IMG/VR virus record: IMGVR_UViG_3300022188_000002
Span: 1 to 44,180 of that record
Reading direction: 5' to 3' (one strand)
Length of the DNA stretch: 44,180 bases
DNA from: a virus
Below, in pieces: positions 1 through 44,180 of the stretch (position 1 is the stretch's first letter; the number at the start of each line of letters is the position of its first letter). The notes beneath the pieces were generated by a model that saw only the letters and a list, made by a program, of their open reading frames with translations, was not told the origin of the DNA and did no database searches. The position numbers and the translations under genes are program-made.

Positions 1-127
1 AAGAAGGACGAAAAATACCTTCGTCAATTGGACAGCCAATTGGCCAGAGACATCTGGCTCTCAATTAAAGAGGCAATCCGTGAGGGCATGGAAGGCCTTC
101 GTGAAGACCTCTGTCCATTCTGCCTAA
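1..127. repeat. Terminal direct repeat, left copy (contig closure)
   Basis: Bases 1-127 are identical to 44054-44180. A 127-base exact overlap at the contig ends is what a circular or terminally redundant molecule gives when assembled with k=127. It lies inside a coding gene that reads through the join in frame, which supports true closure. The unit length is then 44,053 bp. It is not evidence of a 127-bp biological terminal repeat. Confidence 0.9.
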
Positions 128-327
128 TGGCCGAAGGTAAGTGCCATATCTGCCCCTATGCTGAACATCATGAGATGTGCCATCATCCATACAGTCACTT
201 CGCCCTTCTTATCAATAGCATTGACTACAACTATGGGTCGGCCGAAAAGGTCTTGACAAATGAATTCTACGTAAACCTACTCAGAAGCATAGAAAAGGAG
301 GACTCCAAATGCCAGACAAGCCAATAA
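1..327 (+). CDS. Cys/His-rich small protein, copy B (3' part; gene spans the contig join)
   Basis: This is the C-terminal 108 codons of a 139-residue protein that starts at 43961 and continues across the circular join. Residues 69-97 of the joined protein carry C-x2-C-x6-C-x2-C-x8-C-x-H-x3-H, which looks like a zinc-binding cluster. The function is unknown. The gene immediately upstream (43489-43964) is a tandem paralog with the same cysteines and the shared endings LTNEFY and PSELYFN. The product is soluble, with no signal peptide or membrane segment. It is one of the first genes downstream of the 43.0-kb promoter, so an early host-takeover role is possible, but that is inference only. Confidence 0.8.
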   Translation, partial: KKDEKYLRQLDSQLARDIWLSIKEAIREGMEGLREDLCPFCLMAEGKCHICPYAEHHEMCHHPYSHFALLINSIDYNYGSAEKVLTNEFYVNLLRSIEKEDSKCQTSQ

Positions 328-407
328 CAAGAATCGCCCTCATCGTATATGGGATAGCTTGCCTAATCGCTGGAGCCTTATGCAAGGCAAGCTGGCTAAT
401 CTCATAG
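309..407 (+). CDS. Small single-pass membrane protein, 32 aa
   Basis: An ORF too short for usual gene finders but with a textbook AAAGGAGG seven bases before the ATG. It overlaps the end of the preceding gene by 19 bases. The product begins MPDKPITRIA and then has a hydrophobic stretch of about 20 residues (IALIVYGIACLIAGALC), so it should cross the inner membrane once. No family is recognised. Its place at the head of the early operon fits the many tiny membrane peptides phages make early, but the role is unknown. Confidence 0.6.
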   Translation: MPDKPITRIALIVYGIACLIAGALCKASWLIS

Positions 408-447
408 GCTTCTTGATGGTGCTTGCAAGTTATTAACCAACAAACTA

Positions 448-464
448 GCGAGCCAGAGGCTCGC
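448..464 (+). other. Leader hairpin upstream of kinase RBS
   Basis: GCGAGCC-AGA-GGCTCGC, a perfect 7-bp stem, 19 bases before the AAAGGAGG of the kinase gene. It is one of a recurring class of GC-rich hairpins placed just ahead of ribosome binding sites in this genome (others near 1927, 5111, 6068, 6775 and 10204). Confidence 0.5.
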
Positions 465-490
465 CTAAGGCTCGCCCAAAGGAGGACGCT

Positions 491-1042
491 ATGAAAATAG
501 CCATCTCGGGCACTCACGGGACTAGCAAGACTACTCTTGCCTTCGCTAAGGCGACGGCCCTCAAGCTGGCTAACCCCACTAAAACCGTCGCCTTGTTGCA
601 AGAGGTGGCGGCCGAATGTCCCTTGCCAATCAACAGGAACACTACGATGGAGTCCCAACTATGGATTCTCGGCCAACAATTGAAGCGAGAGATTGAATTG
701 GCTGCTAGGTTTGACATCCTAGTGTGCGACCGCACTATTTTCGATACCCTGGCATACACCCACTACGTTGACCCTAAACTAGGTCAAGACCTCTTCAGGG
801 CTCTCCTTCCCTACGCTCGCACTTATGACACCATCTACTTCAAACACCTCAGGGGGAACGACTTCCTCCAGGATGACGGCCTAAGGGACACCGACCCTGC
901 CTTCCGTCGCTTCATAGACGAACGTCTCGCCTCTATGTATTCTGTCATCCAAGGCCTGCCCTCAGGCCCTCGAATCGTAGACATTCCAGCAACCCAAGCG
1001 GTCGACTCTACGGCCGACGAAGTCGATAAGGAGGCTCTATGA
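491..1042 (+). CDS. P-loop nucleotide/nucleoside kinase-like protein, 183 aa
   Basis: A P-loop NTPase of the thymidylate-kinase/AAA_28 (NadR-like) type. Walker A is GTHGTSKT at residues 7-14. A CDRTIFDTLAY segment near residue 79 matches the DR-x signature of deoxynucleotide kinases. The 183-aa length fits a single-domain kinase. With ribonucleotide reductase, dUTPase and ThyX also encoded, phosphorylation of a dNMP is plausible; the substrate is not visible. The start has AAAGGAGG five bases upstream. The stop overlaps the next start as ATGA (1039-1042), so translation of the two is probably coupled. Confidence 0.75.
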   Translation: MKIAISGTHGTSKTTLAFAKATALKLANPTKTVALLQEVAAECPLPINRNTTMESQLWILGQQLKREIELAARFDILVCDRTIFDTLAYTHYVDPKLGQDLFRALLPYARTYDTIYFKHLRGNDFLQDDGLRDTDPAFRRFIDERLASMYSVIQGLPSGPRIVDIPATQAVDSTADEVDKEAL

Positions 1043-1920
1043 ACAAAAGAGACCTGTCTACAAGCGTCCGTCTCAATACTAAAGTCTTAGCCAGACTTCT
1101 GGCTTTCTACGAAAGCCAAGGCTGGCAGGTCAAGCACATAGCTTCGTTCGTCAGTGCTCTCATCGAGGAGCTTGACAAACTATTGCTGGCCAACGTCCCT
1201 GCATATGCTTCGCATATGCAGATGACCTTCGACGAGGCTGTCGCAAAGCTTGCGAAGTTTCGCAACCTAAGGGTTGCCCCTCAAGTGCGTGCAAGATTGC
1301 TGGCCGACGAGCTGGCCATTCCCACTACCACGAAAAACGAACGGCTTAATGAGAGAAGGCGTCAGAGACGCCTCCAGGCCAACCCTCCCGACTACACTCC
1401 TCATGTGCCTGTGTCTCTGACACAAGGCCAACCAGCCAACTTTCAGCCAGCGACAGCTGGGGAGAGCGAAGTGCCTAAGGAAATCCTAGAAACCGCCCAG
1501 CGAATTGCTTCGCAATTCGATGTTGAGAGACTGAAGGAAGAGCTAAAGCAAAAGCTCCAAAGCCAACCAACAGGCGAGAGGCGTAAGCTAGAGGTTGTCT
1601 TCAGGGAGGGCGACCTCCTGACGCTTGGCAGTGCCAAGCGCCCTGACGAGGACGCCCCAGCGGTAGAGGCCTCTCGAGAGGCCTTAGAGGGCCTCCTCAA
1701 GAAGGCCGTCCTCCAACGTAAGGCTATATGGCTCCTCAACCTCACAACAAGGGAGGTAGCCCTCCTCTACAAATGGAACGAAGAGGATGGCTCTCTACAG
1801 GCGGCCACCGCTTGCAGCCGCTTCCAAGCGTCGTCTTGCGACGCTAACGATGTCGCTGAAAGTGACGGAAGGGCATTGACAAATGACCCAAAATGTGGTA
1901 TAAATAATTCAAATGTTTAA
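1039..1920 (+). CDS. Hypothetical protein with RHH-like N terminus and coiled coil, 293 aa
   Basis: No family recognised. The first ~50 residues (TSVRLNTKVLARLLAFYESQGW and following) have the strand-helix-helix pattern of ribbon-helix-helix DNA-binding proteins. The middle is proline/glutamine rich and probably disordered, followed by a charged helical segment near residues 150-180. The coding DNA is packed with short perfect inverted repeats (for example at 1201-1219 and 1501-1519). Its last 45 bases contain a complete promoter (1876-1904), so the C terminus may be dispensable. AAGGAGG lies five bases before the ATG. Confidence 0.6.
   Translation: MNKRDLSTSVRLNTKVLARLLAFYESQGWQVKHIASFVSALIEELDKLLLANVPAYASHMQMTFDEAVAKLAKFRNLRVAPQVRARLLADELAIPTTTKNERLNERRRQRRLQANPPDYTPHVPVSLTQGQPANFQPATAGESEVPKEILETAQRIASQFDVERLKEELKQKLQSQPTGERRKLEVVFREGDLLTLGSAKRPDEDAPAVEASREALEGLLKKAVLQRKAIWLLNLTTREVALLYKWNEEDGSLQAATACSRFQASSCDANDVAESDGRALTNDPKCGINNSNV
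1876..1904 (+). promoter_or_regulatory. Sigma70 promoter P1
   Basis: TTGACA at 1876-1881, a 17-base spacer, and TATAAA at 1899-1904 preceded by GTGG. It lies in the 3' end of the 293-aa gene and drives the small-gene/RNR block. The initial transcript would contain TTTAACAAAATGG followed by a perfect hairpin, the same arrangement as promoter P2. Confidence 0.8.
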
Positions 1921-1926
1921 CAAAAT

Positions 1927-1946
1927 GGCAGGCCATACGGCCTGCC
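1927..1946 (+). other. 5'-leader hairpin of the P1 transcript
   Basis: GGCAGGCC-ATAC-GGCCTGCC, a perfect 8-bp stem about 15 bases into the predicted transcript and just before AAAGGAGG. It is likely a 5' mRNA-stabilising stem; no T tract follows, so it is not an intrinsic terminator. Confidence 0.6.
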
Positions 1947-1970
1947 TAAAACCTACAAAGGAGGAACGTT

Positions 1971-2123
1971 ATGAATAAGAAGGTTTACGCAAAAGTGCAC
2001 GCTTGTCTGGTAGAAGCGGATGACTCCTTACTAGCCGCTTTGGAAAAGGAAGACAAGGCAGACGAGTATAAGGCACAAGCTTTGGCAAAACTATCAGAGG
2101 CTATAGAAATCCTAAAGAAATAA
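1971..2123 (+). CDS. Small acidic helical protein, 50 aa
   Basis: Begins MNKKVYAKVHACLVEADDSL with AAAGGAGG six bases upstream. It is the first gene of the P1 transcript. The product is Ala/Glu/Lys-rich and predicted all-helical, with no signal or membrane segment. It resembles the next two small proteins in composition (short, acidic, Ala/Leu-rich helices), so the three may be diverged relatives. Function unknown. Confidence 0.65.
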   Translation: MNKKVYAKVHACLVEADDSLLAALEKEDKADEYKAQALAKLSEAIEILKK

Positions 2124-2134
2124 GGAGGGACGTC

Positions 2135-2296
2135 ATGACAAGGGAATTTAACGAGGTTGCGAGCTTGCTCGCAAGACGTGACTCCACGACCTTTGAGGAG
2201 GCCAAAGGCCTCCTCCTCGACACCTTGGCTGAGGTCGAAGACCTTGTTGCCGAAGGCGACTTCGACGAGGCCCTCCTCGTGTGGAGCAAGCCCTAG
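2135..2296 (+). CDS. Small acidic helical protein, 53 aa
   Basis: Begins MTREFNEVASLLARRD and ends VWSKP. AAGGAGGG overlaps the previous stop codon and sits four to five bases before the ATG, so the two genes are translationally coupled. The product is acidic and helical. The coding DNA contains inverted repeats such as GAGGCC-AAA-GGCCTC (2199-2213). Unrecognised; it is probably a member of the same small-protein cassette as its neighbours. Confidence 0.6.
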   Translation: MTREFNEVASLLARRDSTTFEEAKGLLLDTLAEVEDLVAEGDFDEALLVWSKP

Positions 2297-2329
2297 GGCT
2301 CAAGCCCGACTATTTGGAAATGTTGCTTT

Positions 2330-2344
2330 GTTAAATTTTTTAAC
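2330..2344. repeat. Dispersed palindrome, site 1
   Basis: GTTAAATTTTTTAAC with CTTT to the left and ATAG to the right. The right flank runs straight into AGGAGG, the ribosome binding site of the 63-aa gene at 2360. Confidence 0.9.
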
Positions 2345-2359
2345 ATAGGAGGATTCCAA

Positions 2360-2551
2360 ATGTATACTAAGGAAGTTCTAGAAAGGGCTCAGGACTTCGT
2401 CACAGAGGCCTCCAACAGCCTTTCTTGTGCCTTGGAGTATGTGGAACAGGAGGATTGCGAGTTCTTTGTGTTGGAGGAAGCCTCTTCTGTCATCATTAAC
2501 CTCTTCAGGGCCCTTGCCTTGATGGTAAACAAGAAATTGGAGGAGGAGTAA
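2360..2551 (+). CDS. Small acidic helical protein, 63 aa
   Basis: Begins MYTKEVLERAQDFVTEAS. TAGGAGG is seven bases before the ATG and directly abuts dispersed palindrome site 1. The product is acidic, helical and soluble with two cysteines, and has no recognised domain. It follows the 50-aa and 53-aa proteins in one transcription unit and has a similar make-up. Confidence 0.65.
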   Translation: MYTKEVLERAQDFVTEASNSLSCALEYVEQEDCEFFVLEEASSVIINLFRALALMVNKKLEEE

Positions 2552-2552
2552 C

Positions 2553-2747
2553 ATGTCTTACATTCTTATTCACTTTATCGTAGCCTTTGTAGCCAGCACT
2601 CTCTACCTCTGGCTCGTATATCGCAACGTATGCTGGCCACACATCTATGGCTGACTCTTATGCCTCGCCCCAGTGGCCAACCTCCTGTGGGCAAGCATAC
2701 TGGCTTGCGAAGCTATCGACGACTTCCTACAAAGGAGGTGGCTATGA
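2553..2747 (+). pseudogene. Two-TM small membrane protein interrupted by in-frame UGA
   Basis: The ATG follows GGAGGAGG by five bases and opens MSYILIHFIVAFVASTLYLW, a clear transmembrane helix. After 33 codons there is a TGA (2652-2654, followed by C). In the same frame the sequence continues for 30 more codons as another hydrophobic segment (LLCLAPVANLLWASILACEA), ends at TGA 2745-2747, and overlaps the next ATG as ATGA. The arrangement looks like one 64-codon gene with an internal UGA. Either a nonsense mutation, or readthrough (UGA-C is a leaky context), or the 33-aa peptide alone is the product. UGA is clearly a normal stop elsewhere here. Confidence 0.5.
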
Positions 2748-2815
2748 AAAAGCCTCGTTGTCCTAGCAATCTTCTTCATAGGCCTTTCACTCTTAATCGA
2801 CTAAAGGAGGAGTAA
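2744..2815 (+). pseudogene. Small ORF, probably a frameshifted 19-aa membrane peptide
   Basis: AAAGGAGG lies five bases before this ATG. Read literally it gives a 23-aa non-hydrophobic peptide. Removing one A from the A5 run right after the start (2747-2751) gives MKSLVVLAIFFIGLSLLID followed by TAA at 2802-2804, a perfect one-helix membrane peptide whose stop precedes the next ribosome binding site. The hydrophobic frame is far more protein-like, so either the run is mis-sequenced by one base, the gene is mutated, or polymerase slippage restores it. Confidence 0.4.
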
Positions 2816-2998
2816 ATGGACAAGCTATCAAGCTATCTATCTTTAATTGGAGCTGCTATATTTCATTCAACTAGCCCTTCCGAAGACTATAAAGAACCTT
2901 CACTAACCAAGTATCAAAGAAAGCTAAAGCTAAAGAGGAAGAGGAAAAGAAAACTATCTCGTTTATCAAGAAGAATAAATAGGAGGAGGAACAAATGA
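2816..2998 (+). CDS. Small protein with basic C-terminal tail, 60 aa
   Basis: Begins MDKLSSYLSLIGAAIFHSTS: a short hydrophobic N-terminal segment, then an acidic patch, then a strongly basic tail of about 25 residues rich in Lys and Arg. AAAGGAGG is six bases upstream. The stop overlaps the RNR start as ATGA. The tail frame could be partly an artefact of A/G-rich DNA, since another frame there also reads as a Lys/Glu-rich helix. Unrecognised, moderate certainty. Confidence 0.45.
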   Translation: MDKLSSYLSLIGAAIFHSTSPSEDYKEPSLTKYQRKLKLKRKRKRKLSRLSRRINRRRNK

Positions 2999-5106
2999 AA
3001 TACAGTGAAAATGCCCAACAAGTCTATCAAAGGCTTTACTTGCGGGAGAGTGAGTCCATAGAAGACTGCCACTGGCGAATCGCTGGGGCACTGGCCAACT
3101 CAGACGACCAGGCCAGGCATTGGAAGTCGCTGCTCGACAGTCAGGCTGTCCGCCTCAACACTCCCTGCATGATAAATGCAGGGATAGACAATGGTGAGTG
3201 TTGGCATGCCTGCTTTATACTTGGCTTGGAAGACTCAATGGACTCAATCATAGAGATGTGGGAGACCGTAGCTCGCATCTACAAGGCAGGCGGAGGGGCT
3301 GGCATTCCTATTGGCAACCTCCGCCCTAGGGGGGCACCTATCGCTAGTGGCGGCTACGCCAGTGGGCCTCTCTCCTACCTATACGTCGTCCAGGCCATCG
3401 CAGATAGCGTTCGTAGTGGCGGTCGTAGCCGTAGGGCAGCCAACATAGCTACAATGCCCTATATGCATGCCGACATCTTCGACTTCATCAATTGTAAGGG
3501 CGACGGCTCACTGCAGGCCTTCAACCTCTCCGTCCTGGTGGACGACGACTTCTTCGTCAATCTGAGCGCCCACAAAGAACTGTGGGAGGCCATCTGCACT
3601 AAGGCTTGGGAGTGTGGCGACCCTGGCCTTCTCTTCTACGACACTGTCAATAAGACCAACTACGCTCCCTGGCTAGGCGAAATCAGGACGACGAACCCGT
3701 GTGGCGAAGTTGCAGGCCCTCCCTGGACGGTCTGCTGTCTTGGCCACATAAACCTTGTCAAATGCCTAAAATATGACAAGCATAGTGGAACACCCCAACT
3801 TGATTGGAATGCCCTACGAGCGCTAGTCCACGAACTCACCTATATGCTCAACGAAATGCTCAACAGGAGCCCTTACTCTAGTGAGCGCTTCGCCAAGGTG
3901 GCAAAGGCCACCAGGCCAATCGGCTTAGGCCTCATGGGCTTTGCTGACGTCCTCTACATCCTTGGCCTCCCTTATGACTCCCAAGAGGCCATTAACCTCT
4001 TCGGACGCATCTGCAGGACGCTCACTACGGAGGCCTGGAAGGCCTCTAATGAGTATGCAGAGACCTACGGGGTTGAGTGTGAAGTCCCTGACAATTGGAA
4101 GTCCTACTTCAAAGAACTGCAGGAATACTACCTAGGCAAGGGCCAGGCATTGTGGCCAGTCGCCAATGCCACTGTCACTTGCATCGCTCCAACAGGTAGC
4201 ACCGCTATCTCGGCCGACTGCTCCTATTCCTTCGAACCTCAATTTGCTCTTGTGTGGGAAAAGAAGCTATCCGACGGCTCTACAATGCATTTCACTAACC
4301 CATACTTCCTCGAGGCCGCTACGAGGAAGGGCATTCGTCTGACTGACAAGCAACTAGAACAAATAGCCTCTCACCAAGGCTCAATCCAATCCCTTGACTT
4401 CCCCGACTCTCTCAAACGTATCTTCAAATGCGCTCACGACATCCACTGGCGAGACCGCCTACGGATGCAAGCCAGTGGCCAACGCTGGATTACGCAATCT
4501 ATCTCATCAACCATCAATCTCCCACACACCATAGGCGTGGAAACCATAGGAGAAGTCTACAGGGAAGCATGGGAGCTAGGCCTCAAAGGCATTACTGTCT
4601 TTCGTGACGGCTGCCTCGACAGTCAGCCTGTCAACTTTGGGTCAGTCGAAGCTACATCCAAACAGAAGCGTCCACCAGTCCTTGAGGGCCGAACTCACAA
4701 GCTTCTCACAGGCGACGGCACTCTCTACCTAACCGTCAACAATCACGAGGGAAGACCCTTCGAAGTCTTCGTGACGATAGGCAAGGGAGGCCACAATGAG
4801 GCTGCAAATGCAGAGGCTATAGGACGCCTCGTCAGTTTGTGCCTCCGCTCTAATGTCCCTATGGAGTCAATCGTCAAGCAGTTGGAGGGCATAGGAGGCA
4901 ACACTCCTATCTTCCAGGAGGGTGGCCTCATCAAATCTCTCCCTGATGCAATTGCCAAGATACTTGGCGAGTATTGCGACGATGCTACGTTAAAAAATTT
5001 AACACAGCCAAAGGCTGTGTGCCCTCGCTGCGGCTCCCCTATGCGCCTCGACTCTGCATGTCGAGGAGGCACATGCGTGGCTTGTGGCTACAGCAAATGT
5101 GAGTAA
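2995..5106 (+). CDS. nrdJ: Adenosylcobalamin-dependent (class II) ribonucleotide reductase, 703 aa
   Basis: Makes deoxyribonucleotides from ribonucleotides for phage DNA synthesis. The class II signature is seen in the glycine-rich barrel segments (KAGGGAGIPIGNLRPRGAPI near residue 100, GRSRRAANIATM near 145), NPCGE near residue 233, and a C-terminal CPRCG...CVACGYSKC zinc/redox module. Length suits a single-chain B12-type enzyme, and no separate small subunit is encoded. It needs host or imported cobalamin. A dispersed palindrome (4989-5003) sits in frame in the linker before the Cys module, read as LKNLTQ. GGAGGAGG precedes the ATG. Confidence 0.92.
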   Translation: MKYSENAQQVYQRLYLRESESIEDCHWRIAGALANSDDQARHWKSLLDSQAVRLNTPCMINAGIDNGECWHACFILGLEDSMDSIIEMWETVARIYKAGGGAGIPIGNLRPRGAPIASGGYASGPLSYLYVVQAIADSVRSGGRSRRAANIATMPYMHADIFDFINCKGDGSLQAFNLSVLVDDDFFVNLSAHKELWEAICTKAWECGDPGLLFYDTVNKTNYAPWLGEIRTTNPCGEVAGPPWTVCCLGHINLVKCLKYDKHSGTPQLDWNALRALVHELTYMLNEMLNRSPYSSERFAKVAKATRPIGLGLMGFADVLYILGLPYDSQEAINLFGRICRTLTTEAWKASNEYAETYGVECEVPDNWKSYFKELQEYYLGKGQALWPVANATVTCIAPTGSTAISADCSYSFEPQFALVWEKKLSDGSTMHFTNPYFLEAATRKGIRLTDKQLEQIASHQGSIQSLDFPDSLKRIFKCAHDIHWRDRLRMQASGQRWITQSISSTINLPHTIGVETIGEVYREAWELGLKGITVFRDGCLDSQPVNFGSVEATSKQKRPPVLEGRTHKLLTGDGTLYLTVNNHEGRPFEVFVTIGKGGHNEAANAEAIGRLVSLCLRSNVPMESIVKQLEGIGGNTPIFQEGGLIKSLPDAIAKILGEYCDDATLKNLTQPKAVCPRCGSPMRLDSACRGGTCVACGYSKCE
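4989..5003. repeat. Dispersed palindrome, site 2 (inside RNR)
   Basis: GTTAAAAAATTTAAC with CTAC/ACAG flanks, in frame within the RNR gene and read as LKNLTQ in the linker before the C-terminal cysteine module. Confidence 0.9.
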
Positions 5107-5110
5107 CCCT

Positions 5111-5127
5111 GGTAGCCTTTGGCTACC
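5111..5127 (+). other. Hairpin after RNR
   Basis: GGTAGCC-TTT-GGCTACC immediately after the RNR stop, followed by a weak second stem (GGACA/TGTCC, 5136-5154) before the AAAGGAGG of the next gene. There is no T tract; more likely an mRNA-processing or stabilising stem than a terminator. Confidence 0.5.
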
Positions 5128-5168
5128 CTTAAACTGGACATCTGAAGGTTGTCCAAAGGAGGAACGCT

Positions 5169-5426
5169 ATGCCAAGGTTCAATACAATAAACGACCTTAG
5201 GGAGTGGGTCAAGCAAGGAAATGGCCGCCGCTCCATTTCTATAGAGATAGGCGAACCAGGCAACGGAGACTACTTCCGCATCTGGTTCTATGACTACGAT
5301 TTGGGAAAGGGAGCAGCTGCCCATTCCCTCCCTTGCGAACTTGACCCACACGCAGAGATGTTAAAGTCCCTAGAGGACGAAATAAAATGTAACCTCAAAC
5401 TATTGGAGGCAAGCCATGAGCAATAA
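5169..5426 (+). CDS. Hypothetical protein, 85 aa
   Basis: Begins MPRFNTINDLREWVKQGNGR, with AAAGGAGG seven bases before the ATG. A mixed alpha/beta small protein with an aromatic/acidic middle (FRIWFYDYD) and a helical C terminus. It overlaps the lysozyme gene by 11 bases, so the two are co-translated. No family recognised; co-translation with an endolysin hints at, but does not prove, a lysis role. Confidence 0.65.
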   Translation: MPRFNTINDLREWVKQGNGRRSISIEIGEPGNGDYFRIWFYDYDLGKGAAAHSLPCELDPHAEMLKSLEDEIKCNLKLLEASHEQ

Positions 5427-5859
5427 AATAACCAACAATAATAAACTAGCCAACCTCCTCATTATGCACGAAGGCCTACGCCTCACTCCCTATCGCTGCA
5501 CTGCAGGTAAGCTAACCATAGGCGTTGGCCGTAACCTAGAGGACAAGGGCATAAGTCGCGACGAGGCCCTCTATCTCCTCCACAACGACTTACGAGAGTG
5601 CGAACATGACCTTAGGACAATCTTCCCTAATTGGGACTCCCTAAGCGACGTCCGCAAGGCCTGCCTCATCGATATGCGCTTCAATCTCGGCTATAGAGGC
5701 TTCCGCTCCTTCAAACGCTTCATAGCCGCTGTCAAGGAGGGCGACTACGAACGGGCATCAAAGGAGATGCTCAACTCTCGCTGGGCTTCTCAGGTCAAAC
5801 ATAGAGCAATTGACCTCTCCCTTATGATGCTAAACGACGAATGGCCTGAGGAGGTATAG
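5416..5859 (+). CDS. Endolysin, T4-type lysozyme (GH24), 147 aa
   Basis: Cleaves the glycan backbone of peptidoglycan at the end of infection. The catalytic segment HEGLRLTPYRCTAGKLTIG (residues 18-36) gives Glu19, Cys28 and Thr34 in the E-8aa-D/C-5aa-T triad of GH24 lysozymes. Here the second position is Cys, a variant known from other phage endolysins. There is no signal peptide, so export would need a holin; a holin-like gene lies in the late block at 37.7-38.0 kb. Placement among early plus-strand genes is unusual for a lysis enzyme. Confidence 0.9.
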   Translation: MSNKITNNNKLANLLIMHEGLRLTPYRCTAGKLTIGVGRNLEDKGISRDEALYLLHNDLRECEHDLRTIFPNWDSLSDVRKACLIDMRFNLGYRGFRSFKRFIAAVKEGDYERASKEMLNSRWASQVKHRAIDLSLMMLNDEWPEEV

Positions 5860-5861
5860 CC

Positions 5862-6008
5862 ATGAAAATGAAATTAGTGCAAGAAGTCCTAACTTTGCTC
5901 GACAAACTGCCTGCAATAACTCCCGATGAGGTCGATGTTAAGAGTCTCATCAGAGTCAAGCTTTTGGAGCTAAAAGAGTTGCTCGAAGAGGATGAGGTAT
6001 GGACTTAA
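5862..6008 (+). CDS. Small helical protein, 48 aa
   Basis: Begins MKMKLVQEVLTLLDKLPAIT and ends EEDEVWT. The ATG starts two bases after the lysozyme stop, with GAGGAGG overlapping the end of lysozyme as its ribosome binding site. It is predicted as two amphipathic helices with an acidic second one. No family recognised. Confidence 0.6.
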   Translation: MKMKLVQEVLTLLDKLPAITPDEVDVKSLIRVKLLELKELLEEDEVWT

Positions 6009-6023
6009 AATCACTCGTAGGGC

Positions 6024-6052
6024 TTGACATCTGTTTGGGTTTATGGTATAAA
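6024..6052 (+). promoter_or_regulatory. Sigma70 promoter P2
   Basis: TTGACA 6024-6029, a 17-base spacer and TATAAA 6047-6052 preceded by ATGG. The predicted transcript begins near TTTTAACAAAATGG and folds into a hairpin at 6068-6090, the same layout as promoter P1. Confidence 0.8.
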
Positions 6053-6067
6053 TGGTTTTAACAAAAT

Positions 6068-6090
6068 GGGCAATCCATTAAGGATTGCCC
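6068..6090 (+). other. 5'-leader hairpin of the P2 transcript
   Basis: A 9-bp perfect stem GGGCAATCC / GGATTGCCC with a 5-base loop, followed after a short gap by AAAAGGAGG. It is equivalent in position to the hairpin after P1, with different stem sequence, so the structure rather than the sequence is conserved. Confidence 0.6.
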
Positions 6091-6117
6091 TCAAAACTAG
6101 GGAAAAGGAGGAACGAA

Positions 6118-6411
6118 ATGGAAGTTACTATTGAAGAAAGAATCAAACATCTCTTAGATGTTGAAGTCCAGATTAGAAGAAGGATTAAACTCCTTAACGA
6201 GGAGATTGCCTCCCTCCAATTGGAACGCTTAGGCCTCCGTCGCTGGGCGGACGAGCTTGAGGCCGAGAGATTGAAATTGGAAGAGGAAATCACTTCTATT
6301 ACTAAAGTCCAACCGAAGCGCAAATCTAAGAATAAACTGGAAGAATTGGTAGAAAAATTGAAGGCCAACCCCCAATTGCTAAAGCAATTGGAGGATTTAC
6401 TTAAACAATAA
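6118..6411 (+). CDS. Coiled-coil protein, 97 aa
   Basis: First gene of the P2 transcript. The ATG at 6118 is chosen because AAAAGGAGG is six bases upstream. Almost the whole chain is one charged helix with leucine/isoleucine heptads (residues ~5-60), then a basic KPKRKSK-type stretch and a short amphipathic C-terminal helix. It is likely a dimeric or oligomeric coiled coil that could bind nucleic acid. No family recognised. Confidence 0.65.
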   Translation: MEVTIEERIKHLLDVEVQIRRRIKLLNEEIASLQLERLGLRRWADELEAERLKLEEEITSITKVQPKRKSKNKLEELVEKLKANPQLLKQLEDLLKQ

Positions 6412-6433
6412 AAAATTTCAAAGGAGGTATGCT

Positions 6434-6763
6434 ATGGAACTCGTAAAGGCCAAAAAAGGTGACAGAGTAGTAAGCGTAAACTACGATTTTGGCGAAAGCC
6501 TACAGGACGCCGTCTCAAAATTCGGTGAAGACGTAGTCTTCACAAAGTTCAAGCAGGCAGCCAGAATTGACCTACAGGCTGTCTTGCGTAGAGGAATTGA
6601 AGCAGGAAAAACCGACGAGGAAATTGCCCAGCTTGCTGGGCAGTGGAAGCCTGGCCTCGTCATGCGGACTTCAAAAGACCCAATAGAGGTGATAAAAGCC
6701 AAGTTGGCCATCTTGTCCGAAGAGGACAAACGCAAACTCATTCAGATGCTCAGGCAGAGCTAA
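6434..6763 (+). CDS. Hypothetical phage protein with WKPG motif, 109 aa
   Basis: Starts MELVKAKKGDRVVSVNYDFG with AAAGGAGG six bases before the ATG. A short beta-rich N terminus is followed by helices and the conserved-looking phrase IAQLAGQWKPG near residue 73, then a basic/helical tail. The layout recalls small DNA-binding accessory proteins seen in phage replication blocks, but I cannot assign a family. The 119-aa protein at 41406 has a similar plan (beta, helical, leucine-rich end) and may be distantly related. Confidence 0.6.
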   Translation: MELVKAKKGDRVVSVNYDFGESLQDAVSKFGEDVVFTKFKQAARIDLQAVLRRGIEAGKTDEEIAQLAGQWKPGLVMRTSKDPIEVIKAKLAILSEEDKRKLIQMLRQS

Positions 6764-6774
6764 CAAACCAAAGT

Positions 6775-6794
6775 GGGCGACCGCAAGGTCGCCC
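6775..6794 (+). other. Leader hairpin upstream of DNA ligase
   Basis: GGGCGACC-GCAA-GGTCGCCC, a perfect 8-bp stem closed by a GNRA tetraloop (GCAA), directly before AAAGGAGG of the ligase gene. It is a member of the hairpin-plus-RBS class. Confidence 0.55.
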
Positions 6795-6809
6795 TAAAGG
6801 AGGAACGTG

Positions 6810-7664
6810 ATGAGGAGAAAAGACATCATGCTTTGCTATCCATTTGAGCCTAAAAGGCTCAACAATTGGCCTCTTCCCTGGCTTGTCCAACCTAAACTTG
6901 ATGGCCTCCGCTGTCGTGCCATCTACGAAGATGGCCAATGGAAGTTAGTGTCAAGTGAGGGCAACCCTATCATAAGCCTCCCTCATATCGTCGACTCGCT
7001 GAACATAATAGACACTTTTGATAGTTCAATACAAGAGCTCGACGGCGAACTCTACGCACACGGTATGGCCTTTGAGGACATTATTTCTCGTTCAAAGCGC
7101 CTGGAACTACATCCTGACTTCACTTCTATAGAATATTACTTATTTGACATTCCTTCCATGCCCGTAAACCAATTTAAACGTCTGGAAACTCTTAATTTTA
7201 TCGTCCCTAAGTATATGCGCTTGCCATTGCACGTAGTGCCCTGGGACGTCTGTTGGTCGCTGGACGAGGTAATGACGTCATACGAAAAGTGGCTGTCACA
7301 AGGCTACGAAGGCATGGTCATAAAGAATGCCTGGTGTAAGTATGAGAGAAGGCGCTCGGTCAATTGGCTGAAATTCAAACCTAAGAAGAGAGATGTCTAT
7401 CGCATTGTTGGCTATAAGGAAGAGGTCGACAAGTATGGAAGGCCTAAGGGAAGGCTTGGAGCCCTAGTATGCACTGGCCAAGACGGTCATGAGTTCTCGG
7501 TGGGGAGTGGCCTCACTGACGCAAAGCGTCAGGAGCTATGGGACAAAAGGGACGAATTGCCAGGCAAATGGTGCCTGGTCGAATATCAGCATATTACCCC
7601 TGGTCGAGGGGTGCCTCGTTTTCCAATCTTCGTAAGCGTAATTGAGGAGGGACATTATGAGTAG
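6810..7664 (+). CDS. ATP-dependent DNA ligase, 284 aa
   Basis: Seals nicks during phage replication and recombination through an enzyme-AMP intermediate. The adenylation motif PKLDGLR puts the nucleophilic lysine at residue 29. Motif III is ELDGELYA (near 74), motif IV EGMVIKN (near 168) and motif V WLKFKP (near 187). A C-terminal OB-fold of about 90 residues follows. The length matches small phage ligases (T7-like, minimal two-domain). The ATG at 6810 is preferred over GTG at 6807 by spacing from AAAGGAGG. The next gene overlaps its 3' end. Confidence 0.9.
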   Translation: MRRKDIMLCYPFEPKRLNNWPLPWLVQPKLDGLRCRAIYEDGQWKLVSSEGNPIISLPHIVDSLNIIDTFDSSIQELDGELYAHGMAFEDIISRSKRLELHPDFTSIEYYLFDIPSMPVNQFKRLETLNFIVPKYMRLPLHVVPWDVCWSLDEVMTSYEKWLSQGYEGMVIKNAWCKYERRRSVNWLKFKPKKRDVYRIVGYKEEVDKYGRPKGRLGALVCTGQDGHEFSVGSGLTDAKRQELWDKRDELPGKWCLVEYQHITPGRGVPRFPIFVSVIEEGHYE

Positions 7665-7971
7665 AGAGACCAAAGTCTACGTCATTAACAGGAGCGGCCA
7701 CGACTACTCGTATGCCGAGAAGTTTGGCCAACTCGTCTACTTGTCCAAGGGAAGTATGGACAAATACAAGGTAAGCAAAATCGCTCGCTTGTTTGCTGAG
7801 CGATTAGCTGATAGCCAGCCAAACGACTATATCCTAGTCACTGGGCTGACGGTTATGAGCATGATAGCCGCAGCTATGTTCGCTCACAAGCACGGCCGTC
7901 TGAATCTCCTTATCCATAGACCCGACAACACTTACGTGGCCAGGGAGATTGTGCTTGACGGCCTATGTTAA
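7657..7971 (+). CDS. Hypothetical protein, 104 aa
   Basis: Begins MSRETKVYVINRSGHDYSYA; the ATG at 7657 has GGAGGG five bases upstream and overlaps the ligase stop. It shows an alpha/beta pattern with strands at VYVINR, YILVTG and LNLLIH. Several phages encode a small protein of this look beside their replication genes, but the function is unknown. Its stop codon TAA lies inside dispersed palindrome site 3. Confidence 0.65.
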   Translation: MSRETKVYVINRSGHDYSYAEKFGQLVYLSKGSMDKYKVSKIARLFAERLADSQPNDYILVTGLTVMSMIAAAMFAHKHGRLNLLIHRPDNTYVAREIVLDGLC

Positions 7972-7981
7972 ATTATTTAAC
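7967..7981. repeat. Dispersed palindrome, site 3
   Basis: GTTAAATTATTTAAC with CTAT/GAAG flanks. It contains the stop codon of the 104-aa gene and runs into GAAGGAGG, the ribosome binding site of the nuclease gene at 7996. Confidence 0.9.
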
Positions 7982-7995
7982 GAAGGAGGAACGAA

Positions 7996-8985
7996 ATGTC
8001 TTTCTTGCATGACCTTACCTTTGGCGAACAGCCACAAGACCGCCAGTGGGCAGGGTTGGAAGAACGCTCTGACTGGTATGACTTTGACTCTTCCAAGCTC
8101 CAATGCTACATGCAATGCCCTCGTCGCTACTTCTACGAATACGTCTGCGGGTGGAAGCCAGACGTCCAGTCTAACCATCTAGTCTTTGGCCAGGCATGGC
8201 ACGAGGCTATGGAGCACCTTCTGCTATATGGCTATAGCGACGACGCTATTATTGGGGCTTATGACAAATTCCTAACATGCTACCGTAAACACTTCCCTGA
8301 GTCTACGGACGAGAGCTTTGCTCCAAAGACTCCTACTAACGCCCTCAAAGCCCTCGCTCAATATTGCGAACGCTACAAAGACGACAACTTCGAAGTATTG
8401 CATACGGAGCTAGGTGGTCGCCTCTCCCTCAACTTTGAATCGCCTCACTTGGCCATCATATACAAAATAGACGCCATCGTAAGACACAAAGGGCAGGTGG
8501 TCGTCCTCGAACACAAGACAAAGGGAGGCTCCTTTAGCCAGTGGTGGGCTGACCAGTGGAAGACCAGCTTCCAAATCGGCACCTACACCTTCGCTGCCAA
8601 ATGCCTCTACGAAGACGCTAACAATGTCGTCGTCAACGGCACGGGCTTTCTTAAGACTCGCATCGACTTCATGCGAATCCCTGTTACCAAAACTGAACCT
8701 CAAATAAATATGTGGTATAAGTTGGCCGTCTTCTACATCCGCCAAATTTTGTGGGACATAGACATACTCCAAGAGGCTCTTCGTAAAGGCGGCGACATGT
8801 CTGCAGCCTTTATCCCTAACCCTACAGCATGCACAAACTTCTTTGGCTGTCCTTATGTGGACTTATGTCTAAGCTGGGAAAACCCTCTAGACCACATCCA
8901 TCGACTACCAAGTGGCTTCCACGTGGACATTTGGAACCCCTTAGAACGAGTCAAATATAAGCAAGACCTTAACCTCAACCCCTAG
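7996..8985 (+). CDS. RecB/Cas4-family PD-(D/E)XK exonuclease with Fe-S cysteines, 329 aa
   Basis: Likely a single-strand or end-processing exonuclease in phage replication/recombination. Residues 37-49 (CYMQCPRRYFYEY) and 279-291 (CTNFFGCPYVDLC) give the four-cysteine iron-sulfur clasp of AddB/Cas4-type nucleases. The QxxxY-like and LEHKTKGG segment near residue 172 is the active-site lysine region. It lies directly before a Sak4-like ATPase and an SSB-like protein, a common phage recombination trio. AAGGAGG precedes the ATG and touches palindrome site 3. Confidence 0.85.
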   Translation: MSFLHDLTFGEQPQDRQWAGLEERSDWYDFDSSKLQCYMQCPRRYFYEYVCGWKPDVQSNHLVFGQAWHEAMEHLLLYGYSDDAIIGAYDKFLTCYRKHFPESTDESFAPKTPTNALKALAQYCERYKDDNFEVLHTELGGRLSLNFESPHLAIIYKIDAIVRHKGQVVVLEHKTKGGSFSQWWADQWKTSFQIGTYTFAAKCLYEDANNVVVNGTGFLKTRIDFMRIPVTKTEPQINMWYKLAVFYIRQILWDIDILQEALRKGGDMSAAFIPNPTACTNFFGCPYVDLCLSWENPLDHIHRLPSGFHVDIWNPLERVKYKQDLNLNP

Positions 8986-8995
8986 GAGGCAAACC

Positions 8996-9784
8996 ATGAA
9001 TCCTAGCGAAATAGCCAAAAAGGTCCTCGCTCGTCGAAGTGAGAGCCCTCGCACCCGCTATCTCTCATTCCTCGTGTATGGAGGGATGGGTAGCGGAAAG
9101 ACTTATAGCCTCTCAACAGCTCGCAAGCCCGTCTTCATTCATAGCTTTGACTATGGAGGCACGAAGCTCCCTATCTTCGAACCATTGAGGGAGAAGGGCC
9201 TCCTAATCGATGACACTCAGTTCGAAATGGACGACCCCCGCAGTCCGTCCGCTTTCAAGCGCTGGGACGAAGAGTTCAATCGTCTACGGAGAGAGGGCTT
9301 CTTTGAGGCCGTCGGCACCTACGTCATTGACAGCGCTACGACCTGGGCTCAAAGTGCTATGTGGGAAATTCTCAAGAGACAAGGACGGACAGGTGGCGTC
9401 CCTCAACAAAATGACTGGCTTCCCCAAATGGTGCTATTGGAGAACGCCATTAACGCTATGTTGAATCTGCCGTGCGACGTCATCCTCGTATGCCACGACA
9501 ACGCTGTAAAGGACGAAGTCACAGGCAAGCTCTACGTCTCAATCCTCATTACGGGCAAACTTGTAAGACGCATCCCTTTGCTATTTGACGAAATCTACCA
9601 TGCCGAAGTAAAAGACACCAGCAAAGGCCCTCAATTCTACTTCCGCACTCGTCGTAACTCCACTTATGAGGCCCGCACTCGTATTGGGGGAGGAGTGTTC
9701 GACGAACTTGAAAGGCCTGACTTCAAATACTTGATGCAAAAGGCAGGCATTGAATGTGAGGACAAGGAACCCTTTAAACTATAA
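8996..9784 (+). CDS. Sak4-like RecA-fold ATPase (AAA_24), 262 aa
   Basis: A RecA-core ATPase that probably promotes single-strand annealing or strand exchange with the phage SSB. Walker A is GGMGSGKT (near residues 29-36), and Walker B is in the TYVIDSATTWAQ segment near 105. VILVCHDN near 162 is a sensor strand typical of this family. The length suits phage Sak4-like proteins. Its neighbours (nuclease before, SSB-like after) support the role. AGGAGG lies six bases before the ATG. Confidence 0.8.
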   Translation: MNPSEIAKKVLARRSESPRTRYLSFLVYGGMGSGKTYSLSTARKPVFIHSFDYGGTKLPIFEPLREKGLLIDDTQFEMDDPRSPSAFKRWDEEFNRLRREGFFEAVGTYVIDSATTWAQSAMWEILKRQGRTGGVPQQNDWLPQMVLLENAINAMLNLPCDVILVCHDNAVKDEVTGKLYVSILITGKLVRRIPLLFDEIYHAEVKDTSKGPQFYFRTRRNSTYEARTRIGGGVFDELERPDFKYLMQKAGIECEDKEPFKL

Positions 9785-9805
9785 ACCAATCAAAAGGAGG
9801 TAACC

Positions 9806-10186
9806 ATGACCTTTTTAAGCGAACTTGACCTTGACAATGTAAAGGAAGAGGTAGTTGTTCCTGAAGGCGAATATAAGGTAAAAATCACTGGCTACAACGA
9901 AGGCGTAGATAAGAATGGCAACCCCTATATCCTCGTCTTCATGGCTCCCGACTATGACGAGCCAGCAAAGGAATTCTCCTATTTCCTTGGCAAACCAGAC
10001 CCAAATGACGACCCTCGTCGCCTCAACCGTAAGCTAAGGGACATCAAGAACTTTCTCCAGGCCTTCAACTTGGACAAAGATAGTGACCCCGACTCCTGGA
10101 TTGGGGAAGAGGCCTGGGCTCTCCTTGGCGTCAAAGATGACGATGAGTATGGTGAGCAGAACTATGTGAAGCGCTTCCTCGTATAG
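9806..10186 (+). CDS. SSB-like OB-fold protein, 126 aa
   Basis: Begins MTFLSELDLDNVKEEVVVPE, then strands GEYKVKITG and PYILVFMAP as in phage single-strand DNA-binding proteins of the DUF669/OB-fold type. A very acidic DDP/DDDEYGE content lies in the second half, and a short VKRFLV-type tail ends the chain. Position right after the Sak4-like ATPase supports an SSB role. AAAAGGAGG is five bases upstream of the ATG. Confidence 0.65.
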   Translation: MTFLSELDLDNVKEEVVVPEGEYKVKITGYNEGVDKNGNPYILVFMAPDYDEPAKEFSYFLGKPDPNDDPRRLNRKLRDIKNFLQAFNLDKDSDPDSWIGEEAWALLGVKDDDEYGEQNYVKRFLV

Positions 10187-10203
10187 GCCATAGGCAACCT
10201 GTT

Positions 10204-10223
10204 GGGTGGCCTTGAGGCCACCC
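10204..10223 (+). other. Hairpin between SSB-like gene and 75-aa gene
   Basis: GGGTGGCC-TTGA-GGCCACCC, a perfect 8-bp stem, followed by ATTCTAT and dispersed palindrome site 4. It may stabilise the 3' end of the upstream message; no T tract. Confidence 0.5.
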
Positions 10224-10230
10224 ATTCTAT

Positions 10231-10245
10231 GTTAAAAAATTTAAC
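10231..10245. repeat. Dispersed palindrome, site 4
   Basis: GTTAAAAAATTTAAC with CTAT/AAAG flanks. The right flank forms the start of AAAGGGGG, the ribosome binding site of the 75-aa gene. Confidence 0.9.
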
Positions 10246-10257
10246 AAAGGGGGCATA

Positions 10258-10485
10258 ATGACTATAGATGACCTTCACAAATCCATAAGCCAACTCTCTC
10301 ATGACGAAGCTCTCCGCCTCATCCTTAAGCGTCGTAACGCTCGTATAACCTTCCCTCAACACAAAACAAAGACAAGACGAGTTAGACAAAAGGACAAGGC
10401 AGGGGCTCGTAAATCTCTCTTTGACCTCCTTTCCAACCTAACTCCTCAGCAAAAGGAACAACTAATCAAAGAGCTAGGAGGCTAA
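10258..10485 (+). CDS. Small basic protein, 75 aa
   Basis: Begins MTIDDLHKSISQLSHDEALR. It has a helical N terminus, a basic middle (KTKTRRVRQKDKAGARK, residues ~40-56) and a helical end SLFDLLSNLTPQQKEQLIKEL. Basic composition next to the methyltransferase fusion suggests nucleic-acid binding; no family is recognised. AAAGGGGG is four bases before the ATG, adjoining palindrome site 4. Confidence 0.6.
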   Translation: MTIDDLHKSISQLSHDEALRLILKRRNARITFPQHKTKTRRVRQKDKAGARKSLFDLLSNLTPQQKEQLIKELGG

Positions 10486-10486
10486 C

Positions 10487-11839
10487 ATGCTTAAAACCAT
10501 CCCTATCACACAAATAGTGTGCGAAGACCGTGTCCGCCAAGACTTAGGCGACATCCAGGAATTGGCCGCTTCTATTCGCCAGCACGGCCTTATCCAGCCG
10601 CTGGCTGTTGAGGCCTTGGAGGATGGCAGGTATAGGGTCGTAGCAGGCGGTCGTCGCTTCGAGGCGTGCAAACTCGCAGGGCTTACCGAAATCCCTTGCC
10701 GCATCTACGACTACCTTACTGAAGAGGAATACAAGGTTATTGAACTGGAGGAAAACCTGCAACGCAAATCCCTTACATGGCAAGAGGAAGTCCTTGCCAA
10801 AAAGCAAATCCACGACCTTCGCATGAAGATGCACGGTGCTAAAAAGCACCCTCTCGACACTGAAGGCTGGTCTATGACCTTAACGGCTGAGGAGATTGGC
10901 GAAACTAAGGCCAACCTCTCTTACGACCTCGAACTCGCTCGTGCTATGGAGGAGTTCCCTGACTTGGACTGGAACTCTTGTCAAACCAAAAGCGAGGCCA
11001 GGCGCAAACTCAAGCAATTCGAAGACCATATCATTCGTCAGGAGCTCGCTAAGCGAGCCGAGAGCGAAATCCCTCAACTCCAGACGGGCGACCGAGTGCT
11101 CGAAAAGAAAATCCTTGACTCCTACATATTGGCCGACTGTCTAGAGGCAATGAAAGGCCTACCCGACGAAACTTTCGACTTCTGCGAAGTCGACCCTCCT
11201 TACGGAATCGACCTGATGGAACTCAAAAAGACGTGCGACTACTCTTCCACATCCAAATATGCCAGAGGCTCCTACAACGAAGTCCGCAGTGACATCTACC
11301 CCGACTTCCTCCACCAAGCCCTCGAATTGTGCTACAAAAAGCTCCGCAATGACTCCTTCCTCATCCTCTGGTTCGCTCCCGAACCCTGGTTCGAAACCTG
11401 CTTCAATGTCCTTAGGGATGTTGGCTTCAAAGTAAATCGTATATGTGGCATTTGGGTAAAGGAAGGGTCAACAGGCCAGACTCGCAATCCAACCTACGTC
11501 CTCGGCAACGCTTACGAAATGTTCTTCATCGCTCGCAAGGGCGCTCCCAAGCTCCAGCGCCCTGGACGCTCTAACGTCTGGTATTACAAACCTGTTCCCA
11601 GCCAGCAGAAATTCCATCCTACCCAGCGCCCATACCACCTAATGCGAGACATCCTCGAGACCTTCTCTATGAAAGGTGCAAACGTCCTAGTGCCATTCGC
11701 TGGTAGCGGCATTACCCTTGCTACGGCCTGGCTTAATGACCGCAAGGCATTAGGCTACGACCTAGACCAAACCTACAAGGGAGGTTTCATCTCCCTCGTT
11801 CAACAACTACTGAAGGAGGTCAACAATGAGGGTAGTTAA
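10487..11839 (+). CDS. ParB-domain/HTH/DNA methyltransferase fusion, 450 aa
   Basis: Residues ~1-95 are a ParB/Srx-like domain (AGGRRFEA near 56, ELEENLQRKSLTW near 86). Residues ~118-160 look like the ParB helix-turn-helix (TLTAEEIGETKANLSYDLELARAM). Residues ~205-450 are an amino-methyltransferase with DPPYGID near 236 (catalytic) before FAGSG near 404 (AdoMet binding), the beta-class order, so N6-adenine or N4-cytosine methylation of DNA. It could guard phage DNA against restriction. With its HTH it is also the best candidate here to bind the dispersed palindromes, which is inference. AGGAGG precedes the ATG. Confidence 0.85.
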   Translation: MLKTIPITQIVCEDRVRQDLGDIQELAASIRQHGLIQPLAVEALEDGRYRVVAGGRRFEACKLAGLTEIPCRIYDYLTEEEYKVIELEENLQRKSLTWQEEVLAKKQIHDLRMKMHGAKKHPLDTEGWSMTLTAEEIGETKANLSYDLELARAMEEFPDLDWNSCQTKSEARRKLKQFEDHIIRQELAKRAESEIPQLQTGDRVLEKKILDSYILADCLEAMKGLPDETFDFCEVDPPYGIDLMELKKTCDYSSTSKYARGSYNEVRSDIYPDFLHQALELCYKKLRNDSFLILWFAPEPWFETCFNVLRDVGFKVNRICGIWVKEGSTGQTRNPTYVLGNAYEMFFIARKGAPKLQRPGRSNVWYYKPVPSQQKFHPTQRPYHLMRDILETFSMKGANVLVPFAGSGITLATAWLNDRKALGYDLDQTYKGGFISLVQQLLKEVNNEGS

Positions 11840-12167
11840 TGAATCGACTAACGTCATTAACCTTCAGTCTTTGAGAAGAAAGCTACAGGAAAGGGAGGGC
11901 ATCCTTGTCTGGCTAACCACCACGTCCAACTCTCCCAACTTAGCCTTTATCAAACGGAGGCCAGATGACACCTATTGGACAATAACTCCCTATTACGATG
12001 CAGGGCCTTGCGACGAAATGCTTATTAGCATAAAGGACCTGAATGCACTCATGGAATTCCTCTCCCAGGTCATTACGAGGGATGGCCATGAACTCCATTG
12101 GTTTCCAGACACAGCTGCCTTCTTGGAGTGGCATCAAACCCTTGGAAAGGAGGTCAACAATGCCTAA
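11826..12167 (+). CDS. Hypothetical protein, 113 aa
   Basis: Begins MRVVNESTNVINLQSLRRKL with AAGGAGG six bases upstream, overlapping the methyltransferase end by 14 bases. It has a mixed alpha/beta pattern with aspartate- and tryptophan-containing C terminus (HELHWFPDTAAFLEWHQ). Unrecognised. It also overlaps the dUTPase start by 8 bases, so the three genes are translationally linked. Confidence 0.6.
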   Translation: MRVVNESTNVINLQSLRRKLQEREGILVWLTTTSNSPNLAFIKRRPDDTYWTITPYYDAGPCDEMLISIKDLNALMEFLSQVITRDGHELHWFPDTAAFLEWHQTLGKEVNNA

Positions 12168-12639
12168 CCTGACTCTTCACATAAAACGCCACTTGCCCGA
12201 TATGCCTCCCCTCCAGCGTCATGGCGACTGGATAGACCTCTACTTTTGTGGCATTCACCCAGCGTCTCCACTCCGTTTCCTTGAGTGGAATCGCAAAGGC
12301 GATAAGTTTACTTTCTATGCAGGCGAATTCTACATCCTCTCCCTTGGCATCTCCATGCGGCTGCCAGAGGGCTACGAAGCCCACATCGTCCCTCGCTCTT
12401 CCACCTTCCTCCGCTATGGCATCCTGCAGGCCAACTCCTTTGGAGTCATAGACTCCACCTACTGCGGAGACAACGACGTTTGGGGTTTTCCTGCATACTT
12501 CACTCAACAAACCACCCTCACCCTCTTCGACCGTATAGCCCAGTTTCGCCTCGTAAAGGTAATGCCTCCTATAGCTCTCAACTACGTTGAGAGCTTGGGA
12601 GGAAAGGAGCGTGGAGGGTTTGGGCATAGTGGGACTTAA
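12160..12639 (+). CDS. dut: dUTPase (trimeric type), 159 aa
   Basis: Hydrolyses dUTP to dUMP, keeping uracil out of DNA and feeding ThyX. Motifs: GDWIDLYF (22-29) in the motif I position, PRSST (78-82) motif II, GVIDSTYCGD (95-104) motif III with the catalytic-region Asp/Tyr, RIAQF (125-129) motif IV, and ERGGFGHSGT (150-159) motif V over the active site. ATG 12160 is chosen because AAAGGAGG is seven bases upstream. Motif I is more divergent than the rest, and dCTP deaminase is the related alternative. It pairs logically with the uracil-glycosylase domain of the polymerase. Confidence 0.87.
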   Translation: MPNLTLHIKRHLPDMPPLQRHGDWIDLYFCGIHPASPLRFLEWNRKGDKFTFYAGEFYILSLGISMRLPEGYEAHIVPRSSTFLRYGILQANSFGVIDSTYCGDNDVWGFPAYFTQQTTLTLFDRIAQFRLVKVMPPIALNYVESLGGKERGGFGHSGT

Positions 12640-12655
12640 CAAAAGGAGGCTTGAT

Positions 12656-12949
12656 ATGTTCAAGAAACTATTCGAAAGAATGCATGACAGTTGGGAGTTT
12701 CTATTTTACGTCATAGTTGTTGCAACATTCTTATTTCTCTTATCGTTAGTATCATTCTATACATTCTCATCCAAGCACTTTAGGGGTTACTATCTAAGCC
12801 ATATGAGTGATGGGCTTTATAGAGTCCGCATAAACTGGGAAAATGCACCTGATGAGACAGCATTCAAGACCTTTGATGGAGACAAGGCTATTAAAGTGCT
12901 CGAAAAGCTAAACAGGATTGGCTATAGGGAGGCTTGCAATGGACACTAA
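12656..12949 (+). CDS. Membrane protein, 97 aa
   Basis: Begins MFKKLFERMHDSWEFLFYVI. One strong transmembrane helix at about residues 14-38 (FLFYVIVVATFLFLLSLVSF), then a polar domain of about 55 residues with YRVRINWENAPDE. AAAAGGAGG lies six bases upstream; a half palindrome CTTAACAAAAGGAGG forms the leader. It overlaps the polymerase start by 11 bases. Unknown function. Confidence 0.65.
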   Translation: MFKKLFERMHDSWEFLFYVIVVATFLFLLSLVSFYTFSSKHFRGYYLSHMSDGLYRVRINWENAPDETAFKTFDGDKAIKVLEKLNRIGYREACNGH

Positions 12950-15443
12950 GCCAAAAACCTTCGTCCGTCCTTATGGAGACCTCCACAAGGCCTCCTACAT
13001 GCTCGTGGGCGAACAGCCTGGCAAGACAGAAATCCTCAAAGGCCAGCCGTTCGTAGGAGCGGCTGGCCGTGTCTTGGACGAGTGCCTAAAGCACGTCGGT
13101 ATAAATCGCAGCGACTGCTACATAACAAATGTCTTCAAAGACTTAGACCAGCCACTATCTGGCTATATCAAATTCACTCCTCGTCACGTTACACTACAAT
13201 GTGACAGGGCTTACGAATACCTCAAAGTCCTCAAAGAGGAAGTCCAACGCTACGAGGGGAAGGTAATCGTAGCTTTTGGCAACGTCCCTTTGTGGGCTCT
13301 CACTGAGCGTGTAGGCGTAATGAAATGGCGTGGCTCTGTCCTTCCTTGTAGATTTGACAGCCGCAAGCTAGTCATCCCGACTCCACACCCCGCTACTGTA
13401 ATCCCTCCAAAAATGCAATACCTCAACAAATACCTCATCCAGTATGACCTTCGGAAGGCCATACGAGTGCATAGGGGAGAGTGGAGTCCACCGCAACGTC
13501 AACTTAAAATCAATCCTACATATGACGAAACATTAGAGTTCCTGGAGAAGTGCAAACAACAAGGCCTCAAAGGCTACTACGTAGCCTACGACATTGAAAT
13601 CCTTCCTCAAAACTTCGAAGTCTCCTGCATAAGCTTTGCCCTCTCTCCAACCGAAGCCATCTCCATCCCTTTTATTTGGCGAGACAGAGCTAACCGTTGG
13701 ACTCCTGACCAGGAACTCATAATATGGCAAAAGATAGCTGAAATCCTAGAAAATCCACAAATTAGGAAGGTCGGCCAGAACCTCTCGTTTGACGCTCATT
13801 TCCTCCTTAAACGCTACGGGATACACGCAAAAGGGCTTGAGGACACTATGATTGCTCAGCAAATCCTTATGAGCGAGTTCCCTAAGGGCCTCGACTTTAT
13901 AACCTCCATATGGACAGACGAAAACTACTACAAAGACGAAGGCAAGACCTGGTTTAAGCAAGGTGGTGGGAGTTGGGAGCAATTATGGATATACAACGCC
14001 CTTGACTCAGTCATCTGCATAGAGGCCTTCCCCAAACAACTTGAGGCCTTGCACAAGCAAGGCAATATGGCTACCTATAGGCGTCAAAATAAGCTTATCG
14101 AACCCCTCGTATTCATGCAAGAGCATGGCATAAGAGTTGACCTCGAAGGGATGCAGAAGTGGAGAGAGGAACTGCAGGAGGAGATGGCTAGCCTATTGGA
14201 CGAACTCCACTCAATCGTCGGCTACGAACTCAACCCCCACTCTCCAAAGCAACTAGTCAACTACTTTTATGTCGAAAAGGGCTTGAAGCCATACCTAAAG
14301 AAAGGCCGTCCAAGTGTCGACAACATAGCCCTCAAGCGACTCATTCGTAGAGGAATTCGAGAGGCTGTCCTCATAAGCAAGATACGTGGCCTTAATAAAA
14401 TCATTTCCAACTACCTCGACCCTTCCAAATACGATAGCGACGGTCGCATCCGTTGCTCCTACAACCCTGTTGGCACTCGCTTCTCTCGCCTCAGCTCAAG
14501 CGCTAATATCTTTGGCACTGGCATGAACCTCCAGAATGTCCCTCACAAAGTCGCCCAATTCTTCCTACCTGACGAAGGCTACGTCGCCTACTCCTTCGAC
14601 CTTAGCCAGGCCGAGAACCGCATTGTTGCCTACGTGGGCAAGATAGAATCTATGATAGAGGCCTTCGAAAGTGGAAAGGACGTCCACTCACTTACGGCCG
14701 CCCTTATCTTTGGCGACCCTTACGAACAAATAAGGGAAGAGGCAGCCAACGACATCCCCTGTAACCTGGGCGATGGAACGAAGACCAAGCGTTTTTGGGG
14801 TAAGAAAGCCAATCACGGCCTCAACTATGACCTTTCCTACAAAACGTTCGCACTTTACTACGAAATCCCAGAAAGCCAGGCCAAGTTCATTGTCGAAGCC
14901 TATCATAAGGCCTACCCAGGCGTCCGTAACGGTTTTCATGCCTACGTCAAGAAATGCCTGGCCGAAAATAGGACAATCACCAACTTAATGGGACGCAAAA
15001 CCCTGTTCCTCGACAAGTGGGGAGACCAACTATTTAAGGATGCCTACGCTTGCATTCCGCAGGGCACTGTAGGAGACGTTATCAATGAGCGTGGCATTAA
15101 CTTCATTTACTATAACCAATCCCTCTTTCGTCCACTCATCCTACTGAATCAGGTGCACGACTCTATCGAATTTGAGTTGCCTTTAGAGATTGGCTGGCAA
15201 GAGCATGCACGAATGCTTTTGGAGATAAAGCATTCCCTTGAACAGCCCTTAAAGACGCACTACGGAAGGGAATTCGTCATCCCTGCTGACCTGACCATGA
15301 TGCCTATCAACTTCTACAAGGAAGAGTATGGCCATGAGCTAAAGTCGGCCAAAATCTCTGACGACGTAAACGAGTTTGCCAAACTTCTCGAACAAACCTA
15401 CAATGAGATTATGGAGCGTCATTATGGCAAGACTTCTAAATGA
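12939..15443 (+). CDS. DNA polymerase I family with N-terminal uracil-DNA-glycosylase-like domain, 834 aa
   Basis: Replicative polymerase. Residues ~1-185 form a UDG-like domain (GEQPGKTE near 25, PFVGAAG near 38, ITNVFKD near 64, HPAT near 151). Residues ~205-380 are a 3'-5' exonuclease (YDIE near 217, NLSFDAH near 282). The rest is PolA: FSRLSSS near 515, SFDLSQAENR motif A near 552, KKANHGLNYDLSYKT O-helix near 623, QVHDSIEFE motif C near 738. UDG-polymerase fusions are known from phages such as SPO1. ATG 12939 follows GGGAGG by six bases. Confidence 0.92.
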   Translation: MDTKPKTFVRPYGDLHKASYMLVGEQPGKTEILKGQPFVGAAGRVLDECLKHVGINRSDCYITNVFKDLDQPLSGYIKFTPRHVTLQCDRAYEYLKVLKEEVQRYEGKVIVAFGNVPLWALTERVGVMKWRGSVLPCRFDSRKLVIPTPHPATVIPPKMQYLNKYLIQYDLRKAIRVHRGEWSPPQRQLKINPTYDETLEFLEKCKQQGLKGYYVAYDIEILPQNFEVSCISFALSPTEAISIPFIWRDRANRWTPDQELIIWQKIAEILENPQIRKVGQNLSFDAHFLLKRYGIHAKGLEDTMIAQQILMSEFPKGLDFITSIWTDENYYKDEGKTWFKQGGGSWEQLWIYNALDSVICIEAFPKQLEALHKQGNMATYRRQNKLIEPLVFMQEHGIRVDLEGMQKWREELQEEMASLLDELHSIVGYELNPHSPKQLVNYFYVEKGLKPYLKKGRPSVDNIALKRLIRRGIREAVLISKIRGLNKIISNYLDPSKYDSDGRIRCSYNPVGTRFSRLSSSANIFGTGMNLQNVPHKVAQFFLPDEGYVAYSFDLSQAENRIVAYVGKIESMIEAFESGKDVHSLTAALIFGDPYEQIREEAANDIPCNLGDGTKTKRFWGKKANHGLNYDLSYKTFALYYEIPESQAKFIVEAYHKAYPGVRNGFHAYVKKCLAENRTITNLMGRKTLFLDKWGDQLFKDAYACIPQGTVGDVINERGINFIYYNQSLFRPLILLNQVHDSIEFELPLEIGWQEHARMLLEIKHSLEQPLKTHYGREFVIPADLTMMPINFYKEEYGHELKSAKISDDVNEFAKLLEQTYNEIMERHYGKTSK

Positions 15444-16638
15444 CTGGATTGAAGCCTACCTAGAGTTCGTCAAAGATACTGAACCACCAAGGATGTTCCA
15501 CCTTTGGTGTGCCATCTCCACTGTAGCCGCCGCTCTCCAACGCAAAGTATGGCTACAGTGGGGCACTATCACCTTCTACCCAAATATGTATATAGTGCTG
15601 GTCGCTCCCAGTGGACGTGCCCGTAAGGGCACGGCCATAGGGCCTGCCCTTGACATAATGACCTCACTCAATATTCCGCTGGCAGCCGAGGCTATCACCC
15701 GTGAGGCCTTGATTCGTGAGCTTTGCAATGCAAAAGAACCCATTCCTGACCTCGACGGCCTTACATCGTCAACTGTCCACTCAAGCCTTACGATTATCTC
15801 TCCTGAGTTGACCGTCTTCCTAGGCTACCACAATCAACAATTGCTGAGCGACCTAACCGACTGGTATGACTGCCGTAAGCGCTGGCGTTACCGCACTAAG
15901 AACATGGGTGAGGACGATATCTATGGCGTCTGGGTCAACCTGCTAGGTGCAACCACCCCTGACTTGCTCCGCTCTGCCCTACCGATGGACGCCATAGGGG
16001 GAGGCCTCACAAGTCGTATAATCTTCGTCTTCGAAGAAGACAAGGGCAAGATAGCTCCTGCCCCCGTATTCCTTGACAAAGAGCTCCAGGACAAGCTCTA
16101 CCATGACATTGAAGAGATCCATATGATGCGAGGCCCTTATCGCATAACGCCTGGCTTTCTAGACTTATGGGTAGAGTGGTATATCAAACAGCACGAGAAC
16201 CCACCTTTCAATGACCCTCGTTTGGATGGCTATGTGGAGCGTCGTCCTACGCATGTCATGAAGCTGAGCATGATAATTTCTGCAGCCAGACGCCCGACGC
16301 TTGAAATCACTGAACATGATTTGCAAGACGCTATTGACATCCTCACGGCTACGGAACGCAAGATGCCGAAGGCCTTCTCAGGTGTCGGCATGAACTCCAC
16401 GAGCGCTGTAATGGAACGGATTATGAGTGAGATAGGCCTACGAGGCAAGATACAGAAGGGCGAACTCTACAACCTCGTCCGCTTTGATGTCTCATATAGG
16501 GACTTCGAGGACATAATGCGAGGGATTGAGACTACAGGGTTTGCTAAGAAGGTCGTGGAAGACGGAGACGTCTTCTACGTTCATATACCAAGAGAGGGAG
16601 GGCAAAAGGATGATGGAGATACTACAGACCATAGCTGA
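15424..16638 (+). CDS. DUF3987-like P-loop protein, probable replicative helicase/primase-type ATPase, 404 aa
   Basis: Begins MARLLNDWIEAYLEF. A P-loop variant APSGRARKGTA sits near residue 60, as in the DUF3987/YfjI-like family linked to phage helicase-primases; TIISPELTVFL near 125 and VNLLGATTPDLL near 175 follow the usual order, and a winged-helix-like C terminus ends it. No separate helicase or primase is seen in the window, so this is the best candidate, by elimination as well as motif. It overlaps the polymerase end by 20 bases. Confidence 0.7.
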   Translation: MARLLNDWIEAYLEFVKDTEPPRMFHLWCAISTVAAALQRKVWLQWGTITFYPNMYIVLVAPSGRARKGTAIGPALDIMTSLNIPLAAEAITREALIRELCNAKEPIPDLDGLTSSTVHSSLTIISPELTVFLGYHNQQLLSDLTDWYDCRKRWRYRTKNMGEDDIYGVWVNLLGATTPDLLRSALPMDAIGGGLTSRIIFVFEEDKGKIAPAPVFLDKELQDKLYHDIEEIHMMRGPYRITPGFLDLWVEWYIKQHENPPFNDPRLDGYVERRPTHVMKLSMIISAARRPTLEITEHDLQDAIDILTATERKMPKAFSGVGMNSTSAVMERIMSEIGLRGKIQKGELYNLVRFDVSYRDFEDIMRGIETTGFAKKVVEDGDVFYVHIPREGGQKDDGDTTDHS

Positions 16639-16963
16639 TTACCTGCACACTCTCATGTGCAACGAACCTCACTGTGATGACGTGATGGCCTATGCCAACG
16701 GCGAGTGCGATGGTTGTCCCTGGTATCTGGAGGAACTCATCACTGATTGTTGGGATAGAGAGGCACACAAAAAGTGGCTTGGCCAAGCCATCGACATACT
16801 CAAGTTACTGGACAAGGAAAGTCCCCAGGACGCTCTAACGACCTTCCTTAAAATAATGGAAGTCTTTAGAGCATTTTGTGGGCTTAGTCAACAGGAGCAA
16901 TTTGTTCTGAGGATGTTAATTAACGCTTCGTTAAAAAATTTAACGCAGAATAAGGAGGCCTAA
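16610..16963 (+). CDS. Small Cys-containing protein, 117 aa
   Basis: Begins MMEILQTIADYLHTLMCNEP. A CNEPHCDD...CDGCP set of cysteines (residues 17-40) suggests a metal site, a little like the Cys cluster of the paralogs at the join, though I cannot show homology. The C-terminal half is helical. The last residues SLKNLTQNKEA are encoded by dispersed palindrome site 5. It overlaps the DUF3987-like gene by 29 bases; a GGAGGG precedes the ATG pair at 16610/16613. Confidence 0.6.
   Translation: MMEILQTIADYLHTLMCNEPHCDDVMAYANGECDGCPWYLEELITDCWDREAHKKWLGQAIDILKLLDKESPQDALTTFLKIMEVFRAFCGLSQQEQFVLRMLINASLKNLTQNKEA
16930..16944. repeat. Dispersed palindrome, site 5
   Basis: GTTAAAAAATTTAAC with CTTC/GCAG flanks. 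It codes LKNLTQ at the C terminus of the 117-aa protein and lies 7 bases before the AAGGAGG of thyX. Confidence 0.9.
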
Positions 16964-16964
16964 C

Positions 16965-17585
16965 GTGGACAATATTAAGATAAAGGTATTAAGACACCCA
17001 GACCTTTCAATCATAGCTTTGGCAGCTCGAACCTGCTACAATTCTTATGATAAGACGTCGCCAGAGGCCGACATAAAGCTCCTCAAGGCTCTCTGGCGAA
17101 AAGGCCACCACTCAGTTTTTGAACATGCTTATTACACGTTCCTAGTGGATGGCTGCTCAAGAGGCTGTCTCCACGAGGTCGTCCGTCATAGGATAGCCTC
17201 CTACAGTGTCCAAAGCACTCGCAGAACGCTCAAACGCTTCCTTAAAATGGCAAGTGGTATGTCAGAGCTTGGCCTCAACTTTATTAAGCCTTTCTTTGTA
17301 ATCCCTCCTCTGGAGCACGAACATACAGAACATTACATAAATGACTTGGTGGATAGAATCCACGTTCTTATTGAGAGGGCCAAGCATCTACCAAATGACA
17401 AACTCAAGTATTATGTGCCAGAGAGCTGGCGAACCACCTTCGTTTGGACTATCAACATGCGGAGCCTGGCTAACTTCCTAAATGTCCGCCTAACAAGCCA
17501 GGCTCACTTTGAGATTCGCTACCTTGCATTGAAGCTCGTCAAGCTAATCGACAATCCCTTGATTGATGAAATGATAGGAGACTAG
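16965..17585 (+). CDS. thyX: Flavin-dependent thymidylate synthase, 206 aa
   Basis: Makes dTMP from dUMP using methylene-tetrahydrofolate and FAD. The signature RHRIASYSVQSTR (near residues 72-84) matches the ThyX RHRx7S motif, with HSVFEHAYYTFLV before it and ESWRTTFVWTINMRSLANFL near 145 after. The length is typical. The start is GTG with AAGGAGG six bases upstream, next to palindrome site 5. It is the last gene of the plus-strand block. It works with dUTPase, RNR and the kinase to supply dTTP. Confidence 0.93.
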   Translation: MDNIKIKVLRHPDLSIIALAARTCYNSYDKTSPEADIKLLKALWRKGHHSVFEHAYYTFLVDGCSRGCLHEVVRHRIASYSVQSTRRTLKRFLKMASGMSELGLNFIKPFFVIPPLEHEHTEHYINDLVDRIHVLIERAKHLPNDKLKYYVPESWRTTFVWTINMRSLANFLNVRLTSQAHFEIRYLALKLVKLIDNPLIDEMIGD

Positions 17586-17588
17586 ACA

Positions 17589-17608
17589 TAGTGGGCTTCG
17601 GCCCACTA
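17589..17608. terminator. Bidirectional terminator between converging blocks
   Basis: TAGTGGGC-TTCG-GCCCACTA, an 8-bp perfect stem with a TTCG tetraloop, three bases after thyX and overlapping the stop of the minus-strand 1683-aa gene. Its position at the convergence point supports termination both ways, although the following T tract is weak. Confidence 0.65.
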
Positions 17609-20600
17609 CTTCCTAGGCCTCACATACATCCCTGCCAATTCCTCTCGTTTCCTAGCCATTGCCTCCAACACGCCCTCATACCTCTTAACTTCATTCTCCA
17701 ACTCAAAGTTTGACGTCCTGGGATCTTTAAGCATCTTATGGAGTTTCATCTTCTCTTTCTTTGCAAACCCACTGAGCTTGCCCATCTTCCGTATAAACTC
17801 CTGGTCTAGGTATACCCTATATGTCTTAAACCCGAACATGCCTAGCAATTCCTCAGGCAGGCTGTAAATGCCTCCAAAATAGTTTTTGCCTGTCCATCCC
17901 TGGCTCTCAGCAAACTCCTTAGGCAGCAGCCCTTGCGCTGCAAGAGCATTCCCTATCTTATCATACGACCACATACCAGGCACTGGAATATTGGGCATTA
18001 GCTGTTGTTGGATAAACTTCAGCCGCTCATCAAAATACCGCTTGAAATTACCAGTCGCTTTGGCCTCATCCCATGTTGTGGCAAATTCACGGTCAAAGCG
18101 AGGGTCACGGCCTGTCGTGATGCCATACACGATTGAGACCAATGGATTAAAGCCAAATGGGTAATTACCAAATATTCCACTAGGCGTCAATATATCAGCG
18201 CCTGGCAACAAATTGGCCACGTTGAGATATTTGGCATAATAGCCACCCTCATCCTTCCCGCTACCCACCCTAATAGCATTCGTCGGCCCTAGGCCATACA
18301 TCCTGTAGTTCAGGTAGTCAGGCCTCACCCTCTTCTCAAATGCTTTGCCATGCTCCTTCTCACTTCCATAAGACTCTGTAAACATAAGGTCGTCAATCAT
18401 CTGATAGAACAGGAGGATGCCAAGCAACCTATGCGGATGCTCCACTGCCGCCTTTGCTATCACTGGAGTGATTTTGTAGGCATAGGAGGCGAATGGCACT
18501 ATTCCCCAATCCCTCAAGAAGCGAACTCCTTTAGGGATGTCTCTGTAGTCAAAGAACAGTCTATTAGCCGCTTCAAGGGCATCTTCAATTGACTTACCCT
18601 TCTCTACCTCCTGTGCTATAACTCCCATTTTATAGACTTCATCGCCCAATTCATAGAGTCGCATAATTTTCCTAGCACCCCCCTTCCCAACCCTTGCGGG
18701 CAGCTCAAGATAAGTCCCTAGCATCTTAAACATACCCTTGAAGGAGGTAGCATCCTCTATCTTCTCAATCTCCCTCAAGAACGTATCAAGGTCAAGCTCA
18801 CCTCTCAGGATATTAGAGTCTAGCAAACCAGCATCGATTGCCTTCTGAAAGACGTCCGTCTTCCCTTTGATATGTTTAACCCCTTTGGCGATGACCTCGA
18901 TGGGATTACGCCCATCTATAACACACAAGTGAGCATTGGCCATGAAGTTGAAGACATGCGTCTTTGGATTAAATGCAGTGACTCCAACCTTCCAATAACG
19001 TAGGAACTTCATCCAACTCTTAACAAGCAAATTCCTCCTAAGCCTCCAGGCCTTCTCATCAGTCATTGTCTTCAGCAAGGCCATCACGTCAGGGTGGATG
19101 GCCTTACCACTGAGCTCTCCATACTTCTTGACTCCACTTCCAGGGATAAGTTCTACGTCAGGCACCAGCACCCAATCGTTAGGCACGATGCCCTCTTCCT
19201 TAAGTTTCAGCAATGCAGCCTCTGCATTCTTTGTCTTCCCTAAATCCACCACATACTCTGTGTTGAGGAGTCGCTTGAATGTGTTAGCTAGTGCCAAGTC
19301 ATTAGACACTTTCTTAGCAAACTCCACAAGCCTCGGCACCACCTCTACTACTTCGCCCAGCGAGTCTCGTTCGGCCGTAGTGAAGTCACGCCTCAACGTG
19401 ATATAGCCCTTGCCAACGTGGTCAATCTCCCACTCATGCTCCACAAGGCCATTTTTCTTGAGCATACTAACAACCGCCTCATTATCTTCATGCACAAATT
19501 GTCTGCCTTCGCCAGCCGTTGCCAGCGTGCTATAGACTTTCTTACCCTTCTTCACATCAAATCCAGCAAGCGTCTCATACTCAGGGCTATTGACCTTAAT
19601 CTTCTTCGTAAGCCCACGAGGCCTCAAATAGTCAGCCCCAATGCCCTTCCACAGCCTCCTAAGCTCCCAATCTCCCTTAAACTTCATTTTCACTCTGCCA
19701 TACCTCGAATAGACACGCATTAGATAGCGGTCATCCAACTTATTGAGATATTCCTCTAGAAACCCCACTGTCTTAAGCATCTCTCGCACGTCAGCAATGA
19801 GGCTCTTCACTTCCTCAGCTTGCTTAACGATTCTACCATCTACATTCTCAATGTCAAGTCTGCCTGTCCGCTCTATATATTCGGAAATAAGGCGTTGCTC
19901 TTCAGGCGTGAAACGTCTGTTGATATCTTTTGCAAACCTAGCTATACGTGCCCTCAAATGAACCCTCTGCCTCTCCATATCCAACTTCATCTTCCAAATA
20001 TCTTTGGGCAACCCTTCAGTCGGATGGAAAGCCTTTACGAAGTCGCTATTCTTAACAGCATCTAGATAGTCAACCAGCTTGGAGTCAAGCACCCCACTCT
20101 TTGCTATCGCTTTCTTAAAGGCGCTCATAAGGAGCTTGCGTATGCCCCTGGGATTAGTCGAATATAGCGAGAGCCATGCTCCATACTTGAGGTACTTCTC
20201 AGGATTCCAACTTACTCTCAGGCCACCAAGAAAGGGTAGTGGCACTCCCTCCTCCGAGTCAAACTCTATTCCTGTTGCAAGTGCAATTGCCTGTGGCCAC
20301 AGTCTTAGACGCACAGCTTTAGCTGCCATCTCCTCCCCAATAAAAGGACTCCCCATCCACTCATTGACAGTATCAAGGGACACCCTGTCAGCTACATCCA
20401 TTACGTCCATGTGCTCTGCCTCGTAGAGGTCTTGGTATTTAGTCCAAGCATTAGTCGACCGTGAGGGCATTACGAGAGGAAAGCTGTCCACTTGGCGTAG
20501 CTGCATTTCGTTGATTAGGTTGCCTAAGTCATTAACGTATTGCTTATACTTATCTCGTAGCTGCCCAATCCTCATCTCTTCAATATCTGCATCCCTTATA

Positions 20601-22657
20601 GCACGATAGTATTTAGGCCTTTCCGTCTCATGGAGCTCTTCGACAGGCTTCCCAGTATATGAATCAAGGGAGGTTTTGCCAACTGGCTTACGTCCATGCC
20701 CTTTAACAGACGCAGTATATTCACGCCGTAGGATTGCCCTCAATTTTGCTTCGCTCTCAGGGTCAGGTGCGAAGAGTTGGTTGATTCTATCAATGGCCAG
20801 TCTGAGGTCTTCCCACCCATAGTCCGAGCCATAGCCGTGATAGAGCTTAAGGGCTTCCATATGCACCTTATCAATGACCTTCTCAAGGTCAATAGGCACT
20901 TCCCCCGTCAGCAAATCTCCTAAGTGCACATCCTCTGTATCGATGAGCTGTCTAAGCAATTGACTTGCCAGCACATCCGACTCATCAAACTTACCAGTAA
21001 AGATTTTGTCAAAATCTTCCCTCGACACGAAGAGCCAATGCCTCTCAATATCGTCCGTCCTTGCCCCATACTCAAAGTTGGCAGGAGGCTCCACATGTCT
21101 AAAGAGACGACTAATGAATTGTTTGGCTAGAGGATGTGGCTCAATCCCCTCCCCCTTCAACTTCTCCAACATAGCCCTCATGACCTTATTAGCAGACTCC
21201 ATCGAACTAAGGAACGTGTCATCTCGCAGATGTCCAGTCATTACATATTCCCAGAACATATTGCTAAACAACTCAGTCGGACTGCGTAGCCATTTGTCTA
21301 CATTCTTTCCATAGAAATCGAGGGACTTTAGAAAGTCCCTACTATGGAAGGCACTGAGGCGTAACCAGTCTTTGGGTGAGTTATATTGGCTGAAGATAGT
21401 CTTCAAGAAGGCCGCCCTCTGCTTCCCTGTAAGCACATTATTCCAGGCCCAGTGCCCAAGCTCGTGGAGGAATACGTAAGGGTCTCTATTCCTTAGCCTA
21501 ACGATATTACGGAAGAAGTCGTAAAAGCCATCAGTGGACATTTTCCTACTAATAGTCAACTTAAAGTCAGGTGAACGTTTTAGGTTTTTCATTACGCTGA
21601 TAAGGACTTCCTTCTCTTTCTTACTCCTTGCCAGGCTCTCGGCATACTTCTCTATGTAGCCATCTGAGAGGTCGTATGAAGGGACTTTGATTTTCTCTTT
21701 GAGGCCCTCCAACTGCTCAATAGCCTTGATGTATTTATCAGCCTCCTCCTTAGGAATGCCACAAAGCAACTTCTCCTTATAAATATAATGCTCAGTCAGT
21801 CTTATTTCCCTTGGAGTGAATACATCAGGTGTAGTTGGCTTAACTTTGTATGCTTGCAAGGCTTCGTACACAAGAGGTTTGAGCTCCTCAGGAGGCTCAA
21901 TAAGGCCTTTAAGGACTTCTTTTGGAGGCTCTGGTCGTTTCTGTGTTAAATTTTTTAACGCAGGTTTTTCAACATCTACTTTAGCCTCAACCTTAGGCTT
22001 AGGGGCCTGCAACTTAGACGTAGGCACTTCCTTCGAAGGCTCTTCAAGCGACGGCCTCTTGACTATATCCTCCACTACCTCTTCAGACGCTTTGACACGT
22101 TCCGTCAGGTTTCTAAACCCACTAAAGGTTCGCACACTAGCGCCTATCATATCATCTATTCGCCTAGCTAGTCTATGCTCCGCCCCTAGGCCTATCCCAA
22201 CTGCCGTCCCAATCTCGGCCACATCTGCCCATGCCCCATAGCCAGCGTCCCTCAATGCCTCGCCCGTGAGCCCGCTAATAAAGCTCGTAGGAACGGACGC
22301 AAGACCGCTCGAGATAGCTGTTCTTAGCACCTGCTTTCCAAATCCCTCAATAGCTGTCTTAGCCAGTGTCCTTGCAGCCCCTAGCCCTCCAGTGGCAGCC
22401 GCCACTATAGTATCGGAAATAGGGTCAAAGGCCTGCTCTGCAGGCACATCTCTTGAGGCAAGCACTTCCGCCTCCACTCTATCGTATAGCTTCTGGTATA
22501 CATCTGGCCTAAGGACATCTCTAAGGGGTTGTAACGAGGCCGCTACCCCTCCCTTGACTTCGTCAGGGCTAGCCTTACGAAAGTCAATCCCTTGCTCCTG
22601 CATCCTCTTAATTGCATAATTAGAAAGCTTGTCATAAATGGCATTCAAATCGCTCAT
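17606..22657 (-). CDS. Large polyvalent/internal virion protein with metallopeptidase motif, 1683 aa
   Basis: Probably packaged and injected with the DNA. Residues ~45-165 hold hydrophobic Gly/Ala-rich stretches that could enter membranes. HELGHW near 397-402 is a zinc-metallopeptidase HExxH-type site. The region around 1380-1530 (DWGIVPFASYAYKITPVI and following) resembles the LPD38 domain of large polyvalent proteins. The C terminus is a helical, basic segment. A dispersed palindrome is read in frame as LKNLTQ near residue 235 in a proline-rich linker. It overlaps the preceding gene as ATGA and is the last gene of the late operon. Confidence 0.75.
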   Translation of the reverse strand: MSDLNAIYDKLSNYAIKRMQEQGIDFRKASPDEVKGGVAASLQPLRDVLRPDVYQKLYDRVEAEVLASRDVPAEQAFDPISDTIVAAATGGLGAARTLAKTAIEGFGKQVLRTAISSGLASVPTSFISGLTGEALRDAGYGAWADVAEIGTAVGIGLGAEHRLARRIDDMIGASVRTFSGFRNLTERVKASEEVVEDIVKRPSLEEPSKEVPTSKLQAPKPKVEAKVDVEKPALKNLTQKRPEPPKEVLKGLIEPPEELKPLVYEALQAYKVKPTTPDVFTPREIRLTEHYIYKEKLLCGIPKEEADKYIKAIEQLEGLKEKIKVPSYDLSDGYIEKYAESLARSKKEKEVLISVMKNLKRSPDFKLTISRKMSTDGFYDFFRNIVRLRNRDPYVFLHELGHWAWNNVLTGKQRAAFLKTIFSQYNSPKDWLRLSAFHSRDFLKSLDFYGKNVDKWLRSPTELFSNMFWEYVMTGHLRDDTFLSSMESANKVMRAMLEKLKGEGIEPHPLAKQFISRLFRHVEPPANFEYGARTDDIERHWLFVSREDFDKIFTGKFDESDVLASQLLRQLIDTEDVHLGDLLTGEVPIDLEKVIDKVHMEALKLYHGYGSDYGWEDLRLAIDRINQLFAPDPESEAKLRAILRREYTASVKGHGRKPVGKTSLDSYTGKPVEELHETERPKYYRAIRDADIEEMRIGQLRDKYKQYVNDLGNLINEMQLRQVDSFPLVMPSRSTNAWTKYQDLYEAEHMDVMDVADRVSLDTVNEWMGSPFIGEEMAAKAVRLRLWPQAIALATGIEFDSEEGVPLPFLGGLRVSWNPEKYLKYGAWLSLYSTNPRGIRKLLMSAFKKAIAKSGVLDSKLVDYLDAVKNSDFVKAFHPTEGLPKDIWKMKLDMERQRVHLRARIARFAKDINRRFTPEEQRLISEYIERTGRLDIENVDGRIVKQAEEVKSLIADVREMLKTVGFLEEYLNKLDDRYLMRVYSRYGRVKMKFKGDWELRRLWKGIGADYLRPRGLTKKIKVNSPEYETLAGFDVKKGKKVYSTLATAGEGRQFVHEDNEAVVSMLKKNGLVEHEWEIDHVGKGYITLRRDFTTAERDSLGEVVEVVPRLVEFAKKVSNDLALANTFKRLLNTEYVVDLGKTKNAEAALLKLKEEGIVPNDWVLVPDVELIPGSGVKKYGELSGKAIHPDVMALLKTMTDEKAWRLRRNLLVKSWMKFLRYWKVGVTAFNPKTHVFNFMANAHLCVIDGRNPIEVIAKGVKHIKGKTDVFQKAIDAGLLDSNILRGELDLDTFLREIEKIEDATSFKGMFKMLGTYLELPARVGKGGARKIMRLYELGDEVYKMGVIAQEVEKGKSIEDALEAANRLFFDYRDIPKGVRFLRDWGIVPFASYAYKITPVIAKAAVEHPHRLLGILLFYQMIDDLMFTESYGSEKEHGKAFEKRVRPDYLNYRMYGLGPTNAIRVGSGKDEGGYYAKYLNVANLLPGADILTPSGIFGNYPFGFNPLVSIVYGITTGRDPRFDREFATTWDEAKATGNFKRYFDERLKFIQQQLMPNIPVPGMWSYDKIGNALAAQGLLPKEFAESQGWTGKNYFGGIYSLPEELLGMFGFKTYRVYLDQEFIRKMGKLSGFAKKEKMKLHKMLKDPRTSNFELENEVKRYEGVLEAMARKREELAGMYVRPRK
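21945..21959. repeat. Dispersed palindrome, site 6 (inside 1683-aa gene)
   Basis: GTTAAATTTTTTAAC with CTGT/GCAG flanks. Read on the gene strand as LKNLTQ in a proline-rich linker near residue 235. Confidence 0.9.
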
Positions 22658-23430
22658 TTGTTACCTCCAAGAGCATTTGTTAAGGCTTTTATCTCTTCAG
22701 GTGTAAGTAGTGGCGTTTGACCACCTCCTCTACCACTTCCCTTACCCTTGCCCTCATTAAGCCCTATGTCAAAAGGCCTTGTATAGTCGACCAATTCGCC
22801 AGACTGTCCACCTAAGCCCTCCAACTCATTCTTCAATTGAAGCATTCCAAAGTCATTAGAAGGAAGCTTTCCAAATGTTAGGCTAAGTGAGAGCCAAGGC
22901 TTGCCTGTCTTTTTGTAAAGCTTTTGGAAGGTCTCCACCCTTTCCAAAATCTTATCTGGCTCAGCACTCTTCAATAATAACGCCCCTCCATTTACTTGCA
23001 ACAGTGTCGCAAGAGAGACCTCATGTCCCATAACGGGCACTTTTATCTTATTTAGCTGGTCTATTAACTTCATCTTTCTATCTATTGCCTCAGTTTCTTT
23101 ATTCAACTGCTTAATTCTAGCCTCAATCTCTTTACTCTGTGCAGAGGCTCTACCCTTCTCAATGTTAAGACGCTTAGACTCAATCTCATTCCGTAACTTT
23201 TCAAGTGCTAATCTCTGCTCCTCGAGCTCATTGCGTTTTTGATAGTATTTGTCCTTATTTAAGGCCTCCATTTTTAACAACTCGAGCCTAGCATTCTCTG
23301 TTCTAAGATTAGCTAAAGCCGCAGCCAACTTCATAGTATTGGCCTGCTGTTGAGCTATTTGTAGAGCATATTGGGGAGTTATGCCCTCATAACTAACAGG
23401 CTGTTGCAGTAAGGTTGTTAAATTCTCCAT
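22654..23430 (-). CDS. Coiled-coil virion-associated protein, 258 aa
   Basis: Begins MENLTTLLQQPVSYEGITPQ. Residues ~25-130 are a long, charged coiled coil; the end is glycine/serine rich (GKGKGSGRGGGQTP) before a short helical tail. Its location between two internal-protein candidates in the late operon suggests an ejection or internal virion protein, by context only. AAGGAGG is five bases before the ATG. Confidence 0.6.
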   Translation of the reverse strand: MENLTTLLQQPVSYEGITPQYALQIAQQQANTMKLAAALANLRTENARLELLKMEALNKDKYYQKRNELEEQRLALEKLRNEIESKRLNIEKGRASAQSKEIEARIKQLNKETEAIDRKMKLIDQLNKIKVPVMGHEVSLATLLQVNGGALLLKSAEPDKILERVETFQKLYKKTGKPWLSLSLTFGKLPSNDFGMLQLKNELEGLGGQSGELVDYTRPFDIGLNEGKGKGSGRGGGQTPLLTPEEIKALTNALGGNK

Positions 23431-23440
23431 AGCATCCTCC

Positions 23441-23812
23441 TTAATCTATCAAATCAAAAGGGCTTAGGTATTCATCAGCTGAAGTATTAAGGAAGTTATT
23501 TAAGTCTTTCAACTGGCCACTTCTTAGTAATGATGGTTCTTGTGTCTTAGGAGCTGCCCCCTTCAGCGTAATCCCTTTGTCACTGAGTGATAACTCAGTA
23601 AGGCCACTTTGAGGATTAGCTAAATGACCCAGCAAATTGGCCAGCAGAGCATTATTGACCTTCTGTTGCTGCTGCAATGCCTTAGCCACAAGCATGCTTT
23701 GCATAGTTCCCTGGGCTGTCCTTCCAAGGATTCCTCCTATCCCTTGAGGGTCAAGCCCAGCACCTATCTGTGAAAGCATCATTACAAGATAAGGATTGAA
23801 CGTTCCTGTCAT
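23441..23812 (-). CDS. Small virion-associated protein, 123 aa
   Basis: Begins MTGTFNPYLVMMLSQIGAGL, with a hydrophobic, glycine-containing N terminus, a glutamine-rich middle (ALQQQQKVNNAL) and a polar C terminus. It resembles the short internal proteins that precede ejection proteins in podoviruses, but no family is identified. Its AAAGGAG ribosome binding site directly follows palindrome site 7. Confidence 0.55.
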   Translation of the reverse strand: MTGTFNPYLVMMLSQIGAGLDPQGIGGILGRTAQGTMQSMLVAKALQQQQKVNNALLANLLGHLANPQSGLTELSLSDKGITLKGAAPKTQEPSLLRSGQLKDLNNFLNTSADEYLSPFDLID

Positions 23813-23826
23813 TGGATTACTCCTTT

Positions 23827-23841
23827 GTTAAAATTTTTAAC
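23827..23841. repeat. Dispersed palindrome, site 7
   Basis: GTTAAAATTTTTAAC with CTTT/ATAG flanks on the plus strand. On the minus strand it runs into AAAGGAG, the ribosome binding site of the 123-aa gene. Confidence 0.9.
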
Positions 23842-23847
23842 ATAGCA

Positions 23848-25578
23848 TTACGACAAAAGACTCATGCCTATCCCTATAGCAGCACCAATAGCTGCCCCTG
23901 CAGGTCCTCCAACTGAGCCCATAAGCCCTGCATTGGCTGCCAGATAGCCGAGTCCGCCACCAGCGATGCCACTAGCCAACGCCGACTGAATACTTGATGG
24001 AGCCTTCCTACCCTTCGTGATAGTCCCTCCACTAGCTGCTCCAAGAACATTGCCTGCATCCATATATCTGTCGATTTGCCAGGAGGCATAGGCCTCATCA
24101 ATTTCTAAATTCTTTTCAACCATTTCTTGAAACGCTATGATAGCGAGCCTCTGCACCTCTGCATATATCCGAGTGTAGTCACCATAAGAGGCCACATAAG
24201 TCTTCAAAAGTTCTGAGTGTAAGGCTTCTTTCAATTTGATTAGTTCATTTAGGAGCGAACGTCTAACTGTCAACGCTTGCATCTCATATCCTATGTATTC
24301 CTTAACAATATTATTTTTGTGATTATTATAGAGGCCACCAACTCCAAGCTCTACACTCACGAGCTCACTGGCCTTCTGCAATTTATTTTTAATCTGCCCT
24401 AGTACAGCTGAGACTCTGCCGTTGACATCTATATTTGTAGCATCGACCTTACGCTTACACTCTTCTAATTTCGCCTGTAGCTTCATACCTGCAAAGTCAA
24501 GTTCTGTCTTTACTCGTAACACTTCCTCCCTCAGTCCAACATCAGTCTTCAACTTACCCATCTGTAGTTTAGCCTCCGTCTTACGTCTAGCCTCGGCTAT
24601 ACTAGCATTGAGCTTAGCTGTTTCCCATTCAAGCTTGGCACGCACCTTAGCTTCACCCAGTGCAGCCTGAAAGCCCTTATTCATGTTATCCAGCAAATTC
24701 GCAGCCACAAGATGCCTTCCAATGACAAAAGTGCTTGACATCACTGCATTAACATCCTGCATTCCCGCATCAAATTCCGCTAGCTTTTGTTCTAACTGAT
24801 TGGTAGTCAGAGGAATTTCGACATCAGGGGAAAAGCTATTAGGGGTAACGTCTATGGTATTCATATCTGCTTCTAAGCCATCCAAATAGTCATCAAACTG
24901 ACCAACATTAGCACTTATTTGGCTTATGTTGTCGATGTAGGAGTCGAGGGCGCTAATATAGGAATTGAGTGCACCAATAACTGAATCGAGGTAAGATTCG
25001 AGGTCGCTATCTCCAACAGCGTTTACATGGTTGAGAGCGTTTGTTCTGACATCTTCTATTCGATCTGTGATAGTTTTATCCAGGCCAGGTTTATCAAGGT
25101 CATTTGGGTCACCAAAGATTTTAGTATCTATCGCCTGCACAGTGGTATTAAACTCATTATTCACCTCATCCTTAGCGTTATCTATATGAGTGTCAGCACT
25201 ATTATTCATGTAGTTGCTTACATTGTTAATCGCATCAGCATATGAAGTAGCTACATTATTCATTGCATCGACATGGTCACTAGGGTCAAAGGCATCTACA
25301 TTTGCATAAGGGTTATTTGATAATGCTTGGTAAAGAACTTCAGTAAGGCTATAGCCATCAGGCATAAGATACATTCCACTACCATCTGGCGAACCGCCAC
25401 CCAGCCAACTCGCCTGAATGACTTTTATATAGGTTGGATAGTCAATCTTACCGCTACTTCCACCACCTCCACCACCTCCCCCTTTACATAGTGCTACCCT
25501 ACCGTCATAATCGAAGGAGTCCTCTTCAAGAACTTCCCAAGTTTCCATATCTAAAACTATTTTATTATAAATCTTCAT
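23848..25578 (-). CDS. Putative DNA ejection/internal virion protein, 576 aa
   Basis: Residues 1-40 contain a Gly-rich stretch after a basic/acidic start (MKIYNKIVLDMETWE, then CKGG). Residues ~100-260 hold helical asparagine/aspartate-rich repeats (YADAINNVSNYMNNS and SYLDSVIGALNSYISALDSY). Residues ~310-500 are long helices. The C-terminal ~50 residues are a Gly/Ala-rich hydrophobic segment (GPAGAAIGAAIGIGMSLLS) of the kind found in proteins that insert into the host envelope during ejection. Family not certain. AAGGAGG precedes the ATG. Confidence 0.6.
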   Translation of the reverse strand: MKIYNKIVLDMETWEVLEEDSFDYDGRVALCKGGGGGGGGSSGKIDYPTYIKVIQASWLGGGSPDGSGMYLMPDGYSLTEVLYQALSNNPYANVDAFDPSDHVDAMNNVATSYADAINNVSNYMNNSADTHIDNAKDEVNNEFNTTVQAIDTKIFGDPNDLDKPGLDKTITDRIEDVRTNALNHVNAVGDSDLESYLDSVIGALNSYISALDSYIDNISQISANVGQFDDYLDGLEADMNTIDVTPNSFSPDVEIPLTTNQLEQKLAEFDAGMQDVNAVMSSTFVIGRHLVAANLLDNMNKGFQAALGEAKVRAKLEWETAKLNASIAEARRKTEAKLQMGKLKTDVGLREEVLRVKTELDFAGMKLQAKLEECKRKVDATNIDVNGRVSAVLGQIKNKLQKASELVSVELGVGGLYNNHKNNIVKEYIGYEMQALTVRRSLLNELIKLKEALHSELLKTYVASYGDYTRIYAEVQRLAIIAFQEMVEKNLEIDEAYASWQIDRYMDAGNVLGAASGGTITKGRKAPSSIQSALASGIAGGGLGYLAANAGLMGSVGGPAGAAIGAAIGIGMSLLS

Positions 25579-25588
25579 AAAGGCCTCC

Positions 25589-26011
25589 TTATATTGGAAT
25601 GCTTACAAATGTATAGGTGGTATCACCACCAAAACGTCTGACTAAACTCAGCACCCCATTATTGTTAGTATAGCCAACTATATACTTGCATCCATTAGAC
25701 TGAGCAAACTTCTTAAGGGTAATAAAACCTTCAGCCCAATCTCTCTTCGTCATTTCCCCAAATGCTCTAAGACAATATACCAAGAGGTTAGAAGTCCCAC
25801 TCCCTCCGTCATGTGTGATGGTAGTAATGACCATAGCCTTTAGACTTTCGTCAGCTATTATCCAACAATGAAATTCGCCTAGCATAAGAGCCTTTAACAA
25901 ATTGCTTAGCTTCTCCTCAGACTTTGCAAAGTCTGGAATTACATCCTTTACACAAGCCTTTATAAAGGGCCAGGCCCTAGGAATTTGATTCACTAATAGC
26001 TTAACCATCAT
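25589..26011 (-). CDS. GNAT-fold-like protein, 140 aa
   Basis: Alternation of helices and strands with FHCWIIADESLKAMVITTI, then LLVYCLRAFGEMTKRDWAEG and YIVGYTNNNGVLSLVRRFGG, follows the order of GNAT acetyltransferase folds, which are frequent in phage tail gene blocks. The AcCoA-binding signature is not clean. Start: ATG 26011 fits the AAGGGG better than ATG 26017; the alternatives differ by two residues. It overlaps the tail gene upstream by 11 bases. Confidence 0.5.
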   Translation of the reverse strand: MMVKLLVNQIPRAWPFIKACVKDVIPDFAKSEEKLSNLLKALMLGEFHCWIIADESLKAMVITTITHDGGSGTSNLLVYCLRAFGEMTKRDWAEGFITLKKFAQSNGCKYIVGYTNNNGVLSLVRRFGGDTTYTFVSIPI

Positions 26012-27257
26012 AGGCATATCCCCTTATAATCCGCTTATCTGCGAATTGAACATTTAAGCCGAGACCAGATAGCTTAAAGCCATCTTTAAAACCTCCCTTC
26101 AGTCCAATAGATAACAAGTCTCCAGAAGCTTTGAGTGTAGTAAAGGTTCCAGCTAAATCAAAGAACGGAATTTGCTGTTCAATGCCACTTTCTAAATAGT
26201 GTATTTTTGCAGATATTTGTAAGCCTTCAAACCCCTCACCTAGCACCTCCACACTCATGAGAGTCTTAATTCCACCTACCCCAAAAGTTAACCAATCCGT
26301 CCAGATTTCAAATCCTTCAGTTAGATGACCGATGCCTATGAGACTACCACCAAGTCTACAAACAGCCCTCAGTGTGCCATTAAGCTCACTAAGGTTACCA
26401 TCACGGAACTTGTAGGCCTTTTCATTGGTTAGTAGATAAAAGGCGCTCTCGCTTGAGTCATATTCTATAGCTACATTAAGACCCTCAAACAAATGTTGGA
26501 ATCCGACCTCTTGAACAACTCCTTTATTGACTACACACATGGTGCCAGTAGAGTCAATAAAGAGATTTCGACAGGCACTCCCTTCAAACATAATTCCTTT
26601 GTTTGACACCCTCTTAAACCCAAATGCCTGCATATGAGGCCATAGAATGGCTACTCCATCTGTTCCATAGCAGTAAACAAGCTCATCATCTGAATCGACC
26701 CGTAGTATTTCCCCAATCTCAGCATTCAAATAGCCAGCTTCGTTCTTTACACTCAACTCAAATGACTTGCTACCAATATCACTCCACGCAATATAACCCT
26801 CATCACAATCATACCATTGACTGAGGATACCACCGCTGATTATACGGCCACGAAAGCGGCAAAGGCTCCTGCCTATAGGCATATTAGTTGTTGGGCTCAC
26901 CTGGCCGTTTATATATTCATAGTTGGACTGACCATTCGATAGAATGATATACTTCTGGAAGTCTGCATAAGTCCAATAAGTGCCAGCTAGCACGTCGCCA
27001 ACCTTAGTCAATGACCAGTCTGCATTTACTTCATAAATGCTATAATCATCTAGTAATAACAATTTATAGTTATTAGACAGTAGACGTGGATAGCTTGAGT
27101 CGGCACTCAATACAGTGGTAACTGGGGTATTCGGCCGTAAGAATTTTCCAGTAGCCTCTACTCCTTTACATACGGTTAGGTAAGCACTATCTGGAGGCTG
27201 ATTAATGAAGGGCTTAAGGCCAAATTCGAGGGGGTATACTTTCCTAAATAGCCTCAT
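26001..27257 (-). CDS. Tail protein (nozzle/tail-tubular-B-like), 418 aa
   Basis: Begins MRLFRKVYPLEFGLKPFINQ. It is beta-rich throughout, with repeated short strands (VLSADSSYPRLLSNNYKLLLL and YWTYADFQKYIILSNGQSN), as in podovirus tail nozzle/tubular proteins. Its position after the adaptor gene fits that role. ATG 27257 is chosen because GGAGG lies six bases upstream; the gene overlaps its neighbour's stop. Direct homology is not visible from sequence alone. Confidence 0.6.
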   Translation of the reverse strand: MRLFRKVYPLEFGLKPFINQPPDSAYLTVCKGVEATGKFLRPNTPVTTVLSADSSYPRLLSNNYKLLLLDDYSIYEVNADWSLTKVGDVLAGTYWTYADFQKYIILSNGQSNYEYINGQVSPTTNMPIGRSLCRFRGRIISGGILSQWYDCDEGYIAWSDIGSKSFELSVKNEAGYLNAEIGEILRVDSDDELVYCYGTDGVAILWPHMQAFGFKRVSNKGIMFEGSACRNLFIDSTGTMCVVNKGVVQEVGFQHLFEGLNVAIEYDSSESAFYLLTNEKAYKFRDGNLSELNGTLRAVCRLGGSLIGIGHLTEGFEIWTDWLTFGVGGIKTLMSVEVLGEGFEGLQISAKIHYLESGIEQQIPFFDLAGTFTTLKASGDLLSIGLKGGFKDGFKLSGLGLNVQFADKRIIRGYAYDG

Positions 27258-27699
27258 CTTCCACCTCCAATAGCCGCTTTTCACACTCTCCTAAGTCAAC
27301 ATAGAGCATACCACTTATCCATATGTCCCTAACGTCCATAGGCTCATCGCTATCGATTGCAAAAGTTATACGTGACCCTCTCTCAATTTTAAAAGGAGTG
27401 CCAACATAAGTATGGCTCTTCGTCACAACGATATTTTCCCTAATCTCTTTGTCACCATTAACTATTCGGGCATAAAAGTTTAGGATTTTAGCTTTTCCCA
27501 TGTCTCCTATATGAATATAGAGACGCTGTAGAATGCAATTGAAAGGGATAAATACCCTCCCAATTATGCCATTAGATGTAGGGATATTGCAATATAAGTC
27601 AATTGGAATAGGTGGATTCACTACCTTGATAATTTGCTGTTTAGGTATTCGAAGGAGCTTACGCTCCAACTGTCTTATTCTATGCTCCAAATACTGCAT
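27244..27699 (-). CDS. Small tail protein, 151 aa
   Basis: Begins MQYLEHRIRQLERKLLRIPK, a short basic coiled coil of about 25 residues, followed by a beta-sandwich-like domain (GRVFIPFNCILQRLYIHIG, ITFAIDSDEPMDVRDIWISG). A helix-then-jelly-roll plan suggests a trimeric or dodecameric tail attachment. No family recognised. GGAGGG is six bases before the ATG. Confidence 0.55.
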   Translation of the reverse strand: MQYLEHRIRQLERKLLRIPKQQIIKVVNPPIPIDLYCNIPTSNGIIGRVFIPFNCILQRLYIHIGDMGKAKILNFYARIVNGDKEIRENIVVTKSHTYVGTPFKIERGSRITFAIDSDEPMDVRDIWISGMLYVDLGECEKRLLEVEDEAI

Positions 27700-27701
27700 A
27701 A

Positions 27702-28385
27702 CTAACCCTCCAATTGGTCAAAGCGTCCAACATCGTCGTCTAGAAAGTCACATTCCATTAGGTAGAGGTCTTGTATAAGATCATTAGTCCAATCATTGAC
27801 GCCCTGGGTGTTTCTATGAAACACTTCGATTTCACGCAAGGTAGCCTTTACCAAAATTAAAGGCTCTTCGGCAGACCAGAAACTCTCATCTCCATCGTTT
27901 TGTAAGGGCTTAGTGAAGAACTTTCCCCACACTTCCACATGATAATTCCCATCAGCTGGTGGCATAAGTATTATGCCATTATAGGTTCGCCAATCACTCA
28001 TCACGTCCAAATAGCCGATGTAGCCATCCTCGATGTTATGAGCTCGCAGATAGGCAGGAGCGTAGGTTGTTGGACGTCCTTGCTGGATTTTGGAATACAT
28101 TTGTTTATAGAAGAGCTTCAATTCCTTTAAGTCTTTCCTCTCTAACTCAGTAAGACCATCCAAACTACCTATGAGGACGCTACTAATTACACGACATTCA
28201 GTGAATCTGACAAAGTAGTCGCCTGCAGAGATTGTAGTAATTTCCCTTGCTACTTCTTTGAAGTGCTCCGTTCGCCTATCAAGCCACCTCTGCGCCTTAT
28301 TAATAAAATTGTTGAGCTCACTATCTGAGAGGTCATAGCGTCCACTCTCTTTTCTTACTACATTACGAATTTCCTGCAGGTTCAT
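27702..28385 (-). CDS. Head-tail adaptor protein (tail tubular A-like), 227 aa
   Basis: Begins MNLQEIRNVVRKESGRYDLS; ELNNFINKAQRWLDRRT (near 22-38) is the helical signature of phage adaptor proteins that bind beneath the portal ring. The length is typical. I start at ATG 28385 rather than further upstream, because the upstream extension would run through palindrome site 8 and a hairpin. The ribosome binding site is weak (AGGGA), so translation may depend on the leader structure. Confidence 0.7.
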   Translation of the reverse strand: MNLQEIRNVVRKESGRYDLSDSELNNFINKAQRWLDRRTEHFKEVAREITTISAGDYFVRFTECRVISSVLIGSLDGLTELERKDLKELKLFYKQMYSKIQQGRPTTYAPAYLRAHNIEDGYIGYLDVMSDWRTYNGIILMPPADGNYHVEVWGKFFTKPLQNDGDESFWSAEEPLILVKATLREIEVFHRNTQGVNDWTNDLIQDLYLMECDFLDDDVGRFDQLEG

Positions 28386-28400
28386 GGCTCGATTCCCTGT

Positions 28401-28415
28401 GTTAAAATTTTTAAC
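28401..28415. repeat. Dispersed palindrome, site 8
   Basis: GTTAAAATTTTTAAC with CTGT/ATAG flanks, between the capsid gene and the adaptor gene, 15 bases before the adaptor ATG on the minus strand. Confidence 0.9.
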
Positions 28416-28419
28416 ATAG

Positions 28420-28442
28420 GGTAGCCACCTCACGTGGCTACC
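28420..28442 (-). other. Hairpin after major capsid gene
   Basis: GGTAGCCAC / GTGGCTACC, a 9-bp perfect stem with 5-base loop six bases after the capsid stop codon. Likely a 3' stabiliser or partial terminator giving excess capsid message; no T tract is seen. Confidence 0.5.
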
Positions 28443-28448
28443 ACCTTA

Positions 28449-29750
28449 TTAGCCATCAATGTTAAAGCCAGTTAACAAGCCAAAGCCAATTGGGTTATGA
28501 TATTCAAGACCAGCCTCAGTTAGGAATTCCTCAACTGTTCCGTCAATACGACCACCATTGGCAGACATTCTCTTTTGGTCAGCTGGATAGAAGGTCGTGT
28601 CTTGGATATAGCGGTAGCGGAGATTGCGAGGTTCGAAGATTACACACGTGTTTCTGAGGGAAGGTTCGAGATTGAAGAGTGGATGAGATACGAGGTTGAC
28701 AGTGCCGAAGACAGTATACCACTTAGTCACACGAATTCCGTAAGCCTCAGTTGTTGGCTTGAAGTCGAAGTTTCCTTTGTTCTTCACAAGACGCTGGATG
28801 CCAAGCAAGACGCCATTGCCGCAAAGGCCGAGCTTTTCAGTGTCACCGTAACGGAAGATGCGCTCTAGCTGCTCGTCTATCCAATCCTCGCCACCGTCTA
28901 GCCAGGTCACCCCACTATGGGTGGATGGGAAGTCGCTCACAACTCCAGCATAGCCGTCCCCTGGATAGCCATCGAAAGAAGCGACTCCACGAATAGCGTT
29001 GATTAGACCCATTGTAGTGCGTTCAGGCTTTCCGTTGGAGCCTATAGTCTCGCTTGGATAGCCGAAGAGGAAGGCCTTCTCCATCTCGATGGAGTGGATT
29101 TCCAAAGCCTCAGCCTTCGCCTGTTTGTATTGGTCTCCAGTCCTTAGTCGTGTCTGGCGAGCAGTTCTGGTGATTGACAGTGGTGTGCGGAATATCTGGG
29201 TATAGTTGAACCACTTTACAGGGTCATAGGTGATGGCGTCAGGGGTCGGAGCACCCTCAGGATTGATGTTTCCGATTACGAGGATACGACCGAAGTCAGT
29301 TTGAGGGTCACCGTCGGAGGCCTGCAAGGCCTTGAAGACAATATAAGAGTTGTCGCCGTTCTTTACGACGTCCAATACTTTACCGTTGCAGTCTTTGGAG
29401 TTGTCATCTGTTGCCCTCAGCAAAGCCTGATGGCCAGCTCTAAAGTGAGATGCCACATCCTCCTTGACTTTGACATAGAGGACTTTACCTACATTGATAG
29501 AGGAGCCAGGGTCGGCCGTCAGCCCTGCATTGCCATAAACCCCGCTGATTTCCCCTCCCTGGTTGGCCAGCATTTTAGTCCACCAGTAGAATTGAGGGTC
29601 ATCAGTGCGCTCAGATGACATCTTGGATAAAATGGCAGTCAGCGGAGCACTACCATTTGGGTAGAGGTAAAGGATAGTCTCACGCCAATTTTTAGGCCTT
29701 TGGTCAGTCTGCCAGTCGCCAGTTCCACGCATTCCAAGAAAAGTTCTCAT
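28449..29750 (-). CDS. Major capsid protein (HK97-fold, SU10/DUF5309-like), 433 aa
   Basis: Builds the procapsid shell. The N terminus RPKNWRETILYLYPNGSAPL and SERTDDPQFYWWTK match the SU10-type major capsid family (DUF5309). The middle has GDQYKQAKAEALEIHSIEME and the RTTMGLINAIRG segment, and the C-terminal part has GTVNLVSHPLFN. It lies directly after scaffold and decoration-like genes and before the adaptor, the usual head-gene order. AAGGAGG is seven bases before the ATG. Hairpin 28420-28442 follows it. Confidence 0.85.
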   Translation of the reverse strand: MRTFLGMRGTGDWQTDQRPKNWRETILYLYPNGSAPLTAILSKMSSERTDDPQFYWWTKMLANQGGEISGVYGNAGLTADPGSSINVGKVLYVKVKEDVASHFRAGHQALLRATDDNSKDCNGKVLDVVKNGDNSYIVFKALQASDGDPQTDFGRILVIGNINPEGAPTPDAITYDPVKWFNYTQIFRTPLSITRTARQTRLRTGDQYKQAKAEALEIHSIEMEKAFLFGYPSETIGSNGKPERTTMGLINAIRGVASFDGYPGDGYAGVVSDFPSTHSGVTWLDGGEDWIDEQLERIFRYGDTEKLGLCGNGVLLGIQRLVKNKGNFDFKPTTEAYGIRVTKWYTVFGTVNLVSHPLFNLEPSLRNTCVIFEPRNLRYRYIQDTTFYPADQKRMSANGGRIDGTVEEFLTEAGLEYHNPIGFGLLTGFNIDG

Positions 29751-29776
29751 TTCAAACCTCCTTATTTAAATTTGTT

Positions 29777-30103
29777 TCAGACAAGTTTATGCCAATTAAT
29801 GCCGTCGCTGTAAAGGACAGCCTCTGCACCAGCTGCATCTAGGGTTATACCGCTAAAAGATGTCAAAGTGTCGCCCTTACCAGTCACGGTTACAGTCGTA
29901 GTATTGACCGCTGTAACCACAATACAATAGATGCGACCTTTAGCCTCTGCCACATTTGGCAAAGTGATAGTCACGTTGCTACCACTCGCATCCACATACA
30001 CACTCTGGTCATTCTCACTCATTGCATAGTTCGAGGACACAAACTTTACGTTGTCCAGCACCTGTTCACTCATTGTTCTTTTTTGATAACTTAAAGTAGC
30101 CAT
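29777..30103 (-). CDS. Probable head decoration/stabilising protein, 108 aa
   Basis: Begins MATLSYQKRTMSEQ. Strand-rich sequence (VYVDASGSNVTITLPNVAEA, AVNTTTVTVTG) ends in ITLDAAGAEAVLYSDGINWH, a trailer seen in many small beta phage proteins. It sits between scaffold and capsid genes, the usual place of a decoration protein. ATG 30103 is chosen over 30109 because AAAGGAGG is six bases upstream. The role is by context. Confidence 0.6.
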   Translation of the reverse strand: MATLSYQKRTMSEQVLDNVKFVSSNYAMSENDQSVYVDASGSNVTITLPNVAEAKGRIYCIVVTAVNTTTVTVTGKGDTLTSFSGITLDAAGAEAVLYSDGINWHKLV

Positions 30104-30115
30104 AAGCAACCTCCT

Positions 30116-30961
30116 TTAAAGTGAGTTTATAAGGTCAAGGATTTCTTTTTCCATCCCTTCTATAGCCTCTGGCTTACGCCTTCCACCTATAGACTTATTT
30201 GGTAAGGCAGGCTTGCCACTCTTCTTTTGTCGCTGCTGTGATTCCTCTGTCTTTTTATAAAGACTGAGAGAGTAGCGAGCATAATCTGCCACCTTCTTGA
30301 AAAATTCATCATAAGGCAAATTAGGTTCGGCTTGTGCTATTACGTTAGCTATTCTCGCTACATCAGCTTTGTAAGGCTCAAGGTCGGGATTGTCTCTATA
30401 AAATTGCTGAGCGTAAGTGCGAACAGTGACAGTTTCATCAGCATATTTGCGAATGAGTTCGGGGACATTCTGGTAAACGGCCTCCAAAGTCTTGTCAGCA
30501 ATTTTACTAGCAAACTCCTTTGCCCAATTGGTAAAGGACTCAGGGCTTTCCAAGATTTTATCGTAAGTGTCTTCGTCAACTGTCACGTCAATATCTACTT
30601 TAGGACGCTTACTCTCGGGTTCGCTCTTGGACTCACTACTAACATTTTCACCCTTCTGCATTTTCAATAATAGCTCTAGTTGACTCTTAAGTGTGTCAAT
30701 CTCAGACTTTAGATTGTTTATGTATTCGTCCTTATTACTAGGTTCGCTTGGCTCACCTTGTTCCTCAGATCCTTCCTGCTCCTCTTGACCCTCCTGACCT
30801 TCCTGTCCCTCCAATTCCTGTTCATTTTCTAAGGTCTGTTTCTGCTCTTCGCTCTCTGTAGCCTCACTATCCATACCCTCAAGATTCTCATCAGTAGAAG
30901 GTTCGCCAACCAGGTCTTGGCTTCCCTGTTCTAATTCAGTAGCTATTTGATTCAAACTCAT
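30116..30961 (-). CDS. Scaffolding protein, 281 aa
   Basis: Directs capsid assembly and then leaves the head. It is highly acidic, with a Glu/Gln-rich N-terminal half (residues ~20-75, ELEGQEGQEGQEEQEG), coiled coil near 78-100, a middle helical domain, and a basic C terminus (SGKPALPNKSIGGRRKPEA), the usual charge layout of phage scaffolds that bind the shell by their end. Position right before the head genes supports it. AAAGGAGG precedes the ATG. Confidence 0.8.
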   Translation of the reverse strand: MSLNQIATELEQGSQDLVGEPSTDENLEGMDSEATESEEQKQTLENEQELEGQEGQEGQEEQEGSEEQGEPSEPSNKDEYINNLKSEIDTLKSQLELLLKMQKGENVSSESKSEPESKRPKVDIDVTVDEDTYDKILESPESFTNWAKEFASKIADKTLEAVYQNVPELIRKYADETVTVRTYAQQFYRDNPDLEPYKADVARIANVIAQAEPNLPYDEFFKKVADYARYSLSLYKKTEESQQRQKKSGKPALPNKSIGGRRKPEAIEGMEKEILDLINSL

Positions 30962-30976
30962 TTCTTATCTCCTCCT

Positions 30977-31456
30977 TTAATATTTAAGTATTCTAGTTAA
31001 CTCTTTCCAATATCCATGACTTTCATTGCCTCCATCGCCACCTATATTTATAAATATTATTATGTCGCCAGTCTTAGGTTCAAAGTCGTCAGGTGAGTTT
31101 AGATCGAAGTAACCCTCGGAAGTATCTTCCTTTAGAAAGGTCAGATTGTCGGTATTTACAATAAATACCTTGATTTGTCCCTCAGTCCCATAATACATAG
31201 CTGAGAGCGACTCAGTTGATGCCGCAGTAGTCACGACCAACTCCAGGTTTACATTCGATAAGTCTGCATATCGAGGGTCTATGTAGTCGCTTAGCACATT
31301 TAAGATTCCATTTGTAACTGTTAGGTTAGTTAGAGTAAAAGCGTTCTGCCCGAGCACTGCTCCGAGGTCGTTTATATACCTTCGAGTCTCCCTTAGAAAG
31401 TCATCAAATTGACTTATTAAGGTAGAATCATTTGGAAGATTTATGTTCAGTGCCAT
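30977..31456 (-). CDS. Hypothetical structural-block protein, 159 aa
   Basis: Begins MALNINLPNDSTLISQFDDF, a helical N-terminal 45 residues then strand-rich C-terminal part ending GYWKELTRILKY, a phrase pattern seen in small receptor- or fibre-associated domains. It lies between portal and scaffold genes. No family assigned. GGAGG lies six bases upstream of the ATG. Confidence 0.55.
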   Translation of the reverse strand: MALNINLPNDSTLISQFDDFLRETRRYINDLGAVLGQNAFTLTNLTVTNGILNVLSDYIDPRYADLSNVNLELVVTTAASTESLSAMYYGTEGQIKVFIVNTDNLTFLKEDTSEGYFDLNSPDDFEPKTGDIIIFINIGGDGGNESHGYWKELTRILKY

Positions 31457-31679
31457 TTTTCTCCTCCAAATAAGCTATAACGTTTGTAGGAAGTTGTAGC
31501 ATCTCTCTAATAGCTCTTGCCCTACCACGCAAAAGTATGGTGGTCTCCCAATCGACGTCCTCACGCTCCAAGAGCTCCCACGTATCCTTTAGCCACATCT
31601 GTAGTTCAGACTGCATGTCTTGCCATATAATGGACTCTGTAAAGTCCTTCCATTGACCCAAAGTCGCTTTCAACTCCAT
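31428..31679 (-). CDS. Hypothetical protein, 83 aa
   Basis: Begins MELKATLGQWKDFTESIIWQ; predicted all-helical and acidic (DMQSELQMWLKDTWELLERE). It overlaps the portal stop by one base (TAATG) and the next gene by 29 bases. A small protein of this type often follows the portal in podovirus late blocks, function unknown. TAGGAG is the ribosome binding site. Confidence 0.6.
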   Translation of the reverse strand: MELKATLGQWKDFTESIIWQDMQSELQMWLKDTWELLEREDVDWETTILLRGRARAIREMLQLPTNVIAYLEEKNGTEHKSSK

Positions 31680-33556
31680 TACATTACTCCTATAGGTCTC
31701 AAGTTGCCTTTCTCAGCCTCTCGCATGACTTGTTCATCAGGCATTACTTGGGGCTGGATTGAAGTTTTACGAACGAATGCCTCGACGTCCTTCGCTCCGA
31801 GTTCCCTCGCTATATGCTTTACGATGCGAACTATGTCAAATGTTCTATAGACCTCCTCATTTGATAGCAATACTTGTAGCAATTGTATCCAGGCTTGAGC
31901 AGATTGCTGGCCAGGGACATTGCCCTCTCTAGGGACAACGTCAAAGTCGACGTCTAGGTCCGTAGGACTTACTTTTACAAAGTCGCTTCCATATTCCTTG
32001 AGGAGGACGTCCTGCCAACGACCCGTTGCCCGCACATACGTTTCATTGCTCATCAATTCCTGCGTATGATACGCAAAAAAATAACCAATGTCAACCATTG
32101 CCTGCAAAGAGATTACATCGGACATACGTTTGAGACGGCCAAGAGCAGCTGCCCTCGTCCCCTGAAACTCCGTCCCAGTGAGGCGTTCAGGGCCACCCTT
32201 ACGAAGAGCTCCCATCATAGCCTCATCGACCCCACTGACGTAGTTCATCCATTGGACTATCCAACTCGTGTCTGTGATGTTGCTACGAGTAATGTCGTTT
32301 ACGACGAGTTGCATTACCCCATCCTTGACGCCCTTACCCCAAGCTGGCCTACGAGTCCTAATGAGTTTGCCAGGCTTTGGGTCTTTCAAATCACGCACGT
32401 TGATGAGGTAAGGGTCGACCACTAGCATGTCATTAATAGCTTTACGGACATTCTTTACGTGAGAGTTAAAGAGGAAGTCGACCGTAGTTTGGAGGCCATA
32501 CAATGTCTCGAGACGACTTAAGGGAGTTACGGAGTAGCCGTCGAAGTCAGGAGCACAGGCCGCTATAGGGAACATCCCATGCTTGAGGTTTAAAGGCTTA
32601 GCCATTATGACGACAGAGTCAGCCGCTACTGCAAACATCCATTTTTCAGGGTATTCGCTGTTGCCAAGCCCCCACTCTGAAGGCACAAGATTGACATACA
32701 TATAGATTACGTCGACTTGGTTTTGCTGTGTTAAATTATTTAACGCAGTGTCAATCTCCCTATCTCCGCTGACTATTGCGCTCCTTTTACTCGGTAATTG
32801 CTTTAGGTATCTTACGTTAAAGTAGTCTCCTTCCAATTCCTCCATCTCTAGTAATTTGTAATAGCTAATTGTATCTACCCAACCGAAGAAGTCTCCATCC
32901 TGCACATTGTGGATAGAGGTTGTTGGATCAGGGAGAGCCTTGTAAGGATCGATGTTCACTAGCTTGTTACCTTCGAAGAGAAGGTCAAACCCTTCCTCTT
33001 TCCCTTCTCTTTCAAGCCTACTCGTTACGAAATCTAAGATAGTGCTAGTGGAGGAACGTCCACGCTTTACGCCCCACCTCTGAGTCCATGTAGGGGCTAC
33101 GAACCCCACGCCGTAGGTCAAGGCATCACTCACCATTACATGCAAGGCGAGAGGGACTTTATTTTTAATGCAGTCGAGCTGCACCTTTTTCTCGAGAAGG
33201 ATTGCCCCTATAATGTCTTCAGGAGAGACGGGCTCATATTGAAAGATTGGGTCCTGCAGTAAGGCTGTTGTAATGTAAGTCAGCAAGGTTTCCTTTATGG
33301 CATACGTATAAGGGAAGACAATAGATACAGGCTTCGTAGGGTCTTCCTCCTTTAGCCGCTCTTCCTCCTCATCTAACGGGATATAGGCATTGAGAACACG
33401 GTCGATTTCTTGCCACGAAGCATAACGCTTGCTAATCTCATCCTTTGACATTTGAGCGTAGTCGAGCACACGGTCTACTATACGTTCATGTAACTCGTCG
33501 CCTGGCTTTAGTCCATCAAATGGATAGTCATAAGGAATTGTTTCTAAGAACTTCAT
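31679..33556 (-). CDS. Portal protein (head-tail connector), 625 aa
   Basis: Forms the dodecameric ring through which DNA enters and leaves the head. The plan is typical of podovirus portals: long N-terminal helical part (YAQMSKDEISKRYASWQEID), stem/crown region with LKHGMFPIAACAPDFDG and YGLQTTVDFLFNSHVKNVRK near 330-370, and a helical C terminus. A dispersed palindrome is read in frame as LNNLTQ near residue 273. TAGGAGG precedes the ATG. TerL, TerS and MCP in the same block support the call. Confidence 0.85.
   Translation of the reverse strand: MKFLETIPYDYPFDGLKPGDELHERIVDRVLDYAQMSKDEISKRYASWQEIDRVLNAYIPLDEEEERLKEEDPTKPVSIVFPYTYAIKETLLTYITTALLQDPIFQYEPVSPEDIIGAILLEKKVQLDCIKNKVPLALHVMVSDALTYGVGFVAPTWTQRWGVKRGRSSTSTILDFVTSRLEREGKEEGFDLLFEGNKLVNIDPYKALPDPTTSIHNVQDGDFFGWVDTISYYKLLEMEELEGDYFNVRYLKQLPSKRSAIVSGDREIDTALNNLTQQNQVDVIYMYVNLVPSEWGLGNSEYPEKWMFAVAADSVVIMAKPLNLKHGMFPIAACAPDFDGYSVTPLSRLETLYGLQTTVDFLFNSHVKNVRKAINDMLVVDPYLINVRDLKDPKPGKLIRTRRPAWGKGVKDGVMQLVVNDITRSNITDTSWIVQWMNYVSGVDEAMMGALRKGGPERLTGTEFQGTRAAALGRLKRMSDVISLQAMVDIGYFFAYHTQELMSNETYVRATGRWQDVLLKEYGSDFVKVSPTDLDVDFDVVPREGNVPGQQSAQAWIQLLQVLLSNEEVYRTFDIVRIVKHIARELGAKDVEAFVRKTSIQPQVMPDEQVMREAEKGNLRPIGVM
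32730..32744. repeat. Dispersed palindrome, site 9 (inside portal)
   Basis: GTTAAATTATTTAAC with CTGT/GCAG flanks, read in frame as LNNLTQ near portal residue 273. Confidence 0.9.
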
Positions 33557-33557
33557 T

Positions 33558-33776
33558 TTATCCTCCTACTCTTTCATGCCAACTATGTAGCGAGATTGCT
33601 ATATTAGCACCTCCTGGGTTAGAAATGGCTCTAACCTCTATATCCGACTTTCGTCTACTTTCATGGAACATGGAAAAGTTATATTTGCTAGGGTCTTCAA
33701 TACCTTTGCCTGTGATAGTCTCACGTAAATCCTTAAAGAGGCTTCCGATATTCCTAACTTGAAATCTACCAAGCAC
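33558..33776 (-). CDS. Hypothetical small protein before portal, 72 aa
   Basis: Reads MLGRFQVRNIGSLFKDLRET from a GTG start and ends GGANIAISLHSWHERVGG, with its stop one base before the portal ATG. The GTG lacks a good ribosome binding site, so an upstream start or a remnant gene is possible. It is the first gene after the 33.8-34.2 kb AT-rich gap. No family recognised. Confidence 0.5.
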   Translation of the reverse strand: MLGRFQVRNIGSLFKDLRETITGKGIEDPSKYNFSMFHESRRKSDIEVRAISNPGGANIAISLHSWHERVGG

Positions 33777-34102
33777 ATAACTATATCTTTATTAAGATTT
33801 TGTTTTTAGCCTCTTCATTGTTTATTTTTATTTAACCCATTTATCATTAAAAGTCTAACAAGTTTACAAAACTACCAGCAAAAAGCTGGACTTTGGTAAT
33901 AGTTTATATGAAGCTAAGAAAATTTAATTACTTGCTTGAATATCATTTGAGATAAACTTTACAATTGGAGTTGAAACCCTATCTTAGCTTATTTAGCGTT
34001 AGCCACAACAATTAACGCTACTCTACCAATTTTTGCAATAATTTTCCCAATTTACAAAATTCTCCTTAAAAAAAAATTGAAGATTTTTAACTTATTATGT
34101 CA
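33777..34102. other. AT-rich intergenic stretch
   Basis: No gene is seen. On the minus strand there are a CCAGC-TTTTT-GCTGG hairpin (33868-33882) and a GCGTTA/TAACGC hairpin (33997-34020). The base composition is like the adjacent tailspike and unlike the rest of the genome, consistent with DNA brought in with the tailspike. Confidence 0.5.
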
Positions 34103-34219
34103 CTAAATTGCTATAGTTTCCCAAGTTCCAGGTGTTCCAGCTTCTACACATACCCAACCTAAAATTCCGCCTGCTGAAGGATTACTATTCCAACAAATAT
34201 CTCCTACTTTTTTCCAAAG
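34103..34219 (-). pseudogene. Remnant of a tailspike/fibre C-terminal domain
   Basis: On the minus strand this stretch codes LWKKVGDICWNSNPSAGGIL and on through GWVCVEAGTPGTWETIAI to a stop. The pattern GD-x-x-WN...GWVC-x-x-AGTPGTW is a very common C-terminal module of phage tailspikes and fibres. It has no start codon, is preceded by an in-frame TGA (34222-34220), and lies just after the present tailspike stop. It looks like a scar of tailspike replacement or a C-terminal end cut off by a frameshift in the present tailspike. Confidence 0.65.
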
Positions 34220-34241
34220 TCAATATAATTTCGTTTGTTAC

Positions 34242-37013
34242 TTATACATTATAAATAGTTATATTTGGTATAGGATCATTAGGATAATAGTAGATAAGTT
34301 CTATCGTAATATTTGTAATTCCTTTTATGATTGCTTCAGCTTTTGTTTTAACTTGGTCTAACAAAGAATAAGAAAAAGAAACACCACTACTTATATCAAC
34401 TAAAGTATTTACTGTGGGAACGGTATTATAATTCTGCGAAATAATCGCTTTATAAGCTGTATAAAGTCCAGGTTGACTTGCAATTGCGTTCACTTCATAC
34501 AAATGAACCCCATTGCTTATATATGAGTTAAATAGAGTATAAACAATTCCATAATCAACAGTAATGTTAGTTTCTGTATCAGGAGCAGTAGTAAAAGTCA
34601 AATTGACATCCCCAGTATCATAGTTAATAGTTCCTGTTACATTATCATCAGAGATGTTACCTGTACCATCATCTGTAACAGAGTAAGTAGTTCCACCAAT
34701 AGTATAGTGAACTTTTACTGTTCCTGGTCCAATTGGTGTATAAGATAAAGCTGTACTAAAAGTGGTAGTTGAACCATCACCTGTTCCAATTATTTCTCCA
34801 TTAGCACTGGGTAAGTCAGTAAAATACCATCTAAAAATATATTTACCCTTTCTCTTTTTTAAGAACAGTTTACCATAGTTAAGACCAAAAAACGAATCAA
34901 AATCCTCAGTTACATACTTCCACAAAGATCCTGGAAATCCTAAACAGTTACTTGGTATACTATTTCCTCTAACTTTAACTCTTAAGCTACCATAATTTCC
35001 AGCATCAATCAAATATGCATCTGAATCCACATTTTCAAACGTATTATCAATGATTTCTAAAGAATCAAACCATCTAGCTTCTATTATAGCTTTGTTACCT
35101 AAGCTTGTAGTTCCACCATTACACTTAATGGAATTTCCAACAAGAGAAACTGCATAACCTTTCGTATTATAAAAACCCGAAATAACAATAGCTCTATCAT
35201 CACTTACTTCTATATTAGAATTTCTAATTATAACTCTTTTAGGAGGTGTAGTATCAGCACTGTTAGTAAAATGTATTCTACCACCATAAAAATCACAATT
35301 ATCAAACAACAAAAATCTCGGACTTTCTTCAAAAAATCCAATTATCCCTTGTTGATTATCACAATGGGGCATAAATGAACAATTTCTAAAAGTACAACTA
35401 TAAGTTCCACGAGCAGTAGAAATACCTCCATAAGCTCTAAAAATACAATTATCAAAAAGAACGTTGAAAGCATAAGATACATAACCCCAAGCAGTATGAC
35501 TATCAAAAACACAATTTTTAATTTCAACATTGACTCCACTTCCTATACTAACTAAATAAGGTATTTTTGTAGAATTGTTCATAAACGTAATTCCTTCGAT
35601 TTTACAGTTAGTAGGTAGTTTATCAATAGTTATTGCAGCTTCATCTGTAACTTTAAAATCATACTTAGCATTTGTAGAAAATTTTAAATAATTTGCACCA
35701 ACCTCAATGATAAGGAATTCTTGTTTATATAAAGGAATAAAATTAGATTCTGAACTATTAATGGAAGAAAGAGACGTCACAATTACAGTTTGCCCAACTT
35801 TATAACGGCTTGTATCATCAATATAGGCTATATTACTTCCTGTCAGCATATCTTGGATTAAAGAATTAGAGCCATTATTACCAACAACTAAAGTATAATC
35901 ATTATCATTTCTTATAATAGGATTACCTACTCCTTCAACAATACATCCTTCATTCCTTATCGTAAGAGGATGAGAAGTTATATAGTAACCTTGGTGTATT
36001 TCAATCTTTAAACCTTTTGAACAATTTCGAATAAAAGAATCAAGTTTCTTAAAAGCATTACTATCATCTGTAATACCATCACCTTTTGCTCCAAACCACT
36101 CAGGATATACAGCTTCAATTTTAGGGTTGCCAGTTACAACCCCATCCCCATTAAATATCTGAAATAATCCTGCATCAACTCCACCATTTATAGTTAACTT
36201 AAATCTTCTAGTATAATCAGCAGTTATAGATGCTCCATTAGCAAGAGCTGAAGTAAAAGTAATAACTCCAGTTTCATAATTGATAGTATAATCAGTGTTT
36301 CTAGTTTGTTCTGTTCCATCAACATAAATAGTTTCAGAGTTTTCTAAAACTGATGAATAAGTTAAAGGAAACTCAGTTGTAGAACCATCACCAGTTCCAA
36401 CATTTTCATTAGATATATCTTGAGTTAGAACATTTAATATTCCGCCATTGAAAAATTTTAAATTAACATTTTCTGGGATAGTAACATCAGAAATAATATA
36501 AAAAATATCATTAATTATTAAAGTAATGTTCTCTGTAAATGTATTGCAAATATGTTTTATTATATTTCCAGAATCTACTGCGGGATCATTTTTAGCTCCA
36601 AACCATCCCACGTCTATATTATTATCATGCACTCTTTTCCAACAGCCGTTACCCGAACCACTAGCTGTAAACCAATCGTTTTGCTGCGATATATCACTCC
36701 AATCATTTGGAAAAGGCTGAGTTGGATCAATTATAGTTCCACCATTATGATTGGCTTTATCTTCATCAGCATCCCAGTAAAATATTCCGCCACCGCTATC
36801 GTCTCTAGTGTGATAACCAAGAACGTAAAATTGTTCGCCTGTTTCAAGTTTGGAAGTATCTATTTGTAAAAGGTCTGTAATAATATCGACCTTAGCTGCT
36901 ATGTTTGCAACTGTTCTTGCACTACCGACTGAGTTCATAATATTGTTCACAGTTATATCTTTTACAATTACCTCATCTATAAAAGCCCTTGGTATATATG
37001 AAGCTCTAGACAT
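34242..37013 (-). CDS. Tailspike with pectate-lyase-type beta-helix, 923 aa
   Basis: Host receptor-binding and probable surface-polysaccharide depolymerase. N terminus: SYIPRAFIDEVIVKDITVNN, then a GGGIFYWDADEDKANHNGG head-binding-type segment (near 90-110) and a WFGAK copy near 140. A GTGDGSTTEF module begins near 204, and WFGAKGDGITDD near 304 opens the main right-handed beta helix (repeated FRNCSF/IKNCVF-type turns, 440-660). A second GTGDGSTTTF module begins near 744. It is markedly AT-richer than the rest, a sign of recent exchange. GGAGGG precedes the ATG. Confidence 0.88.
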   Translation of the reverse strand: MSRASYIPRAFIDEVIVKDITVNNIMNSVGSARTVANIAAKVDIITDLLQIDTSKLETGEQFYVLGYHTRDDSGGGIFYWDADEDKANHNGGTIIDPTQPFPNDWSDISQQNDWFTASGSGNGCWKRVHDNNIDVGWFGAKNDPAVDSGNIIKHICNTFTENITLIINDIFYIISDVTIPENVNLKFFNGGILNVLTQDISNENVGTGDGSTTEFPLTYSSVLENSETIYVDGTEQTRNTDYTINYETGVITFTSALANGASITADYTRRFKLTINGGVDAGLFQIFNGDGVVTGNPKIEAVYPEWFGAKGDGITDDSNAFKKLDSFIRNCSKGLKIEIHQGYYITSHPLTIRNEGCIVEGVGNPIIRNDNDYTLVVGNNGSNSLIQDMLTGSNIAYIDDTSRYKVGQTVIVTSLSSINSSESNFIPLYKQEFLIIEVGANYLKFSTNAKYDFKVTDEAAITIDKLPTNCKIEGITFMNNSTKIPYLVSIGSGVNVEIKNCVFDSHTAWGYVSYAFNVLFDNCIFRAYGGISTARGTYSCTFRNCSFMPHCDNQQGIIGFFEESPRFLLFDNCDFYGGRIHFTNSADTTPPKRVIIRNSNIEVSDDRAIVISGFYNTKGYAVSLVGNSIKCNGGTTSLGNKAIIEARWFDSLEIIDNTFENVDSDAYLIDAGNYGSLRVKVRGNSIPSNCLGFPGSLWKYVTEDFDSFFGLNYGKLFLKKRKGKYIFRWYFTDLPSANGEIIGTGDGSTTTFSTALSYTPIGPGTVKVHYTIGGTTYSVTDDGTGNISDDNVTGTINYDTGDVNLTFTTAPDTETNITVDYGIVYTLFNSYISNGVHLYEVNAIASQPGLYTAYKAIISQNYNTVPTVNTLVDISSGVSFSYSLLDQVKTKAEAIIKGITNITIELIYYYPNDPIPNITIYNV

Positions 37014-37031
37014 TTATCCCTCCATTGCTAC

Positions 37032-37046
37032 GTTAATTAATTTAAC
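37032..37046. repeat. Dispersed palindrome, site 10
   Basis: GTTAATTAATTTAAC with CTAC/ACAG flanks, between the basic 63-aa gene and the tailspike; on the minus strand it lies just before the GGAGGG of the tailspike. It is the only copy with GTTAAT as left half core. Confidence 0.85.
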
Positions 37047-37052
37047 ACAGCG

Positions 37053-37244
37053 TTATTTTCTTCTTTTCTTGCCAATCTTACGTAGAGTTGCTGCCAGATT
37101 GGCCTGGCGACGAACCTTCGGATTTTTAGAGCGCTTGCCCTTAGCTATGCAGGCATTTGTGACGCCGCTAAAACCTTGACGCTTACACCAACGGGTGAAA
37201 GCGCCTGGGCGTTTAATAGCTTTTTGAATCCATTTCTTTGCCAT
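37053..37244 (-). CDS. Small very basic protein, 63 aa
   Basis: Begins MAKKWIQKAIKRPGAFTRWC. Rich in Lys/Arg, with two further cysteine-lysine segments and a basic tail TLRKIGKKRRK. Proteins of this WIQKAI-KPGxLxxxC plan occur in many phage late blocks, where they are treated as small structural or DNA-associated proteins. Likely binds DNA or the capsid interior. AGGAGG is six bases before the ATG. Confidence 0.7.
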   Translation of the reverse strand: MAKKWIQKAIKRPGAFTRWCKRQGFSGVTNACIAKGKRSKNPKVRRQANLAATLRKIGKKRRK

Positions 37245-37253
37245 TTTAACCTC

Positions 37254-37652
37254 CTAAGAAACATCTGTAATGAGTCCATTTTGGACAGTCACGGTTTTGC
37301 CATCCCCTGTCTGGAATGTCCCACTCCAAGCATTCGCCATTTGTTGTTCGATGTCACTTATGCGAGACTCATGGTCGGCCAGCTCATTGGAATCCTCTCC
37401 AAGCTCATTATCAATACCTTCGAGATGAGATGACAGCTTTTGGTCGCTAGTTGTGTAGTTAGATGGAGTGTAGGACAGTTCAATCGAGTCTCCGTCAGAG
37501 ACTTTAGAGCCACTAATAGCACCATACACCTCTCCGTCGGTAAAAAGGGCTTTTTGGTTACTTATGACATTGCCATCTTCATCAGTAATTACATCCTCAT
37601 CATCGTAGAGGAAAGGGCCTACACTGCCTATCCACAATCTACGCTCAGCCAT
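37254..37652 (-). CDS. Hypothetical protein with helical middle, 132 aa
   Basis: Begins MAERRLWIGSVGPFLYDDED with AAAGGAG upstream; the stop of the preceding gene overlaps as TGATG. The first 60 residues are strand-rich and acidic, residues ~75-105 form a short coiled coil (HLEGIDNELGEDSNELADHE), and the end is a small strand-rich piece (TVQNGLITDVS). This layout is like short fibre or chaperone proteins in tail modules; no family assigned. Confidence 0.55.
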   Translation of the reverse strand: MAERRLWIGSVGPFLYDDEDVITDEDGNVISNQKALFTDGEVYGAISGSKVSDGDSIELSYTPSNYTTSDQKLSSHLEGIDNELGEDSNELADHESRISDIEQQMANAWSGTFQTGDGKTVTVQNGLITDVS

Positions 37653-38002
37653 CAATGCACTCCTTTGATGTAAGTTAGAAGGATGTTGCCTACGAAGCCT
37701 AACAACCCACCACAGATGGCGAGGGTAAGGCTTACGACATATTTTTGGATAGAATTGACCTTGTCTCGAGGACATGATGCTTGGAATTGACGGATTTTGG
37801 AGATGACGCCATTAGGCTTGACGAGAGCATGAATGTCACCTCTGAGATTATTAAGGCCATCCTCTAACATATTAATACGTTCGTCCTGAACAGCTATACG
37901 CTGAAGTCCAAGACGGATGTCCTCTAATTGAGACGAAAGATGTTCGAAACGCTTATCAAATTTCGTCTCAAGTCTTATAATTGCATCTTCCCATTGTTGC
38001 AT
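37652..38002 (-). CDS. Holin-like membrane protein, 116 aa
   Basis: Begins MQQWEDAIIRLETKFDKRFE: a coiled-coil N-terminal ~65 residues (LSSQLEDIRLGLQRIAVQDE), a polar hinge, and a C-terminal transmembrane helix (YVVSLTLAICGGLLGFVGNI). This matches XhlA/holin-accessory-like phage proteins and it lies beside the terminase, where lysis genes are sometimes kept. It could let the GH24 lysozyme out. ATG 38002 is chosen because GGAGG lies eight bases upstream and TGATG overlaps the TerL stop. Confidence 0.6.
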   Translation of the reverse strand: MQQWEDAIIRLETKFDKRFEHLSSQLEDIRLGLQRIAVQDERINMLEDGLNNLRGDIHALVKPNGVISKIRQFQASCPRDKVNSIQKYVVSLTLAICGGLLGFVGNILLTYIKGVH

Positions 38003-39525
38003 CAGGCTATCCTCCAACCCTCTAAAGGTTCATCACTTTCGAGTTCAAGCTTTTCGTAGAGAGCATCCTCGTTGTCTTCTTGGCCTTCATATTCGGGCGG
38101 TTCGAAGTAACGGTCACCAATGTCAAGAAGTTCGACGATATAAGAGAAGGCGTCCATTACGTCTTTGCGCTTAGCTCTTGGGAAGGAGAGGAGTTGGGTT
38201 TCGAGGACGTTGCATACGCCTTTGTTGTGGTAAATGTAGCCGAGGCGATAATAGGGAGCGAGAGAGGCAATACGGCGGTCTTTGCCCTTCTCTTCATGGC
38301 TACCACCACGAGCCTTTAGCCATACGAGTTCAGCCTTGCAGTTACGCTTGACAGCCTCATTTTTAATAGGCTGCTTGATAAATTCATTGAGGCCTGTCTC
38401 TTCAACGGCTATGACACTGGCATTTAGGCGGAAGGCCATCCCGAAGAGTTCGTCATAGAATTCGTCAGGGTGAAGTTTGCCATAGACGATATCATGGACA
38501 TAGATAGCGTGTCCCTTTGTGTCGATGCCTACGCCCACTATTGCTGAGTCAGCCGAGTGGAACTTGGCAGTTTTGGCAGGGTCACCCAGGACGACAAAAT
38601 CGATTAGTTTGCCCTCCAAATCCTGGGGCTCATAGTATTTGAAGTATTCCTTTTTGAACGTGGCGTCTTTTGTGGAAACTGGAAGGTTACGGTATTCACG
38701 ATAGAAGACGTCGAGAATGCCATTACGCTCATGGTATTCGTATTCCTTTTGGATTTCTTCATCGGACATGATTTCAGGGACATTGGACTTAAGGTTGTCG
38801 TCACATAGTTCGAGCCGTATACTTTCCCAATCAGGGTCATCGAGGAGGTCCTGGAGGAGGGAGTCTTCGTGCTTTAGAGTGTCAATGTAGATTATTCGCC
38901 AATCATGGGAGTAACGGCTTACGGCCTTTAGAAGGACAGCGTTGAACCAGGCTTTGAGTTGCTTACGATATTCGGGGTTAGAGATGAGTTCGTCGTCCTC
39001 AAGGTCGTCAACTATGAAGAGGTCAGGACGATTGTTGTTATAGACGAGGCCACGAATTTGTTGCTGAGCACCACGAGGGAGGACGAGAGTTTCGTAGCCT
39101 ACCCAGGCACGCTTGGAGAAGGTTTCTTGGAAGTCCTTATCGAGGGATTTGGGCTTGATAGGGCCGAACACTTTGCGAACAATGGAGTTGCCTACGAGGC
39201 TACGCTTGAGGTTTTCAGTCTGGAGCATGGCAGCGTCATGGCTTAGAGATACGTAGACAATGAAGCGAGAGTCACGATAAAGCATGTTTTTGGCAGCTTT
39301 GGTGCGAGCGATTGTAGTTTTGCCAATGCCACGAGGGGCGGCAATCGCCACTTTACGAGCCTCTGAATTGATGAGGTCAAAGATGGCATTATGGAGGCTA
39401 GTGAAAGGGCCATCGAAGCTCTCGGGAAAGAAAGTCTTGCAAAAGAGCTTGTCATTGCGATAGCACTCGACTAGGATGTCTTGGACTTCGCTTCGTGAGG
39501 CATTCTGTGTTAAATTATTTAACAT
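38002..39525 (-). CDS. terL: Terminase large subunit, 507 aa
   Basis: Packages DNA into the procapsid: ATPase motor plus nuclease. Walker A is APRGIGKTT near residue 80, Walker B is LFIVDDLEDDE near 180, and nuclease-domain residues lie in VLGDPAKTAKFHSADSAIVG (near 320). ATG 39525 follows GGAGG by five bases and lies within palindrome site 11, so the protein begins MLNNLTQNASR. The stop overlaps the holin-like gene. It is the second gene of the leftward late operon. Confidence 0.92.
   Translation of the reverse strand: MLNNLTQNASRSEVQDILVECYRNDKLFCKTFFPESFDGPFTSLHNAIFDLINSEARKVAIAAPRGIGKTTIARTKAAKNMLYRDSRFIVYVSLSHDAAMLQTENLKRSLVGNSIVRKVFGPIKPKSLDKDFQETFSKRAWVGYETLVLPRGAQQQIRGLVYNNNRPDLFIVDDLEDDELISNPEYRKQLKAWFNAVLLKAVSRYSHDWRIIYIDTLKHEDSLLQDLLDDPDWESIRLELCDDNLKSNVPEIMSDEEIQKEYEYHERNGILDVFYREYRNLPVSTKDATFKKEYFKYYEPQDLEGKLIDFVVLGDPAKTAKFHSADSAIVGVGIDTKGHAIYVHDIVYGKLHPDEFYDELFGMAFRLNASVIAVEETGLNEFIKQPIKNEAVKRNCKAELVWLKARGGSHEEKGKDRRIASLAPYYRLGYIYHNKGVCNVLETQLLSFPRAKRKDVMDAFSYIVELLDIGDRYFEPPEYEGQEDNEDALYEKLELESDEPLEGWRIA
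39509..39523. repeat. Dispersed palindrome, site 11 (terS/terL junction)
   Basis: GTTAAATTATTTAAC. On the minus strand it contains the terS stop (TAA) and begins at the G of the terL ATG, giving MLNNLTQ. Flanks CTGT and ATAC; it is the only copy with AC rather than AG at its outer right end. Confidence 0.9.
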
Positions 39526-40144
39526 ACCAACCTCCATCACCTCCATTGCCTTTGGTAACGTCGTTGTCTTCGACAACGACCGTTAGTAGACCACTCCGCT
39601 TGCTATCTTCACGAGCCCGCCGTTTGATTTCCTCTATTTCGGCCGTAGTCAGGTGTGCATGCAAATGCTCGTGCCTACTCACTTGCCTGGGTGAGAGACC
39701 GCTACGGTCAAGCACGTCGCCAGCAATTTTCAATTGCTGGGAGGTTGAATAGACTTCGTTAGTTTCGTCCTCGAGACAACGCCTGTAGTGCTTTATAGCT
39801 AGTGGAGCAAGCTCCATAATCTGGTTTTTGAGGTCGACAGCGGCTTCGTCACGCTTTTGGCTAAGCTCTTTGAGGGCCTTTTGCATGACAGGAGAGTTGC
39901 GAACCCATGAGACGGTCTGAGAGTGGATGCCGAGGGCCTCGGCTATTTGTTTATTAGATTGGCCTAGTAGCAAGCGCCTTTTAATTTCGTGATGGCGAGC
40001 CCATAGTTGTTTTGGCCTCCAACTTTTTTTCTCAGAGGGAGGCTTACGACGCTTGTCGAGGTGCCAGTCGGGCTCAAACCACTCATTGCTATCGCTGCCA
40101 TCGTTAGATGGCTTAAGGGTCTGTTTGACTTCTGTGGTTTGCAT
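39515..40144 (-). CDS. terS: Terminase small subunit, 209 aa
   Basis: Recognises the phage DNA for packaging. Residues ~60-95 hold a helix-turn-helix (LLLGQSNKQIAEALGIHSQT and WVRNS). The middle is helical (LAPLAIKHYRRCLEDETNEV), followed by a basic C-terminal part, as in DNA-binding TerS rings. ATG 40144 is chosen because GGAG is six bases upstream and the promoter (40204-40176) overlaps any longer reading. First gene of the late operon. Confidence 0.75.
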   Translation of the reverse strand: MQTTEVKQTLKPSNDGSDSNEWFEPDWHLDKRRKPPSEKKSWRPKQLWARHHEIKRRLLLGQSNKQIAEALGIHSQTVSWVRNSPVMQKALKELSQKRDEAAVDLKNQIMELAPLAIKHYRRCLEDETNEVYSTSQQLKIAGDVLDRSGLSPRQVSRHEHLHAHLTTAEIEEIKRRAREDSKRSGLLTVVVEDNDVTKGNGGDGGWYVK

Positions 40145-40175
40145 GGTTGACTCCATTTTGGTTTGTTTTGGGTGT

Positions 40176-40204
40176 ATAATATCACGGATTGAGGCAATTG
40201 TCAA
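40176..40204 (-). promoter_or_regulatory. Sigma70 promoter for the late (leftward) operon
   Basis: On the minus strand TTGACA (40204-40199), a 17-base spacer and TATTAT (40181-40176), about 25 bases before the terS start. Its position next to a nested inverted repeat and a rightward promoter suggests shared control. Confidence 0.8.
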
Positions 40205-40286
40205 GGCAATTGTTGAGGCAACCATAAAATTTTATAATTTGATGGATTGATAAATTGGTGGATATGAACATTACATCAAATGGCCG

Positions 40287-40389
40287 TCACACGCACGTAA
40301 TGGGTCAAATTTGGACGTTTGGACATTGGCCAATATAATTGGCCATGTCCAACGGAAAATGCGAAATTTGGCCGTTTACGTGCGTGTGA
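40287..40389. promoter_or_regulatory. Nested inverted repeat between divergent promoters
   Basis: Outer 14-bp perfect arms TCACACGCACGTAA (40287-40300) and TTACGTGCGTGTGA (40376-40389) surround an inner inverted repeat with arms of 16 and 15 bp (40319-40352) in which TTGGACATTGGCCAAT pairs with ATTGGCCATGTCCAA. It lies between the terS promoter and the 40431 promoter. Likely an operator or replication-control site. Confidence 0.6.
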
Positions 40390-40430
40390 AGGGCACGTGT
40401 TAATGATTTCAATGGGTTACAAATTTCCCA

Positions 40431-40459
40431 TTGACATTTCATTTGACATTTGATATATT
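40431..40459 (+). promoter_or_regulatory. Sigma70 promoter, rightward, at 40.4 kb
   Basis: TTGACA 40431-40436, a 17-base spacer, TATATT 40454-40459. A second TTGACA (40443) overlaps the spacer. It drives a non-coding leader of about 900 bases with a hairpin array before the 119-aa gene. Confidence 0.75.
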
Positions 40460-40465
40460 ATATCC

Positions 40466-41332
40466 GACCCTGGAGGGTGCTACCTTTAATTGTAACACGA
40501 AATGGCAATTCGTGCTACGGCCTGCCACCAGTTTGCAAATGCTATCGCATTTGCGACTGTAAGTCCAAAGGCTTTGCGAATGCTATGTTAAATTATTTAA
40601 CACAGTGGAAGTCACCTCAGCGGGTGCGTAGCACAAAATTGAAATTCGTAGCACGCCGCTTCATTGCCTTAACGATATTAGAGACGTTACCATCGCCTCT
40701 AACAACGTCAAGGTCATTGCCGCTTCGATGTTCGCCCCTTCGGCCTCACCTGCCGACTTCGTCGGCTCGACTAGCATCAGTGCCATCGACCGTTGTTTGT
40801 CAGCGTCAATGTCGCTTCGATGTGACGCTATGCGTGCGTTGACAAGGTTAGCGCCAACGCCAACGACGCTTCGAGGTGAATTACTAGCGTAATTCATCAG
40901 CTTGGTGTCAGCCTATTACCAGCGACAAATGGCCAACGAGGTTGGCCATTGCCAACCTAGAGGTGAATCGCCCTGTGATTCACCAGACAGGTGGCCACAA
41001 AAGTGGCCGTCACCAGCGATGCCAATCGTGAGGTGAATTGCAAGGCAATTCACCAGCACTATTGACCTGACCAATCGTGAGGTGAATTTGCCAAGTGGCA
41101 AATTCACCAGCAAGGCCACCGTCTTGGTTGCGGCCATCTGGAGGTGAATTGCCTCTGGCAATTCACCAGTTGGGCGACAAAAGTCGTCGCCAGTGGCTGT
41201 CGCCCGCAGAGTTGACCACATAGTGGCCGACGGCAATAGTGGTGGCCTCAGAAATTTGGGAAATTTTGTGAGAGTAGGACATTAATACGACTTTCGATTG
41301 CTATCCCCTTGCGGGGGCTGGTTCGCAGGACG
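40466..41332 (+). ncRNA. Structured non-coding leader with hairpin array 1
   Basis: No convincing gene is present. Five hairpins share the outer arms GAGGTGAAT / ATTCACCAG (last pair ATTCATCAG in the first), at 40873-40900, 40960-40986, 41030-41056, 41079-41110 and 41141-41169. Their inner stems and loops differ but stay complementary. A related but imperfect hairpin lies at 40989-41016. A reversed copy of the array-2 unit lies at 40720-40750. A leader RNA, an anti-termination element or a DNA control site are all possible. Confidence 0.6.
40587..40601. repeat. Dispersed palindrome, site 12
   Basis: GTTAAATTATTTAAC with CTAT/ACAG flanks in the non-coding leader, about 130 bases after the -10 of the 40.4-kb promoter. 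Confidence 0.9.
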
Positions 41333-41376
41333 AACCAAACCTTTCACCGTTGGTGAAAAGGTTTGGTTCTTTGTTT
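41333..41376 (+). terminator. Terminator or attenuator before the 119-aa gene
   Basis: A long stem AACCAAACC-TTTCACC (41333-41348) pairs with GGTGAA-AAGGTTTGGTT (one bulged A), with a 3-base loop, followed by CTTTGTTT. It looks like an intrinsic terminator between the long leader and its first gene, a possible attenuator. Confidence 0.6.
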
Positions 41377-41405
41377 AACGATAAGTCCTTGAAAGGAGGT
41401 TTGCT

Positions 41406-41765
41406 ATGAGTAAAAGGGAATTCGTAATGAAGGTCAGTGGTGGTAACCTTCCCAGAGGGAAGAGTTACCAGATTCCTTGCACGATGGACTTTACAGGGTG
41501 CACTAGGGACGAGCTCATCGATTGGGCACTTAGCGAGCGGCGAATTGCCGCTCAACGGTGGCTAAGGCTCCAATCAGAGGAATTTCTTGCAGAGTTACAG
41601 AAGAAAGGCCTGCGGTTGCATGCAAGGGACGCTGGTCGGCAATTGGCTGACCCGAATAAGAGGGTGCAGGAACTCAGGAAGCTTGGCCTGCCAGACGAGC
41701 TGGCCAGGCTTGTCGTTTCGAACCCTGAGAAGGTGCAGGAGTTGTTAGCGAAATTGACGAAGTAG
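41406..41765 (+). CDS. Hypothetical protein, 119 aa
   Basis: Begins MSKREFVMKVSGGNLPRGKS, then a strand YQIPCTMDF, then helices (WALSERRIAAQRWLRLQSEE) and a leucine-rich basic end (VQELLAKLTK). AAAGGAGG is seven bases before the ATG. It is the only gene in the control region, sits between an attenuator-like hairpin and a strong terminator, and so may be an early regulator that binds the nearby repeats. No family recognised; it may be distantly related to the 109-aa protein at 6434. Confidence 0.65.
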   Translation: MSKREFVMKVSGGNLPRGKSYQIPCTMDFTGCTRDELIDWALSERRIAAQRWLRLQSEEFLAELQKKGLRLHARDAGRQLADPNKRVQELRKLGLPDELARLVVSNPEKVQELLAKLTK

Positions 41766-41777
41766 GCAATGGCAGTG

Positions 41778-41806
41778 GGCTGGCCGAAAGGCCAGCCTTT
41801 CTTTTT
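41778..41806 (+). terminator. Intrinsic terminator after the 119-aa gene
   Basis: GGCTGGCC-GAAA-GGCCAGCC followed by TTTCTTTTT: GC-rich 8-bp stem, GNRA tetraloop and T tract, 12 bases after the stop codon. The clearest intrinsic terminator in the window. Confidence 0.9.
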
Positions 41807-42254
41807 GTCGGCCATTGTGGCGACAAGGTCGCCACAAAAGCGGTGGCCAGCCTACGGCTGGCATCAGGGCGTGCCTGCGGCACGCCAGGCACGCCAAGGC
41901 TGGCCTACGGCCTACGGGCTGCGGTCTTGCGAGCGAGGCTCGTAGCCAGGCTGTGGTCAGTGTCGCTGGCCAGATTGTTGGCCAGGCCTACGGCCAGCTT
42001 GGCCGTCCGTTGAACGGCCAAAGGATGGTCAGCGAAGCTGACAACGCCGAAGGCGTTGTCCTATGTTAAATTTTTTAACGCAGCGGCATGACCTATCGCA
42101 TGGCCTACCGCATGGCCTACGGCCATGCGAGCTTTGCTCGCCAGCTCGCATTGCCAAGGGCAATGCAAATGCCAATGGTGTAGGCCTCTCTATACTATAG
42201 AGAGCCTTGCCTACGACCAATGACATGCCTACGACATGCTAATGACGTGCCTTT
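41807..42254. other. Non-coding stretch dense in short inverted repeats
   Basis: No gene. Holds many perfect short inverted repeats, such as CTCTCTATA-C-TATAGAGAG (42086+100 region, 42186-42204), GCATGG/CCATGC and GGCGTGCC/GGCACGCC types, plus palindrome site 13. It resembles hairpin-rich decay rather than a coding region. Confidence 0.5.
42065..42079. repeat. Dispersed palindrome, site 13
   Basis: GTTAAATTTTTTAAC with CTAT/GCAG flanks, in the non-coding control region. Confidence 0.9.
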
Positions 42255-42279
42255 GTTAAATTGGCAACGCCAATTTAAC
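42255..42279. repeat. Expanded palindrome variant a
   Basis: A 25-base site: GTTAAATTGGC, three loop bases AAC, GCCAATTTAAC. It keeps GTTAAA and TTTAAC ends of the dispersed palindrome but has the centre lengthened to an 11-bp-arm stem. Left flank CTTT as in other sites. Confidence 0.75.
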
Positions 42280-42366
42280 AGCAAAATGGCCATTATGACT
42301 TCAATTCGCAGTCAATTCGCTCCAGTAATGCTTATAAGCTATGCCCAGCCTGCAATTGTTGCCTGT

Positions 42367-42381
42367 GTTAAAATTTTTAAC
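42367..42381. repeat. Dispersed palindrome, site 14
   Basis: GTTAAAATTTTTAAC with CTGT/ACAG flanks. This copy is a palindrome across the core and both flanks apart from the central base, so it is the best reference for the full site. Confidence 0.9.
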
Positions 42382-42421
42382 ACAGCAACGAGGCCCTTTG
42401 GCATGCCGTAGGCATGCCTTT

Positions 42422-42446
42422 GTTAAATTGGCGTCGCCAATTTGAC
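42422..42446. repeat. Expanded palindrome variant b
   Basis: GTTAAATTGGC, three loop bases GTC, GCCAATTTGAC: same expanded form as at 42255, with one mismatch and a different loop. It overlaps the first bases of the iteron copy at 42444. Confidence 0.75.
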
Positions 42447-42594
42447 TTCAAATTGAAGCCAAATTTGACCATTTTGACTGCGAATTGAAGCCATTTGGAC
42501 ACAATTGACTTCAAAATGCAGTCGGTTTGACGTGCGTTCGCACGTCAAACCATTGGAATCATTGAACAAAACCATTTTGCCTTCAAAATGCAGT

Positions 42595-42836
42595 GAAGTC
42601 TGTCTGGTCTCTTTCTCTCCATCCATCCATTTCATTTAACGCAGGCGGACTCCGTCCGCTAGTGTCCACCACTATCTTCTTTCTCTCTGCTGTAAAAAAA
42701 AAATGAAAGAAGAGAGAGAGAGAGAAAACTAGGAAGGAAGGCCAACAAAGTTGGCCAACAAAGTTGGCAAGCCAAAGGCTTTGCCTCTGCGTTAAATGAT
42801 TTAACGAAGGGAGGAGAGGGAGACCAGACAGACTTC
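42595..42836. repeat. 17-bp inverted repeat enclosing a purine/pyrimidine-rich centre
   Basis: GAAGTCTGTCTGGTCTC (42595-42611) is exactly complementary to GAGACCAGACAGACTTC (42820-42836). Between them are a CT-rich strand, a TCTTCTTTC / GAAAGAAGA stem with an A10 run, a (GA)n tract and palindrome site 15. The iterons to the left and right are mirrored about this centre, so it may be the unwinding element of an origin. Confidence 0.65.
42791..42805. repeat. Dispersed palindrome, site 15
   Basis: GTTAAATGATTTAAC with CTGC/GAAG flanks inside the 42.6-42.8 kb inverted-repeat element. Confidence 0.9.
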
Positions 42837-43014
42837 ATGGCAAATTGAAGTCGGAATGGTCATTCCCAATGATTTTAACGGTTTGTGTGCCGTTGGCACA
42901 CAAAATATGACTGCAAATTGAAGTCATTTGCGTGCGAATGCACGCAAATTGAAGTCATTTTGGTGCATTCGCACCAAAATAACCGCAAATTGAAGTCAAT
43001 TTGGTTCAACTCAC

Positions 43015-43043
43015 TTGACACAGCACCCGTTTTGTGGTATATT
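43015..43043 (+). promoter_or_regulatory. Sigma70 promoter P3 for the early operon
   Basis: TTGACA 43015-43020, a 17-base spacer, TATATT 43038-43043 preceded by GTGG as in P1. Directly follows the iteron array. The transcript has a leader of about 430 bases with hairpin array 2, then the Cys-rich paralogs and the whole early block across the join. Confidence 0.8.
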
Positions 43044-43056
43044 GGCCACAATGGCA

Positions 43057-43370
43057 GCCATGACTTCGTCATGGCCAAGACCGTTGACTGCGACATGGCC
43101 TTCAGCCATGTCGGGTGAGCTATAAGGCGAACATCTGAAGCGTCATGGCCAATGTCATGGCCAAAGGCCATGACTGGTGAGCCGCAAGGCGAACATCCAG
43201 ATTGGCCTTGCTAACTGCAAAGCCAAAGGCTTTGCTGGTGAGCCATAGGCGAACATCCGAATTGTCGTTGGCCTTGCCAACGAGGCTGGTGAGCCGCAGG
43301 CTCACCTCGAAGCGTCAGCGAAGCTGACAAGGCTACGGATGAGGCCACGGGCCTCTTCTCTAGAGAAGAG
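43057..43370 (+). ncRNA. Structured early leader with hairpin array 2
   Basis: Starts with a perfect hairpin GCCATGAC-TTC-GTCATGGC (43057-43075). Then come units of about 60 bases: a variable hairpin followed by GGTGAGC-YRYAA-GGCGAACATC (GGTGAGC at 43114, 43176, 43237; period 62 and 61). The fourth unit (43288) is a perfect GGTGAGCC-GCA-GGCTCACC stem ending in CTCGAAGCGTC. A perfect 18-base palindrome (43353-43370) ends the stretch. Within units, tandem G-A/G-A mismatches are kept in the stem. Confidence 0.6.
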
Positions 43371-43413
43371 ACTAAGGCCAATGTTTGGCAAATCGAAGGT
43401 TTGCCGACCCTTC

Positions 43414-43428
43414 GTTAAATAATTTAAC
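43414..43428. repeat. Dispersed palindrome, site 16
   Basis: GTTAAATAATTTAAC with CTTC/GCAG flanks, about 60 bases before the first early gene. Confidence 0.9.
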
Positions 43429-43488
43429 GCAGCGAGCCAGTGGCTCTTGCGAGCCTTTGGCTCGCAAAGGCCCGCAAAGGAGGACACT

Positions 43489-43964
43489 ATGACTAACCAA
43501 GAGAAGCTAATAGCCTTTATGTGGGAAAGGCCTACCTTATCGCTAAAGCATTAGGCAGGCCTTCCGAGCTCTACTTCAACGAAAAAGACGAAGAATACCT
43601 TCGTCAGCTAGACGATGAGCTAGCTTCGGCAGTCTGGCGCTCGATAAAGGCTGCAGTCAGTTGGGGCGAAAGAGGTTTATACGAAGGCACTTGTCCGTTT
43701 TGCCTAATAACTAAACACAAGTGCAACATATGTCCCTATGCCGAGCAGCACGGAGTATGTTCTCATCCAGACAGCCATTTTAAAAAGATTCGGGAAAGAG
43801 GCCTTGACTATCTATATGGGGCATCTGAGAACGTCCTGACGAATGAATTCTATAGGGAATTAGTTGAGAGGATAGAGTCATTAAGAATAAATGCTTTACT
43901 AGATAATTTAACACAACAGGTTGGCAGCTTACCACCAACTTCACCAAAGGAGGTATCAAAATGA
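43489..43964 (+). pseudogene. Cys/His-rich small protein, copy A, frameshifted near 5' end
   Basis: AAAGGAGG precedes ATG 43489, which opens MTNQEKLIAFM, closely matching copy B (MTSQEKLIRFM). Next to codon 11 the frame breaks: compared with copy B one base is missing (43519-43530 region), and the literal frame stops at 43552-43554. From GTG 43521 the next frame is intact and carries 147 residues with the C-x2-C-x6-C-x2-C-x8-C-x-H-x3-H cluster and an LDNLTQ read from a decayed palindrome at 43895-43914. Either a mutation, a base error, or use of the unusual GTG. Confidence 0.65.
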
Positions 43965-44180
43965 CTAGCCAAGAGAAGCTAATAAGATTTATGGAAGGAA
44001 AGGCTAGCCTCATCACTAAGGCAACAGGCAAGCCCTCCGAGCTTTACTTCAACAAGAAGGACGAAAAATACCTTCGTCAATTGGACAGCCAATTGGCCAG
44101 AGACATCTGGCTCTCAATTAAAGAGGCAATCCGTGAGGGCATGGAAGGCCTTCGTGAAGACCTCTGTCCATTCTGCCTAA
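43961..44180 (+). CDS. Cys/His-rich small protein, copy B (5' part)
   Basis: Start of the 139-residue protein that continues at position 1. ATG 43961 follows AAAGGAGG by seven bases and overlaps the copy A stop as ATGA. The first residues MTSQEKLIRFMEGKASLITK continue through PSELYFN, shared with copy A. It is the intact member of the tandem pair; the C-terminal cysteine cluster lies beyond the join. Confidence 0.8.
   Translation, partial: MTSQEKLIRFMEGKASLITKATGKPSELYFNKKDEKYLRQLDSQLARDIWLSIKEAIREGMEGLREDLCPFCL
44054..44180. repeat. Terminal direct repeat, right copy
   Basis: Exact repeat of bases 1-127; see the left copy. Removing it gives the 44,053-bp unit. Confidence 0.9.

Follow-up and report, generated by a model that had tools for sequence, protein, structure and literature searches.

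The control region of the environmental phage genome analysed here carries an array of five related hairpins of the form GA[GGTGAAT...ATTCACC]AG, lying on the + strand at 40873-41169 between a predicted promoter and a terminator-like hairpin. Our preferred reading, held tentatively and with a little less than even confidence, is that these hairpins form a lineage-specific leader array that likely acts before the terminator, and that the pairing of their tips has been helped by template switching. Within this model we infer transcription of the array, recognition of the hairpin bases, a role at the terminator and a share for template switching in array pairing. RNA initiated at the promoter (from ~40466 on) would carry the five hairpins, and their bases would be recognised by a protein or by RNA polymerase, most likely affecting how often transcription passes the 41332-41375 terminator and enters the gene at 41406. 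In replication, switching of the template from one arm to the other would perfect the arms and renew the loops.

The window, by which we mean the whole stretch of DNA analysed (IMG/VR virus record IMGVR_UViG_3300022188_000002, 44,180 bases, full length), encodes a tailed phage. Terminase, portal, capsid and tail proteins are specified by a - strand block. The + strand block encodes ribonucleotide reductase, ligase, exonuclease, a Sak4-like annealing protein and a ParB-methyltransferase, together with a family A DNA polymerase with a uracil-glycosylase domain, primase, dUTPase and ThyX. These two divergent blocks are separated by the control region (40.2-43.5 kb). The nearest named phage is Desulfofustis phage LS06-2018-MD01 (terminase 46%, capsid 47%), whose host was inferred via CRISPR spacers (PMC10370329); when genomes were searched with the capsid, the only matches were distant phages within metagenome bins. 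One relative alone was found to share the array region, a separate 8.5-kb contig (L005/L006) with 96% terminase identity to the window and 83% DNA identity across 3.2 kb; a search with a conserved 18-mer from the leader also matched three further contigs. Elsewhere in the window, 17606-22657 in the virion gene block encodes a 1683-aa protein with a HELGHWAW metalloprotease-like motif and no Pfam family. We considered this protein as an N4-type virion RNA polymerase using hairpin promoters, and rejected it on an E value of 0.25 and the HELGH metalloprotease-like motif. Two paralogues in tandem (ATGACTAACCAAGAGAAGC, ATGACTAGCCAAGAGAAGC) lie at 43491-44180, and a frameshift appears to interrupt the first shortly past its start.

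The elements that frame the array are as follows.
40431..40459, + strand: promoter-like site P1, TTGACA-17-TATATT with an extended -10, kept in L006
40466..41376, + strand: putative non-coding leader of ~0.9 kb, its transcript and start predicted from sequence
41332..41375, + strand: terminator-like hairpin with 13-bp arms and a T-rich tail, at the leader end
41406..41765, + strand: first ORF past the leader, 119 aa, no family

The initial annotation had placed the array in a long non-coding leader behind a strong promoter, and the predicted features agree with this. P1 agrees with the promoter consensus at 11 of 12 bases, its spacing is 17 nt and the TG is present; the leader looks non-coding because its indels relative to L006 break frame (of 20 indel runs, 14 have lengths not divisible by three). 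The distance from P1 to the first hairpin is ~410 nt. The terminator-like hairpin is kept in L006 with a matched one-base deletion in both arms, and a second terminator-like site is found at 41777-41798. Outside the window, the 119-aa ORF was found only in the L005/L006 relative, at 86% identity. The terminator's 5' arm is overlapped by a further small hairpin at 41320-41336 (GGTTCG/CGAACC), an arrangement resembling an attenuator. Across the whole window, Rfam 15 gave 0 matches at gathering score, and a permissive Rfam scan returned sub-threshold matches on hairpins only.

The five units of the array, with their copies in the relative, are given below.
40873..40900, + strand: H1, GA GGTGAATTAC TAGC GTAATTCATC AG; L006 copy at 4123-4150
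40960..40986, + strand: H2, GA GGTGAATCGC CCT GTGATTCACC AG; L006 copy at 4197-4223
41030..41056, + strand: H3, GA GGTGAATTGC AAG GCAATTCACC AG; L006 copy at 4257-4286
41079..41110, + strand: H4, GA GGTGAATTTGCCA AG TGGCAAATTCACC AG; L006 copy at 4308-4337
41141..41169, + strand: H5, GA GGTGAATTGCC TCT GGCAATTCACC AG; L006 copy at 4379-4404, degraded

All five hairpins are thus present where they had been described. The units are 27-32 nt each and are spread over 297 nt, with start-to-start spacings of 87, 70, 49 and 62 nt. Each combines a constant base, GA-GGTG...CACC-AG, with a tip that is free in sequence yet paired, and the unpaired GA and AG flanking the stems are mostly kept across copies. 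The statement that every core is self-complementary holds overall but needs two qualifications: the second pair of H1 is G-T because H1 ends in ATTCATCAG, and pairing of the H2 core (CGC CCT GTG) requires one G-T pair. The common left spacer reported for two of the hairpins was also recovered, CCAATCGTGAGGTGAATT being identical at 41022-41039 and 41071-41088. A CRISPR array was considered and set aside, since the spacing is uneven and the cores differ, in place of near-identical repeats and near-constant spacers.

The pattern GAGGTGAAT-N4-20-ATTCACCAG has 4 matches on the + strand of the window and 0 when read backward. L006 carries the same five hairpins in the same order, plus a sixth member of the family, GGTGACGC ACT GCGTCACC. 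When viral contigs were searched with the hairpin pattern, this relative supplied the sole true hairpin, the other eight matches not being hairpins, and a stricter pattern had no match in 84,980 bacterial and archaeal genomes. A covariance model was built from twelve copies in the two phages, including a - strand copy behind a second promoter-like site, P2. Applied to 38 sources of the phage family, it gave one match beyond the array copies, namely the one on the opposite strand behind P2.

Comparison with L006 indicates that the hairpins are more constrained than their surroundings. Arms differ at 10% of sites and spacers at 33% with a further 85 gap columns, so that arms and flanking bases diverge less than spacers (Fisher p about 1e-5), an estimate partly owed to the alignment being anchored on the arms. 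Among the twelve copies from the two phages, two-sided changes occur in 5 of 10 pairs, and 98.3% of cells pair against 89.0% after shuffling, a value that exceeds every shuffle. Pairing therefore covaries, as the initial annotation had anticipated, across paralogous copies and one relative; because that relative alone carries the array, the covariation rests on paralogous copies sharing descent. The non-Watson-Crick pairs of the array, read on the + strand, comprise 7 G-U against 1 A-C (one-sided p 0.035; p 0.021 against other hairpins), a lean that involves eight pairs in all, three of them within the decaying H5 of L006. H4 carries one extra base per arm and has a longer stem than its L006 copy. 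Taken together, arm conservation, covariation and the G-U lean make it probable that the array is an element of a leader RNA and has been conserved as such. The earlier proposal that matched changes reflect either a selected fold or a copying process that keeps complementarity is upheld as regards covariation and arm conservation, but these changes do not require selection on RNA.

The need for this qualification becomes clear when the array is viewed against the rest of the genome. Defining perfect hairpins by arms of 7 or more and loops of 2-8, we found 121 in the window, with arms of 7-13 bp and loops mostly of 3 nt. The segment at 40225-41405 holds 12 of them (10.2 per kb, 0.6 expected), and the two parts of the control region reach 10 and 22 per kb, against less than 1 per kb in shuffles. 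The excess extends across 41.8-43.5 kb and into the early genes, where synonymous codon shuffling predicts 8.0 (sd 2.2) and 37 are observed; the late genes have 19 against 9.1 by the same procedure. At 1039-1920, nine perfect hairpins lie within genes, compared with 1.1 after codon shuffling. Three-base loops predominate in coding and non-coding DNA alike. Nearly all other loci of the phage family are free of this excess, and it is smaller in a 4.4-kb piece of the Desulfofustis phage control region, where 7 hairpins stand against 0.7 and most loops are longer. The leader folds as well on one strand as on the other (-374.8 kcal/mol, z -11.1 against shuffles, for the + strand; -389.4 kcal/mol, z -12.3, for the - strand). 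Hairpins outside the array show no preference for G-U: control-region stems with a single mismatch have six A-C and one or two G-U, and one-sided changes in coding-region hairpins are balanced in comparisons with L111 and L101 (7:6 and 9:7).

Two footprints of template switching were found in this lineage, both outside the array.
11175..11193, + strand: footprint 1, in the ParB-methyltransferase gene; a 13-nt match that explains 4 differences
42439..42465, + strand: footprint 2, in the control region; a 13-nt match that explains 5 differences, including a gap

At the first, the window reads TCGACTTC TGC GAAGTCGA and the relative TCGACTTC GCA GAGGTCGA, so that a 13-nt stretch of the window, in its right arm and loop, reverse-complements the left arm and loop of the relative. 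The inverted loop at 11183 (TGC against the relative's GCA) is the one clear case of its kind. At the second, the right arm contains TTGAAGCCAAATT, which is the left arm of the relative in reverse complement. In both cases we assumed, from the match itself and not from an outgroup, which of the two phages has the derived state. Matches of at least 12 nt that account for at least 3 differences occur in 2 of 524 difference clusters in this lineage and in 0 of 16,734 in other phages (p 0.0009). A strict first search returned zero, the two strong cases coming from relaxed searches, and reversed and complement-only controls each gave one match at 12 nt in this lineage, both of low complexity. An 11-nt complement-only match at 6551 was taken as coincidence. 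Published work describes new stems, compensatory changes or fixed pairing, and loop inversion as products of template switching (PMC8794818, PMC8604942). The in-gene excess, the equal folding of the two strands, the absence of a G-U preference outside the array and the two footprints together favour arm-copying at the DNA level, at least in part. The array itself bears no such footprint, and a single switch could explain the extra base in each arm of H4.

This raises the question of whether mutation alone would suffice, with the array, like the phage's other hairpins, a functionless by-product of replication in which templates switch often and short stretches are duplicated locally, its pairing being kept by copying. 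Such an account draws on the genome-wide excess of mostly three-base-loop hairpins in coding and non-coding DNA, on its near-absence from other loci of the family, on the lack of a G-U excess in stems outside the array, and on the footprints with their TGC/GCA loop inversion between relatives. It is hard to reconcile with array arms that diverge ~3x less than their spacers, with the flanking GA and AG mostly kept, and with a five-hairpin order preserved in L006, as a neutral process is not expected to spare one motif. We regard it as possible, though on the unlikely side. A combined scheme, in which frequent template switching seeds and perfects hairpins in the early genome and one family was multiplied and co-opted as a leader-RNA control array, seems to us slightly more doubtful still.

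Downstream of the leader and its first gene, the control region contains a second promoter-like site and further members of the hairpin family.
43015-43043: P2 promoter-like site, TTGACA-17-TATATT, near-identical to P1
43110..43257, - strand: three imperfect family-like units behind P2, GATGTTCGCC...GCTCACC
43286..43308, - strand: hairpin-family member GA GGTGAGCC TGC GGCTCACC AG, scoring 28.9 bits and itself among the model's source sequences

A hairpin array thus follows P2 as well as P1. In the P2 array the family members are oppositely oriented, which does not fit one RNA signal shared by P1 and P2. Read on the + strand, 43110-43308 presents GGTGAGCC(N3-4)GGCGAAC with a tandem G-A mismatch, and in L006 the P2 array shows a double change, GCC/GGC to GTC/GAC. 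A tandem-GA kink-turn was considered for these units and dropped, since it would need the bulge on the other side of the G-A pairs. Between the two arrays, 42270-43003 consists of repeated GACTKCAAATTGAAGTC units with poly-A and GA-rich tracts and a 17-bp long-range inverted repeat (42595-42611 with 42820-42836). This block is largely conserved in L006, much of it nearly unchanged, and we regard this 42.27-43.0 kb stretch as a putative replication origin.

The proximity of such a region allows a different reading, that the hairpins are DNA sites, extruded or single-stranded near the origin, to which a protein of replication or packaging binds. The conserved origin-like region is 1-2 kb from the array and has family members in both orientations around it, and loops of 2-4 nt suit DNA hairpins. 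The array is, however, outside the conserved origin block, and its G-U lean points to RNA. A dimer bound at fixed spacing on duplex DNA is excluded because the distance between half-sites varies from 9 to 14 nt among the array hairpins. We consider DNA sites improbable, and continue to prefer a leader array acting ahead of the terminator.

The window also contains a dispersed palindrome, CTNYGTTAAAWNWTTTAACRNAG, in 14 exact copies against 0 expected.
Copies 1-7: 2326-2348, 4985-5007, 7963-7985, 10227-10249, 16926-16948, 21941-21963, 23823-23845
Copies 8-14: 28397-28419, 32726-32748, 40583-40605, 42061-42083, 42363-42385, 42787-42809, 43410-43432

Several copies lie immediately upstream of start codons. 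Some have counterparts at the corresponding place in L111, L101 and L006; 3 copies occur in L041, a distant relative. The palindrome is probably an operator of the phage and resembles stoperators.

Compensatory changes in stems are usually read as proof of a selected RNA fold. Under the arm-to-arm template switching proposed here, matched changes can arise together and need not wait for selection. In this phage similar hairpins also occur in coding DNA, there is no strand preference, and footprints of arm-copying are present, all of which counsels caution in relying on covariation alone. The phage also offers a compact setting in which to measure template switching, the birth of hairpins and their possible takeover by regulation.

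Several known systems invite comparison with the array. Bacterial REP and BIME elements are short palindromes with constant parts that occur in both orientations, and mobile palindromic repeats of a REP- or MITE-like kind, multiplied within the phage, would likewise yield the constant ends and the two orientations seen here. The phage family differs in forming two clusters and not being widely dispersed, with copies lacking from the rest of the genome and from the other phages examined and no REP transposase among the genes examined, and L006 has its copies at the same places. We therefore rate mobile repeats as the least credible of the explanations considered.

In phage lambda, nut (boxA/boxB) places a small hairpin in the early leader before a terminator. 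Small hairpins stand in a leader ahead of a terminator here too, but it is the stem base, and not the loop, that is constant, there are five copies per leader, and neither an N-like protein nor a boxA was identified. The initial annotation had likened the array to λ-type put or other leader RNAs, and the likeness to put was not borne out by architecture: put of HK022, which sits behind an early promoter ahead of terminators and suppresses termination with no protein factor, is a single ~70-nt RNA with two bulged stem-loops (PMC9378689), whereas the array consists of five separate simple hairpins with starts 49-87 nt apart. A put-like RNA with a direct modifying action on RNA polymerase, in the manner of HK022, would nonetheless suit the succession of promoter, hairpins, terminator and + strand gene, the presence of an array behind P2 as well, and the position of the hairpins between predicted promoter P1 and the terminator-like hairpin with no known protein partner. 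The separate, simple form of the hairpins, the first of them so far past P1, and the lack of Rfam matches at gathering score weigh against it, and we think it very improbable. By the features compared, the array is not a member of the put class, and it may be somewhat nut- or put-like in action.

Perfect inverted repeats inside genes, across a whole lineage, are also known from the mitochondria of Nematomorpha, where they reach up to 284 bp (PMC6649704); the phage hairpins share this lineage-wide character but have arms of only 7-13 bp. A parallel for the mutational side of our model is quasipalindrome correction, in which one arm is replaced by a reverse-complement copy of the other, loops are inverted, and perfect stems arise in coding and non-coding DNA (PMC8794818, PMC8604942). 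Those are described as occasional events, whereas the present phage has accumulated ~120 perfect hairpins together with a paralogous array.
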